Part shown: positions 1-50,189 of the stretch, one piece after another
How positions within the stretch are numbered: the first letter of the stretch is position 1
Layout of the letters: every line of letters begins with the position of its first letter
Origin: Bacillota bacterium
Lineage (GTDB): Bacteria > Bacillota > UBA4882 > UBA10575
Length of the DNA stretch: 50,189 nucleotides
Direction: 5' to 3'
Assembly: GCA_029782135.1 (NCBI GenBank)
Contig: JAKOVI010000098.1
Coordinates: 1-50,189 of the forward strand
The notes under the pieces: model-generated
Seen by the model: the letters and a program-made list of their open reading frames with translations, nothing else
Databases searched by the model: none
What the model was told of the DNA's origin: nothing
Position numbers and translations under genes: made by a program

Positions 1-528
1 CGGTATACCGAGAAGTTAATCATCAGCTTTGCCGACATCTCTTGTTACCGGCGGGTAAAGCAGAATCTGAGCGCCGGCGGATTCGCCGGTTACCGGGAGT
101 TCGACGTAGAAAGCATACATACGCTCGCCGCCGGCCTCCAGCATTTAAACCAGAGATGGCAGCTGAAGATCGCAACCTGCGGCGAAAGAATCGATCTCAC
201 GACATACGGCATTACGCCGAATAAATGTATCGATGATCATTTATTGGCCGAACTCTTCCCCGCAGACCGTGTTTTAATGGAGTTTCTGGGGTACCAGGCG
301 CCTCCGGCGGCCTTGTTCCCCTCTGTCCGGGTAACAACCCGGCCGCGCCCCGGCAGCCTGAAGGACCGTGGACAGCGTGCTGCCTGCGGCTGTATTGTCA
401 GTAAGGATATCGGCCAGTACAACACCTGTCCGCATCTCTGCAAATACTGCTATGCGAATCACTCGGAAGAACTGGTCCGCCAGAATTACCGCCGCCGGGA
501 TGTAGAAGCCGAAACCATGGTCAAATGA
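1..528 (+). CDS. DUF1848 family protein, C-terminal part
   Basis: An open frame runs in from the left edge and stops at 528, so only about the last 175 residues are seen. The tail has a dense cysteine pattern (ACGCIVSKDIGQYNTCPHLC followed by KYCYANHS), the hallmark of the DUF1848 C-terminus and similar to metal or iron-sulfur binding sites. The biochemical role of DUF1848 is not established. Some members are annotated as related to radical-SAM or DNA-repair photolyase-like proteins, but no CxxxCxxC radical-SAM site can be judged here because the N-terminus is missing. It converges on the acetyltransferase gene with only two bases between the stops, and no terminator hairpin is visible. Confidence 0.8.
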   Translation, partial: RYTEKLIISFADISCYRRVKQNLSAGGFAGYREFDVESIHTLAAGLQHLNQRWQLKIATCGERIDLTTYGITPNKCIDDHLLAELFPADRVLMEFLGYQAPPAALFPSVRVTTRPRPGSLKDRGQRAACGCIVSKDIGQYNTCPHLCKYCYANHSEELVRQNYRRRDVEAETMVK

Positions 529-530
529 TC

Positions 531-980
531 CTAAACCTCTGCTTGCATTTGTTTTTTAAAGATGTATTGGGTCTTGCTTAACTCATAACCGGCCCGCTGG
601 TAAAACTGGTGGGCCCCTTTCCGTACAATATTCGAACCCAAACACACCTGGGCACACCCTTGTGTCTTTGCCCATTCCTCTACCGCCGCCAGTAAACGGC
701 GGCCGATGCCCATCCGCCGGCAACCTTCCTCCACCACCAGCCCGGCAATCTCCACCATCTTCTCCTTATGTAAAGGCTGGTACAGGAAGGCATGCACCCA
801 GCCGGCTCCTTCGCCGGCAATTTCCGCAACATAAACAACATGATCCGCGCGCTTCATGAGATCCTCCAGGCGGGTTCTCACCCTGGCAGGTTCTTCTGCA
901 TACCCCAACTGCCCGGCTAATTTGGCAAGGAAGGCATCGTCTTCCGGCACCGCCGGTCTTACCGCAACTGTTCTTTCCAT
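531..980 (-). CDS. GNAT family N-acetyltransferase
   Basis: A 149-residue single-domain GNAT protein. It should transfer an acetyl group from acetyl-CoA to an amine; the substrate cannot be read from the sequence. The central part has the acetyl-CoA binding motif A (VEEGCRRMGIGRRLL, of the Q/RxxGxG/A type, about residues 84-98). It is followed by the usual C-terminal segment ending in AHQFYQRAGYELSKTQYIF, where the F-Y-x-x-x-G-Y pattern is typical. The ATG at 980 is preceded by a strong AGGAGGAAG ribosome site. It stands alone, between pdxS upstream and the convergent DUF1848 gene. The length is normal for the family. Confidence 0.85.
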   Translation of the reverse strand: MERTVAVRPAVPEDDAFLAKLAGQLGYAEEPARVRTRLEDLMKRADHVVYVAEIAGEGAGWVHAFLYQPLHKEKMVEIAGLVVEEGCRRMGIGRRLLAAVEEWAKTQGCAQVCLGSNIVRKGAHQFYQRAGYELSKTQYIFKKQMQAEV

Positions 981-1100
981 CAGTTCTCTTCCTCCATCCT
1001 GTTCGTAATCTGATCCTCGTCTCCTACCTTGTTCTCAATCTTATAATTCGTCACCAACTTCATTTTTACTTTTTTAAGGGAAAATCCTTTCGGACAGATA

Positions 1101-1145
1101 AAAGAAAAAACCTATATCTTGGTAGTTGGATACCAGATATAGGCT
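1101..1145 (-). terminator. rho-independent terminator of pdxS
   Basis: On the minus strand the hairpin arms CCTATATCTGGTA and TACCAAGATATAGG (13 pairs, one bulged base, loop TCCAAC) are followed directly by TTTTTTCTTTT. It lies about 30 bases past the pdxS stop. Confidence 0.85.
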
Positions 1146-1174
1146 TAACTTCCCGTCGAAAAAAGGGCTCACGC

Positions 1175-2059
1175 TTAACGGCTGCGGTCGGCCATCCGGT
1201 TCTCGGGCGCCAGGCCGGCCACGGAAATCCCGCGCATTGCTTCGCCCAAACCGCGCGAGACTTCAGCCAGACGTTGGGCATCTTTAAAGTGGGCGACCGC
1301 TTCAACAATCGCCTTCGCCCGGGCGGCCGGGTTTGCCGATTTAAAGATCCCGGAACCGACAAAAACCCCGTCACAGCCAAGCTGCATCATCATTGCCGCA
1401 TCAGCCGGGATCGCCACACCCCCGGCGGCAAAATTGACGACCGGTAGCCGTCCTAACTCTTTCGTTTTCTGCACCAGTTCGACCGGAACCCTCATCTCGA
1501 GGGCCAGACGCGTCAATTCTTCTTCCGATGCGTTCTTCAGGGCGGCAATCTCTTCCGCGATCGTCCGGACATGCTTCACCGCTTCAACAATGTCACCGGT
1601 TCCGGCTTCCCCCTTGGTCCTGATCATTGCCGCGCCCTCATTAATCCGGCGCAGGGCTTCGCCGAGATTCCGCGCGCCACAGACAAAGGGGACCTTAAAC
1701 TTGGTCTTATCGATATGATAACGGTCGTCCGCCGGGGTCAGCACTTCGCTTTCGTCTATAAAGTCAATCCCAATAGCTTCGAGGATCTGCGCCTCGACGA
1801 AGTGGCCAATCCGGACCTTCGCCATCACCGGAATGTTCACTGCTTCTTTAATTTTGAGGATCATCTCCGGATCGGACATCCGCGCTACGCCGCCTTCCGC
1901 CCGGATATCGGCCGGCACCCGTTCCAAAGCCATCACCGCAACCGCCCCGGCCTCCTCGGCAATCTTCGCCTGTTCCGGAGTGGTCACATCCATGATCACG
2001 CCGTTAATAAAGGTCTCCGCCAGTCCCTTGTTTCCAGTATTCGTGCCCTTCATCGTCAT
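1175..2059 (-). CDS. pdxS: pyridoxal 5'-phosphate synthase subunit PdxS
   Basis: The synthase subunit of the DXP-independent vitamin B6 pathway. It condenses ribose 5-phosphate, glyceraldehyde 3-phosphate and ammonia to pyridoxal 5'-phosphate, normally as a dodecamer fed with ammonia by the glutaminase PdxT. The 294 residues match the family length. Asp24 ([10 protein letters not shown]), Lys81 (MAKVRIGH) and Lys149 ([10 protein letters not shown]) occupy the known catalytic positions, and the (beta/alpha)8 barrel is complete. The ATG at 2059 follows GAGAGG. pdxT, usually directly downstream, is not adjacent: pdxS is followed by its own terminator and then the GNAT gene. A candidate promoter lies 155 bases upstream with a structured leader in between. 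Confidence 0.97.
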
Positions 2060-2109
2060 CGGACCTCTCTCCCTTACAATCTAACATTGCCTTAATCATT
2101 ATTCTTTCA

Positions 2110-2163
2110 CTTCCGGCAGCGCCAAACGTACAACTTGAGTTTGTAAAGCGCCTGGTCCGGAAG
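2110..2163 (-). promoter_or_regulatory. long hairpin in the pdxS leader
   Basis: Between the candidate pdxS promoter and its start codon the transcript can fold into an extended hairpin. The outer arms are CTTCCGG and CCGGAAG, followed inward by CAG/CTG and CGC/GCG with one bulged G, and ACAA/TTGT near the tip. The base lies about 50 bases before the start codon. No known riboswitch class was recognised, and there is no U-tract, so it is not a simple terminator. A role in mRNA stability or regulation is inference. Confidence 0.45.
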
Positions 2164-2220
2164 GCCCGCCCGTTAACTCTCGCTGTTTAACAGGGATTTT
2201 CCTTGCGTTCTGTTCAAAAT

Positions 2221-2249
2221 ATTATACAGGAATAATTTCGGAAAAACAA
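2221..2249 (-). promoter_or_regulatory. SigA-type promoter of pdxS
   Basis: On the minus strand TTGTTT (2244-2249) and TATAAT (2221-2226) are separated by exactly 17 bases. Transcription would start near 2213 and give a leader of about 155 bases before pdxS. Confidence 0.6.
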
Positions 2250-2272
2250 GTCCTCCTCCGGGCACCCGACTT
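2241..2272 (-). terminator. possible terminator after argH
   Basis: On the minus strand AAGT-CGGG-TG-CCCG-gaggagg-ACTT can fold and is followed by GTTTTT. The stem is interrupted and it overlaps the -35 box of the pdxS promoter, so this is a weak call. Confidence 0.35.
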
Positions 2273-2324
2273 TAATAAGTTTTTAAATCTCTTCTTCACC
2301 CGTCAGCCGCGACAGGCTTCCGGC

Positions 2325-3701
2325 CTACCACTCCGGCGTAAACAACTCGACTTCCATCCCGACCAGGCTTTTAATTTTTCCGGCGATCGCCGTTTCGGCA
2401 CTCTCGACATAGTTTAACAGTTCGGCGTGGGCCTGTTGCGCTTTGTCCAGTCTTAAATTCCCGGTCGCCCCGGTATGGGTTTTCTTGCGGATCACCTCAT
2501 CAGGATCCATGGCCTTTAGTTTATCCAAGTTCAGGCCGATCTCCCGGTAGGCGTCCCGGAACGGCATCCCCTGGGCGACCAGTTCGAGAGCGGCATCGGT
2601 GGCGTAAATCTCCGGAATAAAGCCGGCGCGCAAATGCTCCTCATTCACCTTGACCTTCCGGATCGCCAAATCCATGATCTTCATACAGCCGAGACCGGTA
2701 TTAACCCCCCGGATGAACGGCTCCTTTGTCTCCTGGAAATCCCGGTTATAACCGGCGGGCAAGGCTTTAATGATCCCTTTAATCTGCTGGTTACAGGCGG
2801 CAACCGTCGACGCTTTCGCGCGTAAAAGCTCAAGTGCGCAAGGGTTCTTCTTTTGCGGCATGATACTACTCCCCGAACAGAGGTTATCCGGCAGCGTGAA
2901 GTAGCGAAACTCCGGCATCGAGAAGAGGATCAGATCCTGGGCCATTTTACTGAGGGTCAGGATGACTTGTTCAACGGCGTCGAGGATGATCGACTCCATC
3001 TTCCCGCGGCTGTTATTGGCATATAAGACGTTATTCTGAACCTTGGTAAACCCCAGGAGCTCGGCCACCAATTCCCGGTCCAAAGGCAAGGGCACCCCGT
3101 AGCTGGCCGCCGAACCGAGCGGGCATTGATTGTTGATCTCGTAGGCCGTCCGGACCAACAACAGATCGTCGAGCAGCTGTTCGGCGTAAGCGCCCGCCCA
3201 TAAACCGACCGAGGAGGGCATGGCGATCTGCATATGGGTGCGCCCGGGCATCGGTACCCATTGGTGTTCCTCCGCAAAAGCGAGCAGATTCTTCACCAAG
3301 GTCAGACCGTTTTTCATAAAATCAAGGAGAAAGCCGCGGGCATAGAGACGGGTGGCGACGATCACCTGATCGTTCCGGGACCGGCCGGTATGGATCTTTT
3401 TCCCGGCATCGCCGGTACAGGCCGTCAGGTAATTCTCAATCGCCGTGTGCCCGTCCTCGTCCGCCTGTCGGATCGGAAACGAACCGTTCTGGCCGGCCTG
3501 GATAATCTCAATTAACCCTTTTTTTAACGCCGCCAGTTCGTCGCCGGTCAGGATCCCGATCTTCTCCAGCATGGTCGCATGGGCCAGACTGGCCGCACAG
3601 TCGGCGGCCAGGAGATGCTGGTCCAACTGGTAATCGAGGCCGACGGTGAACTTCTCCACCTGCGCATCAAGGTCGTAGTTTTTCTGCCATAATTTACCCA
3701 T
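2325..3701 (-). CDS. argH: argininosuccinate lyase
   Basis: Cleaves argininosuccinate to arginine and fumarate, the last step of arginine synthesis, as a cytosolic homotetramer of the fumarase/aspartase superfamily. The 458 residues are the normal length. Visible are the substrate-binding region DEDGHTAIE (82-90), GRSRNDQ (106-112), the THMQ histidine region (154-160) and the superfamily signature GSSIMPQKKNP (277-287) that carries the catalytic serine loop. The ATG at 3701 lies three bases after the argG stop, and its ribosome site TTAGGAG is inside the end of argG. argG and argH therefore form one translationally close operon. Confidence 0.98.
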   Translation of the reverse strand: MGKLWQKNYDLDAQVEKFTVGLDYQLDQHLLAADCAASLAHATMLEKIGILTGDELAALKKGLIEIIQAGQNGSFPIRQADEDGHTAIENYLTACTGDAGKKIHTGRSRNDQVIVATRLYARGFLLDFMKNGLTLVKNLLAFAEEHQWVPMPGRTHMQIAMPSSVGLWAGAYAEQLLDDLLLVRTAYEINNQCPLGSAASYGVPLPLDRELVAELLGFTKVQNNVLYANNSRGKMESIILDAVEQVILTLSKMAQDLILFSMPEFRYFTLPDNLCSGSSIMPQKKNPCALELLRAKASTVAACNQQIKGIIKALPAGYNRDFQETKEPFIRGVNTGLGCMKIMDLAIRKVKVNEEHLRAGFIPEIYATDAALELVAQGMPFRDAYREIGLNLDKLKAMDPDEVIRKKTHTGATGNLRLDKAQQAHAELLNYVESAETAIAGKIKSLVGMEVELFTPEW

Positions 3702-3704
3702 CTT

Positions 3705-4955
3705 CTATTCGACTCCTAACTTTTGCTTCCGTTTGGCCAAAATCTCAAACGGCAAGCCCCGTACTTTCGCTGCATTCGCGCACCAGCGCTGGTCGAAACC
3801 GGAGGCTTTAATCGAACGGATCTCCGGTGAAAAGAGCGAGGTATCCGAACTTTCCCGTTCGGCAATGATCATATTCCCTTTATACAGTTTCACCTTGGTC
3901 GTCCCGTAAACCATCTTTTGACTCTGCGCAATGAACGCATCAAGATCCTCTTTGAGCGGATGGAACCATTCCCCATGGTAAACCATGTAAGCCCACTTGG
4001 CGTCGACGATCTTCTTGAACTGCCGTTCTTCCTTGGTCAGGCAGGCGCCTTCCAGATCTTGTTTCACTTTGAGGATAACATGGGCCGCCGGCGCTTCATA
4101 GATTTCCCGGCTCTTTAAGTCCATAATCCCGTCTTCAAAAATATCAATCAACCCGATCCCGTTGCGGCCGGCAATGACGTTCAAGGCCGGAATCAACTCG
4201 CCGAGTTTCATCCGCTGCCCGTTGAGGGCCACCGGCACCCCTTCCTCAAAGGTAAGCTCCACAAATTCCGCCTTGTCCGGGGCTTTTTCCGGCGGGGTCA
4301 GCCACATCCAAATGTCATCTGGGATTTGTTGGTTCAGATCAACCGCTCCCGAAGCGATCGAGCGGCACCACATTGTTTTGTCGTCCCCACCGACGATAAA
4401 CTCCTCGACCGGTACCCCCCAATACTCACAGAGAGCCAATTCTTCCTGTCTGGTCAGGTCGAAATCACGCACCGGCGCCAGGATCTCCAAGTCCGGCGCA
4501 AACATTTTAAAGACGTTATGCATCCGGTACTGGTCGTTCCCCCGGCCGGTCGAACCTTCAAGGATACTGTCACAGCCCAATTCCAACGCTTTTTTGGCGA
4601 CAAGCTTCCCGATCAACTGCCGGGTCATCGAAGTGGAGACCGGGTAGCCATTGTAATCGGAATTCGCCTGGATGGCTTTTTTCAACCAGACCTCGGTAAA
4701 CTCTTCTTTCGCATCGATCAAAATCGGATCAATATTTAACTTCTTCGCCCTGCTGATACAGAGTTGCATCTCTTCTTCGCCCTGGCCGACATCGACATTG
4801 ATCGCGATAATTTCTTCCGCTTTGTACACACGGCGGAGAAGCTCAATCCCTAAAGTACTATCCAAACCGCCTGAGTAGGCAATGGCACACTTTTTCACTT
4901 TCGGAACCGGTGTTGCTTCGATCTTCTGTAAGATTTCGTTAATTGTTTGGGCCAT
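3705..4955 (-). CDS. argG: argininosuccinate synthase
   Basis: Joins citrulline and aspartate with ATP to argininosuccinate in arginine synthesis. The 416 residues fit the family. The N-terminal PP-loop AYSGGLDST (26-34) is the ATP pyrophosphatase signature. The family segments EGSTGRGNDQYR and DKTMWCRSIA follow in order. The ATG at 4955 is preceded by AGGAGGTGG. It is the first gene of argGH and is driven by a strong promoter whose -10 region overlaps a palindrome that could be an ArgR operator. No carbamoyl-phosphate or ornithine-pathway gene is nearby, so citrulline must come from genes elsewhere. Confidence 0.98.
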   Translation of the reverse strand: MAQTINEILQKIEATPVPKVKKCAIAYSGGLDSTLGIELLRRVYKAEEIIAINVDVGQGEEEMQLCISRAKKLNIDPILIDAKEEFTEVWLKKAIQANSDYNGYPVSTSMTRQLIGKLVAKKALELGCDSILEGSTGRGNDQYRMHNVFKMFAPDLEILAPVRDFDLTRQEELALCEYWGVPVEEFIVGGDDKTMWCRSIASGAVDLNQQIPDDIWMWLTPPEKAPDKAEFVELTFEEGVPVALNGQRMKLGELIPALNVIAGRNGIGLIDIFEDGIMDLKSREIYEAPAAHVILKVKQDLEGACLTKEERQFKKIVDAKWAYMVYHGEWFHPLKEDLDAFIAQSQKMVYGTTKVKLYKGNMIIAERESSDTSLFSPEIRSIKASGFDQRWCANAAKVRGLPFEILAKRKQKLGVE

Positions 4956-4968
4956 TTCTAACCACCTC

Positions 4969-4993
4969 CTGTAATATTATACATAATATACAG
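4969..4993. promoter_or_regulatory. palindromic operator candidate (ArgR-like)
   Basis: A 25-base imperfect palindrome begins CTGTA and ends TACAG. It covers the argG -10 box and reaches the ribosome site. AT-rich palindromes of this kind, with TGTA-type half sites, are what ArgR/AhrC boxes look like. Assignment to ArgR rests on position in front of argG and is inference. Confidence 0.45.
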
Positions 4994-5013
4994 TAAAGCA
5001 AAATCATTGTCAA
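4985..5013 (-). promoter_or_regulatory. SigA-type promoter of argGH
   Basis: On the minus strand TTGACA (5008-5013) and TATATT (4985-4990) with a 17-base spacer. The initiation region lies inside the palindrome at 4969-4993. Confidence 0.8.
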
Positions 5014-5189
5014 GCCTTGCTATAAAATAATTTTCGTTAAAAATGATTATATAAATATGCCACCTTCTTGTATAATTATTACTATCCGCTGTCCACTCAG
5101 GGCTTGCCTTCGCCGGTTTTTCACCGATCTTTGCATGGAGTTAACCTTCCCCTCCCCCCAACGGGCTCCTTTATATGGAATAAATAGTG

Positions 5190-5195
5190 TATAAT
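5190..5195 (+). promoter_or_regulatory. possible -10 box for azlCD
   Basis: A perfect TATAAT 58 bases before the azlC start. No good -35 box lies at the proper distance (TTTATA is only 14 bases upstream), so the promoter is uncertain. Confidence 0.3.
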
Positions 5196-5252
5196 ATGGA
5201 TCAACCATCGATTACCACCAGTATCAACTCAACATGGTAAAGGAAGAAGAGA

Positions 5253-5957
5253 ATGAAGAGAAACAACTTTTATCAGGGTGTGCAAGCCGGACTGCCGGTT
5301 GCCTTTGGTTACCTTCCGATCGCCGTTGCCTTCGGGGTTTTTGCCAAAAATACCGGCTTATCAACGACGGCGGCTGTTTTGATGTCAGTCGCGGTCTTTG
5401 CGGGCGCCAGCCAGTTTGTCGCGCTCAGCCTCCTGGCAATCGGGAACGGACACTGGCAGATCATCATTACCACCTTCATCCTTAATTTAAGGCATTTTCT
5501 CATGTCCGCCGCGGTGGCACCGCGCCTAAAGCCGGGCAAAATGGCGCCCCTGGTTGCTTTCGGGATAACGGATGAAACCTTTTCTATCCTCTCCTTCCAT
5601 CCGGCGGCGGAGAACAACCCGGCATTTGCCTTGGGAGTTAACACCATCGCCTATCTGGGCTGGGTAAGCGGGACCCTTGGCGGCGCCCTCATGGGCCAGG
5701 AACTGCCGGCATTGCTCCAAACCAGCATGGGCATTGCGCTTTATGCCATGTTCATCGGGCTGCTGGTTCCCAAACTGAAAACCTCCAAAACAGCCGTGTG
5801 CCTGACCATCCTCGCGATGGCGTTCAACGCTTTGTTCTCCTGGGGCCCGCCGCCCCTCTCCACCCTCGCGAAAGGGTGGAAGCTGATCATCACCACCATT
5901 CTTGTTTGCACCACCGGCACCCTATTCTTCCCGGAGGAGGTGGCAAAGGATGAATAA
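5253..5957 (+). CDS. azlC: AzlC family branched-chain amino acid exporter, large subunit
   Basis: A 234-residue integral membrane protein with hydrophobic segments throughout. It has the AzlC family N-terminus (GVQAGLPVAFGYLPIAVAFG) and the conserved AGASQFVALSLL and NLRHFLMSAA segments. AzlC with its small partner AzlD exports branched-chain amino acids and confers 4-azaleucine resistance in Bacillus subtilis; the E. coli pair YgaZH exports valine. The ATG at 5253 follows GGAAGAAGAG. The azlD start lies inside its last codons, an eight-base overlap, so the two subunits are probably made together. Confidence 0.92.
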   Translation: MKRNNFYQGVQAGLPVAFGYLPIAVAFGVFAKNTGLSTTAAVLMSVAVFAGASQFVALSLLAIGNGHWQIIITTFILNLRHFLMSAAVAPRLKPGKMAPLVAFGITDETFSILSFHPAAENNPAFALGVNTIAYLGWVSGTLGGALMGQELPALLQTSMGIALYAMFIGLLVPKLKTSKTAVCLTILAMAFNALFSWGPPPLSTLAKGWKLIITTILVCTTGTLFFPEEVAKDE

Positions 5958-6258
5958 ACAGGTTCTGCTGATGATCCTCGGCATGGCGCTGGGCACTTAT
6001 CTTCCCCGCCTCCTGCCGCTGGTTTTCGGTCTAAGCAACGCTTTACCCTCCTGGTTGAGACGCTTTCTCTCCTTTGTCCCTTATGCGCTCCTCAGCGCTT
6101 TGATCTTTCCGGAGCTTTTATTCTCGACCGGCAGTGTAGCTTCGGCCGTCGCCGGGGGCTTGGTCGCCCTGGCCTTAGCTTTTTACAACGTTAACTTGTT
6201 TTTAGTGGTGATCGGGGCAATTGCGGGGGTGTTGTTCACGCAATTGCTTGGCGGGTGA
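5950..6258 (+). CDS. azlD: AzlD family small subunit
   Basis: The small membrane partner of AzlC, 102 residues with about three to four hydrophobic helices and the family segment LGTYLPRLLPLVF near the N-terminus. The start is placed at the ATG at 5950 because GGAGG lies just upstream, inside azlC. Longer forms in the same frame would extend deep into azlC without a better ribosome site. It ends before a GC-rich hairpin with a TTCG loop (6299-6314) that lacks a U-tract and is not a clear terminator. Confidence 0.9.
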   Translation: MNKQVLLMILGMALGTYLPRLLPLVFGLSNALPSWLRRFLSFVPYALLSALIFPELLFSTGSVASAVAGGLVALALAFYNVNLFLVVIGAIAGVLFTQLLGG

Positions 6259-6384
6259 TCTCCGGCTCCCGCAGCGGTGACCGGGCTTCCCCCTGCCCCC
6301 CCGGTTCGCCGGGGCCTGAAAAGGAAAGCAAATCATAAAGATTAAGGCTGAAATAATGATCGAGATTTAAGGAGGTTAGTCCGC

Positions 6385-7926
6385 ATGACGACAGGGCGTC
6401 AATACAGGAATCCAGTCCTCACCGGTTTCTTCCCCGATCCTTCGATCATCAGGGTCGGCGAGGATTATTACATGGCCAATTCGACGTTTGAGTATTTCCC
6501 GGGGGTTGTGATCTCGCACTCCCGGGACCTGGTGCACTGGGAGATCATCGGCCATGCCTTCACCAAGAATGAAGATTTGGATTTGACCGGGATCGAAGAC
6601 TCCCATGGGCTCTGGGCGCCGGATATCTCCTATTACCAGGGAACTTACTATATCTTTGTCACCTTGCGGTTAAATGACATGTGCGGCCCGGACCGCCGGA
6701 AGATCGTCCACCGGCAGGTGATCGCCAAAGCCTCCCGCCCGGAAGGCCCTTACTCCAAACCGGCTTTTATTGACCACCGGGGAATCGATCCCTCGCATTT
6801 TGTCGACGACGACGGTACCCATTACATGCTGCTGAGCCCGGGCGCAACCCTTTTCAAATTGAATGCGGACTGTACGAAAATCGAAAGCGGGCCGGTTACG
6901 ATCTGGCCGGGGACCGGCGAACGCTGCCCGGAAGGTCCTCATCTTTTCAAACATAACGGTTACTACTATGTTGTGCTGGCCGAAGGGGGAACCGGTTACG
7001 GCCACCGGATTACGGTCGCCCGTTCGCGGAATCTTTACGGGCCTTATGAGCCGAGCCCCTATAACCCGGTCATGCGGCAGACCGATCCGGCGGCGCCGAT
7101 CCAGCGGACCGGCCATGGCAAACTGGTCCAGACCCAAAACGGCGACTGGTGGATCGTCTATTTATGCGGCCGGCCGAACGGCGGACCCTACACCACCTTA
7201 GGGCGGGAAACGGCGCTTGATCCCGTCCAATGGACCGGGGACGGCTGGTTCACGGTGAACTTCGGGAAGGGCCCGAGCCTGATCCAAACGGCGCCGGACC
7301 TGCCGGAAACACCTTACGAAGAGCAGTTCTTTGATGATTTTGACGGTGCGCAACTCGCCTTGCACTGGCAGTTCGTCCGCAACCCCGACCCGGAGGGGTG
7401 GTCCCTGACCGCCCGCCCCGGACACCTGCGGATCCTGACCGGGAACGGTTCCCTTGGTTCATTGGATGCCCGGAATATTATCGTGCGGCGCGAAAAACAC
7501 TTCCAGTACAGCGCAACCACCAAGCTGGAGTTCTCCCCGGTTTGCCAGGGTGAAGAAGCCGGGCTCGTCTGCTACCACGGAAGGCACTGCTTCATCAAGC
7601 TCTTTCTGACTTATGATGACGGATTAAAGGTCAAAGTGGTCGAAAACCGCAACGACCAGTTCACCTGTCTTGGGGAACGGGAGGTCCCGGCCGGGCCGCT
7701 TTATTTGAAAGTGTCCGTCAACGGCCAGCAGCGGGATTTCTACTTTAGCCTGGACCGGGAAGTCTGGGAACACTTAGGCAGTGTGCCGGACGCCTCGTTC
7801 CTGAGTAACGAGGGGGTCAAGATCGGCAAACACCATACCGGAACGATGGTCGGGATTTATGCCGTCAATGGGGGATCGGGCGCCCGGATCCCGGCCGATT
7901 TTGACTGGTTTGATTATTCTTTTTAA
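6385..7926 (+). CDS. glycoside hydrolase family 43 (beta-xylosidase / arabinofuranosidase type)
   Basis: A 513-residue GH43 enzyme without signal peptide, so probably cytosolic and acting on short xylo- or arabino-oligosaccharides. The five-bladed propeller covers about residues 8-310 with the three expected acids: Asp18 (FFPDPS, general base), Asp135 (GIDPSHF, pKa modulator) and Glu183 (CPEGPHLF, general acid). A C-terminal beta-sandwich (about 320-513, the domain common in GH43 xylosidases) follows. The ATG at 6385 has AAGGAGG nine bases upstream. There is no transporter or regulator next to it, so it is an isolated sugar gene. The exact substrate cannot be decided from the sequence. Confidence 0.92.
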   Translation: MTTGRQYRNPVLTGFFPDPSIIRVGEDYYMANSTFEYFPGVVISHSRDLVHWEIIGHAFTKNEDLDLTGIEDSHGLWAPDISYYQGTYYIFVTLRLNDMCGPDRRKIVHRQVIAKASRPEGPYSKPAFIDHRGIDPSHFVDDDGTHYMLLSPGATLFKLNADCTKIESGPVTIWPGTGERCPEGPHLFKHNGYYYVVLAEGGTGYGHRITVARSRNLYGPYEPSPYNPVMRQTDPAAPIQRTGHGKLVQTQNGDWWIVYLCGRPNGGPYTTLGRETALDPVQWTGDGWFTVNFGKGPSLIQTAPDLPETPYEEQFFDDFDGAQLALHWQFVRNPDPEGWSLTARPGHLRILTGNGSLGSLDARNIIVRREKHFQYSATTKLEFSPVCQGEEAGLVCYHGRHCFIKLFLTYDDGLKVKVVENRNDQFTCLGEREVPAGPLYLKVSVNGQQRDFYFSLDREVWEHLGSVPDASFLSNEGVKIGKHHTGTMVGIYAVNGGSGARIPADFDWFDYSF

Positions 7927-8015
7927 GTCTGCAATCTCTTCCGATCAATCCGGCCCTTGGTTTTCTTCACCATTTCTGTTCATTTAAACTGTTTCAAAGA
8001 ACTGCATCCTAAAGC

Positions 8016-8056
8016 GAAAATCCTGCTATGACCCAAACATAGCAGGATTTTTAATT
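8016..8056. terminator. bidirectional terminator between GH43 gene and the 61-residue gene
   Basis: Thirteen-pair perfect hairpin, arms AAATCCTGCTATG (8018-8030) and CATAGCAGGATTT (8038-8050) with a seven-base loop. T-rich runs follow on both strands, so it can serve both convergent genes. Confidence 0.85.
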
Positions 8057-8112
8057 CTTTATTGCCTCTACCCTTTTTGAACCGCCCGCCTTGGGAAAAA
8101 ACGCCCGATGCT

Positions 8113-8298
8113 TTAATCCCCGCTGCGCACCTTCCGGCTGATCGGCACTTTCACCGCTTTGTTTCCCCCGTGGTCATGCCCGGTTTTTAACTGGATTTTT
8201 TGCGATTTAACCTCCCGCGGGGTCGGGCGCCCCTTTAACAAATCGGCCCGCACCCCGACCTCTTTACCGATTGCTTCCGGCGTATGTTGCTCGCCCAT
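8113..8298 (-). CDS. small hypothetical protein, 61 residues
   Basis: I do not recognise this protein. It is a very basic, soluble, probably partly disordered peptide starting MGEQHTPEAIGKEVG and containing TGHDHGGNK near the C-terminus. Support for a real gene is the ribosome site GGGGAGGTGG before the ATG at 8298, its position 41 bases after the ychF gene in the same direction, and the good terminator right behind it. An overlapping frame on the opposite strand looks like a shadow. It may be cotranscribed with ychF. No function is proposed. Confidence 0.6.
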   Translation of the reverse strand: MGEQHTPEAIGKEVGVRADLLKGRPTPREVKSQKIQLKTGHDHGGNKAVKVPISRKVRSGD

Positions 8299-8339
8299 CG
8301 CGCCACCTCCCCTGGTATTTTACCCAGGGAGATGTTTCT

Positions 8340-9404
8340 TCAGACATTAAAGCGGAAATTAATAATATCGCCGTCTTGGACGACGTAATCCTTACCCTCC
8401 AAGCGGAAAAGCCCCTTCTCCCGCACTTTGGCCATATTCCCATGCGCAAGGAGGTCGGCGTAGGCTACCACCTCCGCCCGGATAAACCCGCGTTCAATAT
8501 CGGAATGGATCTTGCCGGCCGCTTTTTTCGCCACCGTACCGGCCTCAATCGTCCAGGCTTTCACCTCATCCTCACCCACCGTAAAGAAGGAGATTAAGCC
8601 CAAATGCTGGTAGACCATCCGTGCAAGCCGGTCGATCCCCGGTTCCTTAATCCCCAGGTCATCCATGAACAACGCCCGGTCCTCCGGTGATAACTCCGCA
8701 ATCTCCTGTTCAATCCGGGCCGAAACCTCCAAATATGGCAGGCCTTTCTCCTCAAGCTCCGCCAGGAACTCATCCTTCCCCGGGAAACCGGCTTTAAACC
8801 CTTCCTCGTCCAGATTGAGGACCACCAGTAAAGGCTTGAGGGTTAAAAACTGAAAGCCCCTTAAGATCTCTTCCTCGGCGGCCGTAAAGCTAAGGTTGGT
8901 CAAGCGGCCGTCATTTTCCAGTTCTGTCCGGCAGCGCAATAACAGTTCACGCTCTGCTTCGTTCTCTTTCTTCTTCTTCATCTCCAGCCGCTCCAGACGC
9001 TTCTCAATGATCTCCCAGTCGGAAAAGAGTAGTTCAGAGTGGATCATCTCCAAGTCGCGGCGGGGATTGATCTCCCCCAGAAGGTGGGGCGGGCCTTCCT
9101 GAAAGACCCGGACCACCGCCACCAGGGCATCAACATTCCGGACCGCTGTCAAGAACGGGTTTTTCCCTTTCTGCTGCTCTTCACTGACGTTCAACCCCGG
9201 CAGATCCGTCAGGTCAATCTGGGCATAGACCGTCTTTTTCGGCTGATATAACTGCGAAAGGTGGTCCACCCGCTTGTCCGGCACCCGTGCGATTCCCACC
9301 GTCCCTTCCAACCCGGAAGCACGCGCGCTCCCTTCGACCCCGGTCAGTAGTTGAAAGAGCGTGGTTTTCCCTGATCCGGGCAAGCCAACCAAACCGATCT
9401 TCAT
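8340..9404 (-). CDS. ychF: YchF/OLA1-type P-loop NTPase with TGS domain
   Basis: A 354-residue Obg-superfamily NTPase. Members bind the ribosome and hydrolyse ATP rather than GTP. The P-loop GLPGSGKTT is at 7-15, the DLPGLN switch II follows, and the specificity site is NLDE (NxxE type, ATP-preferring) instead of NKxD. A coiled-coil insertion with many Lys/Glu residues lies in the middle (about 130-165), and a TGS-like domain closes the protein (FFTVGEDEVKAW to DIINFRFNV). The usual YchF P-loop reads NVGKS; here it is GSGKT, so this is a divergent branch. The ATG at 9404 begins MKIGLVG, typical for the family. Confidence 0.85.
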   Translation of the reverse strand: MKIGLVGLPGSGKTTLFQLLTGVEGSARASGLEGTVGIARVPDKRVDHLSQLYQPKKTVYAQIDLTDLPGLNVSEEQQKGKNPFLTAVRNVDALVAVVRVFQEGPPHLLGEINPRRDLEMIHSELLFSDWEIIEKRLERLEMKKKKENEAERELLLRCRTELENDGRLTNLSFTAAEEEILRGFQFLTLKPLLVVLNLDEEGFKAGFPGKDEFLAELEEKGLPYLEVSARIEQEIAELSPEDRALFMDDLGIKEPGIDRLARMVYQHLGLISFFTVGEDEVKAWTIEAGTVAKKAAGKIHSDIERGFIRAEVVAYADLLAHGNMAKVREKGLFRLEGKDYVVQDGDIINFRFNV

Positions 9405-9511
9405 CTTGCATCATCCTTTGCTAAACCATATTTCTTCTAAAATGTGAAAGTCACCCGGCAGCTACCGCATTCGCTCCAGCTCCGGTCGCAAACATTGGGC
9501 TGATCTTGGCC

Positions 9512-10303
9512 TCAAACCGTTCCGGCCTGACTCCGGAAAAGCTCCCGGGATTTTTTAATCCAGAACAAAGCAATACAGCTCATGATGAAAACAACAGCCT
9601 CCGTCAGCCATACGCTGACGCCACCTTGGGTGAGGAGCACAGCCACACTGTTGGCCAGAGTGTGGAGGAGAATGGCGTAACCCAAATAACTCAATCTTTT
9701 GTTACGCACTCCGTAAAGGACGACCAGCGAGAGAGCAATCTGGATTCCAAGCGTAAAAAGCCTTTCCGCCCCGCCCAAAAGAAACATGGATGGCGCCGTA
9801 TTAATCAGTTGCTCTTTGATCAGGGCAGCCGTCTCCGGAGCAAGTTGACTCCCAATCACCTTGTCATAAGTACCGTTGTTGATCATCAAACTGAATGCCA
9901 GATTATTGAGGTAAGCTGTCCCAACCAGACTAACCGCCTCAATCCCGCCATGACCGATCCCAAAGGCAACTCCATTTCCCCAGCTTAATTTATCTTTGAG
10001 GAAAAAGCGAAAACCCAAATAACGGCCGCACTCCTCAAAGATCCCGGCAGTCAAGCCGCCGATGAGCACCGCACTGAAAAACCGGTTGGACATTAAGCGT
10101 TGGAACCACGGCTGCGTACCAAGGACTGTGAGCAGCGGGATCCGGGTTAAAAGTTGAAAAACAATAAAGACCAAGGCGCCGACCAAAAGCGCTTTCGGCG
10201 CGTACCGTTCCTTCTTATACAGGTAAATCGCCAAACCAAGCGGGAGAAGAAAAATAACCAATATGGAAAAGAACATACAACCAATTGCTAAAGAACTGAC
10301 CAC
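9512..10303 (-). CDS. YhfC family intramembrane glutamic-type protease
   Basis: A 263-residue polytopic membrane protein with about seven to eight hydrophobic segments. The motif pattern fits the YhfC/PrsW/CAAX-protease superfamily: FEECGRY (Glu90, Glu91, Arg94), GIGHGGIEA (His118, Glu122) and a third motif HTLANS near residue 215, all in or next to membrane segments. Such proteins cleave other membrane proteins; the substrate here is unknown. The start is GTG at 10303 with TAAGGAGG upstream. It is divergent from the SatD-like HTH gene across a 320-base gap, so a shared regulatory region is possible. Confidence 0.8.
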   Translation of the reverse strand: MVSSLAIGCMFFSILVIFLLPLGLAIYLYKKERYAPKALLVGALVFIVFQLLTRIPLLTVLGTQPWFQRLMSNRFFSAVLIGGLTAGIFEECGRYLGFRFFLKDKLSWGNGVAFGIGHGGIEAVSLVGTAYLNNLAFSLMINNGTYDKVIGSQLAPETAALIKEQLINTAPSMFLLGGAERLFTLGIQIALSLVVLYGVRNKRLSYLGYAILLHTLANSVAVLLTQGGVSVWLTEAVVFIMSCIALFWIKKSRELFRSQAGTV

Positions 10304-10623
10304 TTTATTATACCTCCTTAATAAATATAAGGGGGAATAATCGATTCAACCGCCACCAGTCACCAACGGGCGGGCAGAAGCAGCCCAGCCCGTAGCCTCC
10401 TGCACTTTTCTGTCGAATTCTTCTCCCCGGCCTCTGGACTTTCCGGAAAAATCAGGCCCCTTCCGTCGAATCCATTAGTTGAACTCTGGTTTCAATTGTT
10501 AACATCCGTCCGGAAAGCTATTAGAAACCGTTCTTATAATAGTCTGATTATAGAGGATTATAGGAAAAGATTACGAACTATATTAAGTAAGTTTATTAGT
10601 TCATTAAGACAAGGAGGGTTAAG
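10304..10623. other. divergent intergenic region
   Basis: A 320-base gap between the divergent yhfC-like and SatD-like genes. It holds the ribosome sites of both genes, a TATAAT at 10535-10540 on the plus strand without a good -35 box, and a tandem repeat at 10546-10563. No RNA gene or open frame with a ribosome site was seen. Confidence 0.6.
10546..10563 (+). repeat. tandem GATTATAG repeat, possible operator
   Basis: GATTATAG occurs at 10546-10553 and again at 10556-10563, spaced by one DNA helical turn, just downstream of a TATAAT and about 60 bases before the SatD-like HTH gene. Such phasing suits protein binding, possibly autoregulation by the HTH protein. This is inference. Confidence 0.35.
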
Positions 10624-11286
10624 ATGCCCCCTACCCTTTATGCTCCGGTCAAATTAGTCCTGAAAAAACAGCGCTCCGCGGTGTCAGCGGAGGAGATCCT
10701 GGCCACGACTGCCTCGTTATTAAACAGTTATTTTCAACCGTTTTTAGCCGCACAGTTTCGCGTCGAAGAATCCGAAATCAAAGGGATTTTAAATGTCCAA
10801 GAGGTTCCCCGGATTCTTCAGATCACCCAGTTGGTTACCCTGGAGATGGCTCCGGTCAAGTTCTATTATGCCCTGGCGGTCGGCGCCATCAACTCCCGGG
10901 AGGGAGAAGAGTATACCGAAAAAGGGCCGGCCTGGACAGGGGTTAACCGCGCCCTGAAAGAAGCAGTCACCCAACAGGATTCAGATATCATTCTCCGGTT
11001 GCCTTCTCCTTTTCTTACCAGAACCGTCAACACCCTGCTCGCCGTGGAAAGTGATCTCCGGAATAACTGGAGCACCGCCCACCATGAGGCAATCAAACTG
11101 GCCCGTCACGGGAGAACCCAGGTTGAAATCGCCGAAGTCCTCGGCGTTACCCAGGCGGCAATCAGTCAAAGGCTGAAACACGCCCGCTGGGAACGGTACC
11201 AGCAAATCTGTGCGACCATTAGCGAGTTACTGACCCAGGCCCGGTGGAAAATACTCCTCCCGTGGGATCTCAAGAAAAAAGCCTAA
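10624..11286 (+). CDS. SatD-like protein with C-terminal HTH
   Basis: A 220-residue soluble protein. The layout resembles the SatD family: an N-terminal alpha/beta part with FRVEESEIKGIL where SatD proteins have an ITxGDEFQG-type segment, then YYALAVGAIN, EKGPAWTGVNRALKEA, and a C-terminal helix-turn-helix GRTQVEIAEVLGVTQAAISQ (163-182). The function of SatD is not well defined. The HTH suggests DNA binding. Here the family's GDE triad is replaced by ESE, so if the fold is a nucleotide-binding one this copy may not be active. The ATG at 10624 has AAGGAGG upstream. It converges on the PHP gene. Confidence 0.6.
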   Translation: MPPTLYAPVKLVLKKQRSAVSAEEILATTASLLNSYFQPFLAAQFRVEESEIKGILNVQEVPRILQITQLVTLEMAPVKFYYALAVGAINSREGEEYTEKGPAWTGVNRALKEAVTQQDSDIILRLPSPFLTRTVNTLLAVESDLRNNWSTAHHEAIKLARHGRTQVEIAEVLGVTQAAISQRLKHARWERYQQICATISELLTQARWKILLPWDLKKKA

Positions 11287-11339
11287 GGAGCTCTTTTTCA
11301 TTAGTTCCAGGCCGGAGCCGGCCGGGAGCGGGCAGGTCT

Positions 11340-12026
11340 TTACGCTTCGTTCCGCCGCCGGACCTCCAGTTTTTGCAGGAGTTTCCGCGGTGCCTCCTCA
11401 ATTACTCTGGTCAGTTCATCCCTGCTGAGGCCGGCCCCGAAGCCCACTTTCTCCAACAATTCCGGCGTATACAGGTCCCCAGGGGTATGGGCATCCGAAT
11501 TAATCACCAGTTCGGCGCCGGTCTGCCGGGCGGTGTTGACCACGTGCCCGTTGGTTAAGGAATGCCCCCGGCGGACAGTGATCTCCAGAAAGACCCCGTT
11601 CTTTTTCGCCGCCGCCGCTTCTTCCGGCGTGATTAATCCGGGATGCGCCAGAATGTCCACCTCCGGGCAGTTGACGGCGGCACGGTTGGTTCCGGCTTCC
11701 ACCGGTTCGACGATGGTTTCCCCGTGGACTACCACAATCTCCGCCCCGCAAGCCCGGGCCCGGCGGGCGAGCATTCCAATCGCGCTGGCAGGGACATGCG
11801 TAAGCTCTACGCCGGCCAGCACCTTAATTCCCCAGTATTCCTCAGCCAGGCGGCAATCTTCTTTCACCTCTTTAATCACCCGTTCCAGCGTGGAAGCTGA
11901 GGCATGGTCCGTCACCGCAATCAAATTGTACCCGTTAAGGTGGCCGGTCCGGATTAATTCAACCGGCGAGAGGATCCCGTCACTGAAGAAAGTATGCGTA
12001 TGAAAATCGGCAATCGCTTTTCCCAT
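11340..12026 (-). CDS. PHP domain phosphoesterase
   Basis: A stand-alone PHP protein of about 228 residues. The metal-binding motifs appear in order: DFHTHTFFSDG at the N-terminus, VTDHAS, GVELTH, DILAHPG and INSDAH near the C-terminus. These give the three-metal site of histidinol-phosphatase-like phosphoesterases. No histidine genes are nearby, so the substrate is open; small stand-alone PHP proteins often are nucleotide or sugar phosphatases. The start is set at the ATG at 12026 (MGKAIADFHTHT) because this is where homologous proteins start and AAGGAA lies upstream. An in-frame extension of 40 residues to 12146 looks non-coding. Confidence 0.85.
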   Translation of the reverse strand: MGKAIADFHTHTFFSDGILSPVELIRTGHLNGYNLIAVTDHASASTLERVIKEVKEDCRLAEEYWGIKVLAGVELTHVPASAIGMLARRARACGAEIVVVHGETIVEPVEAGTNRAAVNCPEVDILAHPGLITPEEAAAAKKNGVFLEITVRRGHSLTNGHVVNTARQTGAELVINSDAHTPGDLYTPELLEKVGFGAGLSRDELTRVIEEAPRKLLQKLEVRRRNEA

Positions 12027-12211
12027 GAAGACCACATTCCTTTCGTTGGAGAGGTGAAAATATGTAAAAGCACAAGGTTTTCGCCTTTTCAGCCTTCTTC
12101 CATCATTCTCTTTGCCCCTTACCCTAGTATAAAAGCAACTGCCCAATTAGACAAGGAAAAAAAAAGAAAACCCTTCCGGGCGGACCTCCCCCGGTACCAA
12201 GGTCTTTCCAC

Positions 12212-12236
12212 AAAAAAACCCGGGCTTTCCCGGGCT
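12212..12236 (-). terminator. terminator after the ylmC/ymxH-like gene
   Basis: On the minus strand CCCGGG-AAAG-CCCGGG is followed by TTTTTTTG, 27 bases past the stop of the PRC-barrel gene. Confidence 0.75.
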
Positions 12237-12262
12237 TTCATCACATAATCAAGACGCTCACA

Positions 12263-12535
12263 TTAAGACAGATCAATATACGCGCCTCTTTCTACCTTTT
12301 CCGGCAGATCAACCAGGATCACGTCAATCCCGATCTTTTTAATCTGCCGCCACGGAATGACGATCTCTTCGTTTTTCCCAAAGAGCCAGCGGAATTTCCC
12401 CGGCCCGGGCACTACGATCGCAATAATCTTCCCCGTCTCCGGATCGATCTCCAGATCTGTGGTAAAACCGAGTTTTTTCCCGTCAAGGATATTAACAACT
12501 TCTCTCTCCCGCAACTCAGATGTTTTTGCCAGCAC
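12263..12535 (-). CDS. YlmC/YmxH family PRC-barrel protein
   Basis: A 90-residue single PRC-barrel domain protein. The N-terminus (ELREREVVNILDGKKLGF) and the segment IVVPGPGKFRWLFGKNEEIVIPW are typical of the YlmC/YmxH family, which is found almost only in endospore formers and is annotated as sporulation related without known mechanism. It follows the methyltransferase gene in the same direction with a 64-base gap and has its own terminator. The ATG at 12535 is the only sensible start. Soluble; no signal peptide. Confidence 0.85.
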   Translation of the reverse strand: MLAKTSELREREVVNILDGKKLGFTTDLEIDPETGKIIAIVVPGPGKFRWLFGKNEEIVIPWRQIKKIGIDVILVDLPEKVERGAYIDLS

Positions 12536-12599
12536 GGACCGACCCTCCCATCATCTCATTATATGCGTCGCGCCGGGAGGTGTGTGCTGCCGCGCAAAG

Positions 12600-13388
12600 C
12601 TAACGGATGAACACGTAAAAGACCCGTTCATCGTCATGCCTAGCCGGCTGAAACGTAAGGGCTCCGAAGGACTCAACTGCGCTGAACCCTACTTTCCTCG
12701 CCAGTTCTTCAATCTCCTCCGGCCGGTATAACTGCTGCCAATGCACTTCCCGGAAATGCCGGAACAGCTCCCCCTGGTGCCTTTGGAAGAAATCAACCTC
12801 CATCCGGCACCGCCCGGAAGCTGGATCAAAGGAGTTAACCCAGATATAGGCGGAGTTTTCAAAGACGGCGGCATATGTATTGTTTCCGAGGATTTCCTGG
12901 AATTTATACGGCGAATTCAGGTCGGCAATGAAAACTCCGCCCGGCAGCAGGTGTGCGTAAACCCGGTCCAGCGCCTCCTGGAGCTGGGAGAGGGAGAGCA
13001 GATAGTTGAGGCTGTCACATAAACAGGTGACTAAAGGAAATTGTTCACCAACGTCAACCCGGCTGAGATCCTGTTCCAGCAGGCGGTAAGGGCCTTTGCC
13101 CGCCCGCAGTTTCTCATCGGCCAGCGCCAACATGGAAGGGGAGCGGTCGACACCCGTCACCCGCCACCCTTTTTCTTGCAGCAACGCTAAAAAGCTACCG
13201 GTGCCGCAGGCCAGATCCAGGATTGAACGGGGCGCGCAAGCGACCTGTTCCGGTGGTGCATACCGTTCGTACAATTTCAACACATACTCAGCCCAGACCG
13301 GATAATCGATCCCCTGCATCATCTCATCATAAACCAGGGCAAAATCATGGTACGCCTGCTGGGATTCATGTTCATCGAATAACGGCAT
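12600..13388 (-). CDS. class I SAM-dependent methyltransferase
   Basis: 262 residues with the Rossmann-type methyltransferase fold. Motif I is ILDLACGTGSFLALL (about residues 56-70), the acidic end of beta2 is VTGVDRSPSML, and motif III lies at LLPGGVFIADLNSP. The layout, with YDEMMQGIDYPVW at the N-terminus and a beta-rich insert near residues 170-215, matches the group related to YqeM and CmoA-like proteins. The substrate cannot be told. The ATG at 13388 has a GGGAGG site upstream. It lies 18 bases after the UPF0016 gene and may be cotranscribed with it. Confidence 0.85.
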   Translation of the reverse strand: MPLFDEHESQQAYHDFALVYDEMMQGIDYPVWAEYVLKLYERYAPPEQVACAPRSILDLACGTGSFLALLQEKGWRVTGVDRSPSMLALADEKLRAGKGPYRLLEQDLSRVDVGEQFPLVTCLCDSLNYLLSLSQLQEALDRVYAHLLPGGVFIADLNSPYKFQEILGNNTYAAVFENSAYIWVNSFDPASGRCRMEVDFFQRHQGELFRHFREVHWQQLYRPEEIEELARKVGFSAVESFGALTFQPARHDDERVFYVFIR

Positions 13389-13406
13389 CGTTCCGCTCCT
13401 CCCTGT

Positions 13407-13694
13407 TTAACCGGCTCCTTCCGCCAAGGTCCGCCAGAGGGTGAAAATCCCGATCCCGATAAAGAGAAAAGCAGCGCCCAAACGGAGATAAAATGGTGGT
13501 ATGCATCTGGTAACCGTTTCACCAAACAACACACCAATCAAAGTTACCAAAGCCAATGCCAGAGACGCCCCGATAAAAACCTCCCAGGGCGCCTTCGACT
13601 GCGAAACAAGGGAAAAAACGGCTAATTGGGTCTTATCTCCCAATTCGGCGATAAACAGTGTGCAAAAGGCGAAAATAAGGATCTTCCAATTCAA
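13407..13694 (-). CDS. UPF0016 (TMEM165/GDT1) family membrane protein, half-size
   Basis: About 95 residues with three hydrophobic helices and one copy of the family signature E-x-G-D-K-[TS] (AELGDKTQLAVFSLV, about residue 17). Family members are cation transporters (Mn2+, Ca2+) in which two such repeats make one unit. A single-repeat protein such as this would need to dimerise. The start is taken as TTG at 13694, after GGGGTGAG. The open frame runs further upstream to 13847 but that part overlaps a terminator and the tRNA-His gene and cannot be coding. No second half is seen nearby. Confidence 0.75.
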   Translation of the reverse strand: MNWKILIFAFCTLFIAELGDKTQLAVFSLVSQSKAPWEVFIGASLALALVTLIGVLFGETVTRCIPPFYLRLGAAFLFIGIGIFTLWRTLAEGAG

Positions 13695-13771
13695 AGTCTC
13701 ACCCCGTTTGTAAATAATATTGCCCTTCCGAAGAATCCATACTTCATTTTTTCCAAAACGGGGTGTAAAGA

Positions 13772-13795
13772 AAAAAGGGCTTAAGCCCTTTCTTA
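13772..13795 (-). terminator. terminator after tRNA-His
   Basis: AAAGGGC-TTAA-GCCCTTT hairpin (13774-13791) followed on the minus strand by TTTCTTT, placed between the tRNA gene and the UPF0016 gene. Confidence 0.75.
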
Positions 13796-13804
13796 TTTTC
13801 ATAT

Positions 13805-13881
13805 TGGGGTGAACGAAGGGATTCGAACCCTCGACCTCCAGGGCCACAACCTGGCGCTCTAACCAGCTGAGCTACATCCAC
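13805..13881 (-). tRNA. tRNA-His (anticodon GTG)
   Basis: A full cloverleaf on the minus strand. The acceptor stem GTGGATG pairs with CGTTCAC, the D-arm region is GCTCAGCTGGTTAGAGC, the anticodon arm CCAGG-TTGTGGC-CCTGG shows anticodon GTG, and the T-arm contains GGTTCGAATCC. The 3' end is C73 plus an encoded CCA, and the G-1 base typical of tRNA-His is present at 13882. It has its own promoter and terminator. Confidence 0.97.
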
Positions 13882-13896
13882 CATGTCGCAAATGTT

Positions 13897-13925
13897 ATGA
13901 TAACACAGTTCAACCGATTCGTCAA
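13897..13925 (-). promoter_or_regulatory. promoter of tRNA-His
   Basis: Minus strand TTGACG (13920-13925), 17-base spacer, TATCAT (13897-13902), about 8 bases before the expected start and 15 before the mature tRNA end. Confidence 0.75.
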
Positions 13926-14134
13926 TACTTTCTGGGCCCTCTTCTTCCCGCCGTCCCGGACCCCATTCTCTTTACGGCCCAGGCGGTCCCGAAAAACCTC
14001 CCCCGCGGAGAAATGGCAAACGGCAGCCGGCTTTTGTTTGTTAAGTTTTACAAAAAGATCAACGATCATAAGTGTTGTTCGCGGAGATAATTGTTATAAT
14101 CAATTTATGAGCCATACCAAAGGAGGAGTGCTTT

Positions 14135-14395
14135 TTGCTTTCGTACGGAATTGTCCGCAAGGTTGACGAACTTGGACGGATTGTGATCCCGAAAGAGACG
14201 CGGGAACAATTGCAGATCGCAATTAAGGACCCTCTGGAAATTTTCACGGATAATAATACGATTATTTTGAAAAAGTACCAACCCGGCTGCCTGTTCTGCG
14301 GAAAAATCGAAGATCTGCACGAAATTAAAGGACGCTGGGTTTGCGGCAGTTGTATCCAGGAAATCCTGGCCGAAGCCGCCCAGCAAACTTCCTAA
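14135..14395 (+). CDS. AbrB-family transition regulator with C-terminal Cys4 motif
   Basis: An 86-residue DNA-binding protein. Residues 1-47 are the swapped-hairpin AbrB/SpoVT domain (GIVRKVDELGRIVIPKETRE). The tail carries two CxxC pairs (Cys52/Cys55 in GCLFCG and Cys70/Cys73 in VCGSC), spaced like a small zinc ribbon, which fits AbrB paralogues such as Abh rather than SpoVT. It should regulate stationary-phase or early sporulation genes as a tetramer; targets are unknown. The start is TTG at 14135 with AAAGGAGG upstream. A TATAAT lies about 40 bases before it. It is monocistronic. Confidence 0.9.
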   Translation: MLSYGIVRKVDELGRIVIPKETREQLQIAIKDPLEIFTDNNTIILKKYQPGCLFCGKIEDLHEIKGRWVCGSCIQEILAEAAQQTS

Positions 14396-14415
14396 AAAAG
14401 AGCTCCATTCCAATG

Positions 14416-14456
14416 GACAAAAAAAGACCGGGTTTTCATGTTTCCCCGGTCTTTCT
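14416..14456 (-). terminator. terminator of the candidate small RNA (also usable by abrB)
   Basis: Ten-pair hairpin, arms AAAGACCGGG (14423-14432) and CCCGGTCTTT (14445-14454). On the minus strand it is followed by TTTTTTTG, a much better U-tract than the TTTCTTCG on the plus strand, so its main use is for minus-strand transcription. Confidence 0.85.
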
Positions 14457-14650
14457 TCGTATACAGCTCATTTTACTTCGTTTAAAGATCGGTACATTAC
14501 TGCCACTTTTGTTCCAAATCCTGTCGTCAACGTTAGATCATCGTGGATAACATTGCAATCTGGGTTGTGTAGATCATCATTAGTGCAAACAGTGCAAGAA
14601 CAGTTGCTTCGATGGTTGCCTTGACGCTTATTAAGACCGAGCCGTATTAC
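14416..14650 (-). ncRNA. candidate structured small RNA of about 235 bases
   Basis: A gene-less stretch that nevertheless is a complete minus-strand transcription unit. The promoter is TTTACA-17-TAGAAT (14657-14685) and the end is a strong hairpin with seven Ts. The predicted transcript can fold as a long rod with nested pairs: 14639-14647 with 14461-14469 (nine pairs), 14621-14626 with 14525-14530, 14610-14614 with 14539-14543, and 14593-14597 with 14553-14557. A side hairpin sits near 14485-14520. No open frame with a start codon and ribosome site fits. The rod shape recalls 6S RNA, but I could not match a conserved family motif, so the class is open. Confidence 0.55.
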
Positions 14651-14656
14651 ACACCT

Positions 14657-14685
14657 ATTCTATCAGCCCTTTTGTTAATTGTAAA
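14657..14685 (-). promoter_or_regulatory. promoter of the candidate small RNA
   Basis: Minus strand TTTACA (14680-14685), 17-base spacer, TAGAAT (14657-14662). It faces the gene-less stretch. The first annotated coding frame on that strand beyond it lies more than 900 bases away, past the terminator at 14416-14456 and the convergent abrB gene. Confidence 0.65.
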
Positions 14686-14748
14686 TAAAAAGATTATCCC
14701 TGAAATAAAGTTTATTTCCGTTACGGAACATAACCAACTGGTGAAAAC

Positions 14749-15558
14749 TCATCTTCCGTTCAGCGCTTCGAACCATTGAACCACCCGGTTGGTGGGGTTA
14801 TCCCCCCAGAAGGCTTTGATCCGGTGGGGGGCCTCCCGTTCCAGGATCAAATAGAATTTATAAGTGAAAAAGATCTTGCTCCATCCGGTGACACCCATCG
14901 CATAAAAATAATGCCCTGCTTCATCCAAACTCCGGATCCGCGCCGGCAGGTTCTTCTTCGCCAACAGTTTTTGCAGTTCCCGGCCGCCAAGGGGCTTCAT
15001 CTCCACCGCGATCAGCTGACCGTTGTTCATATTGATCACATTTCCCCGGAAGGTATTGCGCCCTTTGTTCTGCAAGGCCTGGACAAAAAAGCAGAAAGTC
15101 TCCAGATCGTATGCCTGTTCTTCCATGGCAATCTCTTTGGTATACAGAATTTCGCCGCCGGTTAATACCGAAAACTCCATGACCGCTTCGTCCGCCCGGT
15201 AGGTGGTCACCCGCTGGTCATAACCGAGTTTTTCAATATCGGCCGCTTTTTTGAACCGGAGATCGCTTTCCAGCAACCGGAAGCCCCGGTCTAGACGGCC
15301 GGTATAATCATAATCCCGGCCCGTATCATGGATGGTAATCTCCCCGCTCGCCGGGTCAACCGTGACCTTTTTTTCATAAGCATAGAGCCGGTGGTCATCC
15401 GGGTTGATAATTGAAACATTATAGCGCTGAACCAGCGGTAGCAGCCGGCTCAGATTCTGATCGGCAGCGGTCTCCTCCTGCGCGGGCGGTTGCGGAAGGC
15501 AGCCGGCGAACAAGAGAAGGAAACAAGCAGGCCAAAAGCGTAAAAAGCGTTTTCGCAT
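14749..15558 (-). CDS. hypothetical lipoprotein
   Basis: About 269 residues. A short basic N-terminus (MRKRFLRFW) and a hydrophobic stretch end in the lipobox LLFAGC, so the protein should be exported and lipid-anchored on the outer face of the membrane. The mature part is polar, mixed alpha/beta, with no family I recognise. The start is set at the ATG at 15558 because GAGGTGG lies just upstream; a TTG six codons earlier is less likely. It is the downstream neighbour of the TIM-barrel isomerase gene (gap 64 bases) and may share its transcript. No function is proposed. Confidence 0.7.
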   Translation of the reverse strand: MRKRFLRFWPACFLLLFAGCLPQPPAQEETAADQNLSRLLPLVQRYNVSIINPDDHRLYAYEKKVTVDPASGEITIHDTGRDYDYTGRLDRGFRLLESDLRFKKAADIEKLGYDQRVTTYRADEAVMEFSVLTGGEILYTKEIAMEEQAYDLETFCFFVQALQNKGRNTFRGNVINMNNGQLIAVEMKPLGGRELQKLLAKKNLPARIRSLDEAGHYFYAMGVTGWSKIFFTYKFYLILEREAPHRIKAFWGDNPTNRVVQWFEALNGR

Positions 15559-15622
15559 CGGTTTCCACCTCACCAACGAGGAAAGAGGGTTCTTCCCCTC
15601 TTTGCTCTTCTTACTCTCCTGA

Positions 15623-16414
15623 TTAAGCCAGCAGTTGCTTCAGATAACGTACTGACTGGCGAAAAGTTTCCGGCAGCGGGCGGCAATGCGTCTCCACGGT
15701 CAAGTATCCCCGGTATCCATCCGCCCGTAAGTCGGCCAGCTGCTGCCGGTAATCGATCGCGCCCGCGCCCAGCGGAAGATAGACCGTCTTGCCCCCCACC
15801 GTTGCGGCGTCTTTGAGATGGACATTGGCAATAAAGCGTTTCAGCCGCTCATACCCCGGCTTATAATCATGTTCACCCGTTTTATACAGGTTGCCCGGGT
15901 CCCAATTCAACCTGAAATTTCTCAAGTTGACGGCTTCGAGGAGCGCCAGGCAGTTTTCACTCCGATCCGCCCAAAAACCGGGCTCATTCTCCAGCATAAC
16001 TGTAAACCCTCTTTGGCCGGCCTTGAATGCCAGCTCGCCCAAGGCCTCGACCACCTGCGCACGGTCCTCCTCCCGGTCGTCGGGCGCCCGCTTAATCCCA
16101 AAGACGATGAGCCTGCTGATCCCCAACTCCTCCGCCAGCGCCAGCGATTTCTCCAGCAACACCGTCCGGTGAAACGCAAACTCTGCACTCCGGAGCGGCA
16201 CTTTGAAGATCCCGGGCGAGACCGCGGTGAAGGTCAGGCCAAACTGTACGCGCAAGTGCTTTAGCCTGGAGAGATCCTCCGCAGTAAGGAGCGGGAAGCG
16301 CCGGCCTTCGATACCCCTCAGCTCAAAATGGGTAACCCCTTCCTGGACAGCAAGGGCAATACTCTCTTCCAAACCGGCCTCCGTTACTTCATCGGTGACA
16401 GTCGTCAGAATCAT
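15623..16414 (-). CDS. sugar phosphate isomerase/epimerase family TIM barrel
   Basis: 263 residues of the xylose-isomerase-like (AP endonuclease 2) TIM-barrel superfamily. Metal-ligand positions are visible as LENEPGF, NWDPGNL, NVHLKDA and TVETHC, the usual Glu-Asp-His-Glu set at the barrel mouth. Members isomerise or epimerise sugars, inositols or hydroxypyruvate; the substrate is not evident. The ATG at 16414 follows AGGAGGAAG. It lies 26 bases after dnaE on the same strand, an arrangement without functional meaning that I can name. Confidence 0.85.
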   Translation of the reverse strand: MILTTVTDEVTEAGLEESIALAVQEGVTHFELRGIEGRRFPLLTAEDLSRLKHLRVQFGLTFTAVSPGIFKVPLRSAEFAFHRTVLLEKSLALAEELGISRLIVFGIKRAPDDREEDRAQVVEALGELAFKAGQRGFTVMLENEPGFWADRSENCLALLEAVNLRNFRLNWDPGNLYKTGEHDYKPGYERLKRFIANVHLKDAATVGGKTVYLPLGAGAIDYRQQLADLRADGYRGYLTVETHCRPLPETFRQSVRYLKQLLA

Positions 16415-16440
16415 CCTCTTCCTCCTTGCGTCGCCTCTTT

Positions 16441-19400
16441 CTAGTCGGCTTTCCCCTCCGGCAGCCAGCGCAACTGACTGGCCAGCAGTTTCCGGTTCTC
16501 CTCGTCGGCGTCGATCCTCCCCTTCACCAGCACGATCCGGTCATTGTCCGCTTCCGCATAGATCTTCTCGTACAAAGCGGGGAAGACCAAAACCTCGATC
16601 GTCGCCGACAAATCTTCCAAAGTAAAAGTCGCCATCATTTTGCCGGACTTGGTCGTCAGCCGCCGCCAGTCGTTCACCACCCCGCCGACCACCACTTCCC
16701 TGTCGGCGTTCCCTTCCTCCAGCACCTCCGCCAAAGGAGGAATCCGGTTTTTGGCAAATTTCTCCCGCCAGGGATCCAGCGGGTGGCTGGTTAAGTAAAC
16801 CCCGAGGTATTCCTTCTCCATCTTCGCCAGGACCGACTTGGGAAACTCCTCGTGCCCGCCCCATTTCTCGACGGGTGCGGGGGCAAAGTCTTCCCCCAGA
16901 TCGAAGAAGGAGAGTTGCTGTTTCTGCCTGGAACCGGCGTGATTGTGCGCCTCGGCGACGGCCTCCTCCAACACCTCCAGCATCTCCCGGCGGGTCCGCC
17001 CGGTTGACGCAAACGCCCCGGCTTTGATCAGGCTTTCCAACGCTCGTTTATTGACCACGCCCAGATCGACGCGGCGGCAGAAATCATATAATGATTTGAA
17101 TTTCTCCTTCGCTCGTTCTTCCCGGATTGCCTGGATCGCCCCCAAGCCGAGGTTTTTCACGGCCAAAAGCCCGATCCGGATCCCTTCGCCTTCAACGGTA
17201 AACCGTTCTTCACTGAAGTTAACATCCGGCGGGTAGACCGGGATCCCGAGCCGCCGGCACTCTTCGATGTAAACCCGGACTTTATCACTGTTCCCGACCA
17301 CACTGGTCAGTAAAGCCGCCATTAAAGCCTGGGGGTAATTTGCTTTGAAAAAGGCAGTCCAGTACGCGATCAAGGCATAGGCGGCGGAATGCGATTTGTT
17401 AAAGCCATAACCGGCAAAGAATTCCATCAGGTTAAAGATCGCCTCCGCCGTGGAACGGGGAATTCCCCGCGCGCCGGCACCGGTGACAAACTGCTCGCGC
17501 ATTGCTTTCAAGACTTCGGGCTGTTTCTTGCCCATCGCCCTCCGGACCAGATCCGCTTCGCCCAAGGTAAAACCACCCAGGCGGTGGCAGATCTGCATCA
17601 CCTGCTCCTGATAGAGAATAATCCCGTAAGTCGGTTTTAAAAACTCTTCCAAGGAGGGATGCAGGTAGGAAACAGCCTTTTCGCCGTGGCGGGCACGGAT
17701 GAAATCCTCCACCATCCCGCTTCCCAACGGCCCGGGACGGTATAGCGCAACCAGCGAAGTAAGGTCTTCAAAGTTCTCCGGTGCCAGTTGGACCAATAGC
17801 CGGCGCATCCCGCTACTCTCCAGTTGGAAGATGCCGAGCGTCTGCCCGCTGCCCAGCAGTTGGTAGGTGGCCGGATCGTCCGGCGGTACGGTTTCAAGGG
17901 TATACTCCTTCCCGCTGTTTGCGCGCACCAGATCGAGGGTATCCCGGAGAACGGTCAAGGTCCGGAGCCCCAAAAAGTCCATCTTCAACAGGCCGATCTT
18001 TTCCAAATCTTCCATGGGGAATTGGGTGGTGGCTTCCCCCTCGCTCGCCCGGGCCAGGGGAAGATAATCGGTCAACGGCCGCGGCGTGATCACCACCCCG
18101 GCCGCATGGATCGAAGCATGACGCGGGAACCCTTCCACCGCCTTCGCAATCTCGATTAACCTCCGCACGCGGTCATCGGTTTCGATCACGGCGGCCAGTT
18201 CGGGGCTGCTGTTCACCGCCGCCTCCAAAGTCCCGGCGTCACTGGGGATTAATTTCGCGATCTTATCAACTTCCCCGTAAGACATGCCCAGCACCCGGCC
18301 CACATCACGGACCGCGCCCCGGGCGGCCATTGTCCCGAAGGTGATAATCTGGGCGACATGGTCGCGGCCGTATTTCTCTTTGACGTACTCGATCACCTCG
18401 CCGCGCCGTTCGAAACAGAAATCGATATCAAAATCGGGCATCGAGACCCGTTCGGGGTTTAAAAACCGTTCAAAGAGCAACTGGTGCTTGATCGGATCCA
18501 GTTCAGTGATGCCCAGTAAGTAACCGACCAGGCTGCCCGCCCCCGAGCCGCGCCCCGGCCCCACCGGGATACCCCGGTTCTTCGCATAACGGACAAAGTC
18601 CCATACGATCAAAAAGTAACCGGCAAATCCGGTCTTTTTGATCACGCTCAACTCGTAATTCAGCCGCTCCTCAAGCTCAGCCGTGATCTTCGGATAACGG
18701 CGGGGGAGATTTTGCCGGCATAAATACTCCAGGTAAGAATCCTTTGTAAACCCCTCCGGCACCTCGTAATCGGGCAATTGGTAGTTCCCCGGCGTTAAGG
18801 CAAAATTGCAACGTTCGGCAATTGCCACGGTATTCGCCAGCGCCTCCGGGATTTCGCCGAAGCTCCTTGCCATCTCCTCCCCGGTTTTAAAGTAGAACTC
18901 CGGGGTCGGGAACTTCAACCGGTTCGGATCATTAACCGTCTTTCCAGTCTGGATACAGAGCAAAACATCATGCACCATGGCATCATCTCTTCTGATGTAA
19001 TGCAGGTCATTCGTTGCCACCAGACCAAGATCCAACTCCCGGGCGAGCGCGACCAAATCCCGGTTGACCTGTCTCTGCCCTTCCAATCCTTGATTTTGCA
19101 ACTCAAGATAGAAATTGTCCGCCCCAAAGACCTCCCGGTACCAGCGGGCGGTTTCCGCCGCCTTCGCGTACTCCCCGGCCAGCAACGCGGAGGGGATCTC
19201 CCCGCTAAAACAGGCGGAGAGGGCAATCAAACCCTCGGCATGCTTTGCCAGCAGCTCCCGGTCGACGCGCGGCCGGTAGTAAAACCCCTCAAGGTGGCCC
19301 AAAGAGACCAGTTTCACCAGGTTCCGGTAACCGGTCTCATTCGCGGCCAATAAGACGAGGTGATACGAGTCCTCATCAAGCTTCGCTTCGCGGTCATACC

Positions 19401-19623
19401 GGCTCCTTTTGGCCACATAAACCTCGCAGCCCAGGATCGGTTTCACCCCGGCCTCTTTTGCCGCCTGGCAGAATTTAAAGGCGCCGTACATCACCCCGTG
19501 ATCGGTGATCGCGACCGCCCGTTGGCCGGCCTCGGCCGCCGCTTGCACCAAACGTTCCAGGGAGGCGGCCCCATCCAGGAGCGAATACTGGGTATGGACA
19601 TGTAAATGGACGAAATCGGTCAT
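16441..19623 (-). CDS. dnaE: DNA polymerase III alpha subunit, DnaE type
   Basis: The 1060-residue replicative polymerase subunit of the DnaE (not PolC) type. The PHP domain opens the protein (FVHLHVHTQYSLLDGA, then AITDHG). The polymerase core holds GPGRGSGAGSL and the catalytic PDFDIDF (about residue 390), the clamp-binding and helix-hairpin-helix regions follow (GYGFNKSHSAAYALIAY), and an OB domain lies near the C-terminus (VVVGGVVNDWRRLTTKSGKM). No separate exonuclease domain is inserted. The start is the ATG at 19623, directly after GGAGG; upstream in-frame codons lack a ribosome site. Confidence 0.96.
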   Translation of the reverse strand: MTDFVHLHVHTQYSLLDGAASLERLVQAAAEAGQRAVAITDHGVMYGAFKFCQAAKEAGVKPILGCEVYVAKRSRYDREAKLDEDSYHLVLLAANETGYRNLVKLVSLGHLEGFYYRPRVDRELLAKHAEGLIALSACFSGEIPSALLAGEYAKAAETARWYREVFGADNFYLELQNQGLEGQRQVNRDLVALARELDLGLVATNDLHYIRRDDAMVHDVLLCIQTGKTVNDPNRLKFPTPEFYFKTGEEMARSFGEIPEALANTVAIAERCNFALTPGNYQLPDYEVPEGFTKDSYLEYLCRQNLPRRYPKITAELEERLNYELSVIKKTGFAGYFLIVWDFVRYAKNRGIPVGPGRGSGAGSLVGYLLGITELDPIKHQLLFERFLNPERVSMPDFDIDFCFERRGEVIEYVKEKYGRDHVAQIITFGTMAARGAVRDVGRVLGMSYGEVDKIAKLIPSDAGTLEAAVNSSPELAAVIETDDRVRRLIEIAKAVEGFPRHASIHAAGVVITPRPLTDYLPLARASEGEATTQFPMEDLEKIGLLKMDFLGLRTLTVLRDTLDLVRANSGKEYTLETVPPDDPATYQLLGSGQTLGIFQLESSGMRRLLVQLAPENFEDLTSLVALYRPGPLGSGMVEDFIRARHGEKAVSYLHPSLEEFLKPTYGIILYQEQVMQICHRLGGFTLGEADLVRRAMGKKQPEVLKAMREQFVTGAGARGIPRSTAEAIFNLMEFFAGYGFNKSHSAAYALIAYWTAFFKANYPQALMAALLTSVVGNSDKVRVYIEECRRLGIPVYPPDVNFSEERFTVEGEGIRIGLLAVKNLGLGAIQAIREERAKEKFKSLYDFCRRVDLGVVNKRALESLIKAGAFASTGRTRREMLEVLEEAVAEAHNHAGSRQKQQLSFFDLGEDFAPAPVEKWGGHEEFPKSVLAKMEKEYLGVYLTSHPLDPWREKFAKNRIPPLAEVLEEGNADREVVVGGVVNDWRRLTTKSGKMMATFTLEDLSATIEVLVFPALYEKIYAEADNDRIVLVKGRIDADEENRKLLASQLRWLPEGKAD

Positions 19624-19770
19624 TACATTTCCTCCGTTTGTCATTACCCCTGTCACCCCTGCCCGGAAGCAACAGGCGCCGTATTCCTTGCCACTTGCCC
19701 GGAGAATTGTTCATCGCAAAGGACTTGCATTGATCTTTATTATATCATAACCAAGAAAGGGAGGAAATTA

Positions 19771-19848
19771 ATGAAGCAGTCCGTTGCTTTCCTTAAACCG
19801 CACCGGTCTTCGCCATTGCGTACCGCTTGGCCGGCACGGACCGGTTGA
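19771..19848 (+). CDS. possible 25-residue peptide before the trpS leader
   Basis: A short frame starts with ATG after a perfect GGGAGG site at good spacing and ends in a TGA that lies inside the -35 box of the trpS promoter. It encodes a basic peptide beginning MKQSVAFLKPHR with one Trp. No clear promoter was found for it, it has no recognised family, and it could be chance. Confidence 0.25.
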   Translation: MKQSVAFLKPHRSSPLRTAWPARTG

Positions 19849-19873
19849 CAAACCGCCAGATCATGCATATAAT
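19845..19873 (+). promoter_or_regulatory. SigA promoter of the T-box-trpS unit
   Basis: Consensus TTGACA (19845-19850) and TATAAT (19868-19873) with a 17-base spacer; start expected near 19880. Confidence 0.9.
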
Positions 19874-19879
19874 TGTTTA

Positions 19880-20227
19880 AAATGGTTAAATTACCTCCAA
19901 AGCGATGAACAGGACTAGTATGTTTTCTTGAAGGTCAAGAGAGCCGGTGGCAGGTGCGAACCGGTCCGGCGGAAAACAGAATGGACCTGTGAGCCCGGGA
20001 CCGAACAAAACAGGCTCCGTCAACTTTGTGCGATCAGCACCACGGCAACTGGTGGTGGATATCTCCGCGGACGGATGTCCCTGTGTCAGTAGGTTCCGGC
20101 GGCCTCCGCCGTTATCCGGAAACCGGTTGCTCATTGCCAAATGAGCGCCGGAGCAAGCGGACCTTCGGGTCAATTTGGGTGGCACCGCGATTAACCTCGT
20201 CCCAATCTCAGGGAGGAGGTTTTTCTT
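19880..20227 (+). promoter_or_regulatory. tryptophan-specific T-box leader
   Basis: A tRNA-sensing leader. Stem I shows the GA motif and AGTA box (GATGAACAGGACTAGTA), the distal AGAGAGCCGG element, and a specifier loop GAA-TGG-ACC with the Trp codon TGG at 19982-19984. The T-box GGGTGGCACCGCG is at 20177-20189. It is followed by the terminator hairpin at 20193-20225 (ACCTC-TCCC pairing with GGGA-GAGGT, then TTTTCTTTT). Uncharged tRNA-Trp should bind, favour the antiterminator and switch trpS on. Confidence 0.95.
20193..20226 (+). terminator. T-box regulated terminator
   Basis: The hairpin that competes with the antiterminator: ACCTC-g-TCCC pairs with GGGA-g-GAGGT, then TTTTCTTTT. Confidence 0.85.
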
Positions 20228-20293
20228 TTACCGTCATCTTACCTATTCCAAAACCGGGTATCCCGGTTTGCAAAGGGCAAAGGAGTGTTTGCG

Positions 20294-21292
20294 ATGAAAA
20301 AACGAGTTTTTTCGGGGGTTCAACCCAGTGGCGCCCTCACGATCGGGAATTATTTTGGCGCAATCCGCAACTTCGCCAAACTCCAGCATGAAGCCGACTG
20401 CTTCTTTTGTGTAGTCGACCTCCACGCGCTCACCGTACCGCAAGATCCAGTCACTTTAAGGGAGAATATTAAAAATACCGCCCGCCTTTTTATCGCGGCC
20501 GGGATCGATCCCAAAGTCTCGACCGTCTTTGTCCAATCACATGTCTCCGCTCATTCCGAGCTCAGTTGGCTGCTGGAATGCCAGACCTATATCGGCGAGT
20601 TACGCCGGATGACCCAGTTTAAAGCGAAGGCCGGAAAACAAGATGTAGTCACCACCGGACTGCTTACCTATCCGGTCCTGATGGCTGCCGATATCCTGCT
20701 CTACAATACCGACCTGGTCCCGGTCGGGGAAGACCAGAAGCAACACCTGGAGATCACCAGGGATCTGGCGATCCGGATCAACAACCGTTTCCAGGAAGAG
20801 ATCTTTAAAGTACCGGAACCTTACATCCCACCCCGGCAGAGCGGCGGCCGGATTATGAGCCTGACCGAACCGCGGGAAAAGATGTCCAAGTCGGCGGAGA
20901 ACCCGAAAAGTTATATCGCCCTCCTGGATCCGCCCGAACTCATCAAAAAGAAGATCATGTCGGCGGTCACCGATTCCGAGGCCGCGATCCGCTATGATGA
21001 AGAGCAGAAACCGGCCGTCTCCAACTTAATGGTCATTTACTCTCTTTGTTCCGGGGAAAGCCTGGAGACGATCACCCAGAAATACGCGGGGTGCGGTTAC
21101 GGGCAATTCAAAAAAGACCTCGCCGAACAACTGGTTGAAACCCTCCGTCCCATCCAGGACAGATTCCTCGAATTGTCTGCCCCCGGTGTCATCGAGGAGA
21201 TCCTTGCCGCCGGGGCGGACAAAGCCCGCGCCGCCGCCGGGCCGAAGCTCCGCCTTTTCCGGGAGAAACTGGGCTTGTTACCGTTTGCTTAA
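20294..21292 (+). CDS. trpS: tryptophanyl-tRNA synthetase
   Basis: Charges tRNA-Trp with tryptophan; a class Ic synthetase of 332 residues, the bacterial standard length. The HIGH-like motif lies in SGALTIGNYFGA near the N-terminus and the second signature is KMSKS (about residue 195). The ATG at 20294 (MKKRVFSGVQPSG) is chosen because AGGAG lies eight bases upstream; a GTG three codons earlier is possible. It is expressed through the T-box leader and ends at a bidirectional terminator. Confidence 0.98.
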   Translation: MKKRVFSGVQPSGALTIGNYFGAIRNFAKLQHEADCFFCVVDLHALTVPQDPVTLRENIKNTARLFIAAGIDPKVSTVFVQSHVSAHSELSWLLECQTYIGELRRMTQFKAKAGKQDVVTTGLLTYPVLMAADILLYNTDLVPVGEDQKQHLEITRDLAIRINNRFQEEIFKVPEPYIPPRQSGGRIMSLTEPREKMSKSAENPKSYIALLDPPELIKKKIMSAVTDSEAAIRYDEEQKPAVSNLMVIYSLCSGESLETITQKYAGCGYGQFKKDLAEQLVETLRPIQDRFLELSAPGVIEEILAAGADKARAAAGPKLRLFREKLGLLPFA

Positions 21293-21373
21293 ACTGTTGC
21301 CGGTTGGATTTAGCTCCGGAAGTTTCTTTACCCTAATAGAATCCTCACCGGCGATCCACCTAAGTTAGACCAC

Positions 21374-21402
21374 GAAAAAAGAGCCTTTCCGGCTCTTTTT
21401 TT
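21374..21402. terminator. bidirectional terminator between trpS and the prenyl synthase gene
   Basis: AAAGAGCC-tttcc-GGCTCTTT hairpin with seven Ts after it on the plus strand and TTTTTT on the minus strand. Confidence 0.85.
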
Positions 21403-21456
21403 ATCGCTAAAAATCTAAGCAAACATGTACTCCGCGCTCCCGGCCAAGCCCTTCTC

Positions 21457-22437
21457 TCAAATCGCCGCATTCGGCTCTGCTTCCGCCGCGCTTCGCCCCT
21501 GCTTCGCATCGAAGGGCCGGCTGAGGAGCCGTTCGGCAAAAGCATACAGCCGTGCACGGTGGGGCAGATCCAGCTTCCTAAGCTGTTTTTTCGCCCGCCG
21601 GTGGTATTCGTCAATCAGGTTCCAAACAGCCTCTAGCACATGGTTTTCCACCAGTAACGTCTTTACGCGCTCCCGCATCCATGGTTCGACCTCCCCGGTG
21701 GTTTGCACTTGCCGCAGGATCTCTTGAAAAACCGGTTCGTCATAGAGCAAGAGGAGGGGTAAGGTCAAGATGCCGTTTTTTAAATCTTGAAAAAGCGGTT
21801 TCCCGGTGCGCTCTTCTTCGCCGGTCACATCGAGAAGGTCATCAAGTAATTGGAAGGCTATCCCGATCTCCCTCCCGTACTCCCCCAACTGCAGGGAGAT
21901 CCCCCGCGGCAAGCCGGCCGCTTCGCCTCCCAATTCGCATACCACCTGGAAAAAACGGGCCGTCTTCTTCTCGATGCGCCGCAGATACTTTTCGACGGGG
22001 ATCCGGTGGAACCGGTCTTCCTCCTCTTCCAACTCTGCTTCAACCATCTCCTGGAGCAAGCGGTTAACCCTTTTCATTCCCGCCGCCCCGCTGGCCTGAC
22101 TGATCAGCCGGTAGGCTGCCGCAAACAGATAATCCCCGAGCAACACGGCTGTTTTATCTCCCCATTTCTTCCAGACCGCCGTCTTTCCCCGGCGCAATTC
22201 CCCCCGGTCGATCAGATCATCATGAATTAAGGTGGCTAAATGTAAAAGTTCGATCCCCAAAGCAAGCGACTTGATGGCGGGCGTCTCTTTCCCCTGTTGT
22301 TTCACGCCGGCCGCCAGCCGCAGCAAATCTCCGCGCAGCCCTTTCCCCGGGGCCGCCAACACTTCTGTTAAAAGTTCCTTGAAAGAAGGGGTAAAATCAA
22401 AATCCTGTTCTTGAAAGAACTTTTGAACCAAGCCCAT
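21457..22437 (-). CDS. trans-polyprenyl diphosphate synthase (heptaprenyl component II-like)
   Basis: 326 residues of the trans-isoprenyl synthase family. The first aspartate-rich motif is HDDLIDRG with the FARM just before it, and the second is QLLDDLLDVTG. Both DDxxD sites needed for Mg2+-diphosphate binding are intact, so it should be catalytically competent. Because menA lies directly upstream, it most likely makes the polyprenyl tail of menaquinone; in Bacillus the HepT subunit needs a small partner HepS that is not seen here. The ATG at 22437 follows GGAGGG. Chain length cannot be fixed without structural comparison. Confidence 0.9.
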   Translation of the reverse strand: MGLVQKFFQEQDFDFTPSFKELLTEVLAAPGKGLRGDLLRLAAGVKQQGKETPAIKSLALGIELLHLATLIHDDLIDRGELRRGKTAVWKKWGDKTAVLLGDYLFAAAYRLISQASGAAGMKRVNRLLQEMVEAELEEEEDRFHRIPVEKYLRRIEKKTARFFQVVCELGGEAAGLPRGISLQLGEYGREIGIAFQLLDDLLDVTGEEERTGKPLFQDLKNGILTLPLLLLYDEPVFQEILRQVQTTGEVEPWMRERVKTLLVENHVLEAVWNLIDEYHRRAKKQLRKLDLPHRARLYAFAERLLSRPFDAKQGRSAAEAEPNAAI

Positions 22438-22546
22438 TGGTAACCCTCCGCTTCTTTCCCGCTTTAACGCTCAAAATCCTACTAAACGCTTCTGAACCTT
22501 CTATCCAGCCGCGGTTTTACCGTTCCCCATTGCCGGCCGGCCATCT

Positions 22547-23449
22547 TTACCGGCGCCAACATGCCAAGACCAGGAGCAAACTATTGAGGAGATGAATAAT
22601 CATCATCCCGGCACAGGCCGGCACGAACTTTTTTGCCTCCTCCAGATGGCGTTTCCCGAAGCGGTAAACCCAAACCGCCAGGGGCAAAGTAAAAACAAAA
22701 GAGAGTAAGTAACGGTAACTCCCCAACAGGAGGAGATTCACCGTCATCAAGAGATAAGCCGCCCCCAACAACAAGGCCAGCCCTCGGAAGCACCGCTCTT
22801 TTCCCAACCTGACCACGAGGGTATTTTTTCCGGTCGCCCGGTCCGCCTGGTAATCAGGGAATTCATTAATCAGGATTACCCCGGTAATCAATACCCCAAC
22901 CGGCAAGGAAACGAGTAACGCCTCCGGCTTAAAAACTCCGGTTAAGCCCATCGTCGTGCCCAGAACCAACAGCGGTCCGAAAGCCAGCCCGACCAGCAGC
23001 TCACCGTAGGATGTTCCGGCCAGGCGGAAAGGGGGTGCCGAATAGAAATAGCCACACCCGAAACCGGCCAAGCCTAAGATGAGCACTCCCCAACCGCCCC
23101 CTGCTTGCGAAAGGAGCAACAGACAGAGAATGCCAACAGCATAGCAAAGCCGGATCGCCCGCATTAACACCGCTCTGGAGATTAACTCCTCCTGCAAAAC
23201 CCGGCTTCCACCGTTGAACGGGGAATAATGCTCATTGATCCGGTCGGTTCCGTACAGATCATCATACAGATCATTCAAGAGGTTGGAAGCAGCGTGCGCC
23301 GTGAGCACTACCCCGAAAACCAACAGCCATCGCCAGCTCGATATTGCCCCCTCTTCTCTGGCGATCACCGCCCCTAAGAGGAGCGGGAGAAGTGAAGCCG
23401 TGAAAAAGCGGAGGCGGAAAGCTCTCGCCCAAACCGTCAGTTGCCTCAT
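22547..23449 (-). CDS. menA: 1,4-dihydroxy-2-naphthoate polyprenyltransferase, MenA-like
   Basis: A UbiA-superfamily membrane enzyme of 300 residues with about eight to nine membrane helices. It joins the polyprenyl chain to dihydroxynaphthoate in menaquinone synthesis. The first aspartate motif is NLLNDLYDDLYGTD (about residues 61-74) and the second FPDYQADRATGKNT (about 194-207). These fit MenA better than UbiA or heme O synthases. Its ATG overlaps the stop of the GerC gene as ATGA, so it is translationally coupled to the germination operon. No other men genes are in the window. Confidence 0.88.
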   Translation of the reverse strand: MRQLTVWARAFRLRFFTASLLPLLLGAVIAREEGAISSWRWLLVFGVVLTAHAASNLLNDLYDDLYGTDRINEHYSPFNGGSRVLQEELISRAVLMRAIRLCYAVGILCLLLLSQAGGGWGVLILGLAGFGCGYFYSAPPFRLAGTSYGELLVGLAFGPLLVLGTTMGLTGVFKPEALLVSLPVGVLITGVILINEFPDYQADRATGKNTLVVRLGKERCFRGLALLLGAAYLLMTVNLLLLGSYRYLLSFVFTLPLAVWVYRFGKRHLEEAKKFVPACAGMMIIHLLNSLLLVLACWRR

Positions 23450-24603
23450 CCACCCAACCTCCTGATCGTCAGCCCCCAGTCCATCTTAACCTCAAGTTCA
23501 ATCGGGAAGAAGGGGAATTCGGTATCCCAGTCCAGCTGTGCCCAGAATCTTGGATGGTGAGCCAGGAGATAACGGCCAATCCCTAAAACATCCACCCTTA
23601 ATTCTTGCGCCTTCTTGATGGTCTGCTGAATTTCTTCACGAATCGCAGCGGACACCGCTCTTTCTAGGTCAGCCTCTTCATGTTTCTCCGGACCGTGCGG
23701 TTCGGTGAATTCCCGGGTTTCAAACCGGCCATGCACCATCACTTTGATCCGGGGCATCCCGCCCGCCTCTTCCAGACGGTAAGCGGAGTGCAATGCATTA
23801 ACGCCGACTACAATCTGGTCCCCCGGATGGAGCGGGCACTCCACTTCATACTCGGATTCGACAAATTCATTATGCAAAATGTTCAAGCCACGGGTTTCAT
23901 TATCGCTGAGCCAACCCTGGAAGTGCCCGTTTCTCAAGACTGCCGCGCCGCCGGTCAACTCCGTTTCTTTCCCTTTACTTAGGCGCGGGAGAACCGGAAA
24001 AATCCCCTCGTCGGACTGGAGGACCAGAAATTTACCCAGATCGGTGAGGTATGTAAAAATACTGCCGTTCTGCGGTGACAGCATATTAAGAATATATGTT
24101 GAGGGGGTTTGCCCCATCGGCGGCTGCAGTTCTAAAATCTCCCGTGCTTTCCCGTCCACCACGGCTAGGCGGGCCATGCGTTGGACACTGAAATCACGGA
24201 GGAAATAATCGATCACATGGTTAATCCCAAAGGTCTCCGCCACTTCCTTACTGATCAAAATCAAACGGGTATGGCCCAAAAAAAGCTTCCGGTCCAACTG
24301 CCGTTGCAGTTGGAGGATCCCGGAGGCGACCGTCTGTGCAGTACTTCCTAACACGACAAAGGGTTTACCCTCCCCGCCGCCTTGCCCTTCACCGCCTGCC
24401 ATCCTTTCGGGGACAGGCAGTTGAATACTGATCAAATACTGCTCACTCTGCAGCTCTTCTTCTTTGGTCAGATCAAACGCGATCGCTGTCACAAAAGCCC
24501 GGGCGTTGAGCTCCCTCCCGCCCCAGCAGCCCGTTTGGGTAAAGAGGAGACTAAGGAGGAGGAAAAAAGTTGTTAAACGGTTTCTTCCTCCAGAAGACGC
24601 CAT
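23446..24603 (-). CDS. gerKC: Ger(x)C family spore germination lipoprotein
   Basis: The C subunit of a GerA-type germinant receptor, 385 residues. The signal peptide ends in a lipobox (LLFTQTGC followed by WGGRELN), which is the classic GerC start. The body has the domain order of GerAC proteins: a small N-terminal domain, YLTDLGKFLVLQSDEG, and the long C-terminal domain with EEIQQTIKKAQELRVDVLGIG. It should sit on the outer face of the spore inner membrane with the A and B subunits. It follows the B gene by one base and overlaps menA by four. Confidence 0.93.
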   Translation of the reverse strand: MASSGGRNRLTTFFLLLSLLFTQTGCWGGRELNARAFVTAIAFDLTKEEELQSEQYLISIQLPVPERMAGGEGQGGGEGKPFVVLGSTAQTVASGILQLQRQLDRKLFLGHTRLILISKEVAETFGINHVIDYFLRDFSVQRMARLAVVDGKAREILELQPPMGQTPSTYILNMLSPQNGSIFTYLTDLGKFLVLQSDEGIFPVLPRLSKGKETELTGGAAVLRNGHFQGWLSDNETRGLNILHNEFVESEYEVECPLHPGDQIVVGVNALHSAYRLEEAGGMPRIKVMVHGRFETREFTEPHGPEKHEEADLERAVSAAIREEIQQTIKKAQELRVDVLGIGRYLLAHHPRFWAQLDWDTEFPFFPIELEVKMDWGLTIRRLGG

Positions 24604-24604
24604 G

Positions 24605-25711
24605 CTACCTACCCCTTTCGCCCCGTTTTTTCAGCAGGGAAAGCAAGTAGAGAAACGGCGTAAAGATAAAACTCACCGCCAAGGTGAACAGGGAAATATA
24701 GAAACCCCACTCATTCCAGGTAAAATAGTTTTTAAGGAGTGTACTCAAATAATAGATGACCGGCGCCATTGCCCATACAACCAGCGCATGGTTTGGCAAA
24801 TGAAAGATCTTGCTGAGGATCAAAGCCCCAAAGTAATAGGTGAGCAGACCGGTGGTATAGATCGCCGACAGCCAGGCAATCAGCAAAATCAGATCCAACC
24901 TTTCTAAAAAAATTGCCTCCAGGTTTACCGACTTGGCCAGTTCCAAACCGGACCAGGCAACGGCCATTGTTTCTTTATAACCAAAAACCCCAATCACCGT
25001 AATGGTGAAAAAAGTATAGACGACGACCACCGTTAAGAGCGCTTTTAGTGTAGCTTTCGTTGCTTCTCGTGGATTTTTGATATTAGGTAAGATTAGATTA
25101 ATCACCTGGTAACCGGCATAGGCAAAAGCAGTACCGACCCCCACTTTGAAGTTTTCCAAGTGGAGCTGGTCTTTTGCCAAGAAAGGTAATAAATGCATCG
25201 GTTCAAAATGTTGCCAGGATAAGAGCGTGACAAAAACACCGGTCAACAGGGCAAGCTCGATCAAGAGTTCATTCACCTGGGCCAGCTGTCGGATGTCGCG
25301 GGAGGCCCCGTACGCCATCGCAAAGATGAAAGAACCGCTGACAAACCAGGTCGGCGCGATCGGTAACAGCGAGATATTAACCAGTTCCTGCAGCACCCTG
25401 GTCTCCACCGGCAGGAACGAAAAGAAATAAGCCGCCAACAAGAGACTATACAAGATCCCCAGCGGTTTCCCGAGCAGTTGTTGACTATATTCAACGAGCG
25501 TTTCCCCGGGCGACTCTAGCGCCAGTTTTACCGCCACCCAAGCCGCGCCCGTAAACAAGAGCCCGGTGACCAGCACCCACAACCATCCGGTGGCCCCCAT
25601 CAGCTCCGCGGCGGCACTGGGTAGAGTGAGAACGCCAGCACCGATCGTAAAACCGATGATGATCAAAGCAACCTGCCGTGCCGATAGTGAACGCGCCGGC
25701 TGACTATTCAT
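24605..25711 (-). CDS. gerKB: GerAB/Spo permease family germinant receptor subunit B
   Basis: A 368-residue membrane protein with about ten hydrophobic helices, of the endospore germination permease family within the amino acid/polyamine superfamily. The N-terminal helix pattern is GFTIGAGVLTLPSAAAELMG. It is the likely germinant-binding part of the receptor. Its ATG lies eight bases inside the end of the A gene and its stop touches the C gene, giving the standard A-B-C order. The germinant cannot be inferred from sequence. Confidence 0.93.
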   Translation of the reverse strand: MNSQPARSLSARQVALIIIGFTIGAGVLTLPSAAAELMGATGWLWVLVTGLLFTGAAWVAVKLALESPGETLVEYSQQLLGKPLGILYSLLLAAYFFSFLPVETRVLQELVNISLLPIAPTWFVSGSFIFAMAYGASRDIRQLAQVNELLIELALLTGVFVTLLSWQHFEPMHLLPFLAKDQLHLENFKVGVGTAFAYAGYQVINLILPNIKNPREATKATLKALLTVVVVYTFFTITVIGVFGYKETMAVAWSGLELAKSVNLEAIFLERLDLILLIAWLSAIYTTGLLTYYFGALILSKIFHLPNHALVVWAMAPVIYYLSTLLKNYFTWNEWGFYISLFTLAVSFIFTPFLYLLSLLKKRGERGR

Positions 25712-27344
25712 TATTTTTCCTCCCTTTCCCCGGACGTTGCGGAGCCTTTAACAACGCTTCCCACCAGGTTCGGGCTTTTGTCCCTCCCCGGTCGAGATCC
25801 AAAGGTTCATAAGCGAGGGGACGGTTGATCATCGCCCACCTGGGCGCGACAAACATAAAGTCTTTTAGATCCGAAAGGTTCAAAGGTACCACGGGGGAGA
25901 GATAGGGCACCCCAAACGAACGGATCCCTGCCATATGAATCAGCAAGATGATCGTTGCGATCGAAAGCCCGTACAATCCACTGATCTGGGCAACTAGCAT
26001 GAGCGGAAAGCGTAACAGGCGCATCGTAATCGCCACGCCAAAACTGGGGGCGGCGAAGGAACTGATCGCCGTCAAAGCCACCACAATCGTCATGATTGGT
26101 GAGATCAGTCCGGCCCGGACCGCGGCATCCCCCAGGATAAACCCGCCGACAATCCCGATCGTCTGGCCGAACGGACCAGGCAAGCGCACCGAAGCTTCTC
26201 TGATGATCTCAATCGCCAGCTCCATAATCAGACCTTCCAAAAAGACCGGAAACGGAATTCCTTCCCTGGTCCCGGCGATCTTAATCGCCAGATTAAACGG
26301 GATTAACTCCGGATTATGGACGGCAAAGGCAATAAACAACCCGGGAAGGTATAAGGAGAAAAAGAAGGAGACAAACCTGACAAAACGGAGGAGGATCGCG
26401 AGCGGCCACCGGTGGTAGTAATCCTCCGCCGCATAATATAACTGCCAAAAAGTCACCGGCATCAATAAGGCAAAAGGGGTATTATCGGTCAGGACGGCAA
26501 CCCTTCCCTCGAGCAAGCCGGCCACCACCCGGTCAACCCGCTCGGTAACCTGCAGCGTCGGGAAGATGCTTCCTGGACGGTCCTCAATATACTCTTGAAT
26601 GTAGGCGCTCTCGATTAATCCATCGATTTTAATCGCTTTCAGGCGCTTCTCAACTTCGGCAACGATCTCCGGTTTGGCAATCGACGCTATATAAATGAGC
26701 GCCACATCAGTCTGCGAGCGTAATCCGATTTTCATCGTTTTAATCCGTAAATCGGGATCACGTATGGTACGGCGAATCTGGGCCGTATTTGACCGCAAAA
26801 TCTCATTGAAACCGACGCGCGGTCCGCGGACCGACGCTTCGGTCATCGGTTCGTCGATTCCCCGGTGCTCCCATCCACGGGTATTACAGATCAAAGCCTG
26901 GTCGCTACCGTCAATCAGCAAGGCCGTCTCGCCGGAGAGGATCGCCGTGATCACTTGTTGGAGATCGGATTCGAGACTTACTTCGTTGATGTGTAAAATA
27001 TGGTCCTTAACATTCTTCGCCAGCTCTTCCCGGTCCCGCGTCCACCGGTCTTCTTCGCCGGCGTTAAAGGTGGTCAAAGCCTGGAGAATATATTCATTGA
27101 TTACTTCCTTGGCGACCAGGCCGTCGACAAAGATCAAGACTGCCCGGACCGGTTGGTCAAGTTTCAAATAGAACTCCCGGAAGATCACATCATTGCTATG
27201 GCCAATCGTTTCCCGGAGATAGTTAATGTTCTCTTCCAGTTCCGGCGTGAGAAACGGCCCTTCGCCCTGTTGTTCCTTTTTCTTCTGCTCTTTTTCCTTT
27301 TTTAGCTCAGACGGTAAGCGTGGTTGACGAAATCTCTTCTTCAT
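25704..27344 (-). CDS. gerKA: GerA family germinant receptor subunit A
   Basis: 546 residues. A basic, Lys/Glu-rich N-terminal extension precedes the soluble N-terminal domains (about 35-300). Then come about five membrane helices (about 300-470) with the conserved loop PFPVFLEGLIMELAIEIIREA and SFGVPYLSP at the C-terminal side. This is the full GerAA/GerKA architecture. It is the A subunit of the receptor in the spore inner membrane, thought to contribute to an ion channel. The ATG at 27344 follows GAGGCGAAGG. The activase gene ends only 35 bases upstream, so both may share one transcript. Confidence 0.95.
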   Translation of the reverse strand: MKKRFRQPRLPSELKKEKEQKKKEQQGEGPFLTPELEENINYLRETIGHSNDVIFREFYLKLDQPVRAVLIFVDGLVAKEVINEYILQALTTFNAGEEDRWTRDREELAKNVKDHILHINEVSLESDLQQVITAILSGETALLIDGSDQALICNTRGWEHRGIDEPMTEASVRGPRVGFNEILRSNTAQIRRTIRDPDLRIKTMKIGLRSQTDVALIYIASIAKPEIVAEVEKRLKAIKIDGLIESAYIQEYIEDRPGSIFPTLQVTERVDRVVAGLLEGRVAVLTDNTPFALLMPVTFWQLYYAAEDYYHRWPLAILLRFVRFVSFFFSLYLPGLFIAFAVHNPELIPFNLAIKIAGTREGIPFPVFLEGLIMELAIEIIREASVRLPGPFGQTIGIVGGFILGDAAVRAGLISPIMTIVVALTAISSFAAPSFGVAITMRLLRFPLMLVAQISGLYGLSIATIILLIHMAGIRSFGVPYLSPVVPLNLSDLKDFMFVAPRWAMINRPLAYEPLDLDRGGTKARTWWEALLKAPQRPGKGRKNNE

Positions 27345-27379
27345 CCTTCGCCTCTTCGTGCCGAAAATTCCATCTTATT

Positions 27380-28354
27380 TTAACCGGTCGCCGCCGTGTT
27401 TATCCTTTGCCACTTCCCACAGCGGTCTCCCCAGCCGGAGATTTTGGCGCCGGCCACCATCACCGTAATTACTTCACAGCGGTTCGCACAATCCGGGCAC
27501 TCAAAGCTGCTTATTTTGATCTCCTCTTCACAGAACTGGAGCCCGCGGAAGCGCGATGTCTGGTAGTTCGCCCGCTCCTCGCGGGCAAGGAGGGCCGCTC
27601 CCCAGGCTCCCATCACATCATGATGTTCCGGAACAATGACGGGAAAACCGAGTTCTTCTTCAAACGCCTTTTTGATCCCGGCATTGGCCGCCACCCCACC
27701 CTGAAAAAGAACCGGCGGCTCAATCTCCTTCCCTTTGGCAACGTTATTTAGGTAGTTACGGACGAGGGCCGTACAGAGGCCGGCCACAATATCCTCCAGC
27801 GGATGGCCCATCTGTTGTTTATGGATCATATCCGATTCGGCAAAGACCGAACACCGTCCGGCGATCCGTACCGGGTGCCGGGCACGGAGCGCGAGGGCGC
27901 CAAATTCCGAAATTGGAAGGTTAAGCCGGTTGGCTTGTTGGTCAAGAAAGGAGCCGGTTCCAGCGGCGCAGACCGTATTCATCCCAAAGTCGACCGCCAC
28001 ACCGTCCCGGATAATGATGATCTTCGAATCCTGACCGCCGATCTCGACAACTGTCCGGACCTTTGGTTCCGCCTGCAAGGCCGCCACCCCGTGCGCCGTA
28101 ATTTCATTCTTGATGACGTCGGCCCCTAAGATGGCGCCAATCAACTGCCGGCCCGAACCGGTCACCCCGACGCCCAGTACTTTCGTCTTGGCAACGTCCC
28201 CGCCGAGCTGAGTAAAGGCTTTTTGCACCGCCGCCACCGGATTGCCCTCCGTGCGGAGGTAAACTTTCTTGACCACCTCCCCGCCCGGCGTCATCACCAC
28301 TAGATTGGTACTGACTGAACCGACATCGACACCGAAAAAAACACCGCTTCTCAA
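27380..28354 (-). CDS. BadF/BadG/BcrA/BcrD-type activase, 2-hydroxyacyl-CoA dehydratase activator-like
   Basis: A 324-residue ASKHA-fold ATPase. Visible are the phosphate-1 loop GVDVGSVSTN (8-17), GVGVTGSGR, VEIGGQDSKI (103-112) and the two cysteines that ligate the bridging [4Fe-4S] cluster of activases, Cys129 (NTVCAAGTGSF) and Cys168 (AGRCSVFAESD). The C-terminus adds a second cysteine set (ECPDCANRCEV and DRCGKW) that is found in the long activase-related proteins. It should use ATP to inject low-potential electrons into a partner, presumably the two upstream gene products. It overlaps the middle gene by four bases. Confidence 0.88.
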   Translation of the reverse strand: MRSGVFFGVDVGSVSTNLVVMTPGGEVVKKVYLRTEGNPVAAVQKAFTQLGGDVAKTKVLGVGVTGSGRQLIGAILGADVIKNEITAHGVAALQAEPKVRTVVEIGGQDSKIIIIRDGVAVDFGMNTVCAAGTGSFLDQQANRLNLPISEFGALALRARHPVRIAGRCSVFAESDMIHKQQMGHPLEDIVAGLCTALVRNYLNNVAKGKEIEPPVLFQGGVAANAGIKKAFEEELGFPVIVPEHHDVMGAWGAALLAREERANYQTSRFRGLQFCEEEIKISSFECPDCANRCEVITVMVAGAKISGWGDRCGKWQRINTAATG

Positions 28355-29448
28355 GTACTCACTTCCCTCATCAACGCTTTCTTCCGCCGCATCAGATCAA
28401 CAAAGGCTTCAACCCGTGTCATCAGCCCTGCTTCCCCCGAGTGCTCGTCAATGACCAAAGTTAAAACCGGCGTCCCATAGACCTTGCTTACCTCCGGTGT
28501 TATACTATACGCCACGATCTCCGGCATACAGGTGAAGGGAAGAACCTGAATTACCCCGTCCAACTGGTTGACGCCCGCATCGACCAGTTCCGCGATGGTC
28601 TCCCTTCCATGTCCGCCGACAAACGAAGGGAGAAAAGGCTCTGACAGTAAAACGGTTCTTTGTTTATGACCCGGAAAGAAAACCCCTAGTAAATGCTCCT
28701 CAACCCATTGGGAGATTGATAAGGGACGGACAACCTCCACACCCATCTTGCCCAGGACCGTTTCGAGGTGAAAATTGACCCGTGGTTCCAATACCATGTA
28801 GATTTCACCGATGATCTTCACGCGCAGGATTGAATCAGCCTGCAGCGGCATCGTCAGGTCCTCCAATCTCCGGGTCAAATCCCGGTAGTGAACCGGGAGT
28901 TGGCTGCTCAATGTTTCCCTGCGGATCCGGGCTAAAAACTCCTCATAACAGCGGACCGCTTCTGCTTGGTCTTTGCTCCGGGGTAGATAATAACGGAAAA
29001 GCTGGTTCCCCCGGTCCAGCCAGCGCGCCTTCTTCCAGGCCAGGTTGACCAGGCGTACGACCTGATCGGGGCGGCGGTATTGGAAAAGAATTTTCAGGGC
29101 CCGGTAGAGTTCTTTTGTCCGGCCTTTCGGCGGATCAAGCAATAATAACTGGAATTTATAGCCGAGATCCTGCAGAATCTGCTGTTGGATCTGGGCATAA
29201 TAACCAAACCGGCAGGGACCGGTCCCCCCGGCCGCTAGGATTCCCTCCGCGCCCAGCTCCAAGGCTTCAATAAAGTTTCCAAGATTAACTTTAAAGGGTA
29301 AACAGGCCCCTTCCGGGGAAAACTTCGCCCCCAGCTCAAAGGTGCGTTTATTGGTCGGCGGCGCGACCACGGCTTCATGCCCCAAACCGTTAATCAGGGT
29401 TTCCACCGGAATCGAGAGTAAACCCATATGGGGAAAAGTCAGACGCAA
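28351..29448 (-). CDS. acyl-CoA dehydratase activase-related protein (DUF2229-like / HgdB-like), first type
   Basis: 365 residues, related to the parts of large activase-related proteins that resemble 2-hydroxyacyl-CoA dehydratase subunits. Conserved cysteines lie in EGACLPFKVNLGN, GTGPCRFGYY and PFTCMPE, which could hold an iron-sulfur cluster. The C-terminal segment DEHSGEAGLMTRVEAF is shared with the upstream paralogue. It lies between that paralogue (overlap 10 bases) and the activase (overlap 4 bases), so the three are one translationally coupled unit. The substrate is unknown. Confidence 0.78.
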   Translation of the reverse strand: MRLTFPHMGLLSIPVETLINGLGHEAVVAPPTNKRTFELGAKFSPEGACLPFKVNLGNFIEALELGAEGILAAGGTGPCRFGYYAQIQQQILQDLGYKFQLLLLDPPKGRTKELYRALKILFQYRRPDQVVRLVNLAWKKARWLDRGNQLFRYYLPRSKDQAEAVRCYEEFLARIRRETLSSQLPVHYRDLTRRLEDLTMPLQADSILRVKIIGEIYMVLEPRVNFHLETVLGKMGVEVVRPLSISQWVEEHLLGVFFPGHKQRTVLLSEPFLPSFVGGHGRETIAELVDAGVNQLDGVIQVLPFTCMPEIVAYSITPEVSKVYGTPVLTLVIDEHSGEAGLMTRVEAFVDLMRRKKALMREVST

Positions 29449-30407
29449 CTGTATCCCCTCTTTCGCTTCAGAAGATCCAAAAACGCCTCCATTCTGGTGA
29501 TAAACCCGGCTTCCCCGGAATGCTCATCCAGGTCCAGCTTTAAAAGTGGAAGTCCCTTCGCTTTACTTTCCCGCTTGACCATCTCGCTGATCAAGGCCTC
29601 CGGCCCGCAGGCAAAAGCACTCAAATAAACGACGCCGGCCACCCCTTTCTCCCACATGAGACGGAAAGTCCCTAAAATACGCTGTCCCAAAGTCCAAAAC
29701 AATGGTTTGGATAAGTTCCTGAGTTCCATGGTGATCTGCCGGGCGGGAAACATCTCCGGAACCATGACCTTGAATCCTTGTCCTTGCAGCAATTGAACTG
29801 CTCCCAGGTTGATAAACGCATCGTACAGGCAATAGGGGTGGCCGATTAAGCCGATCAGCGGACCGCCCTCCGTACGCTCGGGGGTCCTCCCCTGCAGCAG
29901 CGCCGCCTCGGCCTCCGCCGGCAAGAGCCCGCCTTGCATCAACAACTGGTAAGCTTCCAGGGCTGCTTTTGCCTTTTTCAAGCTCTTCATCACCCTGTTC
30001 CGCGGGAAACCGGAGATGATCTCGGGCGGTAATGCCTTCAGGGAATCCCAGTGACAATGCTGGTCACTTTTCCAAATCAATTGGCGGCCGGAGCCGACCG
30101 CCTGCCTGGTCATCTCCGGCAGACCCATGAATTTGGGGCAAATAAACTCATCCTTATTGACACTGATATACCGGGGGGTAAGCAGGCGGTCGCATCTGGT
30201 TTGCATGGTTAGGCAATGGCCTAAAAAGACTTTGACCGGCAGACAGACCTCATCCACCGCTGTCTTGACCCCGGCGTCGAGGATCGCTTTGCCCGTCGGC
30301 CCCGAAACCAGCGGGGTCAGCCCCAACTCCTGAAAAAAAACCTGCCAAGCAGGACCATACCAATAATATAAAAGCGCGCGGGGGATTCCGATCTTAATCC
30401 GCCTCAC
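29439..30407 (-). CDS. acyl-CoA dehydratase activase-related protein (DUF2229 type), second paralogue
   Basis: 322 residues starting with the DUF2229 N-terminus (KIGIPRALLYYWYGPAW). Cysteines in DEVCLPVKVFLGHC, TRCDRLLTPR, EFICPKFMG and FACGPEA are placed as possible cluster ligands. It ends with DEHSGEAGFITRMEAF, almost the same as in the next gene, which marks the two as paralogues. The start is GTG at 30407 after GGGGAAGGG. It is the first gene of the activase trio. In other clostridia the three parts are often fused in one very long protein; here they are separate. Confidence 0.78.
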   Translation of the reverse strand: MRRIKIGIPRALLYYWYGPAWQVFFQELGLTPLVSGPTGKAILDAGVKTAVDEVCLPVKVFLGHCLTMQTRCDRLLTPRYISVNKDEFICPKFMGLPEMTRQAVGSGRQLIWKSDQHCHWDSLKALPPEIISGFPRNRVMKSLKKAKAALEAYQLLMQGGLLPAEAEAALLQGRTPERTEGGPLIGLIGHPYCLYDAFINLGAVQLLQGQGFKVMVPEMFPARQITMELRNLSKPLFWTLGQRILGTFRLMWEKGVAGVVYLSAFACGPEALISEMVKRESKAKGLPLLKLDLDEHSGEAGFITRMEAFLDLLKRKRGYSCV

Positions 30408-30640
30408 CCCTTCCCCTTCGATTTTTGACCAAAAAATATAACTCGTTATCCGTTAACTGTCGCTGATCGCTCACTAATTGACTAGCCTTTGGTTCTCGCC
30501 GTTCGTCACTTGTTGCTCACGATAAAGTTAACCCTCATAAGCTTTACCCAACCGTAGCAGAATGGTGTTTTCCGTGACTTGAATTTCTTGACAAAGGATT
30601 CTTGGCGAAGCGGAGGTGGAAAGCGGGTCGAAGAACTAGC

Positions 30641-31210
30641 TTAAGGGTTCAGCCCATGGAATCTAAGGATCTCCCGGATCGCACGGGTGGTAACCTTTGC
30701 TCCCTGCTCTTCGTCGTCCGCGTGCGCCATCTTCCCGATATCGCCGATCCCGACGATTAACGGAACCGGCAACCGGTTGAGCACATCCACGGTATCCCCT
30801 TTTACCCTTAAGTGCCCCTCCGGTTCTGGCTTCCCTTCTTTATCGACCGGGCCATGGTGGATCTTCCCCTCTCTCGTCACGGAGAAAGCAACCGGTACCC
30901 CGGCCACCCCGTCCGTATTCGAGGCCACCGCCACCACTCCCAGAACGGAAAAGCGCTTGTCTTGACAGAGCGCCTCCAAGACCCTCTCCCCGGGGCCTTT
31001 CCCCCGGGCGCCGGCGTCATCCACCATCACCAGCAGGAGTTCCTCCCCGGCTTCGGCAATCTCTCTTTTCACTTCTTCCACCGGCAGGACCGTCGGGTTC
31101 CCTCCGGAAGCGGAAATCGTCCGCAAGTGTAGTTTGGCGCCCACTTTTTCGATCGTCTTCCGGGCGATCTGGTCACCATCAGTAATGATAATCAACTGTT
31201 TCTTCCGCAC
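30641..31210 (-). CDS. stage V sporulation protein AE-type (SpoVAEa)
   Basis: A 189-residue soluble protein of the SpoVAEa family. It starts KKQLIIITDGDQIARKTIEK and shows the family core SASGGNPTVLP, VMVDDAG and GIGDIGKMAHADD. In Bacillus the gene belongs to the spoVA operon that moves dipicolinic acid in spores. Here it lies without spoVAC/spoVAD, at the end of the DUF1614-spoIIP-DUF3189 operon. The start is GTG at 31210 after GGGAGGAG, inside the end of the upstream gene (overlap 32 bases), so it is probably coupled to it. Confidence 0.88.
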   Translation of the reverse strand: MRKKQLIIITDGDQIARKTIEKVGAKLHLRTISASGGNPTVLPVEEVKREIAEAGEELLLVMVDDAGARGKGPGERVLEALCQDKRFSVLGVVAVASNTDGVAGVPVAFSVTREGKIHHGPVDKEGKPEPEGHLRVKGDTVDVLNRLPVPLIVGIGDIGKMAHADDEEQGAKVTTRAIREILRFHGLNP

Positions 31211-31673
31211 CGGGCTCCTCCCTTTGCAACTGGCTTTTAACTGCGGTGACCAGCCGTCTTAACTTAGGCAAGGAATGGACAATTCCCTGGGCTGCTAAAG
31301 GCTTACCCAACCGCTTCCACCGGATCTGTTTGGACAGGAATCCTCCGATTCTGGTCAACAAACCGATCGCCGTCAAGGTATTAACCAGGAGAATTTGGTC
31401 CGCCATCCTTAACTGCCCAGCCAAGCTATAGATTAATCGAGAACAAATTTGGGTCTGGCTGTTCAGACCCAAAATAAAGACCTCATTGGCGTCCGGATCC
31501 CTGCCCATAAAATAGGGTCGTCCCCAATCCGAGGCCTCCGCTAAATCAAATTCGGGAACAGCCATAATTTGTTCTTTCGTCACCGGCCCTTGCATCGGCA
31601 GCTTGCCGAGGTGTAAGTAAGCGGCGATCACCGAGGAATGCGCCCGGCCATAGCAATGGTAGATTACTATCAC
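31179..31673 (-). CDS. DUF3189 family protein, first copy
   Basis: 164 residues beginning MIVIYHCYGRAHSSVIAAYLHLGKLP, the typical DUF3189 start, followed by DWGRPYFMGRDPDANEVFILG. The role is unknown; the family is limited to spore-forming Firmicutes and usually sits by sporulation genes, as here. The ATG overlaps the stop of the second DUF3189 gene by four bases, and its own end overlaps the SpoVAEa start. The two DUF3189 copies are tandem paralogues and may form a heteromer (inference). Confidence 0.8.
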   Translation of the reverse strand: MIVIYHCYGRAHSSVIAAYLHLGKLPMQGPVTKEQIMAVPEFDLAEASDWGRPYFMGRDPDANEVFILGLNSQTQICSRLIYSLAGQLRMADQILLVNTLTAIGLLTRIGGFLSKQIRWKRLGKPLAAQGIVHSLPKLRRLVTAVKSQLQREEPGAEETVDYHY

Positions 31674-32053
31674 TCTGTTAACCCCTTTTGGACGGCAGTT
31701 ACGATTGAGCCAATGATGTTGTAGATTTCACAGCTAAGACGGGACGCCAAAAAACTGTTGTTCGTTCTTTTCTTGAAGATGGTTTCGCAATTGATCAAGC
31801 GGTAGTTTGATGGATCACCGCCCAGCAGAGTAAGGGCTTCGGTGAAAGTTCTCAGCACCAGGTCCGGTTTTTTTCCGACCGGCATGATATAGACCTCCGC
31901 CTGGGGATGGTGACCGATGAAAATTAACGAGCCGTATTCCCGCTTTGTGCACCCCTGACCCCAGGGGATACTGGCTGCGGTGTTCAGCACTTGCGCCAAT
32001 TCGGCTTTGGTCTTGACCCGGGAGGGGAGAAAACCGAGATGGATGGCAGCCAT
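31670..32053 (-). CDS. DUF3189 family protein, second copy, start apparently lost by a frameshift
   Basis: The visible frame gives 127 residues beginning MAAIHLGFLP. The 17 upstream in-frame codons read KVIYYWAGNNALAPL and match the N-terminus of the neighbouring paralogue, but no start codon precedes them. An ATG at 32106-32108 overlaps the spoIIP stop as ATGA, the usual coupled arrangement, yet it is out of frame because of a TTTT run (plus-strand AAAA at 32099-32102). With three Ts the protein would read MKFKVIYYW onward. So this is a recent frameshift, a sequencing error, or use of the internal ATG. Confidence 0.7.
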   Translation of the reverse strand: MAAIHLGFLPSRVKTKAELAQVLNTAASIPWGQGCTKREYGSLIFIGHHPQAEVYIMPVGKKPDLVLRTFTEALTLLGGDPSNYRLINCETIFKKRTNNSFLASRLSCEIYNIIGSIVTAVQKGLTE

Positions 32054-32104
32054 CAGCGGCGCCAGTGCGTTATTCCCCGCCCAATAGTAGATGACCTTAA
32101 AACT

Positions 32105-33220
32105 TCATCCCTCCCCGGGCGGCTCTGGCGGTGATTCCCCGTCGCCCGCCTCCGGAGTAACCTCCCCCGTCACGCGCCCGGACTCGCTTCCGAATTTCCC
32201 CCAACCCCTGTTCAGCAGGAGATATAGGATCAACCCGGCACCCGCCAGACCGATAATCCAAACCGCGGCGCGGGAAGCGCCACTCCCGACCGCTCTTTGG
32301 CTGGCTCCCGCCACCGTTAACACCTCATGGGCCGCGGCGGCAAAGATGGCGGCGCCGCGTTCCGCCTCTTCCCGGCTGTTGGTATGGCTGCCCATCTCGA
32401 CCAGGAGCAAACGGGGCGCAATATCCTGGTTATATTTTCCTTTTCCGTAAAAGATCCCTTTAATAAACCCCGGATACTGCCGGTCAACAACCGCTTTGAC
32501 CTGATAAGCAAAGGCTTCGTTTGCTTTCCGGTTCGGATTTTGCCGGCCGACCACCAGTTGGGCTTTGGTGACCGAAGTATTGTTTACTTTATCCGCATAC
32601 TCATCCGGGGGAACCGCATCGCGGTGCAGATCAATCAGGGCAATGGGGTTTTTCTTGAGCAATTCAACCGCGGTCCGCCGGGAACGGTCGTAAGCCATCG
32701 CATCATGTGGTTCATGCGAAGTTTTGCTATGAATAACATTGATTCCCTTTTCGCGCAAAGATTGGGCTAAAGCGTCACCGACCTGCAGGATCCCGCCATT
32801 CCCGGGTTTGCTTTCAGTCCCGTCGGTCGGAACGTAAGATTCATCGGAATGCGTATGATAGATCGCAATCGGCCGGTTCTTCCCCTGCACAAAAACCTTT
32901 CCCTGGAAAATTCCGGTCAGTGCCGTTTTCACCTGGTCAAACAAGGAGGGTTTCAGCATTGCCTCCAGGTCCACCCGCTTGACAAACCGCACATGAGCGG
33001 TATCATCTTTGACCTCTTCCACTTCATACAGGACATTATCGGCCGCTAGATACTGATCTCCCTCATGGATCTGATGGGCGGTCCGGCAAATGATCCGCCC
33101 TTCCCGGTCGACCAGGGTAAAAAAGCCATCAGTCCTTTCCACTTCAGCACTGGCCGGAAAGGCCTGACCAAGAAGCAGCAATGTCAGCAAACAGAAAACG
33201 ACACACCGGGAACTAACCAT
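32105..33220 (-). CDS. spoIIP: stage II sporulation protein P
   Basis: Peptidoglycan hydrolase (amidase and endopeptidase) that works with SpoIID and SpoIIM in engulfment. The protein is about 371 residues. A signal peptide (VVFCLLTLLLLGQAFPASA) leads, then a linker and the catalytic domain with IYHTHSDESY, LIDLHRD and LLVEMGSHTNS, giving the zinc ligands of the amidase_3-like fold. A C-terminal membrane helix (VWIIGLAGAGLILYLL) and a Pro/Glu-rich tail close it, a layout less usual than the N-terminal anchor in Bacillus. The start at 33220 is chosen for AAGGAGGAG upstream; it overlaps the DUF1614 gene by eight bases. Confidence 0.9.
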   Translation of the reverse strand: MVSSRCVVFCLLTLLLLGQAFPASAEVERTDGFFTLVDREGRIICRTAHQIHEGDQYLAADNVLYEVEEVKDDTAHVRFVKRVDLEAMLKPSLFDQVKTALTGIFQGKVFVQGKNRPIAIYHTHSDESYVPTDGTESKPGNGGILQVGDALAQSLREKGINVIHSKTSHEPHDAMAYDRSRRTAVELLKKNPIALIDLHRDAVPPDEYADKVNNTSVTKAQLVVGRQNPNRKANEAFAYQVKAVVDRQYPGFIKGIFYGKGKYNQDIAPRLLLVEMGSHTNSREEAERGAAIFAAAAHEVLTVAGASQRAVGSGASRAAVWIIGLAGAGLILYLLLNRGWGKFGSESGRVTGEVTPEAGDGESPPEPPGEG

Positions 33221-33893
33221 GCGTTTCTCCTCCTTCCCGCTCATCCGGTTCTTTTAATTGTTCCGGCCGTTCCTCCGAACGCACCGGCCCGCCTTGCAGA
33301 CGTTCCCGGGATTCGCCAATCACTTCAGCCAAAAGCACCCCAATCAACCCGGCCAGGACAATGGTATCCAGGGCACCCGCCCCGCCAATGCTCGTTGGGG
33401 ATGACAGTCCGGAGAGCGCCGCCTCTACCGCATGAGCCAGATCGGCCAGGATAATGCCGAACGTCGCCCCGATAAAGGCCAACCGCCGCGAACGTCCGAT
33501 CAAATAAGCGATGACGCCGGCAATGATCCCCCATAAATATTGTGGCTCAAGCCAACCGCGGTCGATGTCAAAAGTATAGAGTTTGGAGCCGCCATAGATC
33601 ACCGCAGCGATCACCAAGGACCCAATTAATCCCCTGGTGGTCTCTTTCCGCGTCCCCGCCCTGCTCAAAACATAGATACTCAGGGCCAGTGGGATAATGG
33701 CGCCGCCAACATTAATGCTCAGCGCCGGGGTGCCACGGTATAACGGGATATTTAGAAAACTGCCGACTACCATCGCAGCCAGGATCAGCAAGGCTTGTTT
33801 ATCATTAAGGTAGAGCCGGTCCAAGACCTGTTGCGCCAGCCCTAAAAGGATTAAGATCCCCGTCCCGATCAGCAATATGACTCCGAGGTTCAT
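33213..33893 (-). CDS. DUF1614 family membrane protein
   Basis: 226 residues with about six to seven hydrophobic helices and a charged C-terminal tail. The conserved segments VVGSFLNIPLY, INVGGAIIPLALSIYVL and IGGAGALDTIVLAGLIGVLLAE are the DUF1614 pattern. The function is unknown. It is the first gene of the operon with spoIIP (overlap eight bases), which suggests a role linked to sporulation or the cell envelope. The ATG at 33893 is the family start (MNLGVILLIG). Confidence 0.82.
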   Translation of the reverse strand: MNLGVILLIGTGILILLGLAQQVLDRLYLNDKQALLILAAMVVGSFLNIPLYRGTPALSINVGGAIIPLALSIYVLSRAGTRKETTRGLIGSLVIAAVIYGGSKLYTFDIDRGWLEPQYLWGIIAGVIAYLIGRSRRLAFIGATFGIILADLAHAVEAALSGLSSPTSIGGAGALDTIVLAGLIGVLLAEVIGESRERLQGGPVRSEERPEQLKEPDEREGGETHG

Positions 33894-34035
33894 TCCTCTC
33901 CCTCCTTTTACCGTTTAATCCAACCGTGCCCGTTAAAACTCTTCTTGTCACTCCTATGGCACAAGCTTGTCTTCTGCGGATACGCTTTCGCCTTTTATTA
34001 TCCCACCACGGGAAAATCCAATTCAAAAACTGCAG

Positions 34036-34068
34036 AAATAAAAAAGACATCAGCGCTCGCTGATGTCA
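34036..34068 (-). terminator. terminator of the ispH-S1 operon
   Basis: Nine-pair hairpin GACATCAGC / GCTGATGTC (34046-34054 and 34059-34067), followed on the minus strand by TTTTTTATTT; about 60 bases past the ispH-S1 stop. Confidence 0.85.
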
Positions 34069-34128
34069 TAATGTTTATTTAACCGTCAAATCTTTATTTT
34101 ATTGAAAACCAACGCCGGGGAAAAATCG

Positions 34129-36231
34129 TCAGTCCGTGCCTTCCCCTTTCAACTGCCCCATCTTTTCCGCCAGGAGAACACCGAGGTTGGAAGAGAGTGG
34201 TTCTTCTTCCAGACCGGAAATGGTTGTCTCCTTGCTCTCCTTCACCGGCTTCTCTTCCTTGGCCTCACGCAGGCTCAAGCCGATTCTCCTCTGTTCCGGC
34301 TCGACCTTGATCACCTTGGCCTTGACTGTCTGGCCGACTTGGACAACTTCCGCCGGTTTCTCCACCCGCCGGTCGCTTAATTGGGAGATATGGATGAGCC
34401 CGTCGACCCCCTCTTCCAGATTAACAAAGGCACCGAACGATGTAAGCCGGACCACTTTTCCTTCCACATAGTCCCCGACTTTATATTTCTCCACAATCTT
34501 CGTCCAGGGATGAGGTGATAACTGTTTAAGACTGAGGGAGATCCTTTTCGCTTCCCGGTCGACCTTGGTCACCAGCACCTCGATCTGCTGTCCTTCGACC
34601 AGACGTTCCGACGGATGTTTAAGCCGTTCCCAAGCAATCTCGGAGATATGTAACAACCCTTCCACCCCGTGGCCGAGATCGACAAAGGCGCCAAACGGTG
34701 TTAGTCTGGTCACCACCCCGGTGCGTTTTTCTCCTTCGGTAAGTTCACTGTAGACTTTCTCCTCGACGGCCCGGCGTTCCTCTTCCAGGACCTCCCGGCG
34801 GGAGAGGACTGCCCGGCGGCGTTTCGGTTCAAATTCGATCAGGTTAAAGTCCGTCTCCAACCCGACGAGGGTTGACAAGTCCTTAACGTAACCGAGGTCA
34901 GCCTGCGAAGCGGGGAGAAAAGCGGTCACGCCGTCCACCTTGACTTGCAGCCCGCCTTTGACCGCCTGGACAATTTTCCCTTTGACACGGCGATGTTCTT
35001 GATAAGCGTCGGCAAGTTTCTCCCAGGCTAACTCCTCATCGGCCCGTCTTTTCGAGAGGATCGTTTTATCATCGTCGGATTTCAGAACCATCACTTTTAT
35101 TTTATCGCCCTTTTGCACGACTTCTTCAGCAGAAGCAACATTTTCATTCGTCAGTTCGCGCAGGGGAATCTGCAGTTCGGACTTGCCGCCGACACTAACC
35201 GATACTTCCTCCTTGTTCACTTCGACCACGATCCCCTCGACAATGCTTCCTTCCTCCAGGCGGGGGATCTCGTAGTTCAGCAGCATCTCCCCGTTGTCAA
35301 CCGCCGCTTCGGACACTGCTTCTTCCTTTATTCCTTCCGCCGGTTGCACGTTGATCATTTGATTTTCTTCCATGTCTATACCTCCTGCAGAATTTACTTT
35401 CAGCCAGTCAACAACCTCGGAGATCTGCTCTTGAGGAGTCGACGCACCGGCTGTAACCCCGATTAAGGTTTTCCCTCTCAACCACTGAGGATCGATCTCA
35501 CTTATTGATTCTATATGATAAGTCGGTGTCAGGGAAGCCCCAATTTCGGCAAGTTTGCGCGTATTCGCCGAATTTTTCCCGCCGACGACCAACAACAGAT
35601 CGACTTTTCGCGCCAGTTCAGCCGTTTCCTCCTGTCGTTCCCGGGTGGCATTACAGATCGTGTTATACACTTTGAGCTCCTTCACCCGGGGAAGGAGGGC
35701 GGTGACCACCATGTTCAGATTCTCCAGCGGCTGGGTGGTCTGACAGACCAAACCGACCCGTGCTGCGAACTTTATCTTCTCGATCGCTGCCTGGTCTTTA
35801 GGGTCAATGACGACGGTTTGCCCGTCCACAGCCTCTACCACTGCTTTGACTTCCGGATGCTCCGGCTCCCCCACCACGACGACTTGGAAGCCCTCAGCCC
35901 GTAGTTTCTGGGCCAGCTTCTGTTCTTGTCTGACAAACGGGCAGGTGGCATCGATCACCTGTAAGCCCCGCTCTTTGGCCGCCTTAATCGTTGGGGGTCC
36001 GGCCCCGTGCGACCGGATCAGTAAAATCCCCCCCGGCTCGGCGTCGTTCAGGTCGGAAATCGTCTTAATCCCGCATTTCTCCATCTCGGCGACCACACGG
36101 GGGTTATGAATCAAGGGACCTAAGATATAAACCGGCCGGCTGCTTAGCGCTCTACTTTCCTGGGCAATCCGGAGCGCCCGTTCGACCCCGAAGCAAAATC
36201 CGGCTTTTTCCCCGATGATAATTTTACCCAA
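34129..36231 (-). CDS. ispH: IspH fused to ribosomal protein S1-like domains
   Basis: 700 residues. Residues 1-282 are 4-hydroxy-3-methylbut-2-enyl diphosphate reductase, the last step of the MEP isoprenoid pathway, with the three [4Fe-4S] cysteines Cys13 (GFCFGVERA), Cys97 (DATCPFV) and Cys193 (NTICNATRE). A linker with the acidic EENQMINVQPAEGIKEEAVSE follows. From about 320 to 660 lie four S1 domains, the last two with the GAFVxL pattern (PFGAFVDLGHGVEGLLHIS and SFGAFVNLEEGVDGLIHIS). The IspH-S1 fusion is known in clostridia. It follows the cmk-plsC fusion gene by 19 bases. Confidence 0.96.
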   Translation of the reverse strand: MGKIIIGEKAGFCFGVERALRIAQESRALSSRPVYILGPLIHNPRVVAEMEKCGIKTISDLNDAEPGGILLIRSHGAGPPTIKAAKERGLQVIDATCPFVRQEQKLAQKLRAEGFQVVVVGEPEHPEVKAVVEAVDGQTVVIDPKDQAAIEKIKFAARVGLVCQTTQPLENLNMVVTALLPRVKELKVYNTICNATRERQEETAELARKVDLLLVVGGKNSANTRKLAEIGASLTPTYHIESISEIDPQWLRGKTLIGVTAGASTPQEQISEVVDWLKVNSAGGIDMEENQMINVQPAEGIKEEAVSEAAVDNGEMLLNYEIPRLEEGSIVEGIVVEVNKEEVSVSVGGKSELQIPLRELTNENVASAEEVVQKGDKIKVMVLKSDDDKTILSKRRADEELAWEKLADAYQEHRRVKGKIVQAVKGGLQVKVDGVTAFLPASQADLGYVKDLSTLVGLETDFNLIEFEPKRRRAVLSRREVLEEERRAVEEKVYSELTEGEKRTGVVTRLTPFGAFVDLGHGVEGLLHISEIAWERLKHPSERLVEGQQIEVLVTKVDREAKRISLSLKQLSPHPWTKIVEKYKVGDYVEGKVVRLTSFGAFVNLEEGVDGLIHISQLSDRRVEKPAEVVQVGQTVKAKVIKVEPEQRRIGLSLREAKEEKPVKESKETTISGLEEEPLSSNLGVLLAEKMGQLKGEGTD

Positions 36232-36250
36232 TTTTTCGCCTCCGCACCGG

Positions 36251-37579
36251 CTAGTTAGTTTTTTCCCAAAGCTGAAGCAAGCGCGAATAGATTACGGTGG
36301 TTCCTTCCGTGATCATCTCTTTTTTGGTGCCGCCCGGAACGAGCTGAAAAGCTTCTCCGATATAAACCTTGATCTTTGGAAAACGGAAGAAATTAAGTTG
36401 TTGGGTCCCCCGGATAATCATCGGCAAGATCCGGGCATTGGTCTCCATGGCTAATAAGGTAATGCCATGGCGTAAGGGATGAAGCTTGTTATCTTTATAC
36501 CTGGTTCCCTCGGGGAAAATCCCAAGGACTTTTCCTTCTTTCAACACCTCAACCGCCGCCCGGATCGCCGCCCGGTCCCCCTTTCCCCGTCGCACCGGGA
36601 AAGCCCCCAGTTTCCGGATGATTGGCCCTAAAAGGGGAATCCGGAACAACTCTTCCTTCGCCATAAAACTGACCGGCCGCTGCAGAATGCTGCAGCCCAC
36701 AACGATCGGATCAAGCAGACTGCAATGATTACAAGCCACAATAACCGGTCCCGTCGCCGGAAGATGCTCGGCGCCCTCGACCGAGAAGCGGTAAAAAAGC
36801 TTTAAGCATATGTAAAGGATGGTGCCACAGATCTTGTAGAGCAATCCCGGCGGATCCAGTGTCTTTCGCGCCGCCGCCAATGCCATGACCCGCTCCACCA
36901 CCTCTTCGATCCTGAGGTTACTGGTGTCGATGGTCACACTATCCGCTGCCGGACGGAGCGGGGCCACTTCCCGGCCGGAGTCGATCGCATCCCGGCGGGT
37001 CAAGTCCGCCTTAATCTCTTCCGCCGTTACGTTCAGCCCTTTGGCGGTTAACTCCAGCCAGCGCCGGCGGGTGCGCTCCTCCAAAGAAGCGGTGAGGAAA
37101 ATTTTCAGATCAGCGTGCGGGAGAACCACGGTGCCGATATCACGTCCATCCATGACGACCCCGCCACGGGCGCCGATCGCCTGCTGTTGTTTGACTAACT
37201 CCGCCCGGACACCGGGTACCGCGGCCACCAATGAAACATTCTGGGAGACCGCCAAGGTGCGGATCTCCTCACTGACATCTTCCCCGTCCATCAAGAGGTG
37301 ATAGGAACCGTCCGGCATCCGTTGAAAATCCAACGCGACCTGAGCGGCCAACCTGGTCAACGCTTCCTGGTTGTCCATCGACACTCCATTGCGTAAGGCC
37401 TTTAAAGTCACCGCCCGGTACATCGCTCCGGTATCAAGATATAAGATTCCCAGTTCCTCTGCGACGCGTTTGGCCACCGTACTCTTTCCCGAACCGGCCG
37501 GCCCGTCGATGGCAATCGCGATCTTTCTCCGTTCCGGTTTCCTTTTTGTCTTCGTTTTTTCCCTCTGTTCCCTAGTCAT
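36251..37579 (-). CDS. cmk: cytidylate kinase fused to PlsC-type acyltransferase
   Basis: About 442 residues. The first half is (d)CMP kinase: IAIDGPAGSGKSTVAKRVAEELG P-loop, LYLDTGAMYRAVTLKAL and GRDIGTVVLP. The second half (from about residue 250) is 1-acyl-glycerol-3-phosphate acyltransferase, with the HX4D motif in ACNHCSLLDP, then FPVRRGKG and FPEGTRYKD. Separate adjacent cmk and plsC genes are usual in clostridia; the fusion joins nucleotide and phospholipid synthesis in one chain. The start is set at the ATG at 37579 (overlapping the upstream stop by eight bases). A basic tail of about 15 residues precedes the kinase. Confidence 0.92.
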   Translation of the reverse strand: MTREQREKTKTKRKPERRKIAIAIDGPAGSGKSTVAKRVAEELGILYLDTGAMYRAVTLKALRNGVSMDNQEALTRLAAQVALDFQRMPDGSYHLLMDGEDVSEEIRTLAVSQNVSLVAAVPGVRAELVKQQQAIGARGGVVMDGRDIGTVVLPHADLKIFLTASLEERTRRRWLELTAKGLNVTAEEIKADLTRRDAIDSGREVAPLRPAADSVTIDTSNLRIEEVVERVMALAAARKTLDPPGLLYKICGTILYICLKLFYRFSVEGAEHLPATGPVIVACNHCSLLDPIVVGCSILQRPVSFMAKEELFRIPLLGPIIRKLGAFPVRRGKGDRAAIRAAVEVLKEGKVLGIFPEGTRYKDNKLHPLRHGITLLAMETNARILPMIIRGTQQLNFFRFPKIKVYIGEAFQLVPGGTKKEMITEGTTVIYSRLLQLWEKTN

Positions 37580-38054
37580 CTTCTTCCCGGTGCTCTCCTT
37601 CTTCCTGCTCCAACTCTGCATAGCTATCTTTCGCCCGATGCACGACTTTTAATGCCTCAATCAGGTTTTCTTCCAGCTTTCCCAGAACCTCCTGGGCATA
37701 TTGTGCCAGATCTTTTTCGGCCTGGCGGGCAGAGGCATAAGCCTCCTCCTTAATAATGTTCGCCTTTTCCTCCGCCAAACGTGTTAAGTGATGTTCGGAG
37801 AGCATCCGCTGGGCCTCCGCCGAAGAACGCTTAATAATCTGGTCTGCTTCTTCCCGCGCCGCTTGGAGAATCTCTTCCTTCTGGGCTATGATCTGTTGGG
37901 CCTCTTTAACCTCCGCGGGCAGGGTTAGCTTGATCTTCTCCAACAGTTCAAGGGCTTCATCAATCACGACTAAAGAGCGTCCTACAAATTTAGGCGCTTT
38001 GGTTAAGACTTCCTCCAAACGGTCAAGAAGGTTTAATAAGTGGTTTATCTTCAT
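37572..38054 (-). CDS. coiled-coil protein related to ATP synthase b-type subunits
   Basis: About 160 residues, strongly helical and charged, with heptad-like Ala/Glu/Lys pattern from about residue 40 to 150 (for example [21 protein letters not shown]). Proteins of this kind, between coaD and later genes, are often annotated as ATPase or as F0 b-like; the true function is not known. No membrane segment is present. The start is placed at the ATG at 38054 ([15 protein letters not shown]) with AAAAAGG upstream; longer versions to 38144 lie in coaD. It overlaps the coaD end by 32 bases. Confidence 0.75.
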
Positions 38055-38550
38055 CCTTTTTCCCTCGGTCACCCATCTTCTTATATAAAGCCTCCAAAAC
38101 CACTGCCGGCACCATGTCCACCGGATCCCCGCCAAAGTATACAATCTCTTTCACCATACTCGAACTGAGGAAAGAATACTCCGTTGCGGTCATCATAAAC
38201 ATCGTTTCAATCTCCGGGGCCAGTTTCTTATTGGTCAGCGCCATCTGAAACTCGTACTCAAAATCCGACAGCGCCCTTAAGCCCTTCACAATCACCTTCG
38301 CCTGATGCGCCCGGGCAAACTCCACCTGCAATCCGGTAAAGTGGTCAACCCGGACATTGGTCAATTTAATCTCCGCAATTGCCTTTTTTAAAAGTTCAAT
38401 CCGTTCTTCCACCGTAAAGAGCGGCTTTTTCCCGGGGTTATTGCCTACCGCAATAATCAATTCATCGAAAATGACCGCCGCCCTTTGAATTATGTCAAGA
38501 TGGCCATTGGTCACCGGGTCAAAACTCCCCGGGCAGATGGCAATCGTCAT
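38023..38550 (-). CDS. coaD: phosphopantetheine adenylyltransferase
   Basis: Makes dephospho-CoA from 4'-phosphopantetheine and ATP, the penultimate step of CoA synthesis. The nucleotidyl transferase motif [14 protein letters not shown] (about 8-21) and the C-terminal [19 protein letters not shown] are intact. The protein is 175 residues, about 15 longer than most CoaD, with a polar tail that overlaps the next gene. The start is ATG at 38550, overlapping the rsmD stop as TGATG, with GGAG upstream. Confidence 0.96.
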
Positions 38551-39122
38551 CACTCATCAGCTCCATCGGTTTTATTTTGCCAAAACTCCAACGACACATC
38601 ACCGTAAAACCTTTTGTCCACCCGGCGCAGATCACCTGCCGCCGGCGGCAGTTCGGCCTGTTTGGCGATTTCCAGGACAATCCGGCCGCCGGGGGCCAGC
38701 AAAGTATGCCGGGAAATCAGTTCAAGCACCGTCAGCCAAAGATTGGCGTGATAAGGCGGATCAATTAAAATAAGGTCAAATTGTAGTCCTTTCCGGCCAA
38801 ATTTGGGCAAAATCCTGAAGACATCCGCCGGAAAGACTCTGACCTCTGCAGTAACGTCCCGTAGACGCTGAAGATTCTGTTTTAAGAGGTGCAAACCTCT
38901 AGGATCTTGCTCTACCAAACTTACGGCGCCGGCTCCCCTGCTCAAAGCCTCAATGCCCAAAGCACCGGAGCCGGCAAACAGGTCTAAAACCCGGGCTCCC
39001 TCCAAGGTCGGTCCCAGGATGTTAAATAAAGCCGCCCGTACCATGTCAGTCGTCGGCCGCAGTCCCTGATGGGAAGGACCGGAAAGGGTTAGCCCTCGAT
39101 ATTTTCCGCCGGTAACTCTCAT
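38550..39122 (-). CDS. rsmD: 16S rRNA guanine(966)-N2 methyltransferase
   Basis: A class I methyltransferase that modifies G966 of 16S rRNA, about 190 residues. It starts [11 protein letters not shown] and holds the SAM motif [15 protein letters not shown] and the catalytic DPPY in [12 protein letters not shown], all typical of RsmD. The ATG at 39122 is chosen because family proteins start with this segment; an ATG six codons earlier (39140) is possible. It precedes coaD, the most common gene pair in this group. Confidence 0.95.
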
Positions 39123-39188
39123 CGCCAACTCACAAGTCATATGTAATAATTTATAATTTATTTAATTAGACCAAAAGCCATCAGACCA

Positions 39189-40820
39189 TTATTCAACCGA
39201 GAAGAGGTAATAATATAAGGGTTGTCCACCGTAATATAACTCGACTTCCGTTTCGGGGAAGAGATTCTGTACCTTCTCCAGCACGCTCTGCGCTTCCTGT
39301 TCATTAACATCATGACCATAATATAAAGTTATAAAAGAGTCCGCATTTACACCACAGCTCGCCAGCAGTTCCAGGAGGACCTGGGCGGCATCCTTACCGA
39401 CACAGGTAATATCCCCTTCTTTTAACCCGATGATGTCACCCTCTTGAATCTCAAACCCGTTATAAGTAGAGTTGCGCACAGCAAAGGTTACCTCCCCGGT
39501 AATCACATTACTTAATGCTCTCGTCATCGCCTCTTGGTTATGGACGAGACTCTCCTCGGGAACAAACGACATTAAAGCGGCTACACCTTGTGGAATCGAC
39601 TTCGAAGGAACCACGGCGACCGGGATATCCGTCAGTTCGCCGACCTGCCCGGCGGTCAATACCACATTGCCGTTGTTTGGTAAGATAATCACTTGTTTAG
39701 CTGGTACCTTGCTAACCGCCCGGTAAAGATCCTCCGTACTCGGATTCATCGTCTGCCCGCCTTCAATGATCTCATCCACCCCTAAACTCCGGAAGATGTT
39801 TTGTAAACCCTCCCCGGCGACGACCGCCACCAACCCGATTTCTTTCAAGGTTTGCGGTTTTTGATTGCGGCGCAGCTTCTCCAGCCGTTGCTGGCTCTGC
39901 TCAACCATGTTATTGATATCTATCTCCGAAAGTTCGCCTAGCCGGACGGCATAGTCCAAAATCAAACCGGGGTTATTGGTATGAATATGGATCTTCACCG
40001 TTTGCTCGTCGCCGACCACCAGCATGCTGTCGCCATGGGGCGCCAGATCTTCTTTAATACTCTCCACGGACAGCCCTTTTCCGCGCAGAATAAACTCGGT
40101 GCAATACTGGAAAGTGATCTCTTCCAGTTCAAGGTCATCTTCAACCCGGCCGGTGAAAAGATTCTCCTTCTCCTCACGCTCAACCTTCTTCGGGGTAACG
40201 GTTTTCTTTCCTTCCAGTGCATCGATCACGCCTTGCATGAAAAAGAGAAGACCTTTGCCGCCGGCGTCCACAACGCCGGCTTGTTTGAGGGTCGGTAATA
40301 ACTCCGGCGTCATCTCCAATGTTTTCTCGGCATGTTGATAGACCTTCTTCAAAAACTTGATGAGATCTTTCTCTTTCCCCTCAAGCTCCTGCGCTTTTTG
40401 GCCTGCTTCCCTGATTACGGTCAGGATTGTCCCTTCCACCGGTTTCCGCACTGCTTGGTAAGCTAAATTCGCGGCGCCAACAATCCCTTTACTGAGCTCG
40501 GGAATCCCTAATTTTTCCGCTTTCCCGACACTTTTGGCAAAACCCCGGAAGAACTGGGAAACAATCACGCCCGAATTACCCCGGGCACCCATTAAGGCGC
40601 CTTGCGCGGCCCGCTCTAAAATCGCCGGAACTTCATCCGGAGCTTTTTCTGCTTCCCGCAGGGCTGCTTGAAAAGTCAGGGACATATTCGTTCCTGTATC
40701 ACCATCCGGAACGGGGAAGACATTGAGGTCGTCTACTACTTCTTTATACTCGGTTATCGTTTCCACGCCCATTGCGAGGACTTGTTTCAGTTTTGGTCCG
40801 TCGATAAATTCTAGGCTCAA
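39189..40820 (-). CDS. fakA: fatty acid kinase catalytic subunit FakA (DAK2 domain)
   Basis: Phosphorylates fatty acids bound to FakB partners, feeding the PlsX/PlsY route; 543 residues. The N-terminal kinase domain has the dihydroxyacetone-kinase-like nucleotide site VPDGDTGTNMSLT (37-49) and GARGNSGVI, the middle holds VDAGGKGL, and the C-terminal part is the DegV-like half. It is the YloV protein of older annotation. It follows the Asp23 gene by 13 bases, the usual clostridial and Bacillus order. The start is TTG at 40820, after GGGAGGGTCAGG. Confidence 0.93.
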   Translation of the reverse strand: MSLEFIDGPKLKQVLAMGVETITEYKEVVDDLNVFPVPDGDTGTNMSLTFQAALREAEKAPDEVPAILERAAQGALMGARGNSGVIVSQFFRGFAKSVGKAEKLGIPELSKGIVGAANLAYQAVRKPVEGTILTVIREAGQKAQELEGKEKDLIKFLKKVYQHAEKTLEMTPELLPTLKQAGVVDAGGKGLLFFMQGVIDALEGKKTVTPKKVEREEKENLFTGRVEDDLELEEITFQYCTEFILRGKGLSVESIKEDLAPHGDSMLVVGDEQTVKIHIHTNNPGLILDYAVRLGELSEIDINNMVEQSQQRLEKLRRNQKPQTLKEIGLVAVVAGEGLQNIFRSLGVDEIIEGGQTMNPSTEDLYRAVSKVPAKQVIILPNNGNVVLTAGQVGELTDIPVAVVPSKSIPQGVAALMSFVPEESLVHNQEAMTRALSNVITGEVTFAVRNSTYNGFEIQEGDIIGLKEGDITCVGKDAAQVLLELLASCGVNADSFITLYYGHDVNEQEAQSVLEKVQNLFPETEVELYYGGQPLYYYLFSVE

Positions 40821-40833
40821 TACCTGACCCTCC

Positions 40834-41217
40834 CTACGCTTTACCGTTCATACCGGTGCGGACACCAGTGACGATCACATTCACCCGGTCGACACTGACT
40901 CCCAACTGGTTCTCAATTGCGTATTTTACAGTTTCAATCACATTATGGGCAACCTCATTAATTCTGGTTCCATATTCAACAATCACATAGAGATCCACGA
41001 TTACGCGATTGTCGTCGGTCCGTACTTCAATCCCTTTTGTCAGGTTTTCTTTGCCTAGTAATAACTCGGCGATGCCATCCTGCAAACTTCGGGACGACAT
41101 CCCGACCACGCCAAAACACTCCAAGGCTGCAATCCCTGCAACCATGGCAATGGCATCTGGGGATACGTCAATCGTTCCCAAAGATTTTTGGGACTTGACG
41201 GAGAGGTTTCTCTCCAC
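40834..41217 (-). CDS. Asp23/Gls24 family envelope stress protein
   Basis: 127 residues, one Asp23 domain: GTIDVSPDAIAMVAGIAALE at the start, GVRTGM at the end. In Bacillus YloU has this place in front of yloV/fakA. Asp23 proteins associate with the cell envelope and are linked to stress and to fatty acid metabolism; the precise role is open. The start is GTG at 41217, preceded by AAGGAGG. Two small inverted repeats lie upstream (41286-41323). Confidence 0.9.
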   Translation of the reverse strand: MERNLSVKSQKSLGTIDVSPDAIAMVAGIAALECFGVVGMSSRSLQDGIAELLLGKENLTKGIEVRTDDNRVIVDLYVIVEYGTRINEVAHNVIETVKYAIENQLGVSVDRVNVIVTGVRTGMNGKA

Positions 41218-41586
41218 AGAATAGACCTCCTTTATAAGTACAAAATCTTAAAATATATTCTCCTTTTTAATCTGAACTCCTGCTCTTTCAGAAAAATACT
41301 GAAAATCAGTTAAGCTACTTAACATAAGCGCCCCAAGCGTTTCCCCTCCTATATTGATGCCCGGTTGTTTATCTCCTGCTTGCCGGGGAAAAGTCACCTC
41401 TTTTTCGCGCTTCGCCCTGATTTTTTATAATATTACCACTAAAATTAGTTTTTTCCTGCTTTAATCGGAACTTTTTAAAATAAGCGAACGCCAAAAGCTT
41501 TCACCGGAATGTGCTTGCAGATGATCACTTGTTATGGTAGAATCTATGTAGTTTAAGACAAAGCTTACGTTGGAGGTGTAAACGAA
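41218..41586. other. divergent intergenic region
   Basis: Gap of 369 bases between the Asp23 gene and rpmB. It holds the rpmB promoter and two adjacent inverted repeats, TTTCAG-n7-CTGAAA (41286-41304) and GTTAAG-cta-CTTAAC (41309-41323), about 70-105 bases upstream of the Asp23 start. These could be operator sites. No RNA gene was seen. Confidence 0.5.
41515..41543 (+). promoter_or_regulatory. promoter of rpmB
   Basis: TTGCAG (41515-41520), 17-base spacer, TAGAAT (41538-41543), about 44 bases before the start codon. Confidence 0.75.
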
Positions 41587-41778
41587 GTGGCCGCTCGTTG
41601 CGATATTTGTGGCAAGGGACAGGCTTCCGGACAACAGGTCAGTCACTCGAACATTAAGACGAAACGTGTTTGGAAGCCGAATCTCAAACGAATCCATGCA
41701 CTGTTGAACGGTGCTCCCAAAACAATCAAGGTTTGTACCCGCTGCCTGCGCTCAGGAAGGGTACAAAGGGCGCTCTAA
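41587..41778 (+). CDS. rpmB: 50S ribosomal protein L28
   Basis: 63 residues; a large-subunit protein. The start ARCDICGKG with a CxxC pair and the second pair [10 protein letters not shown] near the C-terminus show the zinc-binding form of L28, while [10 protein letters not shown] is the family core. The start is GTG at 41587 after GGAGG. It has its own promoter and terminator and is divergent from the Asp23-fakA unit, an arrangement that is common in clostridia and Bacillus. Confidence 0.97.
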
Positions 41779-41788
41779 TCCACCGGGT

Positions 41789-41824
41789 ACCCACGAAAAA
41801 GGCCTTTTTTTATGGGTCTTTTTT
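41789..41824 (+). terminator. terminator of rpmB
   Basis: ACCCA-cg-AAAAAGG-CCTTTTT-tta-TGGGT can fold and is followed by CTTTTTTG, just past the rpmB stop. Confidence 0.7.
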
Positions 41825-41887
41825 GTTTGTGCTTATTTTATGTAGATTCGCCAATGGTTATTTGTTTCCGGAGTTTTTGGAGGTGAC

Positions 41888-42838
41888 TTGCTTTTGAGCC
41901 AGTATTCGCACATGAAACTGTTTACCGGAACGGCCAACCCTGCTTTAGCGCAAGAAATTGCCAATTATCTCAATATAACGCTCGGAGGAGTAGAGATCTC
42001 CCGTTTTGCCAATGGTGAAATCTATGTCCGGTTTAAAGAGAGCATTCGCGGTGTCGACGTCTTCGTGGTTCAACCCTTTGCGAAACCGGTGAACGAAAAC
42101 CTGATGGAACTATTGATTATGGTTGATGCGCTGAAACGGGCCTCGGCCGGGCGTATTACTACCATAATTCCGTTTTACGCCTATGCCCGTCAGGAAAAGA
42201 AGACCGCCCCGCGCGAACCGATTACCGCCCGTATGGTGGCGGACATCTTATCCACCGCCGGGGTGGACCGGATTGTGACGATGGACTTGCATGCCCCGGC
42301 AATCCAAGGGTTCTTTAGTATTCCGGTTGATCACCTCACCGCCTTACCCAAACTCTCGCAATACATAAAGGAAAAGAAGATTACCAACGGCGTGGTGATC
42401 GGGCCAGACGCCGGAAGTGTCAAGAAGGCGGAGAAGCTGGCCGCCAGTCTCCACTGGCCTTTAGGGGTCATGTACAAAAGAAGACCCGCCCCCAATGTCG
42501 CGGAAATGACCTTTTTTATTGGTGATGTCAAGGACAAGACTTCAATTATCATCGATGACATGATCGATACCGGCGGCAGTCTGGAGCAAGTGATCATGGC
42601 CCTTGAAGAGAGAGGCGCCCGTGAAATTTATGTCCTGGCCACCCATGGGATCTTCTCCCCGCCCGCCCTTGACCGTCTGAACCGGCCAAGTATCAAAGAG
42701 ATCATCGTCTGTAATACCCTACCCATTGACGATCTCGAATCATATCCAAAATTAAAAGTATTGTCCGTCGCCTCCCTCCTGGGGGATACCATCCGGCGGA
42801 TCCATAAAAACATCTCGGTCAGCGAACTTTTTGAGTAA
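41888..42838 (+). CDS. prs: ribose-phosphate pyrophosphokinase
   Basis: Makes PRPP from ribose 5-phosphate and ATP for nucleotide, histidine and tryptophan synthesis. 316 residues. The catalytic flexible loop region KKTAPREPIT, the DLHAPAIQGFF segment, and the PRPP-binding signature IIIDDMIDTGGSL are intact. It has an unusual start: the best in-frame codons after GGAGG are TTG at 41888 or TTG at 41894; the ATG at 41912 gives the common MKLFTGTANP start but has no ribosome site. The gene is alone, converging on yunB. Confidence 0.97.
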   Translation: MLLSQYSHMKLFTGTANPALAQEIANYLNITLGGVEISRFANGEIYVRFKESIRGVDVFVVQPFAKPVNENLMELLIMVDALKRASAGRITTIIPFYAYARQEKKTAPREPITARMVADILSTAGVDRIVTMDLHAPAIQGFFSIPVDHLTALPKLSQYIKEKKITNGVVIGPDAGSVKKAEKLAASLHWPLGVMYKRRPAPNVAEMTFFIGDVKDKTSIIIDDMIDTGGSLEQVIMALEERGAREIYVLATHGIFSPPALDRLNRPSIKEIIVCNTLPIDDLESYPKLKVLSVASLLGDTIRRIHKNISVSELFE

Positions 42839-42929
42839 AGGACCCTTCTGGCCGGAACAGCCTTTGGTGAAAAGTAACCTTTCCGGTTTTGGGATGAATA
42901 AGTTTATATACTTATATCACCCCTTCCCC

Positions 42930-43637
42930 TTACTCACTACCCATTGACCTTAAGAGATCCGGAAAACTAAGAATCGGTTGACCCCCGCCAAAATAGACCT
43001 GGGGCACTTCGCCCATGATGATCGCCTCCGTTAATGGAACTTCGGACTTAATTTGCACGTTTGTCTGGAGTAAAGGGACGACAATCCGGACTGTCGCCTG
43101 CACGACCAGGTAGATCTTATGCCGGGTTTGATTGATCCCGGCCTGTTCAAATACGTCATATACCCTGCTTTCCACTGTTCCGACCGGGACGATGGCAATC
43201 GGAATATCCGGCCCCCGGCCGGCGAGAATCTGGCTCCCCAACAGTTGGCCGAGGGGGATATAGATCGAGTTACGCTCGATCTTCTTCATTAATTGTTGGA
43301 CGGCAATCGTTGCATCGGAGGCCAGCCGGTTAATCTCACCGGTATTGGGTTGCATTAGAACAACACGTCCCCGGTTATCAACCTTTACGGAGATTAAATC
43401 TTCGTAACGGATATTTTTCGCGACCTTTTCTTGAATGGCTTGATTGATTGATGTGGTCGCGATTACCCGGGCGTGCGCTTCCGCTTTCGCCTGGATCGTC
43501 GGCCGAAGCTGCCGGTCGGCAAAAAGGAATCCGCCAACCAGACAGAGAATAAATAAGATGAAAAAGAGGGAAGTCTTCTTCCGCGGAAGATGGAAGACGG
43601 GTATTTTTCGTTTTTTACGGGGCAGTCTCATTCGCAT
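42930..43637 (-). CDS. yunB: sporulation protein YunB
   Basis: 235 residues with a basic N-terminus, one membrane helix (FFILFILCLVGGFLFA, about 25-40) and an extracytoplasmic domain. The segments ATTSINQAIQEKV, KVDNRGRVVLMQPNTGEINRL, IPLGQLLGSQILAGRGPDIPI and VPLLQTNVQIKSEVPLTEAIIMGEVPQVYF are the YunB hallmarks. In Bacillus it is made under SigE and needed for normal spores, but its mechanism is unknown. The ATG at 43637 follows GGTGGTGGG. It is convergent with prs and divergent from the PBP gene. Confidence 0.93.
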   Translation of the reverse strand: MRMRLPRKKRKIPVFHLPRKKTSLFFILFILCLVGGFLFADRQLRPTIQAKAEAHARVIATTSINQAIQEKVAKNIRYEDLISVKVDNRGRVVLMQPNTGEINRLASDATIAVQQLMKKIERNSIYIPLGQLLGSQILAGRGPDIPIAIVPVGTVESRVYDVFEQAGINQTRHKIYLVVQATVRIVVPLLQTNVQIKSEVPLTEAIIMGEVPQVYFGGGQPILSFPDLLRSMGSE

Positions 43638-43861
43638 CTTCCCACCACCCTATATTTCTGTACAAGAAAAAACAGTGCGGTTCCGATCCTTTCTTTACTA
43701 TACTTATATGTAAGCAAAAGCAATACTTACCTGCAGGAATTGCCAAACGCGAATATTTTCTCCGCCGTCAAGGTTTACCGATATGTCAAGCTGGCTACCA
43801 GTTGCTGATGCCAGCCTTTTCACAGTCCGGCGATTCCTTTACCCAAACGGGAGGGGTGATC

Positions 43862-46192
43862 ATGATCAAACTTAAACTGCGTTCTCCTTTTGGCTTATCT
43901 TGGACAATAATCGCCATCGTCTGTCTTTCTGGGCTTCTCATCGGGGTCGTGCTGGGACTCATTTTTGGTTCAAAAATCCCGGACAACCCTCCCCCGCCGG
44001 TCGAAGCCACTATTATTTATGATGTGAACGGGTTGATTATTGACCGTTTATTTCAAGAAAACCGGCTGCCGATCGATTTTGAGCGGATCCCCGAGCAGAT
44101 GAAGAAAGCGATCATCGCCGTCGAAGATCCGGACTTTTATAAACACCACGGGATTAAATTAAAGGCGATTTTGCGTGCCGTCTGGGTTAACCTCCTGGCC
44201 TGGAATTATCAACAGGGCGGCAGTACGATTACACAACAGTACGCAAAAGTTTCATTACTGACCCATAAAAAAACAATCTCCCGGAAAATAAAAGAATGGA
44301 TTTATGCAATCAACCTTGAACGGAATCTCTCCAAGAATGAGATCCTGGAACGCTACTTAAATTACATCTACTTCGGGCACGGCGTTTATGGGGTCGAAGC
44401 CGCCGCCCAGCTCTATTTCGATAAACACATCTGGGAGTTGGAACTGCATCAATTTGCTTTACTGGCCGGGCTGATCCGGAGCCCGGAAAATTACTCGCCG
44501 TTTAAAAACCCGGAGGTGGCCCTAAACCGCCGCAGCCTGGTCCTGAACCAGATGTTGGAATGTAATTTTATTACCCCGGAAGAAGCTGCCCGGGCAAAAC
44601 AGGCTCCCCTGGATGTCGTTGACCGCCAGAGCCGCTCCAGAAAAGCCCCCTTCTTTATTGATTATGTCATTCAAGATTTGGTGTACAACAGGAAGATCTG
44701 TACCGAAGAGGATTTATATACCCAGGGTTACCGGATTTATACCACCCTTGACTTGAAGATGCAGGAACTGGCGGAAGCGGCGATTACGGACCTTCCCACC
44801 GGCGAACCGGATAAGAACAACGTCACGCAGCCACAGGTCGCCTTGGTCGCTCTGGACCCGACCAACGGCCAGATCCGGGCGATGATTGGCGGGCGTAATT
44901 GGCAAAATACACAGCTCAACCGGGCGGTAAAAGCTCGCCGGCAGCCGGGTTCCTGTATAAAACCGTTTGTTTATACCACGGCCATTGACAGTCACCAGTT
45001 TACCCCGGCTACGGTTTTGATTGATGAAGCAATCGAATACCCCAGTGGGATTGATGATCAACCGTGGATTCCCCAAAACTACAGCAAGACCTTTCAAGGG
45101 CCGGTCCGCCTCCGGACCGCTTTAGAAAGATCCTTAAATACAATCGCTGTCCAACTGGTTAATCGCCTAGGGCCCAGCAATGTCTTTAAAACCGCCCAAA
45201 AAATGGGGTTAAACAGTCTGGTCTCAACCGGGCAACTGAATGATATCGCCCTTTCACCTTTAGCCCTTGGCGGGTTAACCCGCGGGGTCACCCCGCTTGA
45301 ATTGGCTGCCGCCTATACGCCGTTTGCCAATAAAGGGATTTATTCCGAACCATATGGTATTGTAAAGGTAACGGACAGCCAGGGGCGGATCCTCCTGCAA
45401 AACTCGCCAAAACGCCAAGTGGTACTGCGTGAATCGGTCGCGTACATCATTACCGATATGCTCAAGGGAGTAATCGAACGCGGGACCGGAATCCGTGCGC
45501 GGATTGGCCGTCCGGCGGCAGGAAAAACCGGAACCTCCGATCAGAATACCAACGCCTGGTTTGTCGGTTATACCCCGGATTTAATCGCCGCGGTTTGGAT
45601 CGGAAATGACAGTCAGGCCATCCCGCTGGTGTTCGGCGACATTAAGCTCAGTAGCAGTAATGCCGCCCAGATCTGGAGCAAGTTTGCCGGTCCGGCGCTC
45701 GAAGGCAAGCCGGTCACCGATTTTCCCTTACCGCCCGGCGTAACGACCGGAATCAAAATCTGTGCCGAAACCGGCTTTTTGGCTACCGCTTACTGTCCGG
45801 AAACCTTGTCGGAGATCTTTATCTCCGGTACGGAACCGAAGGACAATTGTCCGACGCATTCTGCTCCCGACCTCGGGAGTAAGATCAACCTGCAAATCTG
45901 TCTTGACTCCGGATCCCTGGCCACCACTTTCTGCCCGGCGGAACGGGTCATTACCAGATCCTATTGGGCGATCACCGGAACAGAAACGAACGACGGTAGC
46001 CCCATGCCCACTGAATATTGCCGGCTCCACGGTGACAACTCCGATGAGATTGTTGTTGACATCTGTACAGAAACCGGACTCTTGGCCACACCCTTCTGTC
46101 CGCTGGAGTCCGTCGAAACCCAATCCTTCGCACCGGGCGAGGAACCAACCCTCCCCTGCAATCTCCACTCCGGCCGGAACCGCCGGCGCTAA
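43862..46192 (+). CDS. class A penicillin-binding protein (PBP1A type)
   Basis: 776 residues. A single N-terminal membrane helix (about 15-38) precedes the glycosyltransferase (GT51) domain with IIAVEDPDFYKHHG, GGSTITQQYAK and RKIKEWIYA. The transpeptidase domain has the Ser in GSCIKPF, the SLN triad in ERSLNTIAV and KTGTSDQNTN. Both reactions of peptidoglycan synthesis are expected. The tail (from about residue 638) has three cysteine-rich repeats of the form ICxxTGxLATxxCP ending in Cys-x-x-His. The start is ATG at 43862, after GGGAGGGG; an upstream in-frame ATG lacks a ribosome site. Confidence 0.95.
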   Translation: MIKLKLRSPFGLSWTIIAIVCLSGLLIGVVLGLIFGSKIPDNPPPPVEATIIYDVNGLIIDRLFQENRLPIDFERIPEQMKKAIIAVEDPDFYKHHGIKLKAILRAVWVNLLAWNYQQGGSTITQQYAKVSLLTHKKTISRKIKEWIYAINLERNLSKNEILERYLNYIYFGHGVYGVEAAAQLYFDKHIWELELHQFALLAGLIRSPENYSPFKNPEVALNRRSLVLNQMLECNFITPEEAARAKQAPLDVVDRQSRSRKAPFFIDYVIQDLVYNRKICTEEDLYTQGYRIYTTLDLKMQELAEAAITDLPTGEPDKNNVTQPQVALVALDPTNGQIRAMIGGRNWQNTQLNRAVKARRQPGSCIKPFVYTTAIDSHQFTPATVLIDEAIEYPSGIDDQPWIPQNYSKTFQGPVRLRTALERSLNTIAVQLVNRLGPSNVFKTAQKMGLNSLVSTGQLNDIALSPLALGGLTRGVTPLELAAAYTPFANKGIYSEPYGIVKVTDSQGRILLQNSPKRQVVLRESVAYIITDMLKGVIERGTGIRARIGRPAAGKTGTSDQNTNAWFVGYTPDLIAAVWIGNDSQAIPLVFGDIKLSSSNAAQIWSKFAGPALEGKPVTDFPLPPGVTTGIKICAETGFLATAYCPETLSEIFISGTEPKDNCPTHSAPDLGSKINLQICLDSGSLATTFCPAERVITRSYWAITGTETNDGSPMPTEYCRLHGDNSDEIVVDICTETGLLATPFCPLESVETQSFAPGEEPTLPCNLHSGRNRRR

Positions 46193-46204
46193 AACAGTAA
46201 CGTA

Positions 46205-46246
46205 ATGCGAAAACGCTCCGGTTTTGACAAGCCGGGGCGTTTTTTA
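46205..46246 (+). terminator. terminator of the PBP gene
   Basis: Twelve-pair hairpin AAAACGCTCCGG / CCGGGGCGTTTT (46210-46221 and 46232-46243, one G-T pair) with six Ts, just past the stop. Confidence 0.85.
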
Positions 46247-46250
46247 CCAA

Positions 46251-46694
46251 TCACGAATTGATCATTTTCCGCACCAAACCTTCGAAGGCACGCTGGAACC
46301 GCTGATCATCGGCTTTCGTCCGGGCGGCCGGTCCACGAGTGCGGCCGCCCCGGCGCCGGTATTCCGCTTTGAGGTGCCGTTCCTCCAGCAAAAAATCGAT
46401 GACCGCTGGATCAAAAACCTTCCCTCGCGGGTCAAGCACCGCTACCCCCTTACCACATGCAACCGCAGCCACTCCCCAATCCTGGGTCACGATGATATCC
46501 CCTTTTTCCGCCTGGTTGAGGATGGCCACATCCGCGGCCTGCGCCTCATCGCCGACGACCAGATGATGCTCTCCCGGGTAATTATGATGAAAAGAAGCAA
46601 CCGTCAACACTTCGTAACCATAAACCGGCTGCAACTTATTGACAATTGCCCGGACACCACGCGGGCAAGCATCGGCGTCGATTATTACTTTCAT
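46251..46694 (-). CDS. YaiI/YqxD family protein (UPF0178, DUF188)
   Basis: 147 residues. It starts MKVIIDADACPRGVRAIV, the family signature with Asp and Cys, and continues with NQAEKGDIIVTQDWGVAAVAC and RGKVFDPAVIDFLLEERHL. It is a PIN-like fold protein of unknown function, possibly a nuclease. The start is the ATG at 46694. It converges on the PBP gene and is followed by the shared terminator region. Confidence 0.9.
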   Translation of the reverse strand: MKVIIDADACPRGVRAIVNKLQPVYGYEVLTVASFHHNYPGEHHLVVGDEAQAADVAILNQAEKGDIIVTQDWGVAAVACGKGVAVLDPRGKVFDPAVIDFLLEERHLKAEYRRRGGRTRGPAARTKADDQRFQRAFEGLVRKMINS

Positions 46695-46729
46695 GGCTGC
46701 CGCTTCACCACCCAAAACAAATTTCTAAT

Positions 46730-46766
46730 AAAAAAACCTCTTATCGGCTTTACGCCAATAAGAGGC
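46730..46766 (-). terminator. terminator of rodA
   Basis: CCTCTTAT / ATAAGAGG stem (46737-46744 and 46758-46765) with further GGC/GCC pairs inside; TTTTTTTATT follows on the minus strand. It ends the min-rodA unit. Confidence 0.8.
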
Positions 46767-46772
46767 ATGCTC

Positions 46773-47918
46773 TCAAAACAAGATCTTCTGCCGGCGGATC
46801 CAGATATTTTCTAAAAAGCCAATCGCCAGCAGGTTGGTGATGATCGAACTTCCCCCGTAACTCACAAACGGTAAAGGAATCCCGGTAATCGGCATGATCC
46901 CGATGTTCATCCCGATATTCTCCAGGATGTGAAAGGTGAACATCGCCATGATCCCGGTCGCCACCAAAGTGCCGTACCGGTCCTTGGATTGTTGGATAAT
47001 GACCAGGCAACGCCAGAGGAGGATAAAGAATAAACACAAAAGCAGGAAGCCGCCGACAAACCCCCATTCTTCGCATAAAACGGCAAAGATGAAATCGGTG
47101 TGGTTTTCCGGGAGGAAACCCAAGCGCCCCTGCGTCCCCTGGAACAACCCTTTCCCGAAGAACCGCCCGGACCCCACGGCAATGATCGCTTGCTTGACAT
47201 TCCAGCCGCTTCCCGTCGGATCCTTGTCCGGGTTAAGGAAGATCGTCATCCGCCGGATTTGGTACTCCTTGAACGGTAGCGGTGTCCCCAAGTAGTAATG
47301 GGCCGCAAAGAGGAGGACCAGCGCGAGGATTCCCGCCAGGATAATCCCCACTAAAATACGGCTATTGTAACCGGCGATATATAACATAATAAAGAAAAAG
47401 AAGAAAAAGACTAAAACCGTCCCCAGATCCGGCTGTAATAAGATCAGGATTAAAGGAGGGATCACATGCAAAAACGGGGAGCAAAGATCCCAAAAAGTCT
47501 CCATCTCCTCCTTCTCCGCCAAAAGCTTTGCCAAGGTCAAAATCACCAGCAGTTTCGCAAATTCGGAAGGCTGTAAGGAGAAGGGACCGCCCAGATTCAA
47601 CCATGACTTCGCCCCTTTAACCCCCATCCCCAATGGAGAGAGGACCAGGAGTAAAAAGAGCAGGTTAAGCCCGTACAGGATCTGGTACATCAGATCCGGC
47701 AGACGGTAGTCGCTGATCATAATAAGAAACATGCCAACCAAACCGATTGCGATCGCCGCCAATTGTTTCTTTACCATCAGGAAAGGATCGCCGCCGGTTA
47801 GAACGGTGTTGTTCCGGGTAGCGCTATAAATCATCACTAAACCGATGAGCACCAGTAAAATGACTGAACCGAGCAGGTAATAATCGATATTTTTAAACAG
47901 CTTTCGCTCCAACACCAT
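46773..47918 (-). CDS. rodA: rod shape-determining protein RodA (SEDS glycosyltransferase)
   Basis: 381 residues, about ten membrane helices. It polymerises lipid II in elongation together with the PBP2 encoded upstream. Family motifs are GAKSWLNLGGPFSLQPSEFAKL, LQPDLGTVLV and PITGIPLPFVSYGGSS near the end, the last shared by RodA and FtsW. The min cluster and the PBP2 gene upstream make RodA more likely than FtsW. The ATG at 47918 follows AAGGTGA. The minE gene is 68 bases upstream. Confidence 0.95.
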   Translation of the reverse strand: MVLERKLFKNIDYYLLGSVILLVLIGLVMIYSATRNNTVLTGGDPFLMVKKQLAAIAIGLVGMFLIMISDYRLPDLMYQILYGLNLLFLLLVLSPLGMGVKGAKSWLNLGGPFSLQPSEFAKLLVILTLAKLLAEKEEMETFWDLCSPFLHVIPPLILILLQPDLGTVLVFFFFFFIMLYIAGYNSRILVGIILAGILALVLLFAAHYYLGTPLPFKEYQIRRMTIFLNPDKDPTGSGWNVKQAIIAVGSGRFFGKGLFQGTQGRLGFLPENHTDFIFAVLCEEWGFVGGFLLLCLFFILLWRCLVIIQQSKDRYGTLVATGIMAMFTFHILENIGMNIGIMPITGIPLPFVSYGGSSIITNLLAIGFLENIWIRRQKILF

Positions 47919-47986
47919 AAGTCACCTTTTCTCGCAGTTTTCCCTAACCGGCCATCTAACTGGCAGGTGCCAACCCCTATTAGTCC

Positions 47987-48241
47987 TCAATGATCAATCG
48001 CACGGCGCACTTTGAGCACCGGGATGTTCGCCACCAGTTCAGCTTTTTCTTCCGTCGAGTTTAATTCGATCTCCATCTGCTTCTCATCGATCTCGACATA
48101 CTTCGAGATCGCATTGATAATCTCATTCCGTAAAAGCTCAAGGAGACCGATGGAGACCTTTGCGCGATCATGGATCAAAACCAGGCGCAATCTTTCAACC
48201 GCTTGGCTTTTACTGGAGGGGTCTTCACGGAACAACTTCAA
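47987..48241 (-). CDS. minE: cell division topological specificity factor MinE
   Basis: 84 residues. It has the MinD-contact segment AVERLRLVLIHDRAKVS (about 14-30) and the C-terminal dimerisation domain ending VANIPVLKVRRAID. It drives MinD off the membrane and positions the MinC inhibitor. The start is TTG at 48241, since an in-frame stop lies just upstream and AAAGGGG is in front; this weak start may keep MinE low. A 104-base gap separates it from minD. Confidence 0.93.
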   Translation of the reverse strand: MKLFREDPSSKSQAVERLRLVLIHDRAKVSIGLLELLRNEIINAISKYVEIDEKQMEIELNSTEEKAELVANIPVLKVRRAIDH

Positions 48242-48345
48242 CCATCACAGCCCCTTTCGCTCGATTTCTTGGATTTTTACCACCGACCACAAGCTCATGA
48301 AAAACCGAACTTTTCCTTTACTGACCAGCATTAACCCATGCCTGC

Positions 48346-49146
48346 TCATTTACCGTGCAGCATTTTCCAGAACCGTCCAAAAACCCCTGGCTCCGTATTG
48401 AAAGACATAAAGGGGACTGCTTCCCCCTCAAGCCGGCGGACGATATTGCGAAACGCTTCCCCCGCTTTGGACTGTTGGTTGAAGACGACCGGTTCACCCT
48501 TGTTGGTCGCAACAATGATCTGTTCATCCTCGGGGACCACGCCCAGCAATTTAATCGCCAAAATATCATTGATATCATCGACATCCAACATATCACGCTT
48601 CTTTACCATATCGGAGCGTAACCGGTTCAAGACCAACATCGGTTCATAAATCTTCTTCGCCTGCAGGAGCCCGATAATCCGGTCGGCATCACGGACCGCC
48701 GGGACTTCAGGATTGGTCACCACAATCGCTTCGGTGGCGGGCGCCACTGCATTCTCAAACCCGCTTTCAATCCCCGCCGGCGAATCGATCAGAATATAAT
48801 CAAACTCCTCCTTCAACTGCTCCACCAGTTTGATCATCTGCTCGGCCTTCAAGGCATCTTTATTCTTAATCTGGGAGGCCGGGAGGAGGTAAAGATTCTC
48901 CACTCTTTTATCCTTAATTAAGGCCTGGCGATAAGAACGGCACTCATTCTCCACCACATTGATCAGGTCAAAACAGATCCGGTTCTCCATCCCCATCAAC
49001 AAATCCAAGTTGCGCAGGCCGATATCCGTATCGATCATGACAACTTTCTTCTGACGAAGCGCTAAACCGGTGCCCAGGTTGGCTACAGTAGTGGTTTTCC
49101 CCACTCCCCCTTTACCTGATGTCACAACAATTACCCGTGCCGCCAT
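48346..49146 (-). CDS. minD: septum site-determining ATPase MinD
   Basis: 266 residues, deviant Walker A VTSGKGGVGKTT (8-19), switch regions DTDIGLRNLDLLMG and DSPAGIESGFENA, and a C-terminal amphipathic end (FGRFWKMLHGK) for membrane binding. It carries MinC to the poles and away from midcell. The ATG at 49146 has AAAGGAGG. It is 21 bases after minC and belongs to the minC-minD-minE-rodA transcript. Confidence 0.98.
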   Translation of the reverse strand: MAARVIVVTSGKGGVGKTTTVANLGTGLALRQKKVVMIDTDIGLRNLDLLMGMENRICFDLINVVENECRSYRQALIKDKRVENLYLLPASQIKNKDALKAEQMIKLVEQLKEEFDYILIDSPAGIESGFENAVAPATEAIVVTNPEVPAVRDADRIIGLLQAKKIYEPMLVLNRLRSDMVKKRDMLDVDDINDILAIKLLGVVPEDEQIIVATNKGEPVVFNQQSKAGEAFRNIVRRLEGEAVPFMSFNTEPGVFGRFWKMLHGK

Positions 49147-49167
49147 CTGGAACTCCTCCTTTAATTC

Positions 49168-49803
49168 CTATAATCGCTCAACCACAATCGTTTCCCCTTT
49201 GATATGCGCAATTTCCGGGCCTTGTCCCGCTTCCATCCCTTCCGGCGCCCGGGAATAAATATGAGCAATCCGGAGCTGAACCGGAGCAAGCGTAAGCGCG
49301 ATAATCTCGGCCTCTAAATTTCCCCGAACTCCGGCATGGGCAATTCCCCGCAAGACCCCTAATACAATGATATCGCCGGTAGCGATCAATTCACCCCCGG
49401 GATTCACATCACCTTTCACCACAATATCGCCATTATACTCAAGGCGTTGACCGTTGCGGACGGTCCCTTTGAAAAGCAAAACCCCGCCCGGCTCCGGCTC
49501 CTCCGGTTTTGTCCGGGGACTGAAGAGCTTCTTGGCTAAGGGGTTAAATGCTTTAATTGTCATCTGGTATTTCGCAAGTACCGCTTTGAGGTCGCTAAGT
49601 TCGCTTGGGGAGAGTTTACGGTCCCCCAGTTCAACAAGGATCGAACCGCCTTGAAAAAAAGTTTTCGCCCGCTCCAATTGCTCATCCAAAACCCCCAACC
49701 AGTAGGTAAAGGCCTTTTCTTCAGGAATGAACAGTGTTAATCCTTGTTTCAAGCCTTTAAATACCAATTGTTCAGAGGAAAGGGAGTTGGTTGCCACTGA
49801 CAT
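49168..49803 (-). CDS. minC: septum site-determining protein MinC
   Basis: 211 residues. The N-terminal domain (1-105) inhibits FtsZ assembly. The C-terminal beta-helix (about 110-205) with RNGQRLEYNGDIVVKGDVNPGGEL and GVRGNLEAEIIALTLAPVQLRIA binds MinD. It is the first min gene in transcription order. The ATG at 49803 follows AGGTG. Confidence 0.95.
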   Translation of the reverse strand: MSVATNSLSSEQLVFKGLKQGLTLFIPEEKAFTYWLGVLDEQLERAKTFFQGGSILVELGDRKLSPSELSDLKAVLAKYQMTIKAFNPLAKKLFSPRTKPEEPEPGGVLLFKGTVRNGQRLEYNGDIVVKGDVNPGGELIATGDIIVLGVLRGIAHAGVRGNLEAEIIALTLAPVQLRIAHIYSRAPEGMEAGQGPEIAHIKGETIVVERL

Positions 49804-49954
49804 TCACACTCACACCTCAGGCGATTTTCTCTTTTTATTCCACACTTTGAGCGTAAATTCCTCCCGGCTGCGGGCTACTTATTCTGCCGCCCCGGGTCCG
49901 GTCTGGGCCTTCATCCCGGTTCCCGTCCCGGTAGGAAAGCCCGCCAGCCGTCGT

Positions 49955-50189
49955 TCATTCCTTGCCGATCCCGAAATATGCTTCGTAGATCTTCCGTGCA
50001 ATCGGCGCCGCCGCCTGGGAGCCAAAACCGCCTTCTTCGATCACCACCACCACCACCAACTCCGGTTGATCAATCGGTGCGTAACTGGCAAAAAAGGCAT
50101 AGTCGTTTTTCCCGGGATTTTCCGCGGTCCCGGTTTTCCCTGCAACCGGGATTTGCGCCAATGGGAAGCCATAAAAAGCCCACCGCGCT
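49955..50189 (-). CDS. mrdA: penicillin-binding protein 2 (MrdA), C-terminal end
   Basis: The gene runs in from the right edge, and about 78 residues are seen: the KTGTAENPGKNDYAFFASYAP end of a class B PBP transpeptidase. VAGKTGTAE contains the third catalytic motif. As the next genes are minCDE and rodA, this is most likely PBP2, the partner of RodA in cell elongation. The first residue cannot be seen. Confidence 0.88.
   Translation of the reverse strand, partial: ARWAFYGFPLAQIPVAGKTGTAENPGKNDYAFFASYAPIDQPELVVVVVIEEGGFGSQAAAPIARKIYEAYFGIGKE

Follow-up and report, generated by a model that had tools for sequence, protein, structure and literature searches.

Covarying helices are the basis on which structured RNAs are discovered, and base-pairing small RNAs (sRNAs) keep their seeds accessible. 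Several described bacterial RNAs resemble in part the RNA gene presented here. 6S RNA (RF00013) has the same size range, paired 5' and 3' ends, and a promoter of its own, and in the bacterial Y RNAs (YrlA) an end stem with a mismatch or bulge closes a large loop, as is predicted here. The CsrB/RsmZ sponges share the principle of repeated short protein-binding words. The CrcZ/CrcY Hfq sponges of Pseudomonas are likewise A-rich, open RNAs with repeated short A-containing words and their own inducing promoter, and the distal face of Hfq binds ARN units (PMC9037510). Finally, Hfq-dependent trans-encoded sRNAs of the Clostridia, such as SpoY and SpoX, have in common with this locus an independent gene, an intrinsic terminator, and the presence of Hfq (PMC10267692).

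The RNA studied here departs from each of these systems. Unlike SpoY/SpoX-type sRNAs, it has no conserved seed, a far longer open region, and a nearly invariant terminator loop. Long ARN runs are not enriched as in CrcZ/CrcY, RYAAY words being enriched instead within a loop closed by an end stem (P1) in a different phylum; multiple long ARN or AANAAYAA motifs, as expected of a CrcZ-like Hfq sponge, were not found. A CsrB-type sponge was rejected because GGA (CsrA) motifs in the interior are not enriched, occurring at a shuffle-like level (17 versus 15.8). Identity as a Y RNA was rejected because the Ro60 protein (TROVE, PF05731) had no match in the host genome, which is 96.6% complete; the RNA also has no Rfam match. 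Rfam 15 at the gathering score yielded no match for the gap in the window or for ten relatives, in keeping with an earlier note on this DNA that could name no known family, and no description of the RNA was found among the papers searched. The gene product is a new RNA family of a known kind, the independent bacterial sRNA.

The earlier note also likened the layout to 6S RNA. That the RNA is a 6S-like regulator of RNA polymerase is barely credible: size, closing stem, and promoter are similar, but at E values up to 10 the matches to the gap in the window were all implausible (microRNA, snoRNA, and enterobacterial entries), with RF00013 absent, and the interior forms no rod, central bubble, or apical stem. 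Furthermore, the genome already holds two bona fide 6S genes (C37:79237-79418 and C52:6986-7165; 108 and 69 bits).

The gene occupies the minus strand of a gap, 353 bp long, that separates abrB from a lipoprotein gene in the window, by which we mean the whole 50,189-nt stretch analyzed (Table 1). The complete, unannotated minus-strand unit reported by the earlier note was located in this gap, with its promoter, predicted RNA, ten-pair hairpin, and seven Ts, and the promoter and terminator proved to be conserved independently of the neighboring genes. Because the promoter block, P1, and the 3' hairpin are common to 13 genomes, the unit is not a product of chance; that this is a real RNA gene, read here as independently transcribed, is nearly certain.

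Table 1. Coordinates of the RNA gene, its parts, and its flanking genes in the window
Feature	Position	Strand	Remarks
abrB	14135..14395	+	flanks the gap
Terminator T run	14419..14425	-	seven Ts, to 14419; from sequence
3' hairpin = terminator	14423..14454	-	AAAGACCGGG-GAAACAUGAAAA-CCCGGUCUUU; ten pairs; loop nearly invariant
P1, 3' strand	14461..14471	-	AUGAGCUGUAU; pairs with 14637..14647
Interior loop	14472..14636	-	between the P1 strands; sequence diverged, length kept
P1, 5' strand	14637..14647	-	AUACGGCUCGG; a mismatch or bulge separates four outer from six inner pairs
Predicted RNA, ~232 nt	14419..14651	-	both ends inferred, the start 6-7 nt past the -10 and the 3' terminus in the T run
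Promoter	14657..14685	-	-35 TTTACA, 17-bp spacer, -10 TAGAAT preceded by TG; sequence and alignment
Palindrome	14702..14719	-	GGAAATAAACTTTATTTC (GAAATAA-N3-TTATTTC); centre ~-60; presumed activator/operator site
Lipoprotein gene	14749..15576	-	flanks the gap

Distribution, gene neighborhood, and upstream palindrome

The unit was found in 13 of the 17 genomes of the order, representing five of its seven genera. In a DNA search of 40 relatives, the sister genome matched over the full length of the unit (81%), and genomes of other genera matched mainly at its two ends; the matching named records are Bacillota metagenome-assembled genomes, one of them labeled Hydrogenispora sp. A model of the 3' end gave no convincing match beyond the order among 29 genomes of the class, and a P1 pattern searched against 398 genomes of the phylum recovered only genomes of genus g2 and two apparent chance matches. 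The RNA gene is single-copy and restricted to an order of uncultured Bacillota that resemble Hydrogenispora. Within the family, four genomes, three in one genus and one in another (g3 and g4), seem at this level of search to be without the RNA even when the surroundings of dnaE are included, and the RNA would therefore be dispensable.

Across several genera the gene lies mostly near dnaE; in g2 it follows dnaE closely or stands a few kilobases off. Adjacency to abrB is confined to genera g1 (that of the window), g5, and g6, and in G016, the most distant member, the RNA sits between tRNA-Leu and a gene that we take, from reading its protein, to be tlyA-like. Since promoter and RNA are kept while the neighbors differ, the RNA does not belong to a neighboring gene as its leader or trailer.

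Upstream of the RNA, the alignment contains an ungapped block, TTATGT-N7-CGGAAATAAACNTTATTTCAGG-N-AT-N-ATCTTTT-N-GTTTACA, which ends in the -35 element and is better conserved than the spacer and the -10. The palindrome within this region keeps an ungapped distance to the promoter across 12 genomes. In 11 of them a pattern search allowing up to three mismatches found it exactly once per genome, always at the RNA locus, and the twelfth shows it by alignment; such a solitary site suggests that its regulator serves the RNA gene alone. G016 lacks the palindrome and has TTTACA-17-TATAAT, with a better -10, a pattern that would fit an activator required where the -10 is poor.

Conserved ends and a diverged interior

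P1 consists of AUAC-N-GCUCUG opposite CAGAGC-N-GUAU, with 95.4% of alignment cells paired. The earlier note described four nested sets of complementary segments forming a long rod with a side hairpin, and proposed to look for covariation in relatives. Of these sets, conservation is limited to the outermost, P1, with the terminator as the one other conserved helix. P1 has changed on both strands: in the genus of the window, a U-A pair has become G-U on both sides, and in G016 the outer half of P1 is swapped for another complementary sequence (GCAGUU/AACUGC) with the mismatch or bulge in the same position. The G016 row is misaligned by two bases at this point, so that the pairing count misses the replacement.

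Members hardly differ in the 3' hairpin, GACCGGGGAAACAUGNNNACCCGGUC, loop included. A pattern for it was matched a single time in each of 12 genomes, apart from one extra occurrence just behind dnaE in G011, and use of the hairpin as a generic terminator of the lineage was rejected on this count. A plain terminator does not need a conserved loop, and the hairpin thus probably has a second role; it probably also terminates abrB on the opposite strand.

Inverted ends of this kind raise the question of a DNA-level or mobile element, similar to a MITE, in place of an RNA gene. P1 is an inverted repeat some 165-195 bp apart, and some g2 genomes carry 5'-truncated copies of the 3' end elsewhere; yet there is one full copy per genome, located near dnaE in several genera, the conserved promoter lies outside the inverted repeat, and P1 has undergone compensatory change. 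We regard a mobile element as highly improbable.

Between the P1 strands, length is conserved despite divergence in sequence. Of the 13 members, 11 have an interior of 167-177 nt (G009 has 195 nt and G016 has 129), and sequence identity between genera is low. RNAalifold, run on several alignments, predicted P1 and the terminator as the only helices. For the copy in the window, the fold energy of the RNA region has a z score of -1.46 with the terminator and 0.04 without it, which is unremarkable by itself; such structure could arise by chance. In 11 of 13 members the interior is less stable than dinucleotide shuffles (median z about +0.8), and its mean z score is +0.94 versus -0.67 for 60 local 170-mer controls. 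The reverse complement is equally structure-poor (z +0.88), so selection on the RNA strand may not account for all of the openness, part of which could stem from base order or composition. With no conserved helix and less structure than the controls, the RNA is neither a rod nor 6S-like. Covariation-based pipelines would miss it because most of the RNA seems to have been selected to stay open.

The interior is also enriched in short RYAAY words (AGYAA, GYAAY, and AACAA), a consensus that is provisional because a k-mer scan preceded the choice of motif: on nine clade representatives, 46 were counted versus 24.3 in shuffles, none of 500 shuffles reaching as many, and their density per 170 nt is 5.1, compared with 1.6 for local control sequence. 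ARN3 runs are weakly enriched (28 versus 18.6; z 1.9), and the longer runs typical of Hfq distal-face sites, ARN4 and ARN5, are not (ARN4, 3 versus 3.9). No seed of at least 8 bases common to the genera was found in the interior alignments.

Conservation of a reading frame, named in the earlier note as evidence that would speak against an RNA gene, was likewise not found: six pairwise genome comparisons in six frames gave no consistent protein signal. The long frame that it mentioned, free of stops but lacking a start codon, does exist. A stop-free hydrophobic frame of 37 codons is present in the window and the sister genome, where it remains open to the same stop position with somewhat conservative changes; its p value of 0.03 is uncorrected among many frames, and it is confined to g1. 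That the locus is a small-protein gene or a dual-function RNA, using this frame or, for example, one of 121 codons in G009, is nevertheless very unlikely and largely refuted already, as the frame is not shared. In the window the hydrophobic frame has no ATG, GTG, or TTG start; several genome pairs differ by one-base indels within the RNA, and indels and stops interrupt the frame in other genera; and neither the G009 121-amino-acid frame nor the g1 frame has a Pfam match.

A candidate protein-binding platform

We tentatively favor the reading, at a probability of about 0.4, that the single-stranded loop closed by P1 serves as a platform to which an RNA-binding protein, either Hfq or a similar one, binds. 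This reading is based on the apparent selection of a switch, closed ends, an open loop, and repeated words, together with the lack of a long conserved seed. In the proposed model, a transcription factor at the -60 palindrome would switch the RNA gene on; P1 and the 3' hairpin would shield the two ends as caps and keep about 170 nt single-stranded in a loop; and the RYAAY repeats (AGYAA/AACAA) in that loop would bind an RNA-binding protein, thereby sequestering or loading it. The invariant loop of the 3' hairpin (GAAACAUG) may serve as a second contact site. Hfq, which is encoded in the genome (PF17209, 108.5 bits), would be the best present candidate for the partner, and AGYAAN and AACAAN can be read as pairs of ARN units, that is, as sequence of the Hfq distal-face type. 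The case for Hfq is weak since longer ARN runs are not enriched, and we name it as a first candidate only.

Alternatively, the RNA may be an ordinary trans-acting, base-pairing sRNA, bound by Hfq and carrying lineage-specific seeds in its open interior, with P1 and the terminator merely stabilizing the molecule. This is the main rival to the platform and a serious possibility, if short of a probable one. A promoter of its own, a U-tailed terminator, a genome that encodes Hfq, and an open interior would all be expected of such an sRNA. However, an interior that keeps no seed of 8 or more bases across genera contrasts with an end hairpin that is nearly invariant, and openness over some 170 nt far exceeds what a seed requires.

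The platform reading can be extended to a new class of RNA, actively unstructured and closed by a stem, in which length and openness are kept while sequence drifts, RYAAY words titrate a protein, and a dedicated transcription factor acts at a single genomic site. We consider this extension unlikely. If confirmed, the open-platform design would be a new variant of bacterial sRNA. With a single-copy, lineage-restricted RNA and a dedicated upstream site in uncultured anaerobes, the partner protein, the inducer, and the function are each directly testable.

Other RNA elements in the window and in relatives

The window also contains an ordinary T-box leader (19896..20207, plus strand) directly 5' of a gene (20285..21292) that presumably encodes tryptophanyl-tRNA synthetase. 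Diverged, 5'-truncated copies of the 3' end of the RNA occur in G011 behind dnaE, in G009 behind a permease-like gene and elsewhere, and in G007; their positions are L035 1412-1466, L104 212-268, L105 311-367, and L106 (G009 C84:2438-2493), the last of which retains part of the interior as well. At L104, from about 160 to 268, AUACGGCU and AGCAGUAU lie some 50 nt apart and are followed by a related terminator, an arrangement that may represent a miniature form of the RNA.
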